DNA from: a virus | DNA length: 48,961 nucleotides | Reading direction: 5' to 3' (one strand) | IMG/VR virus record: IMGVR_UViG_3300018080_000249 | Coordinates: 1 to 48,961 of that record | Shown: in pieces, positions 1 through 48,961 of the stretch | Layout: each line of letters begins with the position of its first letter | Numbering within the stretch: the stretch's first letter is position 1 | Notes under the pieces: model-generated | Told to the model about the DNA's origin: nothing | Database searches by the model: none | Seen by the model: only the letters and a program-made list of their open reading frames with translations | Made by a program: the position numbers and the translations under genes

Positions 1-255
1 ATGAAGCGCAACGCACCCTGCCCCTGCGGGAGCGGCAAGAAGTTCAAGCACTGCTGCCTAGTAAAACCACGTCTCCAAGCAGATGCTTGGAGACGCCGCA
101 GTGATGAGGATGTAGCCTACCTCGCCAAGTTGCAGGGGCTTAGTGTGACGGAGCTGAAAGAATCTTGGAGGGAAAAGTTCGAAGCTGCCAGAGCCAGGGC
201 TCGGGCGCGACGTATTAGGAATCCAGCAATGTTACATGCTTTCCTGAAAGGATAA
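1..255 (+). CDS. SEC-C zinc-motif small protein (possibly 5'-partial)
   Basis: The 84-residue product begins with a textbook SEC-C motif: NAPCPCGSGKKFKHCC at residues 4-19, with Cys7, Cys9, Cys18 and Cys19 as zinc ligands. SEC-C is the zinc-binding tail of SecA and occurs alone in many small proteins, where it probably mediates protein or nucleic-acid contacts. The remainder is basic and helical, ending in an Arg/Ala-rich stretch (ARARARARRIR) that could bind nucleic acid. The ATG is the first base of the window, so an upstream start cannot be excluded. The next gene starts three bases after the stop, which indicates one operon. The exact role is unknown. Confidence 0.75.
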   Translation: MKRNAPCPCGSGKKFKHCCLVKPRLQADAWRRRSDEDVAYLAKLQGLSVTELKESWREKFEAARARARARRIRNPAMLHAFLKG

Positions 256-258
256 GAT

Positions 259-603
259 GTGAGGAAGCAAACCAAACTCTGGACGCAGAAGAATGGTGAC
301 AAAATCCGTATCTGCGATATGAGTGATTCTCACATCGTCAACACTGTTCGAATGATTAAGAGGAAAGCGGAGTTCAAGAAGATGCAGGTTGATGTTGGAT
401 TCCTCAGCTGTGGCAGACCACAGGGAGACATGGCGCAAGATGCTTTCGACAGAGAATGTTGTGAAGCATGGAACAAGTCATGGGAAGATTATGCTCCTAA
501 AATCTTCCCTAATTTGTTGCAGGATATTGTGCGGCGTGCAATCTTGAGGCCCGGTATTCTGACCCAGTTGATTGGGATACCTAACTGGATGACAGGGAGG
601 TAA
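259..603 (+). CDS. Hypothetical phage protein, 114 aa
   Basis: It starts at GTG, three bases after the preceding stop, and is therefore coupled to it. The N-terminus (W-T-Q-K-N-G-D-K-I-R-I-x-D-M-x-D-S-H) resembles a short phage protein family of unknown function whose members open with a similar 'WTxKDGxxIxIxDMxxxHL' pattern; this is from memory and was not searched. There is no signal peptide, membrane segment or catalytic motif. The C-terminal part is predicted helical. The stop codon sits at the foot of the GC-rich fold that begins at base 604. Confidence 0.6.
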   Translation: MRKQTKLWTQKNGDKIRICDMSDSHIVNTVRMIKRKAEFKKMQVDVGFLSCGRPQGDMAQDAFDRECCEAWNKSWEDYAPKIFPNLLQDIVRRAILRPGILTQLIGIPNWMTGR

Positions 604-755
604 CACTGGTGACGCCCGCGGCAGCGGCGTGGTAGAAGATGAAAGTGCACCACCGGCCCACTAGGAATCTGCCGACCTAGTGGTATATAGACGGCCGGAG
701 TAATGGTTCGCGCCCTTAGGGTGCAGGAGCGGATTGGGGAAGCCCGCCGCCAGTG
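604..755 (+). ncRNA. Candidate structured RNA, unassigned family
   Basis: The 175 bases between two coupled genes are clearly more GC-rich than their surroundings and can fold into nested stems. CACTGG (604-609) pairs with CCAGTG (750-755). CCGGCC (653-658) pairs with GGCCGG (693-698). Inside that pair, 658-665 matches 676-683 as an 8-bp perfect stem (one base is contested with the neighbouring helix). A further hairpin, GCGCCC/GGGTGC, lies near 710-724. Three independent perfect stems enclosed by end-to-end pairing suggest an RNA rather than a spacer. I see no match to tRNA, RNase P, tmRNA or group I core motifs. It could be a small HEARO-like or cis-regulatory RNA; that is speculation. Confidence 0.4.
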
Positions 756-778
756 TTTGGAGTGAGGAGGATGGGCCT

Positions 779-1279
779 GTGAAGTGGGAATGGTTAGATG
801 CTTTTGTTCGAGAAAGGAGGCAAGAACACCATATCTATGTGTCAAGGCGTGAGTTTAACTTAATCCGGGATTACCCATGGGAATTGATGCAATGGTTCTC
901 ATTAGCAGAGAGGATCACATTCTGGAATAATATCAAAATCAGAATGGAACTGTTGGCTCATTATTGGGGTAGGGACAGTAAATACGACAGGGAAAAAGAC
1001 TGCTTCATTCTGGAGAGGAGACTTATCGTGAGAGACTGTGTCAGGCGTTTTGCCGAGGCTATGGACGCGATGCTGACTGAGAAGGAGGAAGGCTATGGTC
1101 CTGTGGAAACGTTCATCAAAGAGTATGATTCCCTGCATCATGGCACAGCAGCCATGGAACATCTTGACGCTGCTCTAGACCATCTTGACGAAAAGTGTGA
1201 CGATGAGGATTTACGAGGTCTAATCCACGCGGCTAACTTCTGCATGATGGCATGGAATAGGGTGAAGATTCATGACTAG
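779..1279 (+). CDS. Hypothetical protein, 166 aa
   Basis: The GTG at 779 is chosen because GAGGAGG lies eight bases upstream (764-770). A TTG at 734 in the same frame would place the start inside the structured element and lacks a ribosome site. The product is soluble, mostly helical and rich in acidic, Trp and His residues (for example DAALDHLDEKCDDEDLRG near the end). No domain is recognised. The last eight bases overlap the next gene, so the two are translationally coupled. Confidence 0.65.
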   Translation: MKWEWLDAFVRERRQEHHIYVSRREFNLIRDYPWELMQWFSLAERITFWNNIKIRMELLAHYWGRDSKYDREKDCFILERRLIVRDCVRRFAEAMDAMLTEKEEGYGPVETFIKEYDSLHHGTAAMEHLDAALDHLDEKCDDEDLRGLIHAANFCMMAWNRVKIHD

Positions 1280-1502
1280 ACTAACAGCCATCATAATCCG
1301 AACGCGTGGTGACGAAGTTAAGCCACTTGTATCACAACACCCTAAGACAAAGAAGTGGGCCTCTATGGTATCATTATTCAAGGGTGAAGAATTTGATTAT
1401 GTTCTACTTTCAACGGAACATATCTATGATACCAAGAAGGCTGCCGTAGAAGCTGGAGAAAAAGTAATCAAAGAAGTACGAGAATTGGAGAGTGTATTTT
1501 GA
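1272..1502 (+). CDS. Hypothetical protein, 76 aa
   Basis: A small basic protein whose ATG lies within the end of the preceding gene (8-base overlap). The sequence alternates strand and helix: an N-terminal strand (LTAIIIRT), a central 'WASMVSLFKG' strand and a C-terminal helix with AAVEAGEKVIKEV. No motif is recognised. The stop lies six bases before the tRNA, so the message probably runs through the tRNA and must be processed. Confidence 0.6.
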   Translation: MTRLTAIIIRTRGDEVKPLVSQHPKTKKWASMVSLFKGEEFDYVLLSTEHIYDTKKAAVEAGEKVIKEVRELESVF

Positions 1503-1508
1503 ACATAT

Positions 1509-1593
1509 GCCCGAGTGGCGGAATGGGTATACGCGACGGACTTAAAATCCGTTGCCCATTAGGGCGTGGGGGGTTCGAATCCCTCCTCGGGCA
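1509..1593 (+). tRNA. tRNA-Leu (anticodon UAA)
   Basis: A complete class II tRNA of 85 bases. The acceptor stem GCCCGAG (1509-1515) pairs with CTCGGGC (1586-1592), with discriminator A1593. The anticodon stem ACGGA/TCCGT (1536-1540/1548-1552) encloses loop CTTAAAA with anticodon TAA at 1543-1545. There is a long variable arm (TGCCC..AGGGCG), and the T arm GGGGG-TTCGAAT-CCCTC is at 1569-1585. CCA is not encoded and must be added by the host enzyme. It reads UUA and UUG codons. It sits between small phage genes with no promoter of its own visible. Confidence 0.97.
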
Positions 1594-1643
1594 AATTTGG
1601 AAAATTTCGTCCACACAGCTATTTTGTCTGTGTGATACCAAAG

Positions 1644-1832
1644 ATGAACAAGATGGGCGAAGACCTACAGCTATGGGCTTCTGAGCGCGGGTGTGTTGTG
1701 GATTGGAGGCTGATTCTAGAAGCTATGGATCGTATCACCCGCAGTGACTCAGTTACACCGGTGGAGGACTTCTCAAAATGGTGCACGGCGCAACGTGCTT
1801 GGATAACGAGGAGGCAAAGATGTGGGAGATAA
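1644..1832 (+). CDS. Small hypothetical protein, 62 aa
   Basis: The frame is open back into the tRNA, so the start must lie after it; ATG 1644 is the best choice, with GTG 1632 as the alternative. No good ribosome site precedes it, which lowers confidence. The product is soluble with a helical middle (W-R-L-I-L-E-A-M-D-R-I) and a Trp/Arg-rich tail. It overlaps the next gene by 13 bases. Function unknown. Confidence 0.4.
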   Translation: MNKMGEDLQLWASERGCVVDWRLILEAMDRITRSDSVTPVEDFSKWCTAQRAWITRRQRCGR

Positions 1833-2032
1833 CGACTTACATACTTGTGGGTACTCTGATTGGTTACTGCATAGGTGTATGCAGGATGTTTGCATGGATG
1901 AAGCAATATCTAGGTATCGACACAGATGATAGTGTGATCATCAAAATCATCCTCAAGCGACTGTCCAAGCGGGCGCAAGTGGAGGAGTACCAGATCACTA
2001 AGGAGATACCCCATGAAACTAACGACAGGTGA
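1820..2032 (+). CDS. Small single-pass membrane protein, 70 aa
   Basis: ATG 1820 is preceded by GAGGAGG at a normal distance; the longer in-frame start at 1778 lacks one. Residues about 5-27 form one hydrophobic segment (ITTYILVGTLIGYCIGVCRMF) with no preceding charge, followed by a basic and acidic cytoplasmic-type tail. This fits a type I or III inner-membrane peptide. Phages carry many such peptides in early operons; the role is unknown. The end overlaps the next gene. Confidence 0.6.
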   Translation: MWEITTYILVGTLIGYCIGVCRMFAWMKQYLGIDTDDSVIIKIILKRLSKRAQVEEYQITKEIPHETNDR

Positions 2033-2291
2033 GCACGCCTACGTAATAATCGGGGAGCATGGCTATATCAAGATTATACGTGGGCCCCTCGCACTGGGGC
2101 AAGCGTGTGATCACATTGCACAGCTACGTATCAGATGGGAGGGTTCGTTCAAAATCATGGAGCCGCGTTTCTGTGAGAAAGGCTGCTGTATCCTCGATGA
2201 TTGGCTGCCCTATACGCTGTCTGAAAGCAAGCTAAAGGCCATGGGGCTAAAGAAATGCTACGCAATCAGAAGGAGGCCATCACTAATATGA
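2013..2291 (+). CDS. Hypothetical protein, 92 aa
   Basis: Begins inside the end of the preceding gene with ATG after GGAGATACCCC. The N-terminus has two predicted strands (HAYVIIGEHGYIKIIRG). The middle carries C-E-K-G-C-C (about residues 57-62), which could bind a metal, but there is no second Cys pair. It overlaps the next gene by four bases. No family recognised. Confidence 0.6.
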   Translation: MKLTTGEHAYVIIGEHGYIKIIRGPLALGQACDHIAQLRIRWEGSFKIMEPRFCEKGCCILDDWLPYTLSESKLKAMGLKKCYAIRRRPSLI

Positions 2292-2476
2292 AAATTTTCA
2301 AAGAGATACTGCTTCTGGTCTATATGCTGGGAGCTCTCTTCCTTGCTGTGGGAGCCTTATACAGGCTCATCGAAGGGGATTGGGATGGTTTTATCCAGTA
2401 TATGATAGCTTATTTCGTAATTAGAAATGCTGCTGACTTGGAGCGGGTTAAGCTCTTTTTGGGGGTGAAGGAATGA
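2288..2476 (+). CDS. Small two-segment membrane protein, 62 aa
   Basis: ATG 2288 is chosen because AGGAGG lies about 11 bases upstream and the protein then begins with a Lys-initiated hydrophobic helix. Segment one is about residues 5-26 (EILLLVYMLGALFLAVGALYR). A second, less hydrophobic segment, GFIQYMIAYFVI, follows, and then a charged C-terminus. The size is similar to a small holin or host-membrane effector, but nothing places it in a lysis cassette. The stop overlaps the start of the next frame (ATGA). Confidence 0.55.
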   Translation: MKIFKEILLLVYMLGALFLAVGALYRLIEGDWDGFIQYMIAYFVIRNAADLERVKLFLGVKE

Positions 2477-2671
2477 AAATCTGGCTAGATGATATACGAC
2501 CTGCACCAGAGGGTTGGGTCTGGTGCAAGACAGCCGAAGTAGTTATCGAGAGACTGATGACTACACCCAGCCTGATAGTTGTATGTCCATACGCAGAATA
2601 CGGTGGCAAAGGTCAAGATTGTGGACTACTTCCACATAGCTGAGGAGGCGTGGCGTGAAACGGGAGGCAAG
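2473..2671 (+). pseudogene. Probable frameshifted cyclic-phosphate receiver (cREC)-like gene
   Basis: From ATG 2473 the product begins MKIWLDDIRPAPEGWVW, which matches the opening 'LDDxRPxPEGW' signature of the small receiver-like cREC family. The frame stops at 2641-2643 after only 56 residues, whereas the family is usually about 90-110. The missing second half appears in another frame: 'EYGGKGQD' in the first frame is followed by 'VDYFHIAEEAWRETGGK' in the frame that runs into the next gene. One extra base near 2616-2620 would explain this. The expected SLDHD motif is also absent. I infer a decayed gene, or a sequencing indel. The start overlaps the previous stop, so the locus was once coupled. 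Confidence 0.55.
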
Positions 2672-3049
2672 ATGAAAACGCGTAAAGTCGATGTTATCAA
2701 GCCGTGTGACCTCTGTGGCAAGGTGGGGGAATCCTACTACGATGCCCCAACACTCACTGGGTTATGGGCAAATCTGTGTCCTGATTGCTTCAAGAAACAT
2801 GGTTCCCCATCAGCTGATACTGTGGGTACCAAGTTTGTACTGCGTGATCGTTCAAATCAGCCAGAAATGGCGGATGGAATCCTTGAGGGTAAGGAGTTAA
2901 GTACGCTAGAATCCATCTGCATGGACGGTGAACGGGAGATCAGTTGCCCGAACTGTGGTGAGGTTCGCCCTGTCGAGCCGGACGCAGGTTATGTTTTTAC
3001 GTGTGAGGGCTGCGGATCGGAGGTACGGGTGCCATGTCTACCGTTCTGA
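2672..3049 (+). CDS. Zinc-ribbon protein with four CxxC motifs, 125 aa
   Basis: ATG 2672 follows GGGAGGC. The protein has two zinc ribbons: CDLC (about residues 12-15) with CPDC (about 37-40), and CPNC (about 96-99) with CEGC (about 112-115). This is a typical nucleic-acid or protein-binding architecture. The opening 'KVDVIKPCDLCGK' is one I associate with a common phage protein of unknown function. The frame is also open upstream through the remains of the cREC-like gene, but the ribosome site favours 2672. Confidence 0.65.
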   Translation: MKTRKVDVIKPCDLCGKVGESYYDAPTLTGLWANLCPDCFKKHGSPSADTVGTKFVLRDRSNQPEMADGILEGKELSTLESICMDGEREISCPNCGEVRPVEPDAGYVFTCEGCGSEVRVPCLPF

Positions 3050-3213
3050 TTGACAAAGAGAAGGTTCTCGCCGTAATGCGAGAGAAGCTAGAGGCTGTTC
3101 ACTTCTTCCCGGCAGGGGATCAGGCTGCGGCGTTTGCAGTTGTCGCAATTGCCGAGGCTCTGGGATTCTCTAAAGAGGAAGTCTTCAAAGGTACAAGGTA
3201 CGAGGAGAAGTGA
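3034..3213 (+). CDS. Small hypothetical protein, 59 aa
   Basis: Starts at ATG 3034 inside the end of the zinc-ribbon gene, preceded by GGAGGTACGGGTGCC. The product is a two-helix soluble peptide (VLAVMREKLEAV and AFAVVAIAEALGFSKEEV) resembling a small helix-turn-helix or dimerisation unit, but no family is recognised. Its stop TGA shares a base with the following ATG (TGATG), a coupling junction that supports it as a real gene. Confidence 0.5.
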   Translation: MSTVLIDKEKVLAVMREKLEAVHFFPAGDQAAAFAVVAIAEALGFSKEEVFKGTRYEEK

Positions 3214-3407
3214 TGCCAGCTCTACTAGTTGAGAAGTTTGCAGTCGTCGAGGTCGAGCATGATGAAAACACCGGAGAAAGCAGGATGCTGAGACACAGTT
3301 TCCATGATACCAAGTATGATGCACTTGCGGAGATCGACAGAATCCGGTCACACTGGTGCAGTTACATGATCATGCAGTGTTGGATCGAGAATCCGGAGGC
3401 TAAATGA
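3213..3407 (+). CDS. Hypothetical protein, 64 aa
   Basis: ATG 3213 overlaps the previous stop by one base; GAGGAGAAG lies just upstream. The sequence suggests a beta-beta-alpha fold (FAVVEVEHDENTGESRM, then DTKYDALAEIDRIRSHW). No cysteine cluster or membrane segment. The end overlaps the next ATG (AATGATG). Function unknown. Confidence 0.55.
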   Translation: MPALLVEKFAVVEVEHDENTGESRMLRHSFHDTKYDALAEIDRIRSHWCSYMIMQCWIENPEAK

Positions 3408-3556
3408 TGCTTAATGTCTTAAAGAAGATTGGCGCAGGTGTGCTGTTCATTATTGCGTTGCCACTGTTAGTTGCGTTGGGTCTAATGTATGGCTTCTTGC
3501 GTCTGAATGTGAGGGAGGATAGGGATGGAGATACCACCAGCGGTACGCAGGGCTAA
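3404..3556 (+). CDS. Small membrane peptide, 50 aa
   Basis: ATG 3404 overlaps the previous stop (ATGA), and GGAGG lies just before it. After MMLNVLKKIG there is one strong hydrophobic helix of about 23 residues (VLFIIALPLLVALGLMYGFL), then a charged tail RLNVREDRDGD. It is probably a single-pass inner-membrane peptide with the acidic tail on one side. It overlaps the next gene by 32 bases. Confidence 0.5.
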   Translation: MMLNVLKKIGAGVLFIIALPLLVALGLMYGFLRLNVREDRDGDTTSGTQG

Positions 3557-3713
3557 GGCTAAGGATGGGCGGTTCGTTATCATGGAGAAGAATAGCGAAG
3601 CTATCCACACACGAACGGACTGTGCCCACGTAGCACGACGATACGGTGAGGACGGGCATCCGGTTTGGAAACTCTCAGGAGCGTCGCATGTGGCGCCGTT
3701 CCGTTATTACTGA
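3525..3713 (+). CDS. Hypothetical protein, 62 aa
   Basis: ATG 3525 follows GAGGGAGGATAGG, a strong ribosome site located inside the end of the membrane peptide gene. The product is small, basic and soluble. It contains DGRFVIMEKNSEAIHTRTDCAHVARRYGEDG, which looks like a short strand-helix unit. No domain recognised. Confidence 0.55.
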   Translation: MEIPPAVRRAKAKDGRFVIMEKNSEAIHTRTDCAHVARRYGEDGHPVWKLSGASHVAPFRYY

Positions 3714-3730
3714 TTCTGGAAAGGTCATCC

Positions 3731-3994
3731 ATGAAGGTAGGAGATAGCGTTGACATCACAAAAGTGAACGGAGTGTGTGTTTTCTGTGAGAAGTTGATTT
3801 TCAAACAAGGGCTTGCGGCAGGTGGCGTGCGGCAGGCTACGTTGGATCACATCCGGAAGTGCCCAAAGCACCCACTCCACGGTATCAGCGCGAAGAAATA
3901 CGCACGCCTTATAGACCTGCTCGGCTGGATACAGCAGCAGGGTGTCGCTGAATATATTGACAGACGGATTACGCTACTCTTGGAGGGGCGATGA
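3731..3994 (+). CDS. Zinc-finger-like small protein, 87 aa
   Basis: ATG 3731 is chosen after GGAAAGG; the frame is open further upstream without a ribosome site. Cys16, Cys19 (CVFC), a downstream His and Cys (DHIRKCPKHP) form a plausible C-x2-C...H-x3-C zinc site. The C-terminal half is helical (ARLIDLLGWIQQQGVAEYIDRRI). Nucleic-acid binding is plausible but unproven. The next gene begins just after the stop. Confidence 0.5.
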   Translation: MKVGDSVDITKVNGVCVFCEKLIFKQGLAAGGVRQATLDHIRKCPKHPLHGISAKKYARLIDLLGWIQQQGVAEYIDRRITLLLEGR

Positions 3995-3995
3995 A

Positions 3996-4190
3996 ATGGT
4001 CACATTCACGAACGACGAGATTAAGGCGCTCAAATCCATGTCACTCTACTGGAAAGAGGTACGAGGGCGCGAGGACCAGTCACCACTGGAGCATGAGGCT
4101 GATAAGGTGTATCAAATCTTAGGTGCCTCACGGCTATTGGCCTGTGTCGAGATTGCTGTTGCGGGTGCCAACAATGGGGGTGGGTCGTGA
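3996..4190 (+). CDS. Hypothetical protein, 64 aa
   Basis: ATG 3996 has GGAGGGG about 10 bases upstream. Another ATG at 3991 opens a different frame with unlikely composition and was not chosen. The product is helical (TNDEIKALKSMSLYWKEVRG) with a small Gly-rich end. No motif recognised. The stop overlaps the GTG of the next gene. Confidence 0.5.
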   Translation: MVTFTNDEIKALKSMSLYWKEVRGREDQSPLEHEADKVYQILGASRLLACVEIAVAGANNGGGS

Positions 4191-5011
4191 AGTTCAGCCT
4201 CACGGGTACAAGAGGCATGGAGCGGGCGTTGGCACAAGGTGTCAATGCTACATGGTCTGCGATACCGAAATCAACACAAAGAGCAATAAAGTATGGTTGC
4301 ATGCATCATGATTCAAAACATATAGAGTTCGCACTGGAGCATGTTCGTGCTGTGCACACATACTACGAATATCTTGGGTGGACATACACACCACCGAAGT
4401 GGGCAGAACCAATGATCCCGTCAGTTAAACAGTCGAGGGGAGGGCCGTTGAAGATATCAAGTACCAAGAGTAAATGGGAAGAAGGTACATATGAAATCAC
4501 CTTCAAAGGTACTGAGGAGGAGATCAAGAAGGTTGAAGCTGCCTTAACATCTGGTAGCCAGTGGGTCAGGGGCGCTAACGGCAAGCATGAATTTGTTGAT
4601 GCCCATCTGCCTGCACCACCACCTATTAAAGACCCATTAACTTGTGAACAGTGGCCTCCGACAGATGGTTGTAAAGTGCTGCGTGAAGAGGGTGAGAAGC
4701 GAAAGACCCCTAAACAAAAGTTCAGTGCTGAATATCGGAACATCTACATCTGGCATATCAGTGGCTATGGCGGTCATCCATCGTATGAGACAAGAATCAA
4801 GACCCTAGAATCATGGGGCTTTGAGTGTTTACGCTCACGCCGTGGGACAGACGGCAAGATATGGGAGTGTTGGTTCTTGGGTGGCATGATGTTGGCTAAG
4901 GGTGATCTCAAGGGCACACCCATGAATGATGTTGCATCTAAAATTTTTAGACGTGTGAATCCCGGTGTACTAGAATTTGCCGGCGAACGTTGGTGTTTGA
5001 CTATTGACTAG
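4187..5011 (+). CDS. Hypothetical protein, 274 aa
   Basis: Starts at GTG 4187, overlapping the preceding TGA (GTGA). This is among the largest products of the left region. Residues 1-75 appear helical with several Trp/Tyr; residues about 95-125 form an alpha-beta unit (YEITFKGTEEEIKKVEAAL) recalling ferredoxin-like phage proteins. The C-terminal part contains YIWHISGYGGHPSYETRIKT and a WECWFLGGMML strand. No catalytic motif or signal peptide is seen and I do not recognise the family. Confidence 0.65.
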   Translation: MKFSLTGTRGMERALAQGVNATWSAIPKSTQRAIKYGCMHHDSKHIEFALEHVRAVHTYYEYLGWTYTPPKWAEPMIPSVKQSRGGPLKISSTKSKWEEGTYEITFKGTEEEIKKVEAALTSGSQWVRGANGKHEFVDAHLPAPPPIKDPLTCEQWPPTDGCKVLREEGEKRKTPKQKFSAEYRNIYIWHISGYGGHPSYETRIKTLESWGFECLRSRRGTDGKIWECWFLGGMMLAKGDLKGTPMNDVASKIFRRVNPGVLEFAGERWCLTID

Positions 5012-5019
5012 GGGGTGGT

Positions 5020-5166
5020 ATGAATAGCAAAGAGGTTCAACAGCTTAAGTGCAAGAAGCACTGTGCCAAATGGGAGATCTGTGTGCGCCGTAGTCTCGGA
5101 TTAGATATGCCGCAAGATATGAGGGTCGAGAACTGCCGCGATTTCGAGAGGAAGAAGGATGATTGA
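5020..5166 (+). CDS. Small Cys-rich protein, 48 aa
   Basis: ATG 5020 follows GGGGGTGGT. The product has five cysteines and one histidine in 30 residues (LKCKKHCAKWEICVRR, then ENCRDFE), spaced like a compact zinc knuckle. It is basic and soluble. It overlaps the next gene by eight bases, and the next protein has a similar Cys pattern, so the pair may be functionally linked. Confidence 0.5.
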   Translation: MNSKEVQQLKCKKHCAKWEICVRRSLGLDMPQDMRVENCRDFERKKDD

Positions 5167-5353
5167 TCTATGGATCAATGATCAGCAGGATTTCAAAATT
5201 CGTTGCAGCATCACAGATTGTAAGCGGCATAAGGAGTGCATATGTAATGCATACCGGTATCCTGATGCCAGTTTCAAGCCTGCGTTTACAGGGCATCTGG
5301 TGCCGGAGGGGCGTAGAGTTAGACTACGTGTAGAGTGTAGGAGCCGACAATGA
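5159..5353 (+). CDS. Cys-rich small protein, 64 aa
   Basis: ATG 5159 lies within the previous gene, after GAGGAAGAAGG. The IRCSITDCKRHKECICNAYRYPD stretch resembles short phage or bacterial Cys-rich peptides (C-x4-C-x5-C-x-C) that bind a metal. The C-terminal half is strand-rich and basic (GRRVRLRVECRSRQ). It overlaps the following ATG by four bases. Function unknown. Confidence 0.55.
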   Translation: MIDLWINDQQDFKIRCSITDCKRHKECICNAYRYPDASFKPAFTGHLVPEGRRVRLRVECRSRQ

Positions 5354-5541
5354 CAGTAACAGTGATAGCCGTTGATGGTGAACATATCACCATGACTGAT
5401 GCCGCAGGTGTTTTTGTCACATCTGACAAAGGTAACGTATGTTTGGCTGCTGTCCCCAAGGGTGAAGAGGTTGAGTATGGTGCAAATGAAAAAACTGTGC
5501 TGATTCTGAAGAAAATGCCGAATGTTGAGGTGGAAACATGA
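5350..5541 (+). CDS. Hypothetical beta-rich protein, 63 aa
   Basis: ATG overlaps the previous stop (ATGA). The sequence is mostly short strands with alternating hydrophobics (TVTVIAVDGEHITMTDAAGVFVTS...KTVLILKKM), consistent with a small beta barrel. No cysteine pair or catalytic motif. It overlaps the next gene by four bases. Confidence 0.55.
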   Translation: MTVTVIAVDGEHITMTDAAGVFVTSDKGNVCLAAVPKGEEVEYGANEKTVLILKKMPNVEVET

Positions 5542-5951
5542 CACTTGCTGATGCGTTGAGACTACTCAAGAAGAACAAGAAGCCAATCACAGAGGATGTG
5601 ATTGAGAGGGCCAAAGTCCTCGAAGCCGCTTATAAACAGGACCACGAGGAACTGACGCGCGCGAATATCCCTGTCAAGGAGCCGGCCTGTTCGGTCATCT
5701 TAACGGACGCCGGCTGGTATGAATGGGTTTTGCCCGGTAAAACATGTGAGAGGGGATTCGTTACATGGCGCGAGGCGCATGAGGCGGCTAGAGTCGTGCT
5801 TGCACAGCAAGCACGCGACTTTTATCGTGGCAAGGTGCGGGGTGCTGTACTACATCTTGAGGCGCTGATCAAGGCTCTCGGGACAAGTAAGGGGCATACA
5901 GAGGTCGTGGCTACGATGAAGCGGCTAGTTAAGTTCTTGGAGGAGGAATGA
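5538..5951 (+). CDS. Hypothetical helical protein, 137 aa
   Basis: ATG overlaps the previous stop. The first 40 residues are a basic helix (TLADALRLLKKNKKPITEDVIERAKVLEAAYKQD), followed by a short beta unit (SVILTDAGWYEWVLPG) and two long helices to the end. The fold is unknown. The last bases (GGAGGAATG) also serve as the ribosome site for the next gene. Confidence 0.6.
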   Translation: MTLADALRLLKKNKKPITEDVIERAKVLEAAYKQDHEELTRANIPVKEPACSVILTDAGWYEWVLPGKTCERGFVTWREAHEAARVVLAQQARDFYRGKVRGAVLHLEALIKALGTSKGHTEVVATMKRLVKFLEEE

Positions 5952-6328
5952 CTAGAGAACAAGCGATCCGCTATGTTGAGGCCGCGGAAAATGAGGAGGA
6001 ATATGCGCGACGGAAGGGAAAGGTGTATGCCATAATACATGGGGAGCGTTTCGCGCAGCCACTATCGGAGTGGTATGCTAATTTCATGCAGCGTTGGAAG
6101 GCAGCGGGGGCAGGTTGGCAATGTGCTTGTGGCCGGACTATTGCGAAAGGGGAGAGAGAAGAGCATCAAGAGGCAAGACGCGCGGGGCAGTGTGTTGTGT
6201 GTTATGGCAAGAATCTGTGCCAGAAATGTGGTATTAGGCTGATTGCAAATGGCAAGAGTAAGGCGTCGGCGTATGCACGCAGGCATGGGCTATGTCATAA
6301 GTGCTATACGAGGGGCAACGATGAATAG
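5948..6328 (+). CDS. Zinc-binding protein, paralogue of the next gene, 126 aa
   Basis: ATG overlaps the previous stop and follows GGAGGA. The N-terminus TREQAIRYVEAAENEEEYARRKGKVYAIIHGE aligns by eye with the start of the next protein (NRKEAEAYINAATGAERARCKNQVFAYLYGGD), suggesting a shared domain of about 35 residues. The C-terminal half carries CACG, CVVC, CQKC and CHKC pairs, so two zinc ribbons are likely. Nucleic-acid binding is plausible. Confidence 0.6.
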   Translation: MTREQAIRYVEAAENEEEYARRKGKVYAIIHGERFAQPLSEWYANFMQRWKAAGAGWQCACGRTIAKGEREEHQEARRAGQCVVCYGKNLCQKCGIRLIANGKSKASAYARRHGLCHKCYTRGNDE

Positions 6329-6926
6329 AAAGGAAGCAGAAGCCTATATCAACGCCGCAACGGGCGCCGAACGTGCAAGATGCAAGAATCAGGTGTTTGC
6401 ATATTTGTACGGTGGTGACCCGTTAGTACTGCCAGGCTCAAAATCAAAAGACTTATTGGCAATGTATTCAAAAAGGGACGCAGAGATCACTAATAGAATG
6501 TGGAGGAGACCGATGGCTAAAAAGCAGAAGAAAGAGGATGTGACAAAACTGTCCAAGAGGGAGTTGATTAAGAGGCTCAAGAAGCTGGAATCAATGTACA
6601 AGAAGCTAGAATCAGAGCATAAGGCTACACTCGAAAGTCTTTATGCCGCACGCAAAAATTATGACAATGCACGTCAGGAGTTGAACTGCATCGAGGCAGC
6701 GATGCCTATGCAACCCGATGCTATGTTTGCTTTCAACACTTATAAGGATGCCACACTGGTAGGCAGAATTAAGATACTGGATAAAGTGGTTAGGAGTCAA
6801 GGTGCAAGGCTCGGGCGTGCGCTGACGCTCGTGCGGCAGTTCCTTAGCCCTATGTACACAGTGGAAGAGGCCAATAAGCGATTGGCTTTTGTTATGGATG
6901 GCAAGGTTCCTGCGGAAGGGGAGTAA
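6321..6926 (+). CDS. Coiled-coil protein with shared N-terminal domain, 201 aa
   Basis: ATG 6321 overlaps the previous gene. The first 35 residues resemble the N-terminus of the upstream protein. Residues about 65-120 form a Lys/Glu-rich coiled coil (SKRELIKRLKKLESMYKKLESEHKATLESLYAARKNYDNARQELN). The last third is a helical globular part. It may be a domain-swapped relative of its neighbour in which the zinc part was replaced by a coiled coil. Function unknown. Confidence 0.6.
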   Translation: MNRKEAEAYINAATGAERARCKNQVFAYLYGGDPLVLPGSKSKDLLAMYSKRDAEITNRMWRRPMAKKQKKEDVTKLSKRELIKRLKKLESMYKKLESEHKATLESLYAARKNYDNARQELNCIEAAMPMQPDAMFAFNTYKDATLVGRIKILDKVVRSQGARLGRALTLVRQFLSPMYTVEEANKRLAFVMDGKVPAEGE

Positions 6927-6927
6927 G

Positions 6928-7590
6928 ATGCAGCGTTATTGGGATTTAAGTGAAAAAGAACGTGCCGAGTTGTCGGATGCAGACATGAGTGCCTATGAGA
7001 AAATCGAACTCATGGAACGTGGACTCGTTGTGCCACCTGAGCCTGAGTATGAGGATGTGGTGGAGGTTGTGATTCCAACATACAAAGTCTACAAGCTAAC
7101 GTACAACAGCAGGTATAATGGACTACCAATACTCTTCAAAGAATTGGAAACAGCGGAAGAGGCAGCAGCAGCGTTGCGTGGTGGCATGACGCATGAAACG
7201 GATTATAACACGGGGAAGTCTTTTGTTAAGGCAATAGAGGAAATCAGTATCACGACGGAGACGGTCTGCGAAGAGACAGATATTAACAAATCCCGTTCTG
7301 CACTGGCAGAGGCCAAGGCTGCTAGATCACGTAATGATATCAAGAGACGAGAATATCAGGATGCCGTTAGCAAGCTATCCGAGGCACTCACCGAGATGCG
7401 GAATGATAGGTACGAGTGTCAGGGCATCCTGCAACGGTTGACGAAGATGAAAGCTGTATGGGAAGATTATGTTAAGACCTGTGGCGGGGATCGGAATGTA
7501 GCGTATAAGTTCCTGCGGAAAGCCTATGATCTTGAGGATATAGAGCAGATGCGTGAGTGGCTTGATGTGGGGTGTCTTACCAATTATTAA
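6928..7590 (+). CDS. Hypothetical protein with coiled coil, 220 aa
   Basis: ATG 6928 follows GGAAGGGGAG directly after the previous stop. The N-terminal 30 residues are acidic; residues about 40-100 contain strands (YEDVVEVVIPTYKVYKLTYNSRYNG) and a helix (ETAEEAAAALRGG). Residues about 125-190 form a long charged helix, probably coiled coil. No motif recognised. The gene is followed by a strong ribosome site for the next small gene. Confidence 0.6.
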   Translation: MQRYWDLSEKERAELSDADMSAYEKIELMERGLVVPPEPEYEDVVEVVIPTYKVYKLTYNSRYNGLPILFKELETAEEAAAALRGGMTHETDYNTGKSFVKAIEEISITTETVCEETDINKSRSALAEAKAARSRNDIKRREYQDAVSKLSEALTEMRNDRYECQGILQRLTKMKAVWEDYVKTCGGDRNVAYKFLRKAYDLEDIEQMREWLDVGCLTNY

Positions 7591-7616
7591 AGTTGCTCCT
7601 AAGGAGGAGGCTAAGG

Positions 7617-7844
7617 ATGAAGATTGAACTACCAAAAGGGAGTGTACATTTCAGTGAATTGAGCATCGGGGATATATTCCTCCTAGATGGAAAGGTTGGG
7701 ATGAAAATCAAAGTACCAAGTAACCCGCAAACAGAGGGTTTGGATTTGAGTACGGGCATAAGTTGGCAAATAAGTCGTAACGAGTTAGTGACCAAGGTGG
7801 ACGGCACACTGAAAGTGAGAGGACCGCAAGATGCGCGAGGTTAA
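7617..7844 (+). CDS. Hypothetical beta-rich protein, 75 aa
   Basis: ATG 7617 is chosen because of AAGGAGG 9-15 bases upstream; the frame is open for 15 more codons without a site. The product is beta-rich (VHFSELSIGDIFLLDGKVGMKIKV), resembling short SH3-like or 'hydrophilic loop' phage proteins such as the one at 9334. It overlaps the nuclease-like gene by 14 bases. Confidence 0.6.
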   Translation: MKIELPKGSVHFSELSIGDIFLLDGKVGMKIKVPSNPQTEGLDLSTGISWQISRNELVTKVDGTLKVRGPQDARG

Positions 7845-8889
7845 GTATCTTAGTCCTACGTCAATCAGTACATGGAAGGCGGATCGGACGGAGTTCTTCT
7901 TTCGTTACCTTGCAGATGATAGGCCGGAGAGGCTGCCGCAGACACGTCCCATGAGTGTGGGGTCAGCTTTCGATGCCTACGTGAAGGCGTACCTTGTGGA
8001 ACGATTGTTCAAATCAACAGATGTTGATGGGGTGGACTATAGTCTAGAGCATCTGTTCGAACAACAAGTAGAACCGCATAACCGCGATTGGGCTTGGGTG
8101 GCGGGGCGCGAGGCTATGGAACTGTATCGGGCATCCGGGGCGCTCGCGGACCTATGCTTGGAGCTCGATGCTGCGAGTTCGGAGCCACGGTTCGAGTTCA
8201 AGGTTGAGGGTAGGGTCAGCCACCAGAAGGTAACGGATGGTGTACCATTCCTCGGGCGGCCGGATCTGTATTTCACGATTGAAACTCGTGATTCTGATGG
8301 TAGAGTTTATATAACGCATGTAATCATCGACTGGAAAGTCAATGGTTGGTGCGCGCGGCGCGCACCGTCGCCTGTTAAGGGCTACAAGATGTGCCGGACA
8401 TGGCGGTATGGTCTTAAAAAAGAGCATAAAGCGTATCTTGCAAGTTGCATGGCGCAAGATATGGGTTTGGATTATGGCAAAGGGGCGTTTGTACGCTCTC
8501 AGCATAAAGATGCCGTGATCATGCGGAGTGGTGGGATAGAGATCGACGTTGCTCATAAGATGGAGGAACTCAACCTTGGGTGGGCAACTCAAGAGACTAT
8601 TTATGCATGGGTCTTGGGGGTTCGCCCAGGGGAAGAGTTCGTATGCGGTATTGATCAACTCGTGGGTCGGTCGCGGGTTAGCAGTTTGAGGAACAGGGTG
8701 TCGTCCACGTTTCAGTTAGCGTTGCTAACTGAAGCAGCAGATATCTGGACACGCATACGTGGGGGATTTATTTTCGATGAGGACAACGAGGAGCGAATCG
8801 AGATGCTATCCGCTTATGCGGAGGGCTATCGGAAGGATGATTCAGAGCATCGCGATTGGTTGGAAGGGATAATTCGTGGTAGACGCTAA
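7831..8889 (+). CDS. PD-(D/E)XK superfamily nuclease (Cas4/RecB-like)
   Basis: The 352-residue protein opens with YLSPTSISTWKADRTEFFFRYL, the 'SxSxxxxWxxCPxxFxxRY' type start of RecB-family nucleases, although the usual Cys is absent. PMSVGSAFDAYVKA (about residues 40-54) matches the helix with 'GxxxHxxV', and GRPDLY (Asp145) with VIIDWKVNG (Asp167-Trp-Lys169) supplies the metal-binding D...(D/E)xK. In phages such proteins act as 5'-3' exonucleases in recombination or DNA processing. No cysteine cluster for an Fe-S centre is seen. Fold confidence is good; substrate is inferred. Confidence 0.75.
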   Translation: MREVKYLSPTSISTWKADRTEFFFRYLADDRPERLPQTRPMSVGSAFDAYVKAYLVERLFKSTDVDGVDYSLEHLFEQQVEPHNRDWAWVAGREAMELYRASGALADLCLELDAASSEPRFEFKVEGRVSHQKVTDGVPFLGRPDLYFTIETRDSDGRVYITHVIIDWKVNGWCARRAPSPVKGYKMCRTWRYGLKKEHKAYLASCMAQDMGLDYGKGAFVRSQHKDAVIMRSGGIEIDVAHKMEELNLGWATQETIYAWVLGVRPGEEFVCGIDQLVGRSRVSSLRNRVSSTFQLALLTEAADIWTRIRGGFIFDEDNEERIEMLSAYAEGYRKDDSEHRDWLEGIIRGRR

Positions 8890-9160
8890 GGATGTGTTCC
8901 GATTTGTAACGGGTGGGGATATGGACAAGGATACTGACACCTGTTTGGTGCAAATATTGAAGGATCAGAAGATGTCTATACTACAAACAGGTAGTATCCA
9001 AGCGTCTAGGATACTGTTAGCTAGGGGGATAGCGGGACATATCTTTAACAGTGCTGAAGTGAATCCTGGGATAGGGTTGAATATAGTTATTGAGACAGAA
9101 TTAAAGGAAATTTTTGAAAGTGCACGAAAAATGATTGGGGAGAAGATCAGTGGAAATTGA
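8876..9160 (+). CDS. Hypothetical protein, 94 aa
   Basis: Starts at GTG 8876, overlapping the nuclease-like gene by 14 bases after GGAAGGGA. An ATG at 8921 is the alternative start. The product is alpha-beta with no membrane segment or metal cluster. The C-terminal helix (ELKEIFESARKMIGEKISG) is amphipathic. The overlap with the nuclease gene suggests coexpression. Confidence 0.55.
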   Translation: MVDAKDVFRFVTGGDMDKDTDTCLVQILKDQKMSILQTGSIQASRILLARGIAGHIFNSAEVNPGIGLNIVIETELKEIFESARKMIGEKISGN

Positions 9161-9341
9161 ATCAAAGAGTAGTGATAAGAAGCCGTTTTGTAATATCGTG
9201 TGGGGTAGATGCTTTTTGAAGAATGGGGATCTCTGGTTCAAGGCTAAGGACGTAAGTGTTCGGCTGTCAGATGGTGAGGTTTGGGATTTTAAGGAAGATG
9301 ATTTAGTGACACCTGTGAAGGCGAGGGTGACCTATGCCTAG
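9150..9341 (+). CDS. Hypothetical beta-rich protein, 63 aa
   Basis: GTG 9150 is chosen because GGGGAGAAG lies just upstream and the start overlaps the previous gene. The sequence is strand-rich (FCNIVWGRCFLKNGDLWFKAKDVSVRLSDGEVWDFKEDDLVTPV), suggesting a small barrel. It overlaps the next gene by eight bases. No family recognised. Confidence 0.5.
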   Translation: MEIESKSSDKKPFCNIVWGRCFLKNGDLWFKAKDVSVRLSDGEVWDFKEDDLVTPVKARVTYA

Positions 9342-9525
9342 GAAATTCAAAATAGGTGACATGGCGCGGGTCGTGGGTGATGATCCTGAGCAGTCCCATG
9401 GGATACCTCGTGGGGTAAAGGTGCGTATCGTGGATTATACAGGTGGGGAGTTCCCCTATGAGGCTGAATGTGTCCATAGAAGAGGATTTGCGGAGTTCAG
9501 GGCTAAGGAGTTGGAGGCATGGTAA
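9334..9525 (+). CDS. Small SH3-like (KOW-type) protein, 63 aa
   Basis: ATG follows GGCGAGGGTGACCT within the previous gene. The pattern FKIGDMARVVGDDPEQSHGIPRGVKVRIVD...YEAECVHRRGFAEFRAKELEAW is that of a short SH3-like barrel of the kind found in many phage and bacterial regulators ('F.vGD.VrV......G..g.V..i'). Such units bind RNA or protein. The assignment is by pattern only. Confidence 0.55.
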   Translation: MPRKFKIGDMARVVGDDPEQSHGIPRGVKVRIVDYTGGEFPYEAECVHRRGFAEFRAKELEAW

Positions 9526-9528
9526 ATT

Positions 9529-9828
9529 ATGACACGCAAGGAAAGGGTCTTAGCACACTGGCGACGGATGCGCGAGGATGCTCGTGGTGCATATGATAAA
9601 AATAACGAGTCACCGGGTCCCGGGAGTTGTGCCTTCTGTCAGGAACTAGGATGCCACAGGTGCCCTATTGCGGTGAAGACCGGATCATATGGTTGTGAGA
9701 GGACACCCTACGACGGGGCGCAAGATGCATGGCGCAATTTTGTGATGTGGGAGAGTGGTACTGAATCCGAGTGGCAAGCAGCGGCGGACCAGATGATAGC
9801 CTTCTTGGAGGATCTGCCAGATGATTAG
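9529..9828 (+). CDS. Cys-rich hypothetical protein, 99 aa
   Basis: ATG 9529 begins three bases after the previous stop; GGAG lies in the end of that gene. The middle has CAFCQELGCHRCPI and a further Cys (about residues 34-64), a probable zinc site recalling a phage protein that opens 'W...M..D....G..CAFC'. The N-terminus is a basic helix (TRKERVLAHWRRMREDARGAY). It overlaps the phosphoesterase gene by eight bases. Confidence 0.6.
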   Translation: MTRKERVLAHWRRMREDARGAYDKNNESPGPGSCAFCQELGCHRCPIAVKTGSYGCERTPYDGAQDAWRNFVMWESGTESEWQAAADQMIAFLEDLPDD

Positions 9829-10297
9829 GGTGACAGCCGACCTCCACATCGGGGACAGCTACCTTGCGCGGCGTGGTTTTGGGAGTGCGGGGGAGATGGC
9901 AGAGTATGTGCTAGGCATCTGGAATCGGGACGTGGGGGCCGAAGATGACGTGTACGTCATCGGGGATTTCGTCATGGATGGCTGGGAGTCTTATGTGGAG
10001 CGGATGGTTGGTAGGATTCATTTGATCCGTGGAAATCACGACACGGAAAGTGCAATGCACGCTCTATGGGAGCGTGGTGTCGAAATCTTGGGTCATGTGC
10101 ATGAGCTCAATATGCAAGAACGTGTGATACTTGTGCACAAGCCCACGGCGCAAGTTGCAGGAAGCGATGGGGCCGTTCCTATCATGCTACATGGTCACGG
10201 TCATTCAAATCGGGCCACGGATGTTGGGATTTGGTCTTGGGATAAGATTCCGACACTTGAGGAGGCAGTGGCCTATGCTAAAGGTGCTGTTAGTTGA
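9821..10297 (+). CDS. Calcineurin-like metallophosphoesterase
   Basis: A compact 158-residue member of the metallophosphoesterase superfamily. The metal ligands are all visible: Asp7 and His9 (TADLHIGD), Asp49 in VYVIGDFV, Asn72, His73 and Asp74 in IRGNHD, and the final HGHGHS near residues 123-128. A His near residue 91 (LGHVHE) may be a further ligand. Phage enzymes of this length act on phosphodiesters or phosphoproteins; the substrate here is unknown. It closes the left gene block and overlaps a tiny membrane-peptide gene. Confidence 0.85.
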   Translation: MIRVTADLHIGDSYLARRGFGSAGEMAEYVLGIWNRDVGAEDDVYVIGDFVMDGWESYVERMVGRIHLIRGNHDTESAMHALWERGVEILGHVHELNMQERVILVHKPTAQVAGSDGAVPIMLHGHGHSNRATDVGIWSWDKIPTLEEAVAYAKGAVS

Positions 10298-10352
10298 ATT
10301 GGCCATTGTGCTGGTATGGGCGGCTTGGGATATGTTTAAGAGGAAGGGTTAA
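10275..10352 (+). CDS. Tiny membrane peptide, 25 aa
   Basis: ATG 10275 lies inside the end of the phosphoesterase gene, with TTGAGGAGG about ten bases upstream. The 25-residue product is one hydrophobic helix (LLVELAIVLVWAAWDMF) with a Lys/Arg tail KRKG. The ribosome site, the overlap and a coherent transmembrane design support translation, but at this length chance cannot be excluded. It is the last gene before the control region. Confidence 0.4.
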   Translation: MLKVLLVELAIVLVWAAWDMFKRKG

Positions 10353-10462
10353 TGATTCCGGTATTTTGACAAGAATTAATATCTTCATTCCTGGGGCACC
10401 CTCTTAAGGAAGCACTACGGCAGGAAATGGCGTATATGCCCTTTGTTGGGGGAAGGAATAGG

Positions 10463-10495
10463 GGCGCAAGTCGCGGGAGTGTAACGACTTGCGCC
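10463..10495. promoter_or_regulatory. Perfect 11-bp inverted repeat
   Basis: GGCGCAAGTCG (10463-10473) and CGACTTGCGCC (10485-10495) are exact reverse complements with an 11-base spacer. The arms contain the GCGCAAG/CTTGCGC word that recurs in the array at 10943 and in the hairpin at 11184. There is no T tract after it, so it may be a protein-binding site rather than an intrinsic terminator. Confidence 0.6.
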
Positions 10496-10763
10496 TTGCA
10501 TTACGGGAAAGCTAACATACGTTATGTAAGTCGCTTGTATATATTCTATTATATACTTTTTTTCTATATACTGGAGAATTAGTTAGGGTTAGTAGTAAGT
10601 AATTCGTAACAGCAGTCCATTGCTTGACTTAGGTCATTATACCATTAACTTACTCGTGTTTGTCAGTACCATTTCAGTATACGGGGCTTTTGGCGCAAGT
10701 CGCAAGCCATTTGGGGCCATTGGGTTATGTTCCAAAATATCCCATGGTTGAGGATTAAAACTT

Positions 10764-10784
10764 TTGTCAAGATTGCGGAATCAT
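10764..10784. repeat. 21-base repeat, copy 1
   Basis: The sequence TTGTCAAGATTGCGGAAT plus CAT is repeated exactly at 14945-14965. Both copies lie in non-coding control DNA, both directly before an AT-rich or A-rich tract. Read on the minus strand it contains TTGACA. Confidence 0.75.
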
Positions 10785-10942
10785 GCAATTGATGTATTTT
10801 GAATCGTATTGCGTGGGTAAGCCATTTAGGCAGTCAATATGGCAGCATTTTAGGGTATTATTTACTCGCTGTCGGGTGTGACATTCGCAATAGGTAAAAA
10901 AGGCCATGATGGTTTACTCAACTCATTTTGACACAACGGGAC

Positions 10943-11035
10943 CTTGCATCTTGCATCTTGCGCCTTGCATCTTGCGCCTTGCATCTTGCGCCTTGCATCT
11001 TGCGCCTTATACGCAGGTGCCTTATACGCAGGCGC
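10943..11035. repeat. CTTGCAT/CTTGCGC tandem array with two 15-bp units
   Basis: Nine directly repeated 7-bp units follow each other without a gap from 10943 to 11005: CTTGCAT twice, then CTTGCGC and CTTGCAT alternating and ending with CTTGCGC. Two 15-bp units, CTTATACGCAGGTGC and CTTATACGCAGGCGC, follow at 11006-11035. Units are too short and too close for CRISPR. They look like iterons bound by an initiator or partition protein, and a ParB-like gene lies 0.7 kb away. Confidence 0.85.
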
Positions 11036-11183
11036 ATTTTATATAGATTCTGGACGCAAGGCGCAAGTGCCCATTGTGTAACCATCCATTGTTGATTCTG
11101 CAAATCACATTGAGTGTCATATGTGACGGCAGACTTCTACTGTAGGCTTGGCACGCTACGCCTTTAAAAGCATTAGTTGTAAA

Positions 11184-11218
11184 CACTTGCGCCTTGCAAC
11201 ATTCACAAGGCGCAAGTG
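11184..11218 (-). terminator. 13-bp hairpin at the end of the minus-strand cluster
   Basis: CACTTGCGCCTTG (11184-11196) and CAAGGCGCAAGTG (11206-11218) form a perfect 13-bp stem with a 9-base loop, three bases beyond the stop of the minus-strand gene at 11221. On the minus strand it is followed by TTTACAA, a short T run, so weak intrinsic termination is possible. The stem also carries the CTTGCGC word of the nearby array. Confidence 0.5.
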
Positions 11219-11220
11219 GC

Positions 11221-11454
11221 TTATTGCTGAGATTCTGACAGCAGATCCATTATACCGCTTGGATGCGCCATTGTAGGCTCATCGGTGTATTCACCGAAGT
11301 AGATTTCACCTTCTTCCAAATCCTCAAAGATGACGAAATCAGCCTTTTGTCCTTGGTGAGGACCATTCAGGAAGGTGATGAACGCCTTACTGAATCCAGG
11401 GGATTTCGTATACACGAGGTCCACTTGGAAGTAGGCTTCATGCTTTTTGAGCAT
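11221..11454 (-). CDS. Hypothetical protein, 77 aa
   Basis: The ATG at 11454 is preceded on the minus strand by AAAGGAGG at the ideal distance. The product is soluble, with strands (AYFQVDLVYTK, KADFVIFEDLEEGEIYFGEY) and an acidic middle. No domain recognised. It is the last gene of the minus-strand cluster and is separated from the ParB-like gene by about 240 bases that can form strong secondary structure. Confidence 0.65.
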   Translation of the reverse strand: MLKKHEAYFQVDLVYTKSPGFSKAFITFLNGPHQGQKADFVIFEDLEEGEIYFGEYTDEPTMAHPSGIMDLLSESQQ

Positions 11455-11694
11455 TGTAGCCTCCTTTCAAGGATTGAGGGGCGCGGGCCATTGCACCGGG
11501 AGCATTGTGTGCTCAACGCCTATATGACCGGAGTTTGTTTGCCCGCGCCCCATTGATTCATAGTGCCATCGGACCTTGCCCCTTGGCCGATAGTTGGCCT
11601 GAGCGTGTAGGCTATCCCCATTGGATGCCTTGAGCGACTCACGTCAACGTGACTTCAAATCATCATTGATTTTGAAGTCAACGCCACAGGGGAT
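11455..11694. other. Structured intergenic spacer between ParB-like gene and small gene
   Basis: No gene is seen here. Two stems stand out. GGGGCGCGGGC (11478-11488) pairs perfectly with GCCCGCGCCCC (11541-11551) and encloses a small hairpin GAGCA/TGCTC (11500-11514) and a CCGG/CCGG pairing. A second stem, 11650-11662 with 11667-11680, is 13 bp with one bulge and sits 14 bases after the ParB-like stop. The first could be a leader RNA of the gene at 11221; the second a terminator without a T tract. Confidence 0.5.
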
Positions 11695-12750
11695 TTACAA
11701 CGTTCCCTCTATGACGCTTTGCTTGATACGAAGGGCCGTAGCCTTGAAGGCTTTCCAGATCTCCGGCTTGTGCTTTACGACCAGATCGACGAGGTACAGC
11801 CTTTCATCCTGCTGCTTGAGGCCCTTCACGTCTTGCTTCCCGGCGTGCTGCTGAGTGAGGAGCTTGAATCCCTCACTGTCCCACGCGCCTGAGTCAAGCT
11901 GCTCTTGCATGGCATTCGCAGACATGGCCTTGGCGCGCGTCCCTTCCTTCTTGACGACCTTGAGCGTCTCCGCCCATTGCCGCGAGAAGTTCGGGCCGGG
12001 ATTGCCCTTGCTGTGCTTCGGGACGCCGTTGTCGTCGAGGATTTTGCAATCCTCTTCGAGGGCCTTTGCCAGCTTCTTTACGTCGCCGTAGGTCAGCTTG
12101 GCGGGGCACTTGACGCCCTTGGGCAGGGGCTCCTTGGCCTCCAAGTGGCGGAGGCACTGTGCGACGCGAGGAGGGCATTTCCAGACGGCGATGGATGCCT
12201 GGAGCTGGCCCTTGTACGTCTCGTGGACGAGCTTCCGGATTTCCACGCGATTCTTGACTGGGTCCTTCTTCAGCTCCGCCAGCTTCTCCCTCTTGCTGCT
12301 TGGGACAGCTGTCTGGAACTTTGCGAAGAGACCTTCAAGCCTTGCGCAGATTTCCTCCTCGGTGCAGCCTTCGTCCTTGAGGATTGCCACGGCCATGTCC
12401 CGTTCCGACCGGAACCTGAGCGAAACGACTGTGCCGTGGTCGACCTTGGCAAGGGCGGCCTCAGACGCGTTCGTGATATCCTTGCGGATGATCACGGGAA
12501 TCCCGTTCGGGAACAGCTCCTTGAATCGCTTGGGGTTACGCTTGGCAACGATGCTTGCACCGTTGTAGCGCCTGTAACCCCGCACGATTTCCAGAACGCC
12601 CTCGTCGTTCTTCCATGCCTGGATGGGCTCGTCCATGCCCCGGTCTTCGAGCGAATCCGCCATGCCCTCATAGTCGAGAGAGGCGGTGAGACGGGTGTTG
12701 ACGCCCTGCGTCAAATCATTGAGCGCTACATCCTTGATCTGATGCTTCAT
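11695..12750 (-). CDS. ParB/Srx-fold domain protein (ParB-like)
   Basis: With ATG 12750 the product has 351 residues. Near the N-terminus, DYEGMADSLEDRGMDEPIQAWKNDEGVLEIVRGYRRYNGA matches the ParB N-terminal nuclease-like domain: 'l..sI...G...Pi.v....g...iv.G.RR..A', with the RGYRRY box. The middle and C-terminus are helical and basic, without a clear second ParB motif. The family includes DNA-binding CTPases and phage DNA-modification or regulatory proteins. No ParA is visible. Codons are much richer in G and C than the neighbours, suggesting separate origin. A GTG at 12792 would add 14 residues; neither start has a good ribosome site. Confidence 0.75.
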   Translation of the reverse strand: MKHQIKDVALNDLTQGVNTRLTASLDYEGMADSLEDRGMDEPIQAWKNDEGVLEIVRGYRRYNGASIVAKRNPKRFKELFPNGIPVIIRKDITNASEAALAKVDHGTVVSLRFRSERDMAVAILKDEGCTEEEICARLEGLFAKFQTAVPSSKREKLAELKKDPVKNRVEIRKLVHETYKGQLQASIAVWKCPPRVAQCLRHLEAKEPLPKGVKCPAKLTYGDVKKLAKALEEDCKILDDNGVPKHSKGNPGPNFSRQWAETLKVVKKEGTRAKAMSANAMQEQLDSGAWDSEGFKLLTQQHAGKQDVKGLKQQDERLYLVDLVVKHKPEIWKAFKATALRIKQSVIEGTL

Positions 12751-12796
12751 GAGACAGTCCGTTCCAGACCAAGGGGCAAGGCCCGATGACACTATT

Positions 12797-12820
12797 CTAG
12801 GCTAGTGACTTGGCGGCCCT
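12797..12820. repeat. 24-bp inverted repeat, left arm
   Basis: This 24-base stretch, from CTAGGCTAGTGACTTG to GCGGCCCT, is the exact reverse complement of 13108-13131. The two arms flank the minus-strand gene at 12828-13091. Confidence 0.85.
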
Positions 12821-12827
12821 GATAAAA

Positions 12828-13091
12828 TCAGCGAGTGAGCGCATGGTAGAGAGCTTCAAGCTCCCAGCCCACAAGGGGCAGGTCTTCATAGGCATCTACG
12901 AATTGCTGTTGCGTCAGGTTGCCTAGGTTGATGGTCTGCTTGAACTGCGCCGAAATCCTTTTATTCCTCAGAATCCGGGAGCACATCTTTGTGCTTATGA
13001 AGGCTTCCCGGCGCGTGATCCTGCCGTTATCGGCAAGTGTCCAGAGATACGTCAAGGCAGCACAAGATTGCGGGATAGTGCATAGTGACAT
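12828..13091 (-). CDS. Putative small DNA-binding protein, 87 aa
   Basis: ATG 13091 is preferred; a TTG at 13118 would put the start inside the inverted repeat. The protein has a helical pattern with NGRITRREAFISTKMCSRILRN, which is reminiscent of a winged-helix or helix-turn-helix unit, and ends LVGWELEALYHALTR. Its only near neighbours are the ParB-like gene and another small basic protein, so a regulatory role is plausible. It is flanked by a perfect 24-bp inverted repeat. Family not recognised. Confidence 0.5.
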   Translation of the reverse strand: MSLCTIPQSCAALTYLWTLADNGRITRREAFISTKMCSRILRNKRISAQFKQTINLGNLTQQQFVDAYEDLPLVGWELEALYHALTR

Positions 13092-13107
13092 ATTGGCCTC
13101 ATTTCCA

Positions 13108-13131
13108 AGGGCCGCCAAGTCACTAGCCTAG
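13108..13131. repeat. 24-bp inverted repeat, right arm
   Basis: Exact reverse complement of 12797-12820. On the minus strand it lies directly upstream of the gene at 13091, while the other arm lies just upstream of the ParB-like gene, so each minus-strand gene has one arm in its 5' region. Confidence 0.85.
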
Positions 13132-13171
13132 TATGTTACAGTCAAGGCGAAACGCCGTTGACCGTTTACGT

Positions 13172-13423
13172 CTATCGGAAGTATACTTCCCTCCCGTTTG
13201 CGTATGCATGTAGCATCGCTCTGAGTGTCCGGCGTCCGCGCCGAGTTTCTAGCATATCTGCTATACGTTGTTCGTCGAGTTTCGTTTGGCGTTTCCATTC
13301 CGACAATGCGAGTGTTGATAGTGTGACGCCATCTTTGCGCCGTTTCTGGATTCGGACCGGAATACTACGTTGTTCGGAATGCCGCATATCCGGCCCGCTT
13401 TCTAGTGGCGTTCCGAATGCCAC
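13172..13423 (-). CDS. Putative helix-turn-helix protein, 83 aa
   Basis: The minus strand is chosen over an equally long plus-strand frame because its composition is typical of a basic DNA-binding protein: RRKDGVTLSTLALSEWKRQTKLDEQRIADMLETRRGRRTLRAML, with a possible helix-turn-helix around LALSEWKRQTKLDEQRIADML. GTG 13423 or ATG 13387 may be the start; neither has a good site. It would head the minus-strand cluster and could be its regulator. Confidence 0.45.
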   Translation of the reverse strand: MAFGTPLESGPDMRHSEQRSIPVRIQKRRKDGVTLSTLALSEWKRQTKLDEQRIADMLETRRGRRTLRAMLHAYANGREVYFR

Positions 13424-13745
13424 GCCCTAGCATAGCACTACGTATGCCATAGACTGCCCGATATCATGAATCAGTCACAAGTCTAATTATTGCAACAAGT
13501 TACGCAAGTTGTTGGATAGCAGCAGTTTATGTAATCCGTTATAACATAATGAGTTACGGTCAGCCGAAAGCCTACAGCAAATGTCGGGCCATGTAGGAAT
13601 ATCCAACACGACGTGACAATTCTTGACACCTTAAAGTCGGAAGTTGGGTAATGGCAATGGGTTATGTCTACGTCTTCAAGGTGTTAGCTTGCCGTAGAAT
13701 GTCACCAGCAAATGCTATGCCACACTATCACTTGCAAATGTCATG

Positions 13746-13768
13746 CCATGTAGGATAATCCTACATGG
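13746..13768. promoter_or_regulatory. Perfect 23-base palindrome
   Basis: CCATGTAGGAT-A-ATCCTACATGG, an exact dyad with one central base, suited to a dimeric repressor or a ParB-type protein. A related half-site stands at 13589-13599. Confidence 0.8.
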
Positions 13769-14025
13769 TACGCTGTTTGCTTATGTTACTGTATGGTAAC
13801 CACAGGTTACACAAACACAATATATGGTAGGGGCGCACATGTGCAGACACTACATGTAGTGGTGTTCGCATGATTCATGTATCTTTGCACAAGTAGGGCA
13901 CATGTGCAATTCGCCCAGAGATGCGTTATATTGCGTTTGACGCGAAAGCGCGTTCCTTATAGTGAAAGACTGCAATGATTCTAGTATGTATCCTATGGTG
14001 TTTGACGTGATAGTGTTTCGTTATA

Positions 14026-14053
14026 GAGTGTCGAGTGTCGAGTGTCGAGTGTC
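14026..14053. repeat. GAGTGTC tandem repeat, four copies
   Basis: Four exact, adjacent 7-base units. They lie about 100 bases upstream of the strong promoter at 14151, where activator sites or iterons would be expected. Confidence 0.85.
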
Positions 14054-14150
14054 AATAGCATGAATCATAATAATGTGTTACTGTTTGTCAGCTAGTCTGT
14101 TTATACTTAAATAGTGTGAAAGAAAAATGCACTATCTGGCAGGTTTTCTC

Positions 14151-14178
14151 TTGACAATGCAAGGCCATAGTCTAGAAT
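14151..14178 (+). promoter_or_regulatory. Strong sigma70-type promoter
   Basis: TTGACA (14151-14156), 16-base spacer, TAGAAT (14173-14178). The transcript would start inside the palindrome at 14182-14208, which is the classic place for a repressor. The upstream TTTTCTC is shared in outline with the candidate promoters at 14885 and 47425. Confidence 0.75.
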
Positions 14179-14181
14179 CCA

Positions 14182-14208
14182 CTAGTCGATAGATAGGCTA
14201 TCGACTAG
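14182..14208. promoter_or_regulatory. Palindromic operator over the transcription start
   Basis: CTAGTCGATAG (14182-14192) and CTATCGACTAG (14198-14208) are perfect 11-bp arms around ATAGG. The site begins four bases after the -10 box and ends 13 bases before the ATG of the next gene, so a bound dimer would block initiation. Confidence 0.75.
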
Positions 14209-14221
14209 ATAGGGGCTGACC

Positions 14222-14542
14222 ATGAACGTATCGCAAGCGCGTTATCTTCTGAAGAGTCTTCAAGAGTCTATCGCAAACATCCATGAAGCGCGTAAACTAG
14301 TGGAGGATATCGGCGTTTGGCTTATCGACGCAAGAAAAGAGCGTCAAGATATCGACGAAACGCATGAAGACAATCAACTCCTGGATGGTATAGCGGCCCA
14401 TTGCGCCGGATTGACTGTCAAGCTTGTTGACCTAGTATCCTCACCTAGCATGAATGGCAAGCATACGTCCATGGAATACGAGAGCCGCGGTTTCCAGAAT
14501 GCGCTTGCAATGCGTATCCATGACATGGGTCAGCTACCCTAA
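14222..14542 (+). CDS. Hypothetical protein under a regulated promoter, 106 aa
   Basis: ATG 14222 follows AGGGGCTGACC. The 106-residue product is helical with a heptad-like N-terminal half (ARYLLKSLQESIANIHEARKLVEDIGVWLIDARKERQD) and no membrane segment. No DNA-binding motif is obvious. It is monocistronic, between a strong promoter with a palindromic operator and a hairpin after the stop. That layout is typical of an early or switch gene, but its function is not recognised. Confidence 0.7.
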   Translation: MNVSQARYLLKSLQESIANIHEARKLVEDIGVWLIDARKERQDIDETHEDNQLLDGIAAHCAGLTVKLVDLVSSPSMNGKHTSMEYESRGFQNALAMRIHDMGQLP

Positions 14543-14550
14543 TCTAAGAG

Positions 14551-14593
14551 CGTATAGAGAAAGGATACCGACGTGGTATCCACACTCTATGCG
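14551..14593 (+). terminator. Hairpin after gene 14222
   Basis: GGATACC (14563-14569) and GGTATCC (14575-14581) form a perfect 7-bp stem. It is extended across a symmetric AAA/ACA internal loop by CGTATAGAG (14551-14559) and CTCTATGCG (14585-14593), with one G-T pair. It begins nine bases after the stop codon. There is no T tract, so it could slow exonucleases or be a weak terminator. Confidence 0.45.
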
Positions 14594-14884
14594 TATGGGT
14601 ATGCTAGAGTAGTCTATACTAGGGAGGTGGGGTCAAATACTAGGGTGGTATCGACATATCCCTATATAGTATCGAATCCTGGATACTGTTTCACATCGTC
14701 AAAAAATTTTTCAAAATTATTTTGAAAATTTTCAAATTTTTTTCTGAGGATGATTTTGAAATTTAAAATTAGGCACCCCGAGCCTTGCGTCTTGTACCGT
14801 TAGTATGGACACAAGCGCCTTGTACCATTAGTGTGAACACCATACGATATCGACCACCCGACGAAAATTTTTCTCAGTTTTTAC

Positions 14885-14914
14885 TTGACTCTTTGCTCAA
14901 TGCGTCGATATATC
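14885..14914 (+). promoter_or_regulatory. Candidate promoter for the virion gene block
   Basis: TTGACT (14885-14890) and TATATC (14909-14914) with an 18-base spacer, or GATATA with 16. The leading TTTTTACTTGACT matches TTTTCACTTGACT at 47419 closely. It lies about 80 bases upstream of the first gene of the long plus block. Confidence 0.4.
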
Positions 14915-14944
14915 AGTATGGGGTCTTTGTTAAAACAACCTTAC

Positions 14945-14965
14945 TTGTCAAGATTGCGGAATCAT
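14945..14965. repeat. 21-base repeat, copy 2
   Basis: Identical to 10764-10784. It ends 27 bases before the ATG of the first gene of the plus block. Confidence 0.75.
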
Positions 14966-14992
14966 AAAACGTTTGAAGGGTGATTCAAGAAT

Positions 14993-15550
14993 ATGGCAGA
15001 CATAAAGAAATGCCAAGATCCAGCCGACCCAAAACGGTGTCAGGCCGTTAATTCTCAGGGACAATGTCGGAATCTTGCTGCGGAGGGTAGTCATTTCTGT
15101 ATGGCACACGGCGGTAACAAAGCTCAGGAAGCTGCCGCTAAGGCATCCCTCCGCAACTACAGACTCACGAAGTGGTCCGCACGTATCCAGCAGCAGGCCG
15201 ATTCACCCGCTATCAAGTCTCTAAGGGATGAGATCGGAATCCTCCGTATGCTCATGGAGGAACGTCTTAACAAGTGTAATACCGAGATGGATCTCATCCT
15301 CCAGTCTCAAGCCCTAGCAGATTTGGTGATGAAGATTGAGCACATTGTCGTGAGTTGCCATAAGCTAGAGGATAAGCTGAAGCTCGTTGTGGACAGGCAA
15401 GCCTTGCTTCAGTTCGCTAGTATGGTCATCAATATCGTTGCGAACGAACTCAGCAACGAGCTTGGCGACGATGCCGAGGTCTTACTTACTACGATTTCGG
15501 ATGGTATCCTTGCCGCAGTAGGCAAGATTGGAGAATCAGATGATCTTTAG
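14993..15550 (+). CDS. Cys/His-motif protein at head of virion block, possible small terminase
   Basis: 185 residues from ATG 14993. The N-terminus RCQAVNSQGQCRNLAAEGSHFCMAHGG (about residues 15-42) is a short C...C...C-x2-HGG zinc-like module, related in pattern to the HGGxSTG type found in phages. The rest is helical, with a probable coiled-coil (SLRDEIGILRMLMEERLNKC) and an oligomerisation-like C-terminus. A DNA-binding head and an oligomeric helical body at the start of the packaging and virion operon suit a small terminase subunit. This is inference from position only, since the large subunit is 5 kb away. Confidence 0.6.
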   Translation: MADIKKCQDPADPKRCQAVNSQGQCRNLAAEGSHFCMAHGGNKAQEAAAKASLRNYRLTKWSARIQQQADSPAIKSLRDEIGILRMLMEERLNKCNTEMDLILQSQALADLVMKIEHIVVSCHKLEDKLKLVVDRQALLQFASMVINIVANELSNELGDDAEVLLTTISDGILAAVGKIGESDDL

Positions 15551-15800
15551 AACTGTTGCTGTCCCTACGACTCCCACGTCAATATATGAACTCCTCGATG
15601 GCCCGGAGACACGGACCCAATTCGGTATCGCGCTCCAGGCCCCTAGCACCAATGCGGCTGTCGTCAACTTCGGCAATGCGGGTCGTCAGCCGGGTTTCGT
15701 TCCTGCTGGTAGCAGCAGTGATGTGCTGCCGATCCACAGCTTAAAGGACCTGTACCTTGTCGGTACGTCAGGTGATGATATCATTATCATGGTCTTTTAA
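15540..15800 (+). CDS. Small probable virion protein, 86 aa
   Basis: ATG 15540 overlaps the previous gene by 11 bases after GGAGAATCAG. The product is beta-rich and Gly/Ala/Ser-rich (RTVAVPTTPTSIYELLDG...NFGNAGRQPGFVPAGSSSDVLPIHSLKDLYLVGTSGDDIIIMVF). The pattern is close to small phage head-fibre or decoration proteins. It precedes the large fibre gene. The exact role is unknown. Confidence 0.6.
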   Translation: MIFRTVAVPTTPTSIYELLDGPETRTQFGIALQAPSTNAAVVNFGNAGRQPGFVPAGSSSDVLPIHSLKDLYLVGTSGDDIIIMVF

Positions 15801-15891
15801 CAGAATACGTGCCTTGCGTCTTGTCACAGTTGTCCGAAGTCTTAAAAAGATGGCTTCAAAATCAGAGACGTTGGCTGAAAGGATTTGAACC

Positions 15892-18800
15892 ATGGGTATC
15901 ATCGAACCAACCCAGGGAGCCACGGGTGGCGGCGGTACAGTCCTAAGCCCACCGCGTCTCATAAAAAGTATCACGACCAGTGCCCCGCCCGGATCACCAA
16001 GTGCAGGGGATGCCTACATAGTCCCGGTGGGCGCTACGGGTGCTTGGAGCGGTAAAGACAACGATATCGCACAGTGGTCTGGCTCTGAGTGGACATATTT
16101 GAATGCGGCAGAGTCGTGGTTCGCCTACGTCGATGATGAGGATAATTACTACCTCTACACTGGTGCAGTATGGGTACAGATTTCTGTATCTGGTGCACCT
16201 GGTGCCCACGCATCGAGCCATGAGGACGGCGGCTCGGACGAGGTAGCCATAGAAGCCTTACCCACAGCAGGAGCCCTTGGTACGTCGCCTGTATCACAGG
16301 GCGACGGTAGCGTCGCTATGACGGCCGTAACGTGTGATTGGTCTGAGGCACAGATTTACTACTTCGGCAAGGGCGGCAACGACTCAAACGATGGCAAGAA
16401 CGTTGCTAAAAGATTCCTGACAATCGGAGCCGCTATCACGGCTGCAAACGCCCAGACTCCTAGCGCATCGAATCGCTTCTCAATCGTGTGTACAGATGCC
16501 GGAATCTATACTGAGGATGTAACGCTTATACAGTACGTGGCTATAAATGCTCCAGACGCAACTCTTATTGGTACGCTCAATATGGCATCAGATTCTATGG
16601 CTGTTTTTGCAGCGATAACGCCGGCTGCGGATGCCAATGCTGTAAATTGTAATATCACGGCTGGTGATACCGCTCACTTGAGAGCCAAGAAGATTGTTGT
16701 TACATCTACGGGCGGATTTGTTGCTGGTATCCAGATTAATAGTGGTATTCTCCAGTTTGATGTTGATACAATTAGTGCAACGGGGGATGCTGGTCAGGCA
16801 ACCGCTATCCATGCCAGTGGTGTTAATGCCAAAGGTCAGGGTTCTAACAAATATATTCAAGAAGAAGATTACTATGCCGTCTCCGCTGAAAGCGGCAGTA
16901 AATTATACCTCCAGCTTCAAGACATGAATCTTGTGGATGCGGGTTATGGTTTCAGGTGGGGTGGCGAAGGTTCACGGCTTATTGTTCAGGCTGGACGCAT
17001 ATATGATAGTGGTATACAGAATGGCCATGCAATCGAAGAAGGTGTCTTAGCTACTGATAATAAGGCACTTTTCATTATTAACGAAATCGATTGTAATGTT
17101 GCCTATAATGTCGCCTCCAAAGCCAATATGTATCTTTTTGTTGGCAAACTCAGTGGTACGGAGACTAATACTTCAACAGGTGAAGTTAAGGTCACGAAGG
17201 CCGGTACTCCACCTACACATGCGGCCTCACACGAGAACGGTGGCGCAGATGAGATCAGCGTCGCTGGCCTCTCAGGCGTATTAGCTGATGCACAGACACC
17301 TTCCTCCCATGCATCGTCACACGAGAATGGTGGTGTTGACGAAATCAGTGTGGCAGGTCTCTCAGGAACATTGGCTGATGCACAGACACCTTCCTCCCAT
17401 GCAACAAGCCACAAGAATGGTGGTACTGACGAAATTGCTACCGAGACAGCAGGTGCAAGCCTGATTCCGAAAGCCAAGGCTGCAACTGGCAAACTCGACA
17501 TTGGCTGGATGCCGGATGCTGTCGTTGGTGGTATGAATTACCAAGGTGCTTGGGATGCTACTCTCAATACCCCGACCCTTGCGGATGGGACCGGGACAAA
17601 GGGACATTATTACGTTGTCCGCACTGGCGGCACACAGGACCTTGGCTCCGGTAGTCTTACGTTCAATGCAGGCGATTGGGTCGTACACAACGGCTACATT
17701 TGGGAGAAGATGGACCATACAGACCAAGTAACCTCTGTGCATGGTCGGATTGGTGCTGTAGCCAGTGCCGTCGGTGACTATAACACCAATCAGATTGATG
17801 CTAAGGTGCTTGGTACCCCAACTTACGACTCTATGCAGGATTTGATCAATATCCTATTAGGGTGGGGTCTTATTAGTGGCGGTGTTATCACTGACGCTGG
17901 CGGTGGTCAGATCAATGTTTCTTTGGCCCGTTGTATCGCCAAGATCACTGATACTGAAATCACTGATACCATTTCTTTTGAATTAGCGGCACAAAGTGGT
18001 GTCGCGCTCACAGATGGTGTTGTCAATTATATTTCTGTGGATTACAACGCTGGTACGCCACAGCTTCAGGTTGACACGACCGGTGCTGATATCTGGGCGC
18101 ATGATCATGTGTATATTGGGTCAGTATTCCGTGATGGTTCGACACTACATATTGATAATGTTGGCAGCCAGCTCACGAACTTCAATACGAGGCTTCTTCG
18201 TAAGGATGCTGAACGTGTTGGACTTTCAGCCGAACGTGTTAGTGGTATTGTGATAGGCTCCAGCGGCCTTAATCTAAGTCTGACGGCTGGAGTCTATTAT
18301 CTTGGCTTTGCACGAAAGACAAGCGGCACATGGGACACGAGTGGTGCGGATGATTTCTCCTATTGGTACAATGATGGTTCGTGGCAGGAGGTCACGGCGC
18401 AGTCCGCGATCAATAACACGCAGTACAATGATTACGGAACCGGACTTGCTACACTGAGCAACAATAAGTATGGTGTCCATTGGGTCTTTGAGTGCTTCGA
18501 TGCTGCGCATCGCCACGTTGTTTACGGCGTTGGTGACTACACACTCTCAGAGGCACTAGATGCCGATGTTCCAGCTAACTTGCCGCCAATTGTTGCAGAT
18601 TACAGTTTTATTGTTGGTAAGGTTATTGTTCAGAAGAGCGCCGCGACCGTAGATGCTCAAGCTCCATGGAACGGCACCTTCAGTTTTGAAACTGCCACCA
18701 GCCATGATGCTTTGAGCGATGTAACCCCAGATCAGCACCACGCGCAGAATCACGCTGCATCGCACGAGCCAGGTGGCGGTGATGCAATGGCTGTTGATGC

Positions 18801-19353
18801 AGCGGCTGGAACAGGCTCGCTACGCACACTAGGTACTGGCGCACAGCAAGCGACAGCCGGAAATGATTCTAGACTTTCAGACTCACGCACACCATCCGGT
18901 GCAGCAGGCGGTGATTTGTCAGGAACATACCCGAATCCATCTGTTGATGACATGACGCTTAATCCCGCACCAACTTCCGATCATACTGCGAATGGACTCA
19001 AAACTACTGACACAGTTGGGGAAAATGTAGTGTTCGGTGATCTGCTCTACATGAAGTCTGACGGTAAGTATTGGAAGGCCGACGCGGATCAGGCTTCATT
19101 GATGCCCGGTGTCGTCATGGCCCTAGAAACGATTCTCGCTGACGCTGCTGGCGCACTTCTTCATAAGGGCTATGTTCGCGATGACACATGGAGTTGGACG
19201 CCTGGGGATATTCTTTATGCTGGCAACACGGCAGGGTCTTTGCAAGTTCCAGCTCCAAGCGGGTCGGGTGATCAGGTTCAGATTGTCGGCTATGCTGTGA
19301 CAGCCGATATTATCTTCTTCAATCCGCAGCTTGTCATGGTGGAGGTCGTCTAG
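15892..19353 (+). CDS. Large tail fibre / receptor-binding protein with DUF2793-like N-terminus
   Basis: 1153 residues. Residues about 20-105 match the DUF2793 pattern: SPPRLIKSITTSAPPGSPSAGDAYIVPVGATGAWSGKDNDIAQW...WTYLNAAESWFAYVDDEDNYYLYTGAVWVQI. A beta-helix-like portion follows. Residues about 440-525 hold three repeats of 'HASSHENGGxDEISVAGLSGxLADAQTPSS', and another HAASHEPGGGD is near 955. GDLSGTYPNP, common in collar-like fibre joints, is near residue 1005. The length, low-cysteine beta-rich composition and repeats indicate a trimeric fibre on the virion surface. Its position before the terminase is unusual, since most fibre genes follow the tail genes. Confidence 0.8.
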   Translation: MGIIEPTQGATGGGGTVLSPPRLIKSITTSAPPGSPSAGDAYIVPVGATGAWSGKDNDIAQWSGSEWTYLNAAESWFAYVDDEDNYYLYTGAVWVQISVSGAPGAHASSHEDGGSDEVAIEALPTAGALGTSPVSQGDGSVAMTAVTCDWSEAQIYYFGKGGNDSNDGKNVAKRFLTIGAAITAANAQTPSASNRFSIVCTDAGIYTEDVTLIQYVAINAPDATLIGTLNMASDSMAVFAAITPAADANAVNCNITAGDTAHLRAKKIVVTSTGGFVAGIQINSGILQFDVDTISATGDAGQATAIHASGVNAKGQGSNKYIQEEDYYAVSAESGSKLYLQLQDMNLVDAGYGFRWGGEGSRLIVQAGRIYDSGIQNGHAIEEGVLATDNKALFIINEIDCNVAYNVASKANMYLFVGKLSGTETNTSTGEVKVTKAGTPPTHAASHENGGADEISVAGLSGVLADAQTPSSHASSHENGGVDEISVAGLSGTLADAQTPSSHATSHKNGGTDEIATETAGASLIPKAKAATGKLDIGWMPDAVVGGMNYQGAWDATLNTPTLADGTGTKGHYYVVRTGGTQDLGSGSLTFNAGDWVVHNGYIWEKMDHTDQVTSVHGRIGAVASAVGDYNTNQIDAKVLGTPTYDSMQDLINILLGWGLISGGVITDAGGGQINVSLARCIAKITDTEITDTISFELAAQSGVALTDGVVNYISVDYNAGTPQLQVDTTGADIWAHDHVYIGSVFRDGSTLHIDNVGSQLTNFNTRLLRKDAERVGLSAERVSGIVIGSSGLNLSLTAGVYYLGFARKTSGTWDTSGADDFSYWYNDGSWQEVTAQSAINNTQYNDYGTGLATLSNNKYGVHWVFECFDAAHRHVVYGVGDYTLSEALDADVPANLPPIVADYSFIVGKVIVQKSAATVDAQAPWNGTFSFETATSHDALSDVTPDQHHAQNHAASHEPGGGDAMAVDAAAGTGSLRTLGTGAQQATAGNDSRLSDSRTPSGAAGGDLSGTYPNPSVDDMTLNPAPTSDHTANGLKTTDTVGENVVFGDLLYMKSDGKYWKADADQASLMPGVVMALETILADAAGALLHKGYVRDDTWSWTPGDILYAGNTAGSLQVPAPSGSGDQVQIVGYAVTADIIFFNPQLVMVEVV

Positions 19354-19363
19354 GAGTAGTACA

Positions 19364-20236
19364 ATGGCTTGGGAACACAAGGTTGCTGGAGTCTCCGCTG
19401 CGAACATCAGCAAGGTTGCTGGTGTGGCGAAGGCCAGCATTGAGAAGGTTGCTGGTGTCGGCCATCTCTTCACGCCAGCGGATATCACGACGGTGCTCTG
19501 GCTCGATGCTGCTGACGAAAGCACTATTCAAGGCAGTGGCGATCCGTTCCTTGTGGATGGTATCGATGACAAGAGTGGAAATGGCTACGACTTCAACGAG
19601 GCTTCTCCACACAAGCCATATTCCGGTGAGCGTACTATCAACGGTATCAACTGCATCTCACCTAATGCATCGGGTGCATGGGGCATGGGCCGTGATGCGG
19701 CGGACAATCTTCCGTTACTCGGCCTCGATGTGACGTGGTTCTTCGTAGTTGATCCTGATGGCGAGTCGTCACAAAGCAAGTTTTTCCAAAGCTCGCCGTA
19801 CTATACCGGACCTCAGAACGAGATCAACGGCATGCCGCATGTATCCGCGTACTGGCGGCATGAATGCCGTGATTCGGGAGACACTGCGCATACGGCGGTA
19901 TCCGACATCCAATCCGGGGACGCTCCAGTCATGGGCGACATCGAACGCAACTCTGGAGACGATCTCGTCTATTTCAACAAGAACGGTGGAGCGAGTTCCG
20001 ACAGTCAGGCATTCAACGCAACTGATCTTCGTACTGCTTCAGGACAGACTGCACAACTTCTTAGCTACTATGGATCGAATCTCAGTGACTCGTTATTCGG
20101 AGAGTTGATTATAGTTAACAGCATACTCTCCGCAGTTAACAAGGCAAAAATGCAGGGTTATTTAGCCCATAAGTGGGGACTTGAAGCCAATCTTCCCTCA
20201 GATCATCCATATAAGAATCATGCGCCTTGGGCATAG
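19364..20236 (+). CDS. LamG/concanavalin-like virion protein
   Basis: ATG 19364 follows AGGAGTAGTACA and gives 290 residues. The N-terminal 40 residues carry three copies of a 'KVAGV' unit (HKVAGVSAANISKVAGVAKASIEKVAGVGH). Then TPADITTVLWLDAADESTI and DDKSGNGYDF open a LamG-like jelly roll, and the end GELIIVNSILSAVNKAKMQGYLAHKWGLEANLPSDHPYKNHAP is the usual closing motif of this family in phage and marine proteins. It probably binds carbohydrate on the particle. It directly follows the fibre gene. Confidence 0.75.
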   Translation: MAWEHKVAGVSAANISKVAGVAKASIEKVAGVGHLFTPADITTVLWLDAADESTIQGSGDPFLVDGIDDKSGNGYDFNEASPHKPYSGERTINGINCISPNASGAWGMGRDAADNLPLLGLDVTWFFVVDPDGESSQSKFFQSSPYYTGPQNEINGMPHVSAYWRHECRDSGDTAHTAVSDIQSGDAPVMGDIERNSGDDLVYFNKNGGASSDSQAFNATDLRTASGQTAQLLSYYGSNLSDSLFGELIIVNSILSAVNKAKMQGYLAHKWGLEANLPSDHPYKNHAPWA

Positions 20237-20245
20237 GAGCATACT

Positions 20246-20599
20246 ATGGCTAAAAAGATTCTAAGTACCGATGGCGTCGTATCATTCGGGAAATTATTGG
20301 CTGCGTCAATTGTAGCAGCGTTTGTTGCTGCTTTGACACTTGCAACTTTCTACTTCACCCGTGAATCAGATCAGAATGAGCGTATCATCAAGGTAACAAC
20401 TTCTTTAGATAACCATATAAAAAGTTCTGATGACACTTTTCAGAGCCTAGACAAGACTATGCGCGAGCAGCGTCAGCATAATGAGAAAATGAGTAATTCT
20501 CTTACAGAAGTAACGGCTGTTCAGCAAATCCTTAAGGATGAGGATAAGCGACTTTGCCGCAAGATTGAGGACTTAGAGAAAAAGGTTCAAGGAGAGTAA
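20246..20599 (+). CDS. Membrane protein with coiled coil, holin-like
   Basis: ATG 20246 after GGAGCATACT; 117 residues. One transmembrane helix at about residues 15-38 (KLLAASIVAAFVAALTLATFYF) is followed by a charged helix to the end with heptad spacing (LDNHIKSSDDTFQSLDKTMREQRQHNEKMSNSLTEV...KIEDLEKKVQGE). This resembles one-helix holin-like or membrane-anchor proteins found near phage packaging genes. No endolysin is recognised next to it, so a lysis role is not established. Confidence 0.65.
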   Translation: MAKKILSTDGVVSFGKLLAASIVAAFVAALTLATFYFTRESDQNERIIKVTTSLDNHIKSSDDTFQSLDKTMREQRQHNEKMSNSLTEVTAVQQILKDEDKRLCRKIEDLEKKVQGE

Positions 20600-20600
20600 A

Positions 20601-20747
20601 ATGGCTTTCGGAATCAAGGATGGATCTGGTAAGGGCCGTGGACGCGCGGGTGGTGGCGGTAGAAATCGTAACAAGGGGCCTTGTGCAGTAGGTGGACCCG
20701 GTAAGGGTAAGGGTGGCGGACGCGGTAAGGGTAAGAATAGATCCTAA
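20601..20747 (+). CDS. Gly/Lys/Arg-rich basic peptide, 48 aa
   Basis: ATG 20601 follows AAGGAGAG; the stop TAA shares its last base with the terminase ATG. The product consists almost entirely of Gly, Lys, Arg and Asn (SGKGRGRAGGGGRNRNKG, later GGPGKGKGGGRGKGKNRS), with one Cys. Such a disordered, strongly basic chain could coat or tether DNA, or assist the terminase. Its coupling to the terminase gene is the only functional hint. Confidence 0.65.
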   Translation: MAFGIKDGSGKGRGRAGGGGRNRNKGPCAVGGPGKGKGGGRGKGKNRS

Positions 20748-22393
20748 TGCACACCTTATTAGAAGAGATGGGCAAACGAATTGCATCTGGCCTCGTGAGG
20801 AAGTCTATTACGACTACTTCACGTTGGGCGGAGCAGTATCGTATCATGGGACAGCCATATCCTGGCCCTTGGAAATTTGATCACCATCCTTGGTGCCGTG
20901 AGATGCACGATTGCACCGTTGATATGGTAGGTCAGAAGGGTGCGCAGCTAGGCTTTACAGAGACGGCTTTGAATAAAGTTTTCTTCACTATAGACGTGCA
21001 TGGTGGTAACGTGCTGTATATACTACCAGCTAGCACGCCGGATGCTACAGACTTCTCAACATCGCGTTTCGACCCTGCTCTGGAGGCTTCCGACCATCTT
21101 AAGAGTCTTTTCTCAGATGTTAAGAACATTGGGCACAAACGAGCAGGGCAGGCTAATCTGTTCATACGTGGTTCAAGGAGCCGCAGCCAGCTCAAGTCAA
21201 TACCCGCCGGGCTCCTGATTTTTGATGAGGTTGATGAAATGGTGCAGGAAAACATTTCTCTTGCTTTCGAACGAGCTTCGGGGCAGGTAATTAAACAGAA
21301 ATTCCTTTTGTCAACCCCCACAATTAATGGGTATGGTATTAATGCTTACTATCAAGATAGCACTCAGGCAGAGTTCTTTTTCCAGTGCCCTTCCTGTGGA
21401 CGTTGGACACGGTGTCAGTTCCCTGAGTCTTTAGTTATAACAGCTGACTCGTTCAATGATCCTAAGATTAGAGATTCTCATCTTATTTGCCGTGAGTGTA
21501 AGGCTATATTATCACATGAGGGTAAAGTAGACTGGCTGAAAACAGGGAAATGGGTCGATGCGAAGCCTGATATGCCTTATAAGGGCTTCCATGTCTCTCA
21601 GCTCTATTCTATGACGATGACACCGGCCGAAATTGCTATAGCGTATTTGAAATCAATGACGAATGCGGCTGATGAACAGGAGTTCTACAACTCAAAACTC
21701 GGCCTCACCCACACTGTAGAGGGCGCTAAGATCACGGACGAAGATATTGATGCTTGTATCTCGGATTTCGTTATGTTTGATAGGGGTGTCAAGAGTTTCA
21801 CGACGATGGGTGTGGATATTGGCAAATATCTGCACTACGAAATCGTGGAATGGCGCATCCCTCCGCATAAGCCTACTCCAGATATCAACTTGATGGCTAA
21901 GGGTCGTGTATTAAAGGTTGGAAAAGTGACGGAGTTTGGGCAACTGCATGGTTTGATGCGGCGTTTCAAGATTGGTTTCGCCGTTATTGATGCACAACCG
22001 GAACGAAGGAAGGCGCTTGAGTTTGCAGAAGTGTATGGCGGTAGGGTGAAGGTTTGTTTCTATGGTCGTGGTATCAATGGGAAGTTGATTAAGGTTCATG
22101 CTGAGACAGAACACTCTATCACCGTGGACCGTACTTCATGGCTTGATCTTTCTTTAGGGAGGTTTTTCAACAGGTCTATACGCCTCCCCAAGGATTTACC
22201 GCTTGAGTATCGTGAGCATATTAAGGCTCTGGTGCGCGTCTATAAGAAAGATCCGGATGGTAATCCTATTGGTATGTATGTTAAGGCCGATAATGATGCG
22301 GACCACTATGCACACGCACGTAACTATGCTGAGATAGCTCTGCCTTTGGGTCTATCCTTAGGTAAGTCACAGAGCATAAGGAGAGCGCCGTGA
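20747..22393 (+). CDS. Terminase large subunit, GpA type
   Basis: 548 residues. It packages DNA into the prohead: an N-terminal ATPase and a C-terminal nuclease. The GpA-like nucleotide site is MVGQKGAQLGFTE (about residues 60-72), Walker B is LLIFDEVDEM (about 155-164), and STP (about 190) resembles the coupling motif. A zinc ribbon lies at about residues 213-250 (CPSC, then CREC), a GpA hallmark. TTMGVDIG (about residue 352) gives the first nuclease Asp. Its ATG overlaps the stop of the basic-peptide gene, and the portal gene overlaps its end. Confidence 0.93.
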   Translation: MHTLLEEMGKRIASGLVRKSITTTSRWAEQYRIMGQPYPGPWKFDHHPWCREMHDCTVDMVGQKGAQLGFTETALNKVFFTIDVHGGNVLYILPASTPDATDFSTSRFDPALEASDHLKSLFSDVKNIGHKRAGQANLFIRGSRSRSQLKSIPAGLLIFDEVDEMVQENISLAFERASGQVIKQKFLLSTPTINGYGINAYYQDSTQAEFFFQCPSCGRWTRCQFPESLVITADSFNDPKIRDSHLICRECKAILSHEGKVDWLKTGKWVDAKPDMPYKGFHVSQLYSMTMTPAEIAIAYLKSMTNAADEQEFYNSKLGLTHTVEGAKITDEDIDACISDFVMFDRGVKSFTTMGVDIGKYLHYEIVEWRIPPHKPTPDINLMAKGRVLKVGKVTEFGQLHGLMRRFKIGFAVIDAQPERRKALEFAEVYGGRVKVCFYGRGINGKLIKVHAETEHSITVDRTSWLDLSLGRFFNRSIRLPKDLPLEYREHIKALVRVYKKDPDGNPIGMYVKADNDADHYAHARNYAEIALPLGLSLGKSQSIRRAP

Positions 22394-24138
22394 GCTTAAA
22401 TGTGAAAAATATCAGGCACCCTGATTATGAATCAATGATCATCCTTTGGGGAAAGTATCGTAAAACTTTCACAGGTGGTCAATGTTTCATCAATGCCTAT
22501 TTGAAGCCCTTTAGCTCTCGTGAAGATAACACGGATTTCAGTATCCGTAAGTCTTTGACCTATGCTCCAGCACATGCCAAGGCGGCTGTGATGGAGGTCA
22601 AGAATGCTATCTTCCAGCGTATGCCTGATATCAAGCGCAATGCTGGTACAAAATCGTACAAGGATGCTGTTGCTGGCCGTAATAATGGTGTTGACCGCGA
22701 TGGCAATACGATGGATAGCTTCATCGGTAGAAAGGTTCTACCTGATCTCCTCTCTATTGGGAAAATAGGCATCTACATCGATAGGCCGAGGCTCCCTGAG
22801 AATGCCGATAAGCGTGATACCGACCAGAATCCTCCCTACCTTTACACTTATGCAGCGGAGGATATCCTCAGTTGGAGCATGGATGAAGATACTCAACAGT
22901 TGACGGCACTCCTTCTGTGCGACACGGTGGATGATGTTGATTTCGATACTGGCCTCGTGATAGGCACCATAACACAGTATCGCCATCTTCAACTTACTGA
23001 GGCTGGTGTAGCTGTCACTTATTATGATAAGGATGGCAAGTCTAAGGGTGGTGAAGTCATTGCCTTAACGGCGATACCTTTTGTAATCATGGAGATTTCG
23101 CACAGTCTCCTCACGGATATTGCTGACTATCAGATTGCACTTTTGAATCTTGCGTCCTCAGATATCAACTATGCAATCAAGAGCAACTACCCGTTCTATG
23201 TTGAGCAGTTTGATCCTGTATCCGATCAGGTCTATGTGCGACAGGCTTTTGATGAGTCAACATCAGATGATCCAGAAGCATCTGGCGAGGGTACGGCAGG
23301 TGAGGCTGCTGATGCGGCAACAGCCAAGAATCCCACTATCAGGGTGGGTGTTGCACAGGGTCGCCGTTATCCTAAGGACCTAGAGGCCCCTAGCTTCATT
23401 GCTCCTCCTACGCAGCCTCTCAAGGCTAGTATGGAGAAGCAGGAGCAGATGAAGACTGAGATTTTGCAACTTCTCAATTTGGCGATATCGACACTTAAGC
23501 CTACTCGGGCTTCCGCTGAGTCAAAGCGTGAAGATGCTCGCGGACTTGAAGCTGGCCTCTCATATATTGGAATGGAACTTGAGTACGGTGAACGCCAGAT
23601 TCAGAAAATCTGGGCGATGTATGAGCAGGAGGATATTAATTCCTCTGTTGCCTATCCCCGGAATTACAGTCTGCGCTCAGAAGAGTCACGACGTAAGGAA
23701 GCTAAGGAGCTTCTAGATGAAATGCCCAAGCTCCCCTCCAAGATGGCACAGAAAGAGCTCGCGAAGGAAGCTGCTGAGATTCTTCTTGGGCATCGTATCA
23801 GTGATGAAGACCTAGACAAAGTGCTCAAGGAAATCGACGATGCCAAGGTCATTGTCATTGACCCCGAAGTCATTGATATGGACCTTGAGAATGGCATCGT
23901 GAGTGCTAAGACTGCAAGTGAGGCTCGACTCTATCCTGAGGGTGACGTAAAGTTAGCACAGGCTGAACAGGCCAAACGTGCAGCAGCCATCGTAACAGCA
24001 CAGTCAAATACGGCTGCAAGGGGAGCCAGAGATTTAGACCCTGATCCTGATAAGTCTGGTCCCGATGAGAAAGAGGTCTCACGTAATAATGACTTAAAGG
24101 CTGAAAATCGTGACCGCACCCGCGGGAAGGGTAAATAA
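22390..24138 (+). CDS. Portal protein (DUF4055 type)
   Basis: 582 residues from GTG 22390, overlapping the terminase stop (GTGA). The start NIRHPDYESMIILWGKYRKTFTGG fits the DUF4055 portal pattern 'HPEYxxMxxxWxxxRxxxxG'. The long middle holds TYAPAHAKAAVMEVKNAIFQRMPDI and the C-terminal half is Lys/Glu/Ala-rich helical (clip and barrel). The portal forms the twelve-part ring at one head vertex and docks the terminase. Position between terminase and connector supports it. Confidence 0.88.
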   Translation: MSLNVKNIRHPDYESMIILWGKYRKTFTGGQCFINAYLKPFSSREDNTDFSIRKSLTYAPAHAKAAVMEVKNAIFQRMPDIKRNAGTKSYKDAVAGRNNGVDRDGNTMDSFIGRKVLPDLLSIGKIGIYIDRPRLPENADKRDTDQNPPYLYTYAAEDILSWSMDEDTQQLTALLLCDTVDDVDFDTGLVIGTITQYRHLQLTEAGVAVTYYDKDGKSKGGEVIALTAIPFVIMEISHSLLTDIADYQIALLNLASSDINYAIKSNYPFYVEQFDPVSDQVYVRQAFDESTSDDPEASGEGTAGEAADAATAKNPTIRVGVAQGRRYPKDLEAPSFIAPPTQPLKASMEKQEQMKTEILQLLNLAISTLKPTRASAESKREDARGLEAGLSYIGMELEYGERQIQKIWAMYEQEDINSSVAYPRNYSLRSEESRRKEAKELLDEMPKLPSKMAQKELAKEAAEILLGHRISDEDLDKVLKEIDDAKVIVIDPEVIDMDLENGIVSAKTASEARLYPEGDVKLAQAEQAKRAAAIVTAQSNTAARGARDLDPDPDKSGPDEKEVSRNNDLKAENRDRTRGKGK

Positions 24139-24584
24139 TGAGTCAGTATGCAACTATAGCCGAAGCACAGGCTTATTTCAATGGCCGTCTCAATACGGAT
24201 CCTTGGGACGATGCCACAGACGATAATAAGAATAAAGCGTTGATAATGTCAACAACGCTTATTGATCGGCTCAATTATCGAGGGGAGAAAGCTGATTCAG
24301 ATCAAACGCTTCAGTTCCCGCGAGGGAATGACACAGCAGTACCGCAAGACATCAAGAATGCTTGCTCTGAGGTTGCATTAGCATTACTTGATGGGGTGGA
24401 CCCGGAAATGGAGTTTGAAAACCTGAGAATGAAGTCTCAGGCCTATGGGGTTGTCCGATCTACCTATGATACCAACAGGACTCCAGAACACTACGTGGCC
24501 GGAATACCGAGCAGTCTTGCTTGGCGATTCTTGAAGCCATATTTGCGTAGTCCGTTCACTGTTGATCGTCATAGGGTGTCCTAG
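24138..24584 (+). CDS. Head-tail connector / adaptor protein
   Basis: 148 residues; ATG overlaps the portal stop. ATIAEAQAYFNGRLNTDPWDDATDDNKNKALIMSTTLIDRLNYRGEKADSDQTLQFPRG is the pattern of the DnaT-like/gp6-type head adaptor family ('A...A..Y...R.....W.......K..AL..A...ID.L...G.......FPR'). These proteins bind under the portal and close the head. The location after the portal is consistent. Confidence 0.75.
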   Translation: MSQYATIAEAQAYFNGRLNTDPWDDATDDNKNKALIMSTTLIDRLNYRGEKADSDQTLQFPRGNDTAVPQDIKNACSEVALALLDGVDPEMEFENLRMKSQAYGVVRSTYDTNRTPEHYVAGIPSSLAWRFLKPYLRSPFTVDRHRVS

Positions 24585-24592
24585 GAGGAATC

Positions 24593-25441
24593 ATGTTCAA
24601 GTATCAAAAGTTTTTCAAGCCTGTTTATGAGGGCGATGGTGATGGCGCTGGTGGCGCTGGTGGCGCTGGTGGTGCTGGTGGTGCTGGTGGTGCTGGTGAT
24701 GCTGGTGGTGCTGGTGGCGCTGGTGGCGCTGGTGGCGCTGGTGACGCTGGTGCTAAGACCTTTACGCAGGAGCAGGTTGACAGCATCGTGGGAAATGCTA
24801 AAAAGGCTCTTATGGAGAAGAACTCCGGCCTTATGTCTGAAATTGAAGCCCTCAATCAGAAGTCTAAACTGACCGCAGCCGAGACGAAGCGGCTGGAAGA
24901 AGCAAACGCAGAACTCAGAAAAGCGAACATGACCGCAGAACAGCTTAAAGCAGAAAATGAGAAGAAACTTAAGAATGATTTTGATGCACAGATTTCAGAA
25001 CTGACAGCAGATAGGGATAAGTGGAAGAACAGTTTCACCAACTCAAGCATTGAGCGTGCTATTGTAGACGCCGCAGCAGCCAACGATGCGTTTGTCCCCG
25101 CGCAGGTCGTTGCAATATTGCAGGGTAAGACGCGCCTTGTGGAAGATACCGATGACGAAGGTAAGCCCAAGGGTGTCTACACTCCCAAGGTGACCTTTGA
25201 GGACACCGATAAGAGTGGTAAGCCGGTTACTCTTGAACTCTCCGTTAAGGATGCGGTCAAGAGGATGACTGAGATGGACAGTTACCTGAATCTGTTTAAG
25301 GGTAAGGGTTCAGGCGGTATTGGTGGATCAAACAAAGGCGGGGGTGGCAAAGGCGGAAAGATGACTCATGCTGAAGCTGCTGTCCATTTCAAGGACGATC
25401 CCGCTGGATATCAGAAGTGGCGTAAGGATAATCCTCTTTAG
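24593..25441 (+). CDS. Scaffold protein with Gly/Ala-rich linker
   Basis: 282 residues, ATG 24593 after AGGAGGAATC. Residues about 18-58 are a GAGGAG low-complexity linker coded by near-perfect GGTGCTGGTGGC repeats. Residues about 75-160 are a Lys/Glu/Ala coiled coil (KSKLTAAETKRLEEANAELRKANMTAEQLKAENEKKLK), as in phage scaffold proteins. The end is Gly/Lys-rich. Location just before the coat gene is typical. The N-terminal KFFKPVY is shared with the coat protein. Confidence 0.8.
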   Translation: MFKYQKFFKPVYEGDGDGAGGAGGAGGAGGAGGAGDAGGAGGAGGAGGAGDAGAKTFTQEQVDSIVGNAKKALMEKNSGLMSEIEALNQKSKLTAAETKRLEEANAELRKANMTAEQLKAENEKKLKNDFDAQISELTADRDKWKNSFTNSSIERAIVDAAAANDAFVPAQVVAILQGKTRLVEDTDDEGKPKGVYTPKVTFEDTDKSGKPVTLELSVKDAVKRMTEMDSYLNLFKGKGSGGIGGSNKGGGGKGGKMTHAEAAVHFKDDPAGYQKWRKDNPL

Positions 25442-25451
25442 ATTGGAATCA

Positions 25452-26822
25452 ATGATGAGAGGTCTTAGCAAGTTTTTCAAGCCTGTCTATGCGAATGACA
25501 ATGACGCGCTCATTCCTGAGTTATGGGCTCAGGAAGCTCTCATGACGCTTGACGCAAATCTTCTGGCGGCAAACCTCGTTCACCGTGATTTCGAAGATGA
25601 AATCGCTGCATACGGTGATGTGGTGAATGCTCACAGGCCAGCTGACTTCACCATGAAGCGCAAGACGGATACGGATGAGGTCACGATTCAGGATGCGACC
25701 GCAGCGAACGTGCCGGTGCCTCTCGACCAGCATCTTCACACGTCCTTCATGATCAGGGATGGTGAAGAGAGTAAGAGCTTCAAGTCTCTTCGCGATATGT
25801 ACCTTGAGCGTGCACTCATGTCGATTGCTCAGGGTGTTGATCAGGTCGTGCTGTCTCAGGTGTATGAGTTCCTTGCGAACCTCAAGGGTCAGATTGGTAC
25901 TTCACTTACGGGTGCATCGCTTATTTCCGTTCGTGAGGCTTTCAACACCCTTAAGGCACCCATGAGCGGTAGGAATCTTGTCCTGACTCCGGGACAGGAA
26001 GGCGATCTTCTCAATGTCGATAAGCTTATTACCGCCGACAAGGTTGGTGATGAGGGTTCGGCGCTGCGCGAGGGTTCGCTTGGTCGTAAGTATGGCATCA
26101 ATATGTTCATGTCGCAGAATGCCCCGAGCATTGCGGCTGGCAACAGCACTGTGACGCCGGATGTTAATGGTGCACAGGTCGCTGGTACCACCGCGCTTGT
26201 AGTTGATGGCGGTGTTACGGTTGTGGCCGGTTCGTGGTGTACGGTTGCTGGCGATGATACTCCGCAGCTTATTACGGCTGTTGATGCTGACCCTGCCACG
26301 CAGCTGACCATTGAGCCGGGTCTGCGTCATGCGGTTGATGATGATGCGGTTGTCACTGTGTACTCGCCGGGTGCCATCGACCTTGTTGCTGGCTATGCTT
26401 CTGGTTACACGAAGGATCTGACGGTGGATGGTTTCACTGTTGCTCCTAAGAATGGTCAGCTCGTCAGCTTCAAGGCGGCGGGTGCCTATAAGTATGGCCT
26501 GCTCCCCACGCCTTCCACGACCGAAATCTTGCTTAACAGGGCGACGGATGAGGCTCTGGCGAACAATGACGTTGTTGCTATTGGTCCTAAGGGTGAGTAC
26601 GGTTTCGCGTTCCACCGCGATGCCATTGCCCTCGTGACGCGGCCTCTCGCTCTTCCGATGCCTGGGACTGGTGCTGCGGCGGCGGTTGCCAGTGGTGGCG
26701 GGCTGTCTGTGCGTGTTGTCATCACTTATGATGGTACTAAGCAGGGCCATCTGGTGACGGTTGATATCCTGTGCGGCGTGAAGACTCTTAACACGTCGCT
26801 TGGTGTGCCGCTCATTTCGTAA
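25452..26822 (+). CDS. Major capsid protein, P22-like coat with extra domain
   Basis: 456 residues if ATG 25452 is used (25455 is the alternative). The body ALIPELWAQEALMTLDANLLAANLVHRDFEDEIAAYGDVVNAHRPADF fits the P22 gp5-type coat family, and KSFKSLRDMYLERALMSIAQGVD suits the long spine helix. It is the only large, acidic, abundant-type protein between scaffold and connector genes. The N-terminal KFFKPVYANDND matches the start of the scaffold. The ribosome site (TTGGAATCA) is surprisingly weak for the most abundant virion protein. A strong hairpin follows the stop. Confidence 0.88.
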   Translation: MMRGLSKFFKPVYANDNDALIPELWAQEALMTLDANLLAANLVHRDFEDEIAAYGDVVNAHRPADFTMKRKTDTDEVTIQDATAANVPVPLDQHLHTSFMIRDGEESKSFKSLRDMYLERALMSIAQGVDQVVLSQVYEFLANLKGQIGTSLTGASLISVREAFNTLKAPMSGRNLVLTPGQEGDLLNVDKLITADKVGDEGSALREGSLGRKYGINMFMSQNAPSIAAGNSTVTPDVNGAQVAGTTALVVDGGVTVVAGSWCTVAGDDTPQLITAVDADPATQLTIEPGLRHAVDDDAVVTVYSPGAIDLVAGYASGYTKDLTVDGFTVAPKNGQLVSFKAAGAYKYGLLPTPSTTEILLNRATDEALANNDVVAIGPKGEYGFAFHRDAIALVTRPLALPMPGTGAAAAVASGGGLSVRVVITYDGTKQGHLVTVDILCGVKTLNTSLGVPLIS

Positions 26823-26833
26823 GGAGGCTATGG

Positions 26834-26859
26834 TGGGTGGGGACTCCGGTCCCCACCCA
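26834..26859 (+). terminator. Strong hairpin after the coat gene
   Basis: TGGGTGGGGA (26834-26843) pairs perfectly with TCCCCACCCA (26850-26859) around CTCCGG. It lies 11 bases after the coat stop. No T tract follows (TTAGGAG), so it may stabilise the coat mRNA or partially terminate. Confidence 0.6.
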
Positions 26860-26895
26860 TTAGGAGTTGCCCTGTTTCGCAAGGAACTATGACTA

Positions 26896-27330
26896 ATGTT
26901 CGATAACCTATTACGGCAGATTAAGATAATCGTCTACAAACTCAAGCGACAGTTCGGTTGCTCTGTCACTGTGGTCAGAATATCTAATCTTGTAAATAAT
27001 GTCGAGACAGGGAAGATGACGTTTGACAAGCAGGAAATTGTAGTAAGACGCGGAATTGTTGGGCCCGCGAAATTATTGCGGGATTTCGTATATGACCTAT
27101 CGTTCATTGCTGCTAATAAGAATTTCACTTACGGTGGTTATTTTGATGCCAGCGATAGGGCACTGATTCTTGACAGCAAAGATTTACCTAGTGGTTTCGA
27201 GCCTAACTTGGATGACTATGCGCTTGTCGACGAAGTGCATTATGCTTTCAAAGAGGTTCATCCACTTGCTAAAAAGTATGCCTGGGGTATGATACTTAAG
27301 CAGGTGGATGCTATCCCTACTGAGAGTTAG
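26896..27330 (+). CDS. Putative head-tail joining protein, 144 aa
   Basis: ATG 26896, after the hairpin. Mixed alpha-beta protein without recognisable domain. The VVRRGIVGPAKLLRDFVYDLSFIAANKNFTYGGYFD section and a C-terminal DDYALVDEVHYAFKEVHPL with an aromatic end suit neck or tail-completion proteins. The assignment rests on order: coat, this gene, tail completion, tail tube. Confidence 0.6.
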   Translation: MFDNLLRQIKIIVYKLKRQFGCSVTVVRISNLVNNVETGKMTFDKQEIVVRRGIVGPAKLLRDFVYDLSFIAANKNFTYGGYFDASDRALILDSKDLPSGFEPNLDDYALVDEVHYAFKEVHPLAKKYAWGMILKQVDAIPTES

Positions 27331-27338
27331 GGTGGGCA

Positions 27339-27815
27339 ATGCCTTTAGACCAGAATCTTCCTAGATGGATATTTGCTTCAGTATCGAAGCACTTTAATGC
27401 CAGGCGTCAAGGCATCCCTATGTTTATTGAGGGCCAGCTTCGTAAAACACGAACTGAGGAAGATTTCATAGAGCTTCGTGTTGATGGCCCCTATTATACA
27501 GAAATCAGTAAGGGTTTTTGGGATGTGTATATTGAAATCAATGTTCTAGTACAAGCGGCACAGGATCAAGCCGACTATCATCGTATCCACAAGTCGGTTG
27601 GTGTTGTAGCCGCAGCATTTACTCAGGCTATTTCAATCTTCAAGTTGGGCGATAACGTAGGCGATGACGATTCGCTCGTGGCTTGTCTGAAACTCCTCGG
27701 GGACAAGGAGAAGCGAGATCGCATTCAGATAAGTCATTTCGGGCAAGTCGAGCCGGAAACTGGTATTTTTCAAGCTACGGTTGAGGCTCACTATGAAGCA
27801 CAAATACGTGAATAG
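27339..27815 (+). CDS. Putative tail completion/terminator protein, 158 aa
   Basis: ATG 27339 after GGTGGGCA. PRWIFASVSKHFNARRQGIPMFIEGQLRKTRTEEDFIELRVDGPYYTEISKGFWDVYIEINVLVQ has the length and strand-helix order of the tail terminator family, which caps the tail tube before joining the head. It precedes the tube gene as in most siphophages. Sequence identity to a known family was not recognised. Confidence 0.6.
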   Translation: MPLDQNLPRWIFASVSKHFNARRQGIPMFIEGQLRKTRTEEDFIELRVDGPYYTEISKGFWDVYIEINVLVQAAQDQADYHRIHKSVGVVAAAFTQAISIFKLGDNVGDDDSLVACLKLLGDKEKRDRIQISHFGQVEPETGIFQATVEAHYEAQIRE

Positions 27816-27824
27816 GAGGCAGTA

Positions 27825-28370
27825 ATGAGACTCAAGGGAATTGTGGGTGAGATTTTCGAGCCCACTTACGCTCAGATTGACCTCAAGAATGCGACCCTTC
27901 GCATTAAGGATCGCGCTGGTACGAACCAGAATTCTATTGAGGTCACCATCGGTGAAGGTAATCTTACCTACACTGAACGTCGGAACATGGATTACACGCT
28001 TGACCGCGGGATTTTGGATGAAGTCCGCGAGGGCGATGAAGTCCCCATGGATGTCTCGCTTGACTTTGTGTGGGAGTACATCACTGGTGGTACGGCGACG
28101 GGTGCTGTGCCTACGGTCGAGGATGCTCTCAAGCAGATCAACGCGGCGGCAGCATGGGTATCAACGGACTCGGATGCTTGTCGTCCGTATGCTGTTGATA
28201 TCGAGATTGAGTATGCACCGACACCAGCAGCTTGTGGTGATAAGGAAGTTATCCTCCTTGAGGACTTCCGCTACGAGGAGTTGGCGCATGACCTTCGGGC
28301 TGGCACTGTTGCTGTCAGCGGACGCTGCAACAAGAAGACCGCGACTGTGACAAGGAGTGCGCAGTCGTAA
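27825..28370 (+). CDS. Major tail tube protein
   Basis: 181 residues, ATG 27825 after AGGAGGCAGTA. Beta-rich and acidic (LRIKDRAGTNQNSIEVTIGEGNLTYTERRNMDYTLDRGILDEVREGDEVPMDVSLDFVWEYITGG), with the typical 'legitimate' middle loop and DFRYEELAHDLRAGTVAVSGRC near the end, where tube proteins bring strands together. Strong ribosome site and location before the frameshifted chaperone support the call. Confidence 0.7.
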   Translation: MRLKGIVGEIFEPTYAQIDLKNATLRIKDRAGTNQNSIEVTIGEGNLTYTERRNMDYTLDRGILDEVREGDEVPMDVSLDFVWEYITGGTATGAVPTVEDALKQINAAAAWVSTDSDACRPYAVDIEIEYAPTPAACGDKEVILLEDFRYEELAHDLRAGTVAVSGRCNKKTATVTRSAQS

Positions 28371-28416
28371 TATTTCTAAACACCGTACCTACCGGGTAAA
28401 GTAGGGGAGAACTAAA

Positions 28417-28893
28417 ATGAAGATCGCAGGCAAGGTATTGGATGGTCCTCGTGAGGAAGTCATTGTTTTCCCTCGTGGTGAGGACGAAATTGTATTTAGG
28501 GCGAGGGCGGTTCTTGATTTCAATGATTTCGAGAAACTTTGTACTCCGCCTGAGCCACCCAAGAAGTTAGTACCCGGCGGTGCAGAGATAGCCAATCCTG
28601 ATGATAAGAAGTACCTTGAGGCTCTGGATGTTTTTGCCGCCAAGAAGTCTTCTTGGATGATTCTTAAGTCACTGGAAGCCACTGAGGGTCTCGAGTGGGA
28701 TACAGTGAATATGGACGATCCAGATACATGGGATAATTTCCGTGAGGATTTGAAGAACTCTGGATTCTCATTTGCGGAAGTTGCTCTCATTATGCAGACA
28801 GTCTCTACTGCCTGTGGTCTGAATCAGTCGAAGATTGAAGAAGCGACCAAGCGTTTTTTAGCTGGTCAGGCGGAAGCGCCAGAAAGCGTATAA
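28417..28893 (+). CDS. Tail assembly chaperone, zero-frame product (gpG-like)
   Basis: 158 residues from ATG 28417. The protein is helical and acidic, with no signal or membrane segment. It lies between tail tube and tape measure, the universal place of the gpG/gpGT chaperones that coat the tape measure during tail assembly. Near its end the codons TTT TTA lie in a T_TTT_TTA heptamer (28854-28860) and a -1 shift would extend it. The short form ends at 28893. Confidence 0.75.
   Translation: MKIAGKVLDGPREEVIVFPRGEDEIVFRARAVLDFNDFEKLCTPPEPPKKLVPGGAEIANPDDKKYLEALDVFAAKKSSWMILKSLEATEGLEWDTVNMDDPDTWDNFREDLKNSGFSFAEVALIMQTVSTACGLNQSKIEEATKRFLAGQAEAPESV
28854..28860 (+). other. Slippery heptamer T_TTT_TTA (-1 frameshift site)
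   Basis: The heptamer is in phase with the chaperone frame (zero frame CGT TTT TTA). The -1 frame is closed by a TGA at 28836-28838, 16 bases upstream, and open from there to TAG 29094-29096. A shift here gives an extended gpGT-like protein. Confidence 0.8.
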
Positions 28894-29096
28894 TTCCAAG
28901 ATTTCGTACTGAGGAATATGCAATCTGGCGGGCCTGTGAAAGACTCCGAATAAGGCCTCCTGACGTTAAGGAGAAGTGGGATGAAAACAGTAGCTGGATA
29001 CAAGCTATGGTCATCGCCTATAGCCAAGTTCGAGAGTATGAAGACGGCGAAGAGTACAAGGGTCTTCTACAGGCTGGTGGCCTCAGAATCAAGTAG
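28860..29096 (+). CDS. Tail assembly chaperone, -1 frame extension (gpT-like)
   Basis: Seventy-eight codons in the -1 frame (SWSGGSARKRIIPRFRTEEY... to LLQAGGLRIK) run from the slippery site to TAG 29094. The joined product would be about 226 residues, 28417 to 29096 with one base re-read. The IPRFRTEEYAIWRACERLRIRPPDVKEKWDENSSWIQAMVIAYSQVREYEDGEEY part has the pattern of the T-domain that recruits the tape measure in other siphophages. The extension has no start codon or ribosome site of its own, which supports frameshifting. Confidence 0.8.
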   Translation, partial: SWSGGSARKRIIPRFRTEEYAIWRACERLRIRPPDVKEKWDENSSWIQAMVIAYSQVREYEDGEEYKGLLQAGGLRIK

Positions 29097-29120
29097 GGAG
29101 GGGCTTTGCCCCTCCCTACT
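29092..29120 (+). terminator. 13-bp hairpin at the chaperone stop
   Basis: AGTAGGGAGGGGC (29092-29104) pairs perfectly with GCCCCTCCCTACT (29108-29120) around TTT. The -1 frame stop codon lies within the left arm. There is no T tract. It separates the chaperone from the next tail gene, whose ribosome site GGGAGG follows directly. Confidence 0.6.
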
Positions 29121-29132
29121 TGGGAGGCTCTA

Positions 29133-29663
29133 ATGTTTAGTTTTGAAATCAGAAGTGGTATATTAAGTGCCGGACGACGTAATATATCAACTGTTTTGAA
29201 AAGATACCACGACCGTTTGAAGCGGTTATGGCGTGATAGTGTGAAGGCTTTTATCCTAGCAACTGTGGATGTCATGAAGATTGACACTGGTATGTCAGTT
29301 GCTTCATTGGCACCACTAGCTGCTAAGGTAAGACTCAAGACACTGATTCTAGAAACAGCACGCGGGAGAGGTCCACGCAGAGGATTAACGAATCTCGACG
29401 GTTCCTATGAACCAACGCGCTATAAGTCGAAGGCAGAAGGTCAGCGACTTGGACAAACTGCCTATACACTTTCGTTTGGGACGCCGCAGGCACCTAGCTT
29501 GGAGTTTCGTTTCGATATTGTGGTGTTCCAGCATCAGTTCCATGAACCGACGTGGCAGAGCCTTCGTAAAGGTGAACAGGCTTTTGTTGATTATTTTGAG
29601 AAGAATTTTGATGCCTATATCAATGCGGACGATCTTGTCCGTTATTTAATGATAGGAAAATAG
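29133..29663 (+). CDS. Minor tail protein, 176 aa
   Basis: ATG 29133 follows GGGAGGCTCTA. The protein is basic at the start (RNISTVLKRYHDRLKRLWRDSVKAFILATVDVMKIDTGMSVASLAPL), where 'DTGMSVASL' resembles the 'DTGxLRxS' box of small HK97 gp10-like tail-completion proteins. It ends two bases before the tape measure. Function is inferred from the location between chaperone and tape measure. Confidence 0.6.
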   Translation: MFSFEIRSGILSAGRRNISTVLKRYHDRLKRLWRDSVKAFILATVDVMKIDTGMSVASLAPLAAKVRLKTLILETARGRGPRRGLTNLDGSYEPTRYKSKAEGQRLGQTAYTLSFGTPQAPSLEFRFDIVVFQHQFHEPTWQSLRKGEQAFVDYFEKNFDAYINADDLVRYLMIGK

Positions 29664-29664
29664 A

Positions 29665-32600
29665 ATGGCCGATATTGACATTAGAGGTCGTGATCAAAAC
29701 GCAACACGCTTGCTCCGTGAAATGGCGGCCTTAGCGGAACAAGTAGGTGTTAAGTTTTCTGATCTTAAACAAATTATGTCAGAAATGGATAATCAAGGTC
29801 GCCAGACGGCTGCGACTTTAAAGGGTATTGATGAAGCTGGCCGGCGTGTTACTGTTACTATCACTGGCTTAACAGCAGCTAAGGATAAGTTTCGTGTAAG
29901 GACAACAGAATCAACAACCGCCCTCAAGGATGAGAACAAAGCGCTTTCTGACCAAGAGCTGATAATGAAGCAGCTTGCACAGGCCGAGCGTCAGCGTAAT
30001 GAGGCACGAAAAGTCTTGCGCTCTGTGCAGAGAGGCTTCACAGAGAGGGAGCTTTTTAAGCAGGATGTTACACCGCAGGAGTTTTTCAACCTCAAGAAGG
30101 CAGAGGCCAACTTGGCAGATTTCGTTGCTAAGAACAATATTTCTGCCAAGACGGTAGTACGTATTTGGCGCGATGTTGCTGCTAATTCCTTTAAGGCTTA
30201 TCGAGGAGAGTTAGCAGAAGTCCAGAAGCGTACTTTTGATCTCGTCAAGGCGCAGCAAGCAGTTGGTGCATCTGCTCGTAGAGAGATGAAGCGTGCGCAG
30301 ACAGCTACACAGAATGCTAGTAAATCGGTACGTGAGTTCACACTCTCATGGGAGAGTATAAAGCGTATTATCGCTATTCAGGTCTTGAGGCGGCTTTTGT
30401 TCGGGCTCACGAATCAGATACGTCAAGCTACTCTACAGATGAAGGAGTTCTCTAAGGCTGTTGCTGAAATCCGTACTATATCACAGAATGCTCAACTCAC
30501 TACCCTTGAATGGGAAAAGGGTCTGACACGTTTGTCAAATGCCTTTGGCTTAGATGTCCTTGACGTAGCTGAGGCAGCATATCAGACACTTTCTAATCAG
30601 GTTGCAGAAGGTGCCGAAACATTTGAGTTTCTTGAGCAAGCTATACGTTTTGGTATTACGACACAGACGAGTGCGACTGACTCAGTTCAGTTGCTTACGG
30701 CAGCTATCAATGCCTATGGCCTCAGTGCTAAGGATGCTGAGGATGTTGCGGCATCATTCTTCAAGACTATTGAACTCGGGCGTATTCGTGGTTCTGAACT
30801 TGGTAATACTTTCGGTCGTGTGGCGATTCTTGGTGATACTCTCGGTATCACTCTCAATGAACTACAGGCCACACTTACCACGCTGACTAGGCGTGGTATT
30901 CGTACCAGTGAGGCCATGACTCAGCTTAGAGGCTTTTTGCTCAAGCTAGTTAAGCCCACTGAGGAAATGCGTAAACTACTTCAAGAGTTGGGTGTTGATT
31001 CTGGTGAAGCTGCTATTGAAGCATTTGGTCTTAGTGGTTTCTTGCAGATTCTTGAGAAGCGTACAGCCGGCAGTACCACAGAACTTGCTAAGTTCGTTAG
31101 TCGCATCAGAGGTCTTATTGCGGCCGTCGGTCTTACTGGTGAGGGTTTCGATGCATACGCTAAGGACTTAGATGAGATTCGTAATGCTCAGGAATCCTAT
31201 GTTACAGCTTCTGAGATTGCTTTTGATAATCTTGGACGTAGAACTGATATTACTTTTCAAGAAATAGCTAATACTATTCGTGAAGACTTTGGTAAGCCGA
31301 TTCTTGAAATCATTACTTCTGTCAATGATTCTATGATAAGTCTTTCTGTTGTTGTCAAGAACCTTGGTATTGCTATTGCAACATTAGGTGGTGCTCAAAT
31401 AATCTTTAAGGCTATTCGTGGCCTTGAAGCCTATAGATTACAATTAAAGGCCGCAGCAGCAGAGTCAACAACTCTAGCAACAAAAACCAAGTTTTTGAGT
31501 TTGCAACTACGTGGAAGCATCACTACTCTTGGTACTGCTGCTCTAGCCGTTGGTGTCATTGTTAAGGCACTGCTTGAGGACTATGTTAAAAGATTCGATG
31601 AGGCAGCAGAGAAAACACAAAAATTTAATGAGGCGGTTCTGAAATCAGTACGGCGTCAGTCAGAGCAATCTGTTAAGTTCTTTGATGATTTCTCAAAGGC
31701 TATTAGTGATAACTTTGCAGTAGTTGCTGGTGATGTTTCTAGGGCACTCAAGGTTATCAACGATGATCTTGAAGATGTCGAAGATGATATCAAGCAAGGT
31801 GCCAAGGAATTCCAAACTGCTTGGACAGATGCCAGCAAAGTTGTTGAAGGCCAAATTAAGAATGTTGCTGACGCACAGAAAGATGCTCTTGAGGATATCG
31901 AAAAGTTAGGTGACTTCGCCAAGGATTTCCGTCTTGAAGTAGAGGAAACCTTATTTAAGCGTGATCTTGAACTTGCTCCTAATGTTGATAAACAGTTCTC
32001 ACGTATTGAAGCCCGTATCGATACACTACGAACACGTATTAATGAGGCATTCAAGGCTGGTAATGTTGATCTGATTCAAGAGCTTGCACGCGATATCCTT
32101 AAATTGCAATCAGAGCTTGATAGCTTAGATCGTAAGGCTATTGAGAAGAATGAAGATTTGGTAGGAGAGCTTAAAGACGAGCGTCAAAAGGCTGCTGAGG
32201 AGTTGGCAAGTATCACACGTCAGCTTGCTGTGGCACAACAAAAGAATGATACTCAGGATATTGAGAAACTTAAGCGTGATCGTTTAGAAGTTCTTCGGGA
32301 ACTTGAGACAGCCGAACGTGATCTCAATGAGGACTTGAAAAAGTTCCAGAGTGACCGTTTGGGTGAGTATAAAGATGAATATAAAAATACGCTTGATACT
32401 TTAGTCAAAGAGACTGAGGAAAAAGTTGTAGAGCTGCAGGGTAGGTTACTGCTTCAAGCGTTAGAGCTTGAGAAAAAGAAGCAGGCAGAGCAGATCAAAT
32501 TCGATATTCTTCGTGATCAACTTAGACAGTTGCGTCAGGAGCCTCTGACTGCTGAGTTCTTTGAACAGGATGAAGAAACACTCAATGCACTCCTATCACG

Positions 32601-33666
32601 TCGTGTCAAGTTGATCAAAGATAGTGTGATAGCATTAAAGGAATTCGGCCAAGAAGAGGCTGCTGTAAAACTGGAAGCGCAACTTGCTGATGAGAGAGAT
32701 TTTGCTAATCTGCAATTCCGTAAGATAGCTTTCACCAATAATCTGCAACTTATCAAAGATCAGGTGACTGCTTCAAAAGAATTGTTGGCAACAAAACAAA
32801 AAGAGCTTCTTGAGAATAGACTCTTAATTGAAAGGGCACAGGTTGGGCTCAAGACTCTTGAGAAAGAAGTTGATTTACAAGAACAATTAGCGGCTGCTAG
32901 TGGGGAGTTCTTTAGTGGGACAGGTTTTGTGGCTGGTGTTGATGTCACACCAGCTATTGATAAGACAGAAGCCAAGATACTTCAAGTGGTATTAGACGAG
33001 TTGACTGAGGCTCAAAAAGAGTTCTTGGATACTGGTAAGCGTAGCCAGGATGTATTAGAAGGATTAAGAGATTTCCGCATATTGTACGCGGCATTTGGTG
33101 GTACCCTAGATAAAACAACAGAGCAACAAATTAAAGCTACAGAAGCACAATTAGGTGCTGCTGCGGCCGGTGAAAGCACTATTGAAATATTAATAAGTGA
33201 GCAAGAGGCATATCAGCAGGAAATAGATGAATTGATAAAGCAGCAGGGTAATCTGACAAGTGTTATAACCGAGAGTAATCAGTCGATTGCTCGGTCTTAT
33301 GAGAAGGATTTAAAGCCCATTCTTGAAGAGATCAAGGCTCTACAGCTAGGGGCGCAGCAAACAGCAGCACGTATAGTTGGTGGTGCTCAGGGGTTCGCAA
33401 GAGGCGGGATAGCCTCCACAGATACTATTCCGGCGATGCTCTCACCGGGTGAGTTCGTTATGAACGCAAAATCTACACGCAGATTCTATAGTCAGCTACA
33501 CGGGATGAATAGCGGTTTCGCGCGTGGTGGTACAGTGAACACCACGAATGTTGGTGATATACATATACATGGGTTCAAGCCTAGTGGTAACGATAGTGCT
33601 GATATTGTTCGGTTGGGTCGTCAGCTTCGTCGTGAAATTAGGCGTGGAACAGTGAGGTTATCATGA
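29665..33666 (+). CDS. Tail tape measure protein
   Basis: 1333 residues, one of the two longest products. Residues about 240-430 hold the TP901-type core (AFGLDVLDVAEAAYQTLSNQVAEG...GRIRGSELGNTFGRVAILGDTLGITLNELQATLTTLTRRGIRTSEAMTQLRGFLLKL). Two hydrophobic segments lie near 565 and 625. Residues about 650-1050 are long coiled coils. The C-terminus has GFARGGIASTDTIPAMLSPGEFVMNAKSTRRF, the usual closing motif of tape measures. It sets tail length and helps DNA injection; by the usual 1.5 Å per residue the tail would be near 200 nm. Confidence 0.93.
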   Translation: MADIDIRGRDQNATRLLREMAALAEQVGVKFSDLKQIMSEMDNQGRQTAATLKGIDEAGRRVTVTITGLTAAKDKFRVRTTESTTALKDENKALSDQELIMKQLAQAERQRNEARKVLRSVQRGFTERELFKQDVTPQEFFNLKKAEANLADFVAKNNISAKTVVRIWRDVAANSFKAYRGELAEVQKRTFDLVKAQQAVGASARREMKRAQTATQNASKSVREFTLSWESIKRIIAIQVLRRLLFGLTNQIRQATLQMKEFSKAVAEIRTISQNAQLTTLEWEKGLTRLSNAFGLDVLDVAEAAYQTLSNQVAEGAETFEFLEQAIRFGITTQTSATDSVQLLTAAINAYGLSAKDAEDVAASFFKTIELGRIRGSELGNTFGRVAILGDTLGITLNELQATLTTLTRRGIRTSEAMTQLRGFLLKLVKPTEEMRKLLQELGVDSGEAAIEAFGLSGFLQILEKRTAGSTTELAKFVSRIRGLIAAVGLTGEGFDAYAKDLDEIRNAQESYVTASEIAFDNLGRRTDITFQEIANTIREDFGKPILEIITSVNDSMISLSVVVKNLGIAIATLGGAQIIFKAIRGLEAYRLQLKAAAAESTTLATKTKFLSLQLRGSITTLGTAALAVGVIVKALLEDYVKRFDEAAEKTQKFNEAVLKSVRRQSEQSVKFFDDFSKAISDNFAVVAGDVSRALKVINDDLEDVEDDIKQGAKEFQTAWTDASKVVEGQIKNVADAQKDALEDIEKLGDFAKDFRLEVEETLFKRDLELAPNVDKQFSRIEARIDTLRTRINEAFKAGNVDLIQELARDILKLQSELDSLDRKAIEKNEDLVGELKDERQKAAEELASITRQLAVAQQKNDTQDIEKLKRDRLEVLRELETAERDLNEDLKKFQSDRLGEYKDEYKNTLDTLVKETEEKVVELQGRLLLQALELEKKKQAEQIKFDILRDQLRQLRQEPLTAEFFEQDEETLNALLSRRVKLIKDSVIALKEFGQEEAAVKLEAQLADERDFANLQFRKIAFTNNLQLIKDQVTASKELLATKQKELLENRLLIERAQVGLKTLEKEVDLQEQLAAASGEFFSGTGFVAGVDVTPAIDKTEAKILQVVLDELTEAQKEFLDTGKRSQDVLEGLRDFRILYAAFGGTLDKTTEQQIKATEAQLGAAAAGESTIEILISEQEAYQQEIDELIKQQGNLTSVITESNQSIARSYEKDLKPILEEIKALQLGAQQTAARIVGGAQGFARGGIASTDTIPAMLSPGEFVMNAKSTRRFYSQLHGMNSGFARGGTVNTTNVGDIHIHGFKPSGNDSADIVRLGRQLRREIRRGTVRLS

Positions 33667-34145
33667 GGTTCAAGGGTAATTTTAAAATTAGTATCTTTGA
33701 TAAGAGTGGGCGTCTTAAGGATACTTTCTATGCGCCCAATGGTGTGGTCAATGAGGGTAAGGACAAGATTCTAGATGTCATGTTCCATGGTACCTCACAA
33801 ATTACTACGTGGTACATTGGCCTCATAAACGGTGCAAGTCCGACGTTGAATCCCTCGGATACGATGGCCTCACATGCTGGCTGGACTGAGAATCAAAACT
33901 ACTCGGAAGGTGCCAGACAGACTTGGGATGAGAGTGCTGCATCTGGTCAGGAGATCGTTAGTAATAGTGAGTCTACCTTTAGCATCAATACTAATGGTCA
34001 GACTATAGGAGGCATCTTTATAACAAGCAACAATACTAAGGGTGGTACATCAGGGACGCTGTGGTCAACAGCAGCTTTTGGTACGGCCAAGTCCTTGGAT
34101 AATGGTGATACACTCAAGGTTGAATATGAGATAGCGGTGAACTAA
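33663..34145 (+). CDS. Distal tail-type virion protein, 160 aa
   Basis: ATG overlaps the tape-measure stop (ATGA). Beta-rich with FKGNFKISIFDKSGRLKDTFYAPNGVVNEGKDKILDVMF, a pattern seen in small phage structural proteins with a 'G.N.V.d.G...l...f' element. The rest is Ser/Thr/Asn/Gly rich (SNNTKGGTSGTLWSTAAFG). It stands directly after the tape measure, where distal tail components are coded. Confidence 0.65.
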   Translation: MRFKGNFKISIFDKSGRLKDTFYAPNGVVNEGKDKILDVMFHGTSQITTWYIGLINGASPTLNPSDTMASHAGWTENQNYSEGARQTWDESAASGQEIVSNSESTFSINTNGQTIGGIFITSNNTKGGTSGTLWSTAAFGTAKSLDNGDTLKVEYEIAVN

Positions 34146-34522
34146 TGAGTTTCCAGATATATTTGTCTACACCAAGTGACGGTATCACGTTGCCGAATCC
34201 TAGACTTGGTGATATAAGGCGACTTGAGACGGGTGCCATTAATCGTGACACTCGTGGTGGTGAGCATAAAGCCTATCACTCCTCGGATTGGGGTACCATA
34301 GAGACGCATGTCTATGAGTGGCCCCTGTTGAATGGTACAGAGAAAGATGACCTCGAAACATTCTTTGCAGCGAACGGCGGGAAGCAAGTCCATATAGTTG
34401 ATCACAATGGTGATGAATGGGATGGGCTTCTTATCACTGATACACTAGATATTCGTGTCTTGGGTAGGGATGATTGTTCATATTCTGCAAGCCTTGAATT
34501 TATTGGAGAACCGACGCCATGA
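34145..34522 (+). CDS. Minor tail protein, paralogue of the next gene, 125 aa
   Basis: ATG shares a base with the previous stop. The pattern NPRLGDIRRLETG...LNGTEKDDLETFFAANGGKQVHIVDHNGDEWDGLLITDTLD...CSYSASLEFIGEP is repeated in the next protein, so the two genes arose by tandem duplication. The 'L..F......G..........D..G..W.G.i.t' theme is common in proteins at the tail tip. Confidence 0.65.
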   Translation: MSFQIYLSTPSDGITLPNPRLGDIRRLETGAINRDTRGGEHKAYHSSDWGTIETHVYEWPLLNGTEKDDLETFFAANGGKQVHIVDHNGDEWDGLLITDTLDIRVLGRDDCSYSASLEFIGEPTP

Positions 34523-34902
34523 TATCATTCCAGCACCCGTATGCGGCACCCACACTAACGATCAACATCAGGAATCCCAATTTAGGGGATAGCCTGCTAG
34601 TGGAAAATCGCACACAAGTACGACGTGCAATGAATGGTGATTTACGATCATTCACACGCACGCCTGTAACAAGAAGAATACTTTTAACCTTCAGTGAACT
34701 CAACAAGGCCAAGGTACAAGAGTTGGTAGATTTCCTTACTACAGCAGCAGGCGGCGAGATCAAGTACACAGACTATGACTCCGTTGTATGGCGTGGTTGG
34801 ATTATGACTGATCCAGCAGAGTTCTTGACACAAGGTAGTAAAGGTGGAACTTGTGTCGAGGTATCAACTATTACGTTAGAGTTCAAGGGGAGTAAGGTAT
34901 GA
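34519..34902 (+). CDS. Minor tail protein, paralogue of the previous gene, 127 aa
   Basis: ATG overlaps the previous stop (CATGA). NPNLGDSLLVENRT...LNKAKVQELVDFLTTAAGGEIKYTDYDSVVWRGWIMTDPAE...CVEVSTITLEFKG matches its neighbour along most of its length. Both sit before the large hub, suggesting a hetero-ring at the tail tip. Overlap with the hub start is four bases. Confidence 0.65.
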   Translation: MISFQHPYAAPTLTINIRNPNLGDSLLVENRTQVRRAMNGDLRSFTRTPVTRRILLTFSELNKAKVQELVDFLTTAAGGEIKYTDYDSVVWRGWIMTDPAEFLTQGSKGGTCVEVSTITLEFKGSKV

Positions 34903-37900
34903 AAGACCTAACGACGGCTGCCGAGGCAAAAGCCACAACGGCTCTTGGCACTGAGCCGATTATCATTATCAAAATCGAGTGGGATAGTGGTACTAAATAC
35001 TACTCAGAGAAAACCTTTACACTTGGAGCCCTGTCAGTAGAGGGAAAGATTATTTCCTTTAACCCGATACAAGCACTTCAGAAGACTGATTCTGTTGGTG
35101 AGGCCACTGGTGCCGCCGTTGTTTTAGATGATACAGACGGCGCGTTGAAGACGCTTATCAACACGGAGATCATAGAGGGCAAGGCTGTAACAGTTTATCA
35201 ACACTTCGAGGGTAATGCTCAGGCTGATTTAACGTTGTTACTCAAAGGTAAGATAGCAGGCGGCATAGGCTGGAGTGAAGGTGAACGTACTCTTGATATC
35301 TCCATAGATACAGCCGTTGAGGATAAGGAAGTAGGCTTTGCGCCTGATGAGACTGATATACCTACCATCTACCCTCCTGCCGTGGAGAAGGTATGGCCGC
35401 TCTGTTTTGGTACAGTGATTCATGTACCCGCGATTCGGGTTCTCCATAATCCTGATGCCGAGTTGGTCGCAGGTATCAACCAGAATAATACGTCATTTGT
35501 GGTAAAGGGTGGTGATCTCTTCCCGCAAACACCCACTGTTATTACCCTAGATGTGGGTAATGTGCGGTATACAGGGACAATGGATGGTGAGGAGTTCACA
35601 GTTGTTACATCCAATACTGCGCATGATTCAACGATCTTATTCTTAGATCGTCCTTCTGATGATCCTCATGCCGATGATGCAAAAGTTGCATGGATATCTG
35701 GTGATCATGATATCACAGGGTTGTATTGTTATGCTAATACCAGTTATGGTTTCGCTGTCAATAAGTGCATACGTCAAGAAGGCAATAAATGCTTCTTCTT
35801 AGAATCATGGGGTGTGCATTATGTTGCATCTGATCCACGTATCGTGACACATGTTGTTATGGGATTAGGCGATAGCATTGTCGAGACAGCAGGTATTCCT
35901 CGTGGTTCTTGGGCGGTTAGTTGTTTCTTTGAGAATATTAATTTCCCGATTACAGTTCTTGAGACAGGCGAACTTATCTCCCGGTACTTGGGAGTTCCGA
36001 TAGTCATAGAGGATAAGTGGCAATTACATAGTGGCATGAGTGTTGATTTAGTCACTGACTATGAGAATACTTATGTCTGTAATCTATTACCTTCAACAGA
36101 GATACTAGCCGTTTATGGTCGACGCAAGATAGGTGATGGTACTTACTTAGTGCCGATACCCTCAACATATTATACAAAGAATCTTTCCGATTCGCTTGGT
36201 GGTGAAACACCCACAACGCTAGAGTTCACGACACCACTTGAGGACCGTGCTGGCGAGAATTGGGAGGATGATGTCTACGTCTCCTTGCGTTCAAGTGTGG
36301 GAACGAATGTTGCTGACATAATTCGATGGCTTGTTGAGACATATACGAACCTAACCTGTGACACCACGTTTGATAGTGTAGCGGGGAAGATTGGTATTTA
36401 CCCTGCTAACTTTGCAGTCTTCGATCAGCCCAATGTTTTGAAACTGATTGAGGAAATCGCATGGCAGGCTAGGTGTGCAGTCTTCATTCGTAATGGCGTT
36501 ATATCTATCAACTACCTCTCGGAACTCAAGGTAGCCGATGAAACTGTAGATGAAAGTCTCTTAGAGTTCAAGACTCTTGAATTGGGCTTCACAGATACTG
36601 ACGATATAGTAACGAAGCTCGTTGCCAACTGGAAGAAAGATTATTCCGGTGATGAGAAAAGTGATCGGCGTGTCGTCTATAAGAATAACATAGACGTATT
36701 CGATCTTCATGAAGAGGAACGTGATTTCTTCATCTACAATAATGGTGATCTCGCTAAGTTGTCAGCATATTGGTGGGGGTATAGATATTCTAACTCATGG
36801 CGTAAGGTTGGCTTCAAGGCTTTCCTTGATACGTTGGCATTAGATATCTTCGATATTGTGGCGCATGATATCGGTGTTGTTTCTACGAACACGCTTAGAG
36901 GCACAGTCGAAGATATCTCGCAGGACTCTGATGAACATGCCTTAGCATATCAGACGCAACTTGCGTCTAAAGCTGGTGACTCTGACTCAGGACAACCAAT
37001 AGAGGATCAGGATTATTTCCTTGGTGACCCGACCTTTCCTGTGGACCCTTGGAATAATCCCATAACTGTACCAGACCCCGGTGCCGGTTATAGTGAAGTA
37101 GACTATACTGTACCACCCGAAACGGATGATGACGACCCGACCAAGCCACCAGAGCCAGCACAGAATGATTTACGATTCATTACTTATCCAGAATTGGTTG
37201 AGCGTGGCACGGCGTTTCAAGTGAGGGTGGAAGTCCGTGATTCTAATAATAATCTTGTTACTGATGCTAATTTAACTGCATCATTACAACTTAGTACCAG
37301 TGGTTCAGATACTTTATCATCCACAAGTATCAGTATTGTGGGTGGTGTCTATGAGGGTAATTTAACGATATCGGGTGGCTCCGGTCAGCAATCTGGAGCT
37401 TTGACTGTTACCGCAAGTGGCTATAATCCTGATAGCACAGAAACCTTTGATATTGTAGCAACACTCTCAACACTTACATTTGCTGGTACAATACCCAATG
37501 TTACAAGAGGTGCCGCTCAATCGGCTATTAGCCCATTGATAACTGGCGGTTCTGGTGTTCAGACACTTAATGTTCAACTCAACAGCAGTGATTCCAATGA
37601 TAAGCTCTATGATAGTGGTGGCACGGAGATTACGACTCTAGACTCTGTGGCGGGTGTCTGGTCATTACCCGCTAATTGGTATATCTCCGGTGGTCAGGGT
37701 TCAGTTGTCAATGCACAATTGATTTTCACCGATAAGGCACAAAAATTATATAATGATTTACCAAGTAATCAGTTTAATATTACTGGTGGTACGAGTGTTA
37801 TTGTGCAACAGTCAATCTCCTTATCACAAGATGGTATTGGCAATGCTCAGAATCTAAGACTCATTATGCCAGATGCTGTCTTTAGTCAGTATCCTTTCGA

Positions 37901-39209
37901 GCTAGGTGTAGAGGTTCTTGATTCTGATGGTAATATAGATACAGACTTCGATGCTGAAGTAAATATTGATCTTGTAGATGAATTTGGTGATCCACTCACT
38001 GGCTTGGTATGGGCATCTGGTGGACCTTTTGCACAGGTGCAAGGCAGTAGGCTTGTTGTTACATTAGTTGATGGTGAGTGGTCATATGATGAATGCATGA
38101 TGTTGATACCAGATGGTGAATCTAGGATTGGGCTAAGTGCTGAAGCTGCTGATGATTCACGTCTTTGGGATAGTGAACTTGTAGACGTAGTAGCACCTTA
38201 CTTTGCTGTATATATTGATACAGAGATCGTGGAACGTGGTACTTCGTATGATATGATAGTGATAGCCTATAAGCCTGATGGCACGGTTGATACCGACTAT
38301 GAACCGATCAATGATCCCACAATCACACTACTTTCAGGTGATCCAAGTGATGTGATAAGTCCGACTGCTATGGGCTTGACAGGTTGGATTGATGGCAGTA
38401 AGACTGTTAGCATCAGCATCAGCGGTGGTTCTAGCGTGGATGAAACTGAAATCGAAGTTAAGGAGACAACACGCTTTGGTCGTGAGAAACTGATCGTTGT
38501 TGCTACTACCGGCTACAGTAGTAAGCTGCATACACGTAGCAGCTATGGCCGTTATGAGGGTCAAGATGCTATGGGCCCAATAGCGGGGGATCAATGTAGT
38601 GCACAAGGTCAACAAGATTATAGGGATAAGCAGAATGGCGCCCGTACCGCACTCCTAGCTGATACTACTATTGTACCGGCTAGCGCTGATTTTGCAGCCG
38701 TGATACAAGCCAATGGTTCATTGACACCAAACTATAATTTTAACTGTTGGAGCTTTATTCAGCGGTATTATTTCATTATTAATAATACTGATCGTGATAA
38801 TGCGAAAGCTGCACAATTACTGTTGTCACTTAGGGGTGGTATATTACAAGCAGCAATAACTAGCTTCACTACTAGAATGAACTTTTGGCGTCTACGTGTC
38901 GGCTACAGCTATGTAAGTAATGGATATGCGAGTGGTGGTGCTTTCTATACTGCAATCAGTGGTGTTAAAGAGTGGTCGGTAGCAGAACTTAATCAGATAC
39001 TTACAGAAAAAGGCACAACACCCGGTAGCTTTGAAAGTGTTGATTTATCAATACCTGTATCATGGGTGAACAATATGCCCGGTACAGCTTTCTATGTTTG
39101 GATGGGTATTATCTTCAATACATTGAATAAGGATCTTGCATACTGTCTGAATAAAACTAATAACTTAGTTTGTGATGGATCATTGAATAATCTCAAGACA
39201 ATCTGGTAA
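34899..39209 (+). CDS. Large tail hub/tip protein with Ig-like repeats
   Basis: 1436 residues. The N-terminal half (about 1-720) is the hub part, beginning TEPIIIIKIEWDSGTKYYSEKTFTLGALSVEGKI, with AVEKVWPLCFGTVIHVPAIRVL near 175 and a glycine/aspartate-rich end. A Pro/Asp-rich linker (PPETDDDDPTKPPEPAQ, about 735-755) leads to three or four Ig-like beta domains (ERGTAFQVRVEVRDSNNNLVTDANLTASL and similar near 1000 and 1110). The last 250 residues have DYRDKQNGARTALLAD and NNTDRDNAKAAQLLLSLRGGILQ. It probably forms the tail tip and adhesion platform. Confidence 0.75.
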   Translation: MKDLTTAAEAKATTALGTEPIIIIKIEWDSGTKYYSEKTFTLGALSVEGKIISFNPIQALQKTDSVGEATGAAVVLDDTDGALKTLINTEIIEGKAVTVYQHFEGNAQADLTLLLKGKIAGGIGWSEGERTLDISIDTAVEDKEVGFAPDETDIPTIYPPAVEKVWPLCFGTVIHVPAIRVLHNPDAELVAGINQNNTSFVVKGGDLFPQTPTVITLDVGNVRYTGTMDGEEFTVVTSNTAHDSTILFLDRPSDDPHADDAKVAWISGDHDITGLYCYANTSYGFAVNKCIRQEGNKCFFLESWGVHYVASDPRIVTHVVMGLGDSIVETAGIPRGSWAVSCFFENINFPITVLETGELISRYLGVPIVIEDKWQLHSGMSVDLVTDYENTYVCNLLPSTEILAVYGRRKIGDGTYLVPIPSTYYTKNLSDSLGGETPTTLEFTTPLEDRAGENWEDDVYVSLRSSVGTNVADIIRWLVETYTNLTCDTTFDSVAGKIGIYPANFAVFDQPNVLKLIEEIAWQARCAVFIRNGVISINYLSELKVADETVDESLLEFKTLELGFTDTDDIVTKLVANWKKDYSGDEKSDRRVVYKNNIDVFDLHEEERDFFIYNNGDLAKLSAYWWGYRYSNSWRKVGFKAFLDTLALDIFDIVAHDIGVVSTNTLRGTVEDISQDSDEHALAYQTQLASKAGDSDSGQPIEDQDYFLGDPTFPVDPWNNPITVPDPGAGYSEVDYTVPPETDDDDPTKPPEPAQNDLRFITYPELVERGTAFQVRVEVRDSNNNLVTDANLTASLQLSTSGSDTLSSTSISIVGGVYEGNLTISGGSGQQSGALTVTASGYNPDSTETFDIVATLSTLTFAGTIPNVTRGAAQSAISPLITGGSGVQTLNVQLNSSDSNDKLYDSGGTEITTLDSVAGVWSLPANWYISGGQGSVVNAQLIFTDKAQKLYNDLPSNQFNITGGTSVIVQQSISLSQDGIGNAQNLRLIMPDAVFSQYPFELGVEVLDSDGNIDTDFDAEVNIDLVDEFGDPLTGLVWASGGPFAQVQGSRLVVTLVDGEWSYDECMMLIPDGESRIGLSAEAADDSRLWDSELVDVVAPYFAVYIDTEIVERGTSYDMIVIAYKPDGTVDTDYEPINDPTITLLSGDPSDVISPTAMGLTGWIDGSKTVSISISGGSSVDETEIEVKETTRFGREKLIVVATTGYSSKLHTRSSYGRYEGQDAMGPIAGDQCSAQGQQDYRDKQNGARTALLADTTIVPASADFAAVIQANGSLTPNYNFNCWSFIQRYYFIINNTDRDNAKAAQLLLSLRGGILQAAITSFTTRMNFWRLRVGYSYVSNGYASGGAFYTAISGVKEWSVAELNQILTEKGTTPGSFESVDLSIPVSWVNNMPGTAFYVWMGIIFNTLNKDLAYCLNKTNNLVCDGSLNNLKTIW

Positions 39210-39218
39210 GGAGGCAGT

Positions 39219-39899
39219 ATGCGCTGGTTAGTGTTGTTAGCACTGTGTACGGGATGTATGTTGCCGAGCATGAATCAGCAGGGTTTACAATTAGTCGTCA
39301 ACGATTTGCAGGTTGCAAAGAAAGCCAATATTCAATTAGCAAAGAGTCTAAAAGATGTTGTAACAGAACTCAATGCTGCTGCTGAACAAGAACGCCCACC
39401 TATGGTGGCAACATTCCTGAAGGATGCTGCCGAATCAGTGGCTACGGCCGCAGAATCAGTGGATGAAGCTGGCAAGACTGCCGTCACCATGCAATCTGCT
39501 ATTGGTACACCATCACTTGAAACGGTCCTCCCAAGTACCGCAGAACAGAAAGCCATGTGGCGCACTCGTTATATTGCATTAGCGAAGGTGTTTGCAAAGA
39601 TTAAGACATGGGCACAGAGCAAGCTACCCATACCCGGATCAGCCACAACTGCTGCTCCAGCACCCTGGTCGGGGACGGATATTGCCGCACTCATCACAGC
39701 CCTGACAGCAGGTGTAGGTGCTCTTGGACTCGGTGGTAAAAAAGTACATACTGTTGTTAAGGAACGCAGGGCACTTTCACTTGAAGCGGAAACTCTTGCA
39801 GAGCGATATAAGAGTAAGTGCAATGGCGATGGTGAGTTCGCTGAAGCAATGCGCGAACTTCCTATTATTACTCACGATCATAGGGAGAGGAAAGTATAA
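39219..39899 (+). CDS. Lipoprotein-like protein with membrane segment, 226 aa
   Basis: ATG 39219 after AAGGAGGCAGT. The start MRWLVLLALCTGCM resembles a short lipoprotein signal, with Cys13 in LCTGC, although -3 is Cys rather than Leu. An Ala/Glu helical region follows. About residues 150-170 (TDIAALITALTAGVGALGLGG) form a probable membrane helix, followed by a charged tail. A lipid-anchored protein with a second membrane helix, next to tail genes, could be a spanin- or holin-related protein; not proven. Confidence 0.6.
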   Translation: MRWLVLLALCTGCMLPSMNQQGLQLVVNDLQVAKKANIQLAKSLKDVVTELNAAAEQERPPMVATFLKDAAESVATAAESVDEAGKTAVTMQSAIGTPSLETVLPSTAEQKAMWRTRYIALAKVFAKIKTWAQSKLPIPGSATTAAPAPWSGTDIAALITALTAGVGALGLGGKKVHTVVKERRALSLEAETLAERYKSKCNGDGEFAEAMRELPIITHDHRERKV

Positions 39900-40720
39900 T
39901 GAGAATCAGGGAACATCACGATGGGTCGATCACAGTATCAGGAGTGAGGAGGCCACCGCCTCCTCCTCCAGGTTATGAGAAATATGAGGGTGACCCATAT
40001 CGCTTTTTCCCGATATTGGCTGATTGCGAGCACCGAACTGTTAAAATCAAAGAGTCAAGATGCTGTGGTGATAGGGAACATTCTTTCTGTACTAGGGATG
40101 GCAAGTTCATATTGCGGAGTGATTGCCAACGATGTCTTAAGGGCAGTGGTCAATCTCCTATTGATGCACCGCCCCCACTTAAGGATGCTGATCTATATCA
40201 AGCACTCTATGATGATGCAACTTTGCATTATGGCTCTGCCAAGCATAATAGGTGCCCCGGTGTCCGTTACCTACCAAAATACCTAGCCCACCTGATCTCC
40301 CCGATCATCGATCTAGGGTGTGGCACCGGGGACACCATCCGTGCGCTACAAGAAAAAGGTTTCGTGGCGCAAGGTATGGACTGGATAGACCGTGGCCTCA
40401 ATCATGAGGTTGCAGATATTACAAAGCCACAAGATCTTAGCATCTATGAGACAGCCATCTGTATCGACGTATTAGAGCATATCACTGATGACAAGTTAAT
40501 GGGACTTATCCAGAATCTTCAGCAAGTTATGCATCAAGTTGTCACAGTACACTGCGCGAGTAGCCGTGAGCGTGGCTATCCACAGGAGTTACATACGAAT
40601 ATCAAGACTCAGAAGGAGTGGGTAGAATTCCTTGTTCAGCATTTTGAAGTCGATGATGTTATCACATTAGCGCCGCATCGCTTCATGTATCTTATGAGGA
40701 GGAAGCATGAAGAGGCCTAA
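39899..40720 (+). CDS. SAM-dependent methyltransferase with Cys-rich N-terminus
   Basis: 273 residues; ATG shares a base with the preceding stop. The first 90 residues hold a Pro run (PPPPPPG) and a Cys/His cluster (CEHRTVKIKESRCCGDREHSFC, CQRC). The Rossmann methyltransferase follows: motif I IDLGCGTGDT (about 136-146), then AICIDVLEHI (about 186-195). Enzymes of this kind modify sugars, proteins or small molecules. With the next gene it forms a pair resembling surface-glycan enzymes, unusual straight after tail genes. Confidence 0.75.
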   Translation: MRIREHHDGSITVSGVRRPPPPPPGYEKYEGDPYRFFPILADCEHRTVKIKESRCCGDREHSFCTRDGKFILRSDCQRCLKGSGQSPIDAPPPLKDADLYQALYDDATLHYGSAKHNRCPGVRYLPKYLAHLISPIIDLGCGTGDTIRALQEKGFVAQGMDWIDRGLNHEVADITKPQDLSIYETAICIDVLEHITDDKLMGLIQNLQQVMHQVVTVHCASSRERGYPQELHTNIKTQKEWVEFLVQHFEVDDVITLAPHRFMYLMRRKHEEA

Positions 40721-41525
40721 ATATTTAGACTTGCCACAGAATGTTAATATTCGATGTTACTCAGATGGGTCATTTGGTATCCCGCGTCGTAATAGGGAGA
40801 TTGAAGCAGTATTAGATCGTATTGGTGAACGCATCCCGAATCAGCTTCGATGGTGGCCGAAACTCAAGGATACGAAATCTTTTGAGAAATTGAAGCATCT
40901 GGTGGAAGGTAAAACTTGTCATATCGTTGGTAAAGGTCCGAGCCTTGATAACCTTACCGAGGAGCATTTCGGTGATGGTGCCATTATCACACTGAATGAA
41001 GCAATCCATAAAGTTGAGTCGCTTGATTTACAAAATCCGATAATGGCTATTCAACAAGATGTGCCATTAGGAGCCGCAAGTTGGAGTGAGAAAGGTATGA
41101 TGCTGGTACCACCAGCAGCAGCACATATCTATCATAATCATCCTGATTTATATACTTATACATATACACAACTGTCGCTGGTGGATAGACTTAGTGTATC
41201 TGTGGCTATTGGTATCGCGGGCTATTTTAAGGCGACTGATATCAAGATGCTCTGCTTCGATGCATATACACACAAGAATCTTGAGTACGCTAAAGTAATC
41301 GGGCACCCCTCCTCGAAAGGTGGGGCGCCCGAAAGGTTCCTGAAAAATAATCTACGTATGGAGAAGCAGTTAGCCTATACGGGTCTACCGTATGTGTTTA
41401 TCACCCCAACAGCCCCTCTTCAACCATCCGCTTGTACACCAGAGCCGTCACTCGACAGTCCTCCAGAGCATCATGCTTCCGCTCATACGGGATCTTTAGA
41501 GTCGAAGCCAGATACCGAAGATTAA
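40707..41525 (+). CDS. MptE/DUF115-like Rossmann protein
   Basis: 272 residues, overlapping the methyltransferase by 14 bases after GAGGAGG. CHIVGKGPSLDNLTEEHFGDGAIITLNEAIHKV (about 70-103) is the 'GxGPSLxxL' nucleotide-binding start of the MptE-like (DUF115) family found in motility glycosylation proteins and 6-hydroxymethylpterin enzymes. The last 42 residues (ITPTAPLQPSACTPEPSLDSPPEHHASAH...) are Pro/Ser-rich and antisense to the exonuclease gene, so they are probably not a conserved part. Role may be glycan or pterin-related. Confidence 0.6.
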   Translation: MKRPKYLDLPQNVNIRCYSDGSFGIPRRNREIEAVLDRIGERIPNQLRWWPKLKDTKSFEKLKHLVEGKTCHIVGKGPSLDNLTEEHFGDGAIITLNEAIHKVESLDLQNPIMAIQQDVPLGAASWSEKGMMLVPPAAAHIYHNHPDLYTYTYTQLSLVDRLSVSVAIGIAGYFKATDIKMLCFDAYTHKNLEYAKVIGHPSSKGGAPERFLKNNLRMEKQLAYTGLPYVFITPTAPLQPSACTPEPSLDSPPEHHASAHTGSLESKPDTED

Positions 41526-42030
41526 CCTTCGGGTATGGTACCTTCTCCGCGTGCATAGCAGCCCTGTCATTTAGGTACAGGGCTGTTGGCATTGTGTCCC
41601 GATAATGGTAGTCGAACAATTCACCGTATCGATCAACACCAAGCCATGCTTTCATGAATCCAAGATCGAAACTGTAGTTCTGCCCAAGCGGAATGATTCT
41701 TTTGCGAGTACCATATTTAGTTGCAGGTAGCCTGAGTTTCTTGATCCAATCATCTAGCAGGTCTTTAGCTTTCTCTGTGTCTATACCATGTATAGCAAGT
41801 TCCGCTAGTTTCAAACCATTGATTTTAAGAGCTTCGGGGTCAGCACGCTCAGGAGAATCGGGCTTAAGATTTAGATAGAAGGGGATTACGTCCTGACGTG
41901 GCTCGAGATTAGAATCAAGTGGCAAGATACAGACCTGTACCATATCATGCCAACCGGCCTCAAGGCCAGTAGTCTCTGTGTCAATAACACAAACCTGATT
42001 ACCGTTCCAATGCTGCATTGAGTTCGCCAT
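41401..42030 (-). CDS. DnaQ-like 3'-5' exonuclease
   Basis: ATG 42030 follows AAAGGATATATC on the minus strand, giving 209 residues. All three Exo motifs are visible: CVIDTETTGLE (Asp and Glu of Exo I), NYSFDLGFMK (Exo II Asp) and HDALEDCR (His and Asp of Exo III). It is of the DEDDh group, like polymerase III epsilon and phage proofreading exonucleases. It overlaps the DUF1937-like gene upstream and converges with the plus-strand block. Confidence 0.88.
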   Translation of the reverse strand: MANSMQHWNGNQVCVIDTETTGLEAGWHDMVQVCILPLDSNLEPRQDVIPFYLNLKPDSPERADPEALKINGLKLAELAIHGIDTEKAKDLLDDWIKKLRLPATKYGTRKRIIPLGQNYSFDLGFMKAWLGVDRYGELFDYHYRDTMPTALYLNDRAAMHAEKVPYPKVNLRYLASTLKIPYERKHDALEDCRVTALVYKRMVEEGLLG

Positions 42031-42403
42031 GATATATCCTTTCGACGCCCGATACTTTGTACTCTTCCCCAAGTTTCACAAGGTACATTTCCTGTCCAAA
42101 AGCTCTAGCTATTTTGAATTCCCGTTTGATCCCCTCGCTTTTCGTCCAACCCGGTAGTGGGACCACAATGAAATGGTCACAACGGCTAATGATATTTTTG
42201 TCAAACTCACTCCAGAATTCGAAATCACCGGGCAGGGAGCAAGATGACATAGACATAGGATGACACATGCTGATCGGGCATATGAAGTGGTGGCCTCTTT
42301 GCATTAATTGGGCACCAATATATGCTACAGCTTTGAAACGTGCTTCACGCATGACTTTTGATTCATGCATATATGGCGAAGCTAAGTATCCGAGTCCTCG
42401 CAT
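41999..42403 (-). CDS. DUF1937-like protein (nucleoside deoxyribosyltransferase fold)
   Basis: 134 residues. GLGYLASPYMHESKVMREARFKAVAYIGAQLMQRGHHFICPISMCHPM and CDHFIVVPLPGWTKSEGIKREFKIARAFGQ match DUF1937 ('YLASPYs......R......A..l...G....SPI...H' and 'C....v..l.GW..S.G...E...A...g'). The fold is that of nucleoside 2-deoxyribosyltransferases, which points to nucleotide metabolism or DNA modification. Its ATG lies in the end of the small upstream gene, after GAAGAAGGAG. Confidence 0.78.
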   Translation of the reverse strand: MRGLGYLASPYMHESKVMREARFKAVAYIGAQLMQRGHHFICPISMCHPMSMSSCSLPGDFEFWSEFDKNIISRCDHFIVVPLPGWTKSEGIKREFKIARAFGQEMYLVKLGEEYKVSGVERIYHGELNAALER

Positions 42404-42561
42404 TCTTCTTCTCCTTCTTCTTGAGCATCCAAGAAAAGTTGCAACTTCTGCATTTCCAATACCTGAATCACTTCACCATATGATATTTCAAACTCATCTT
42501 TTGCATAATTGATCATCTTCTGTAGTTGATCAAATAGAAATTTTCTGCCATTCTTGCTCAT
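42382..42561 (-). CDS. Small acidic protein, 59 aa
   Basis: ATG 42561 overlaps the methyltransferase stop (ATGA on the minus strand), and the frame ends at TAG 42382, inside the start of the DUF1937-like gene. The protein is helical and acidic: GRKFLFDQLQKMINYAKDEFEISYGEVIQVLEMQKLQLFLDAQEEGEEEC. Both end overlaps and a clean alpha-helical composition support it. It may be a small regulator or partner. No family recognised. Confidence 0.6.
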   Translation of the reverse strand: MSKNGRKFLFDQLQKMINYAKDEFEISYGEVIQVLEMQKLQLFLDAQEEGEEECEDSDT

Positions 42562-43421
42562 TGAGATTCCTTAATCCAGAGAACCTCTGCGGCCCTCTCG
42601 CGTTTTGTGACAGGCACAAGATGCTCCTTTCGATTCCCTTTAATATCGCCAGCGGGTGTTAGGGAGACGTGTGATTCCCATTCATGGCGTGAATCCCAAG
42701 GCTGATTCTCATAGAGCGGATTTGAATAGCCACTGATTGCTACAAATGCCTTCATATTAAAGATAGTGACAAGCAACTCACGGTGGTCGTCATGTGTCAT
42801 AGTGTGTGAATAAGCACCTTCATGTACGGCAAGATATGGAGGATCAAGATAGAAGACCGCTTCTTCATTATCATAATCATGGATACATCGTCGCCAGTCT
42901 TGATTTTCGACTTGTATAGTTCTGAACCTGTTATGTATAGTGTGGAAATACTTGAGTTTGTTATGTATCTTACCTGCAAGCGCAGAGCTTGTGGTAGCCC
43001 GGCCAAAATGCCTACCCAAACACGCAAATGAATAGTAGGTCATATAATACCAGAGAGCCGCACGCTCAACATCATCAGCGCAATTCTTCCAAGTCTGTTT
43101 GGCGTAGAGCCACTCCTCACGAGCATGAACCGTGAGTTCCAGCCTCTCACACAATGATTTCAATTTCACAGGATCACGAATCACGCGATAGAAGGCCACG
43201 ACACCCGCATACCGATCATTGAAAACCTCAACGGGAGAGGGTCTCCGAGCCAAAATCACCGCACCAGAGCCACCGAAGGGCTCTACATATATATTTCTGT
43301 ACGGAAGGAGCGGCAAGATGTGCCTAACACTACGCGACTTGCCGCCGGGATACCCGAACGGAGCGCGGAGTATTGGTGCATCGTCCTCAAGACCATCCAT
43401 GAGGTCGTCAAGCAGACTCAT
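42558..43421 (-). CDS. dam: Dam-type (D12) N6-adenine DNA methyltransferase
   Basis: 287 residues. FGYPGGKSRSVRHILPLLP (about 22-41) and VEPFGGSGAVI (about 46-56) form the SAM-binding motif of the D12 class, and YLDPPYLAV (DPPY near 191) is the catalytic motif. HTMTHDDHRELL follows as in Dam enzymes. It transfers a methyl group to adenine, probably in a short palindrome, and may protect the phage from host restriction. Its start lies within the DUF5664-like gene upstream. It is the best recognised member of this minus-strand set. Confidence 0.92.
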   Translation of the reverse strand: MSLLDDLMDGLEDDAPILRAPFGYPGGKSRSVRHILPLLPYRNIYVEPFGGSGAVILARRPSPVEVFNDRYAGVVAFYRVIRDPVKLKSLCERLELTVHAREEWLYAKQTWKNCADDVERAALWYYMTYYSFACLGRHFGRATTSSALAGKIHNKLKYFHTIHNRFRTIQVENQDWRRCIHDYDNEEAVFYLDPPYLAVHEGAYSHTMTHDDHRELLVTIFNMKAFVAISGYSNPLYENQPWDSRHEWESHVSLTPAGDIKGNRKEHLVPVTKRERAAEVLWIKESQ

Positions 43422-43929
43422 CGTGCAGTTTCCTTGCTAATACAAAAGCCTCGGCGATAGCTTCATCACGATTCTTGTATGTGCGCTTCGGGAGATCATT
43501 CTCACCGATACCTGCTTCTTGGAACTCTGTCAAGAAGGCAGCATTACAGTTTAAATGCCACTGGTGCGGGAGTCCTGATTCTGAATCATTTTCCTGACCC
43601 ATGAGTATTGCGATTAAATGTCGAAGTAATGCACCATAGTAGCGTGACCATTTCGGGCACTTAGCCCAATTGTGATCATCATACTTGATGGCTCCGTATG
43701 TAAGAACCGCACCCGTGGATGTTAGAAATGAAGGCGGTATCAGTTCTAAGCGTATTTTCTCTTGGTCGTGCTTCACGAAATCTTTTCTAACTTCTTCAAG
43801 CATTGGCATCGGTTTCTGATTAAGTGCTTCAAAGCACTCTAAACAAATACTTTCACCCAGACAATAAGGTGAAGCTACCATTTCTGTATGATTAGGAAAT
43901 TCTCTACGACAAGCGTGACAGAATTCCAT
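43408..43929 (-). CDS. DUF5664-like dATP/dGTP diphosphohydrolase domain protein with zinc finger
   Basis: 173 residues. An N-terminal CHAC...C/CLEC zinc ribbon (residues 4-33) precedes DQEKIRLELIPPSFLTSTGAVLTYGAIKYDDHNWAKCPKWSRYYGALLRHLIAILMGQENDSESGLPHQWHLNCNAAFL. That segment matches the DUF5664/dGTP-diphosphohydrolase pattern: 'D..K.RL.LiP......a.vLt.Ga.KY..hNW.kG..ws.y..AllRHl.a...Ge..D.eSGl.H..h..cn..fl'. Such proteins belong to the all-alpha NTP pyrophosphatase group and would adjust the phage dNTP pool. No PurZ or other Z-genome genes are in the window. Confidence 0.75.
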   Translation of the reverse strand: MEFCHACRREFPNHTEMVASPYCLGESICLECFEALNQKPMPMLEEVRKDFVKHDQEKIRLELIPPSFLTSTGAVLTYGAIKYDDHNWAKCPKWSRYYGALLRHLIAILMGQENDSESGLPHQWHLNCNAAFLTEFQEAGIGENDLPKRTYKNRDEAIAEAFVLARKLHDESA

Positions 43930-43931
43930 GA

Positions 43932-44099
43932 TTAACCTCGCTGACTTATATTAATAGCACTTGCCTGACGCTGCGCCGCGCGTTCAGAATCATGCCCACC
44001 ACCGTCTATTGGCGTACCTTCCTTATTACGTACTAAAGAGCCATCATCGCACTCAACAACACGCCACTTGTCTCCACGCTTCCTTGCACATGCTGGCAT
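43932..44099 (-). CDS. Small basic protein, 55 aa
   Basis: ATG 44099 follows GGGAGGCTA and shares a base with the previous stop (TAATG). MPACARKRGDKWRVVECDDGSLVRNKEGTPIDGGGHDSERAAQRQASAIN is a short phage pattern ('kW.vve...g.....k..G..vdGgGh.s...A..Q..AiN') seen also near nucleases. It is probably a single beta-alpha unit. Function unknown. Confidence 0.65.
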   Translation of the reverse strand: MPACARKRGDKWRVVECDDGSLVRNKEGTPIDGGGHDSERAAQRQASAINISQRG

Positions 44100-44254
44100 T
44101 AGCCTCCCACCTTTCTTACGATTGGTAACAAATCTGAAATCATTTTCCAAATTTTCTTGCAATAGGGGCATCGTGTATTCTTTGGGATATATTGGAAAGG
44201 TTCAATATCAACTTGGAATATTTTACCACAATAATTGCATTGTAGATTTACCAT
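44099..44254 (-). CDS. Zinc-ribbon peptide, 51 aa
   Basis: ATG 44254 follows GAGAGGCTAAT. The product carries CNYC and CPYC pairs (LQCNYCGKIF, residues 6-9; TRCPYCKKIW, residues 29-32) 20 residues apart, a minimal zinc ribbon, and a short basic helix at the end. Its stop overlaps the next ATG. The size and motifs fit a small nucleic-acid or polymerase-binding phage peptide. Confidence 0.65.
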   Translation of the reverse strand: MVNLQCNYCGKIFQVDIEPFQYIPKNTRCPYCKKIWKMISDLLPIVRKVGG

Positions 44255-44255
44255 A

Positions 44256-44450
44256 TTAGCCTCTCACCTTTCCTACTGCCCATACACCGGCGGATTCTTC
44301 GACTTCTAGATTCTTGATGTGTTCAACATTCACACCTATGAACCTATTATCAGGTAGCGTGACATGCTGCCCGAGACTATGCTCGAAAGCATACATAAGC
44401 AGGCGTCTCTCTTTATCGGAGAGAGAGCCAAGTGTCTCTTTAATCGTCAT
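44256..44450 (-). CDS. Small hypothetical protein, 64 aa
   Basis: ATG 44450 with GGAGGAG just upstream, overlapping the primase-helicase end by 11 bases. TIKETLGSLSDKERRLLMYAFEHSLGQHVTLPDNRFIGVNVEHIKNLEVEESAGVWAVGKVRG suggests two helices and a small sheet. No family recognised. Next to the zinc-ribbon peptide in a compact cluster. Confidence 0.55.
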   Translation of the reverse strand: MTIKETLGSLSDKERRLLMYAFEHSLGQHVTLPDNRFIGVNVEHIKNLEVEESAGVWAVGKVRG

Positions 44451-47145
44451 GACTCTCCTCCAAATACCCATCTAGATGAATCAATTTTGGTCGTTCCTCT
44501 GGTTCGTCACTAAGCCATGTTATGTTACCAATATAGAACTGCCCCGTCTGCCGTATCCGGCCCTTAACACAGTAGCTTGGTAGGCTCTTGCCCATCCGTT
44601 GCTTAGTCCAACGACGCCTCTCTGTGGGTGGGAGCCATTCTTGGAACTTCTCATACAAGTCACCCAACTTAATCATATGGCCTGCTGCCGGCTTGCACTG
44701 TTCAGACAAGAAATATTCGAAATCATTTTGGTTCATCTCTTGCGCCATGGTCTTATCTTCTGTCAACAGTGCAGGAACACTGAGTCGGTCGTTTGATTCT
44801 GGAAGCTCAAGCTGTAGGACTTCCGCGATGAAGTCTGGTGCCTCCTTCTCCAGCAAGGGGATTATCTTCTTCTTCGGAATCAAGTCAATTGGGTCAATCG
44901 CGGGTACAAGACACATGGTAATACGTGTATCACCTGGGAATATTGGGCATGCTTGATGATCATTAGCACAGTGTACCCAATGGCTTGTGTTAGGAATATG
45001 GTAAGGTGTCTTGCCTTTTGGATGTATGAGAAGCTCACGGCTTGTCACCCAATCCTTGATTCTGTTATAGGCAGGTGTTTGTGAGCCGCGAGAAAATCGT
45101 AGATCAGTCTCCTCAACAACGCAGACGATTGCCCCCTCCAACTCAGCGTTAAAGCCTGATTGTGATACAAGCGCCGCATCTGCTCTCTTGTAGCCAGTCG
45201 TAAACAATAAGGACAATGCTTCGTGAAAAATGCTCTTACCACTATTCTGTGGTCCAAAGAAGAATAGATATGGGAGCGGTTCTGTTGGGTCTTGCAACAG
45301 TGCCGCTATCCAACACTTAAGATACTCTGCTCCATTAAGGATTCCATTAGCCCTGCACCAAGGGTCAGTCTTGACAGCATCAGTCAGACCCTCGCCGCAA
45401 TGCTCTAGTATTTTAATCCAAGTAGGGTACTTGAGTGCCTCCGTATCCTTTGTAGGGAGATAGCGAAGTTGCGCCGCATTACGATTCCATTCGCGATCGC
45501 CGGGGTATTCTGGCTGGAACGGTTTATTTACAACTCTCCAGCACTTGAAGACCGATGCCCCGAGAATAATATTAGTATCCTTAGGATTGATGCCGAGACT
45601 TCCTAAAGCAACTCTAACATGGGACAGTGGCTCATTGCGCCATGTACCATCGCTCTTAATCATCCAGCCATAATCTTCATGTGACGAAGTGACAAGGTGA
45701 CGCACTAAGTCATCATAGTTCCCAACTTCCGGTTCCATGGGTGCGGCCACATTGCTATTGTAAATTCGTGTCCAAGGCTTGTTACTCTTGGAAAGCCAAC
45801 CGTTCATCTCGTCAGCAGTATCATTGGGTCCACGCTCTACTTCCACAATAAGGCGACCATCTTTATGCTGCTTGAGTTTTGTTTCCCGCCCCATGAGTGG
45901 AGGTGCAACATTAATGGTAACACCCAAGGCGCGAGCGGCTTGTATTGCTACTTCTGCTTCACGGAATATGAATCCACCTTTGGGGTCTTCGACACCGCCG
46001 TAAGCCCGACTAGCAGTAGCCAGATCAGGCTCGCGATTAAGATAAGTGCAAGTCCAGCCCGAACCATCTTGAGTCCAGCAGGGAGCCTCTTGGATTCCAG
46101 GCGTATAACGCCGTATAGCCCAAGCACCGCGCCGAAGAGGGAAAGCAAAACAATTGTGGTCAACACCTTTTTCCGTTCCTTTCGATACGGTGTCAAAAAT
46201 TCCAATAAGTCCCAATTCCTCATGTGCATCCTTAAGATGCGAGGTATGAGTCACAAGCATCCTATGATCTTGTTCCCACCACCACATTGCATCTTGATCT
46301 TTAAGGAACTGAATCAGTTTCTTGTGGTCTTCATCTAGTGGTACATGAGGACGTTGTCCCGTAAGTTCCTCGAATAGATCACCCTTGCCAGTATCATCAA
46401 TAACCTGTGGCAAGTTCTTGCGCCTTGTACCTTTAATAACTTTGACATGATCTTTCCAATTAGGCGGGATATCATGGAGAAGACCACCTTGCTTGATAAG
46501 GGTAAGACCATCTGTACCTAGCATCTTGCGGTGCCAAACCCACATATTTCCGCCACAAGCATCAACTTTGCTTTGGAAATCAAAGCCCGTGAGTGCAGAC
46601 ATCTTACCCAAAATTGCGCGTGCAAGTGCCGCATGTTCATTATGATTAGCGGTTGGAACATCAGGTAATTGCACATATATGTGTAAACCCTGGCCTGATG
46701 TACTTTTGCGTATTGTCACCCATTCAATGTCATAAGCTGCCTCTTTGACAGCCTCAAGTTCCTCATTACTCAGCTTGGAGGTGTGCTTATCAGAATGCCC
46801 TGTAATTGCATCGAAATCAAAAGCCACCCACTTGGAAGCACGAGACTTCCAATCCCAACCCGTCATACCGATAGCTTCAACATGCTCAGCTAAATCGAAC
46901 TTGATTTCGCGATCTTCAAATTCGGGTTCAGTATTAGCTTTGTAAGGGATGCGGAAGGACTTCCATGTCGTTAAATCATCACTCCACCCATGCCACTTGC
47001 GTCCCTTATAATCACCGCCGACGCGCTCACCACCATCTTGAGCCACGTTGACTTGACACTCCATGCTTAAATCATAAAGATTTGCCAAATCATCGTGTGT
47101 CGAGGCAATAAGGAATCGTTTGATTGCTTCTGATTTTAATGGCAT
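44440..47145 (-). CDS. Bifunctional primase-helicase (AEP-like primase + D5/SF3 helicase)
   Basis: 901 residues, starting at ATG 47145 after GGAGCGG. Residues about 100-210 contain SKWVAFDFDAITGHS and STSGQGLHIYVQLPDV, the metal- and nucleotide-binding motifs of archaeo-eukaryotic-type primases. The C-terminal part is a D5-like superfamily 3 helicase: Walker A GPQNSGKS (about residue 630-637), Walker B IVCVVEETD (about 675-683), and SRELLIHPKGKTP. Together they prime and unwind DNA at a phage origin. Gene start faces the ParB-like gene across 430 bases of regulatory DNA. Confidence 0.85.
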   Translation of the reverse strand: MPLKSEAIKRFLIASTHDDLANLYDLSMECQVNVAQDGGERVGGDYKGRKWHGWSDDLTTWKSFRIPYKANTEPEFEDREIKFDLAEHVEAIGMTGWDWKSRASKWVAFDFDAITGHSDKHTSKLSNEELEAVKEAAYDIEWVTIRKSTSGQGLHIYVQLPDVPTANHNEHAALARAILGKMSALTGFDFQSKVDACGGNMWVWHRKMLGTDGLTLIKQGGLLHDIPPNWKDHVKVIKGTRRKNLPQVIDDTGKGDLFEELTGQRPHVPLDEDHKKLIQFLKDQDAMWWWEQDHRMLVTHTSHLKDAHEELGLIGIFDTVSKGTEKGVDHNCFAFPLRRGAWAIRRYTPGIQEAPCWTQDGSGWTCTYLNREPDLATASRAYGGVEDPKGGFIFREAEVAIQAARALGVTINVAPPLMGRETKLKQHKDGRLIVEVERGPNDTADEMNGWLSKSNKPWTRIYNSNVAAPMEPEVGNYDDLVRHLVTSSHEDYGWMIKSDGTWRNEPLSHVRVALGSLGINPKDTNIILGASVFKCWRVVNKPFQPEYPGDREWNRNAAQLRYLPTKDTEALKYPTWIKILEHCGEGLTDAVKTDPWCRANGILNGAEYLKCWIAALLQDPTEPLPYLFFFGPQNSGKSIFHEALSLLFTTGYKRADAALVSQSGFNAELEGAIVCVVEETDLRFSRGSQTPAYNRIKDWVTSRELLIHPKGKTPYHIPNTSHWVHCANDHQACPIFPGDTRITMCLVPAIDPIDLIPKKKIIPLLEKEAPDFIAEVLQLELPESNDRLSVPALLTEDKTMAQEMNQNDFEYFLSEQCKPAAGHMIKLGDLYEKFQEWLPPTERRRWTKQRMGKSLPSYCVKGRIRQTGQFYIGNITWLSDEPEERPKLIHLDGYLEESHDD

Positions 47146-47424
47146 TCCCGCTCCAAATGGATTAGATTCTAAATAACATTACCGGAATCAAATCATTACA
47201 AATAGACTGCCTAATGTCTATATCGGACAATGACAGAAAAAGTTAAATGAAAAATGTAAGTCCTTGGTAGTCAATAATTTACAACCTACTAACATACAGT
47301 CTGTAATTAGTATATAATGTTAGTCGTTAGTATACTTGCATTTATAGCAGCCAATTTTCAAGACGTTAGTACGTAGCGCAATGCTCCTTAAAAGGGCGCA
47401 TGTTCAAATTTTTTTTATTTTCAC

Positions 47425-47452
47425 TTGACTTTTTCCCGGTTTGGCCGATAAT
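47425..47452 (+). promoter_or_regulatory. Sigma70-type promoter of the second ParB-like gene
   Basis: TTGACT (47425-47430), 16-base spacer, GATAAT (47447-47452), preceded by a T-rich tract. It lies 120 bases upstream of the start codon, leaving a long leader. Confidence 0.65.
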
Positions 47453-47497
47453 GCTCCTATGGGGAATAATTCAACAGGAAGGAGGCTAGAGCTTAAT

Positions 47498-47523
47498 AGG
47501 AATCAAATCCAGATTTGATTCCT
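47498..47523 (+). promoter_or_regulatory. Perfect inverted repeat in the ParB-like leader
   Basis: AGGAATCAAAT (47498-47508) and ATTTGATTCCT (47513-47523) are exact 11-bp arms around CCAG, followed by ATTTTTG. As RNA it could be an attenuator; as DNA an operator for a dimer. The half-site GGAATCAAA is found again at the ribosome site (47563) and at 47184 near the primase start, which favours a protein-binding site. Confidence 0.7.
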
Positions 47524-47573
47524 ATTTTTGATTGTCTCAATCATTTCTTGGTCCCAAGGAAAGGAATCAAACC

Positions 47574-48557
47574 GTGGGTAATGTACGCAAAGCAAAGTTG
47601 TCAGAGATTCGCCCGAACGCTGTCGCACTTCGTGCCGTAAATCCGGAGTCGGAATCCTATCTCGGACTCGTGGAATCCATAAGGGAAAAGGGATTCTTCG
47701 GTGCCATTACCGTGCGCGAGCGCGTTGATGGTGAGACGGGTGAGAAGTACCTTGAGTTGGTTGATGGTCTGCATCGTTTCTCCGCCGCACAGGATGTCGG
47801 GATTGCCGAGATCAACGTCGATATCACTGATTTCGATGATGATCAGGTTCTTGAAGCTCAGATTCTCGGAAACATCCAGCGTGTCGAGACGAAGCCGGTT
47901 GAGTATACGAGGCAGATGCTTCGTATCCTTGCTCGTAATCCTCTCATGACTGAGGCCGAGCTTGCCAAGAAGCTCGCAAAGTCAATCACCTGGGTCCAGC
48001 AGCGGCTCAGTCTTACCAAGATTGCCGACGAGAAGATTCAGGGTCTTGTCGACGAGGGCAAGATTGCACTGATCAATGCGTATCAGCTTGCCAAGCTGCC
48101 CGTCGAGGAGCAGGCGGACTTCCTTGATCGTGCCATAACTGAATCGCCTGAGACGTTCGTTCCTGCCGTCAAGAAGCGTGTGAAGGAACTCAAGGAGGCC
48201 GCGCGTCAGGGTAAGGACGCTGCGGAGGCAACCTTTGAGCCTGTCGCTCATATGCAGAAGATGAAGGACATCAAGGGTGCTCTTGATGACGGCAAGCTGA
48301 TTCCGGCGCTCATCAAGAAGAACAAGGTCACGGACCCCGTGAAGGCTGCGACGCTTGCGGTCCAGTGGGTGCTCCACCTTGATCCTGATTCTATCGCTGC
48401 ACAGAAGGCTGATTTCGAGGCCAAGAAGCTGGCAAAGGAAGAGAAGAAGAAGGAAGCCGCTGCGAAGCGCGCTGCCAAGAAGGCCGAAGACCAAAAGAAG
48501 AAGGCCGACGAGGCTGCGAAGGCTGCCGTAGAGGCCGCCGAGGCTGCGAAGAAGTAG
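47574..48557 (+). CDS. Second ParB-like protein (ParB/Spo0J N-terminal domain)
   Basis: GTG 47574 is preceded by AAGGAAAGG; a TTG 42 bases upstream would lie before the ribosome site. 327 residues. KLSEIRPNAVALRAVNPESESYLGLVESIREKGFFGAITVRER (residues 6-48), then YLELVDGLHRFSAAQDVGI and NVDITDFDDDQVLEAQILGNIQRVETKPVEYTRQM, match the ParB domain (GxxRxxA box as DGLHRFSA). AELAKKLAKSITWVQQRLSLTKI is a helix-turn-helix as in ParB/KorB. The last 60 residues are Lys/Ala coiled coil. It resembles true ParB more than the protein at 11695. Confidence 0.88.
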   Translation: MGNVRKAKLSEIRPNAVALRAVNPESESYLGLVESIREKGFFGAITVRERVDGETGEKYLELVDGLHRFSAAQDVGIAEINVDITDFDDDQVLEAQILGNIQRVETKPVEYTRQMLRILARNPLMTEAELAKKLAKSITWVQQRLSLTKIADEKIQGLVDEGKIALINAYQLAKLPVEEQADFLDRAITESPETFVPAVKKRVKELKEAARQGKDAAEATFEPVAHMQKMKDIKGALDDGKLIPALIKKNKVTDPVKAATLAVQWVLHLDPDSIAAQKADFEAKKLAKEEKKKEAAAKRAAKKAEDQKKKADEAAKAAVEAAEAAKK

Positions 48558-48570
48558 CTAGGGAATGGGG

Positions 48571-48667
48571 AGCTAGGTGTGGCCCATGCAGAGAGCTGAT
48601 GTATCTGTAGGCTAGGTGTGATCAGCCCCGCTAGAGGAAACCTACAGTGACTTGGGCCACACCAGCT
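48571..48667 (+). ncRNA. Candidate structured RNA element downstream of the ParB-like gene
   Basis: Fourteen bases after the stop, AGCT-A-GGTGTGGCCCA (48571-48586) pairs with TGGGCCACACC-AGCT (48653-48667) as a 15-bp helix with one bulged A. Inside it, CTGTAGG (48605-48611) pairs with CCTACAG (48641-48647), and GCTGAT (48595-48600) can pair with ATCAGC (48621-48626), crossing the second stem, as in a pseudoknot. GCTAGGTGTG is repeated at 48572 and 48611. The element ends 44 bases before the next start codon. No T tract follows, so leader RNA or a riboswitch-like role is more likely than termination. No known family is recognised. Confidence 0.45.
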
Positions 48668-48711
48668 TCTAAGAGAACAGAATCATTTAGCAAGGAACAG
48701 GAGACAGGAAG

Positions 48712-48961
48712 ATGAGCGAAGTACAGGAACCCATCCACGATGGTGAGCTCGTTAAGTTTGATGGCGAGAATGCTGTAACCAAGTATAGCGATGATGATTT
48801 TGCACTTGCCACCAAGGCGGGTGATTATCTTCCTCGTGTGCAGCTTATGACATCCAACTCTGACAAGTGCAAGAAGGGTGATTTCCCAATCAATCACTAT
48901 GCGCTTGTTCGGGGTAAGGATTATCAGGACTTGGGTGAGAGTGTTGATGCCCTTGTGGTTG
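48712..48961 (+). CDS. Conserved phage protein of unknown function, 3'-partial
   Basis: ATG 48712 follows GGAGACAGGAAG; the frame is open to the end of the window (83 residues). TKAGDYLPRVQLMTSNSDKCKKGDFPINHYALVRGKDYQDLGESVDALVV has the pattern of a phage family ('gdYLPRlQL..snSd.ck.G...i..yalV.g....dLG..vdvLvi'), which I recall only as of unknown function. It lies directly after the second ParB-like gene and the structured element. Confidence 0.7.
   Translation, partial: MSEVQEPIHDGELVKFDGENAVTKYSDDDFALATKAGDYLPRVQLMTSNSDKCKKGDFPINHYALVRGKDYQDLGESVDALVV

Follow-up and report, generated by a model that had tools for sequence, protein, structure and literature searches.

What does a cluster of palindromes do in a gene-free stretch between two diverging gene sets of an uncultured virus? 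The window, i.e., the whole stretch of DNA analysed here, corresponds to the entire 48,961-bp record of this virus which, to judge from its terminase, portal, scaffold and tail genes, is a tailed phage. The most likely answer is that the palindrome cluster constitutes an on/off control region, located between the genes read leftward and those read rightward.

Gene layout around the palindromes

Leftward p83, p96 and ParB1 (13423 to 11695) diverge from the rightward 106-aa gene, the TerS-like gene, the tail genes and TerL. The two sets are separated by a 798-bp gap (13424-14221), located between the ORFs 13172-13423 (minus strand) and 14222-14542 (plus strand) and without ORFs of at least 60 aa. 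The following genes are relevant here:

11695-12792, minus strand: ParB1, matching the ParB N-domain only
13172-13423, minus strand: p83, a small basic gene, first of the leftward set
14222-14542, plus strand: ORF of the 106-aa gene, first of the rightward set
14993-15550, plus strand: TerS-like gene (185 aa), used as anchor for finding relatives
47532-48557: ParB2, with ParB_N and HTH_ParB domains

The name "TerS-like" is putative, as it is based on position before TerL and on conservation, with no family match behind it. Regarding the small leftward genes, the AlphaFold model of p83 consists of two helices (pLDDT 74), matched nothing in the PDB and showed no recognisable DNA-binding fold; p83 homologues lie at the equivalent place in two relatives (L005 and L023), and a profile search returned none beyond those known. 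The family search with p96 gave no match.

Inventory of the elements

The palindrome cluster is real. All the elements listed for it in the initial annotation (interval 13580-14055) are present, namely perfect dyads of 23, 14, 10 and 10 bases, four GAGTGTC units and repeated TTTGACG-like stretches, but what had been taken for a half copy of the 23-base dyad is rather a whole imperfect dyad. Three GCAAATG iterons and the dyads at 13493-13514 and 14182-14208 had not been included. The elements of the gap are as follows:

13493-13514: imperfect dyad CAACAAGTTACGCAAGTTGTTG, 9 of 11 pairs
13577, plus strand: iteron GCAAATGTC..GCC, followed by the next dyad, to 13608
13592-13608: imperfect dyad TGTAGGAATATCCAACA, copy 1 of the motif of the 23-bp dyad, with 1 of 14 fixed positions changed
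13708-13721, plus strand: iteron GCAAATGCTATGCC
13734-13747, plus strand: iteron GCAAATGTCATGCC, adjoining the 23-bp dyad
13746-13768: perfect 23-bp dyad CCATGTAGGATAATCCTACATGG
13796-13810: short dyad GTAACCACAGGTTAC, with arms of 6
13835-13844: 10-bp palindrome GCACATGTGC, copy 1
13848-13861: perfect 14-bp dyad CACTACATGTAGTG, made of dyad half-sites back to back
13898-13907: 10-bp palindrome GCACATGTGC, copy 2
13929-13948, plus strand: promoter-like direct repeat TTTGACG.., copy 1
13994-14013 (entry runs to 14029), plus strand: promoter-like direct repeat, copy 2
14026-14053, plus strand: four tandem GAGTGTC units
14182-14208: 27-bp dyad CTAGTCGATAGATAGGCTATCGACTAG, covering the start predicted for the best promoter-like site

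The three iterons (at 13577, 13708 and 13734) share the consensus GCAAATG(T/C)(C/T)..GCC. The copies of the direct repeat (20 nt, 80% identity) are spaced by 65, and the two GCACATGTGC palindromes are identical and have no other copy in the window. In L023, a dyad of equal dimensions (27 bp), CTAGCATACTCTACCTGAGTATGCTAG, is analogous to the 27-bp dyad.

Dyads in excess of chance

The gap contains three dyads with arms of at least 7, against an expectation of 0.24-0.39 from dinucleotide shuffles, the value varying with the loops permitted (P about 0.006 or less). Its longest arm, of 11, is equalled in at most 0.7% of shuffles (P 0.001-0.007), and imperfect dyads are similarly in excess (P 0.003-0.007). 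The densest 800-bp dyad blocks of the window span 13.6-15.2 kb. The originally proposed interval shows a less marked excess, with P 0.06 for arms of at least 6, 0.02 for arms of at least 7 and 0.001 for the longest arm. The excess is carried by three or four elements, one 10-bp palindrome alone being the chance expectation.

Recurrence of one dyad motif in relatives

No cultured relative was found by a DNA similarity search of phage records or by a search of cultured phages with the TerS-like protein. About 80 uncultured relatives, which share the downstream TerS-like gene, were recovered by means of TerL and TerS-like profiles. When the gaps of the window and 18 relatives were compared, 14 of the 19 had dyad counts over those of shuffles (P 0.06 or less); the excess dyads of the relatives, which lie between the first leftward gene and TerS, are mostly of other sequences than those of the window. 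Conservation thus applies to the place, the kind of element and one dyad motif, and not to most individual palindromes.

The recurring motif is the dyad TGTAGGATWATCCTACA, present in the window (two copies, one of them imperfect), L005 (one, imperfect), L090 (four) and L091 (one), always upstream of TerS. The four copies of L090, two of them imperfect, are arranged head to tail, and the junctions of this array read CTACATGTAG, which is identical to the core of the 14-bp dyad of the window; therefore, the palindromes, initially regarded as different, represent in part a single motif arranged in two ways, accompanied by several other dyad types. Eight sites with no more than one change among the 14 fixed positions were found in 144 kb upstream of TerS; even with up to two changes, none was found in 565 kb downstream. 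The half-site TGTAGGAT occurs 21 times in 90 kb upstream vs. 7 times in 428 kb downstream of TerS, a 14-fold higher density upstream, in a comparison made largely of noncoding vs. coding DNA; the shuffle test, which does not set noncoding against coding DNA, gave 11 loci vs. 2.9 expected (P 0.0002). Among the 21 upstream matches, six belong to the array of L090, and three, in L024, coincide with the -10 sequences of tandem leftward promoters (TTGACA-16-TAGGAT). As p83 was looked for and not found in the contig of L090, an association between p83 and the motif cannot be shown.

Beyond the clade, the exact motif occurs in 11 unrelated viral contigs, about the number expected by chance, and the extended dyad gave no matches against viral contigs. 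The 17-bp form was found in 15 stretches, mostly of unrelated phages and near chance; since phage operators are palindromic and numerous, these matches were taken as convergent, not homologous, and two of the matched phages have repeated copies of their own. Several exact intergenic TGTAGGATNATCCTACA sites are present in two unrelated viral contigs (L105, L116, L110, L113), where they are probably those contigs' own operators. No report of the dyad motif was found in the open-access literature.

A probable control region between divergent gene sets

Promoter-like sites are also in excess, with 10 in 3.5 kb vs. 4.4 expected (sd 1.6). Besides a weak one (TTGCAA-16-GATAAT, 13732-13759) that overlaps the 23-bp dyad, three predicted sites are relevant:

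14002-14029, plus strand: TTGACG-16-TAGAGT, weaker, in copy 2 of the direct repeat
14064-14091, minus strand: CTGACA-16-TATGAT, 10 of 12
14151-14178, plus strand: TTGACA-16-TAGAAT, the best sigma-70-type site, 11 of 12, preceding the 106-aa gene

The GAGTGTC units sit between the predicted start regions of the first two sites, which face each other; hence a heptamer-bound factor could affect both, weak as these sites are. Because promoter-like sites are in excess, the best of them has a dyad at its start and facing sites flank the GAGTGTC units, the gap is probably a bidirectional promoter/operator region. Direct observations are that the elements exist, exceed chance and recur in relatives, and that promoter-like sequences are present.

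With the small leftward genes p83, p96 and ParB1 on one side of the gap and the rightward 106-aa gene, TerS and the late genes on the other, sigma-70-type promoters would, in the proposed mechanism, read outward from it. One or more dimeric DNA-binding proteins would occupy the dyads, that is, TGTAGGATWATCCTACA, its back-to-back form CTACATGTAG, CAACAAGTTACGCAAGTTGTTG and CTAGTCGATAG-N5-CTATCGACTAG, and perhaps the iterons too; dyad occupancy would then set which side is on. That proteins bind, in which direction they regulate and which protein binds are what we infer here, the candidate binders being p83, p96 and a host factor.

Of the functions initially suggested for such a density of palindromes (multi-operator switch, origin or centromere), it is the switch that gains support, from the promoter-like enrichment, the dyad at the best predicted start, the dyad excess in relatives and the recurring motif. 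Of one motif, the gap contains two copies and one back-to-back form as candidate operators, next to predicted promoter-like sites, and a switch of this type would be nothing unusual as such. The gap would thus probably be the control hub of a clade of phages, of which no cultured member was found, and it supplies a testable operator motif.

Possible pairing in RNA and the enclosed leftward genes

A different reading of the same dyads is that they act as RNA elements, i.e., as 5' stem-loops and a structured leader (e.g., 13829-13918) setting transcript stability or processing. Several gap dyads do fold well as RNA: relative to shuffles, the folding of the hairpins is much better, with z of -3.5 to -4.5, and 13820-13920 has a folding z of about -2.6. 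Within 13829-13918 both GCACATGTGC copies could pair with each other around smaller hairpins, the dyad at 14182-14208 lies at a predicted mRNA 5' end, and RNA-level pairing appears to shape the adjoining leftward genes. Against this, the conserved dyad is symmetric and its head-to-tail copies in L090 resemble DNA-site arrays, the Rfam search found no family above threshold in the region, and perfect dyads carry no wobble information. On balance, this reading of the dyads is rather unlikely.

Pairing in the adjoining genes would take another form. Among the relatives, a search for inverted repeats with arms of at least 17 nt, spaced by no more than 1.6 kb, gave 84 upstream of TerS (198 kb), some of them overlapping repeats of L059 and L092, vs. 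none downstream (238 kb). Of 34 spaced pairs, hand-picked from the search output, nearly all flank one leftward ORF, in many cases together with the ribosome-binding region, and adjacent pairs frequently abut. Two such pairs belong to the window, none having been found around p83:

11560-11586 / 12769-12795: inverted repeat enclosing ParB1
12797-12820 / 13108-13131: inverted repeat enclosing p96

Enclosed genes occur in the window (11560-13131) and in L005, L009, L024, L031, L037, L039, L042, L048, L051, L058 and L092. Their arms, of about 20-27 nt, have a private sequence per gene and phage, mostly unrelated yet complementary, although those of L024 and those of L048 resemble one another within the phage. 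At 3033-3118 of L005, an inverted repeat of the gene-enclosing type has only 34 nt between its arms and no gene inside.

Out of 40 arm mismatches, 27 are G-U pairs in the leftward RNA, 7 are G-U only in the rightward RNA and 6 are neither (27 vs. 7: binomial P 0.0008; sign test over loci P 0.008). Such a wobble bias suggests that the arms pair in the leftward mRNA; counting G-U, the ParB1 stem is paired at 27/27 positions. It is conceivable, and we put it forward tentatively, that the gap is also the launch site of a leftward array in which most genes are sealed single-gene units, with mRNA ends complementary over about 25 bp. With 5' and 3' ends of this kind, a leftward transcript starting in the gap would fold into a chain of one-gene panhandles, which would be cut out or protected singly, like rRNA processing stems. 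Gene-flanking repeats of this type were not found described in the open-access literature; if they act in RNA, they would represent a mechanism, so far undescribed, by which phages seal or process the mRNAs of single genes.

Less probable readings: origin, packaging and partition

Returning to the control region, other DNA-level functions must be weighed against it. A replication origin with iterons would be in agreement with the iterons and tandem heptamers of the gap and with the AT-rich stretch close by (14690-14745). Nevertheless, the GC-skew minimum (47-48 kb) and a primase gene point to 44-48 kb, the skew being a weak test of origin because it follows gene direction, and no initiator gene was recognised beside the gap. 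An origin at this place is therefore improbable.

The location of the gap upstream of TerS raises the possibility that it is part of a packaging (cos/pac) site recognised by terminase. The best-conserved DNA of the clade lies just upstream of TerS, rather than in the initially annotated interval:

14605-14965, plus strand: conserved leader preceding TerS, which contains the clade motif GGTGGGGTCAAAT as well as an AT-rich stretch

The motif AGGGTGGGTCAAAT gives the strongest 8-mer signal of the clade (e.g., 24 of 73 loci contain GGGTGGGT, the expectation being 1.7) and is mostly located about 140-400 bp upstream of TerS; it looks like a candidate packaging site or another conserved element, and dyads lie near it in L024, L029, L030 and L040. 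However, the window copy of AGGGTGGGTCAAAT (about 14624-14637, near 14630) is ~570 bp to the right of the original interval, past the 106-aa gene, and it is quite improbable that the gap itself belongs to a packaging site. Part of the leader is repeated in noncoding 10.3-11.2 kb, with an identical 21-mer, TTGTCAAGATTGCGGAATCAT, at 10764-10784 and 14945-14965.

Tandem repeats were detected in 60 of 80 TerS-upstream regions vs. 6 of 80 downstream controls, part of that difference being expected since the controls are coding. The repeat units differ per phage, periods of 7, 14, 15 and 28 being common; in the window, hypervariable short tandem repeats lie at 14026-14053 and 14787-14840, the four GAGTGTC units being a small case of this clade-wide feature. 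Contig ends cluster upstream of TerS, mostly inside tandem repeats; many contigs ending inside such arrays, these ends are no evidence of genome ends and may be assembly breaks. Tandem repeats upstream of terminase were not found described in the open-access literature. Elsewhere in the window, tandem CTTGCAT/CTTGCGC heptamers are present at 10943-11012, and CTTGCGCCTTG elements are scattered over 10.4-11.2 kb.

Finally, a partition site (centromere) bound by ParB-like proteins, to which the two ParB-like genes and a dyad of about parS-site length might point, is the least probable reading and very remote, given that ParB2, the protein bearing HTH_ParB, is associated with AATCAAATC, found in the window only at 47186-47520, and that no ParA-type ATPase (PF13614) was found in the record, which may be incomplete. 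The AATCAAATC 9-mer occurs three times in the 48,961 bp (47186, 47501 and 47512), always less than 400 bp upstream of parB2, and is absent from the palindrome gap; as it is conserved near parB2 (in 6 of 9 relatives), it is likely the site of ParB2, and supplies a candidate ParB2 motif. The region before parB2 (47160-47570) contains, together with these three copies, a 32-bp dyad (47495-47526). The model of ParB1 matches the ParB/Noc/KorB fold, while its search against HTH families gave no match.

Comparison with known systems

The locus resembles ParB-parS and KorB systems in that a palindromic site of 16-17 bp occurs in a phage that encodes two proteins of the ParB fold. It differs in that the ParB2-associated motif has another sequence and another place, ParB1 matches no HTH family and no ParA was found. 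Phage-specific repeats and dyads upstream of a small terminase gene are shared with the cosB/pac sites of phages but, in this case, the conserved core lies outside the interval. As for lambda-type OR/OL, the dyads of the present locus are of several unrelated types and do not form a single operator series, an adjacent CI/Cro-like repressor is not recognisable and, when sought, a tyrosine integrase was not found in this record. In common with OR/OL, several dyads and promoter-like sites are packed between divergent gene sets, and one motif is present in perfect, imperfect and back-to-back forms.
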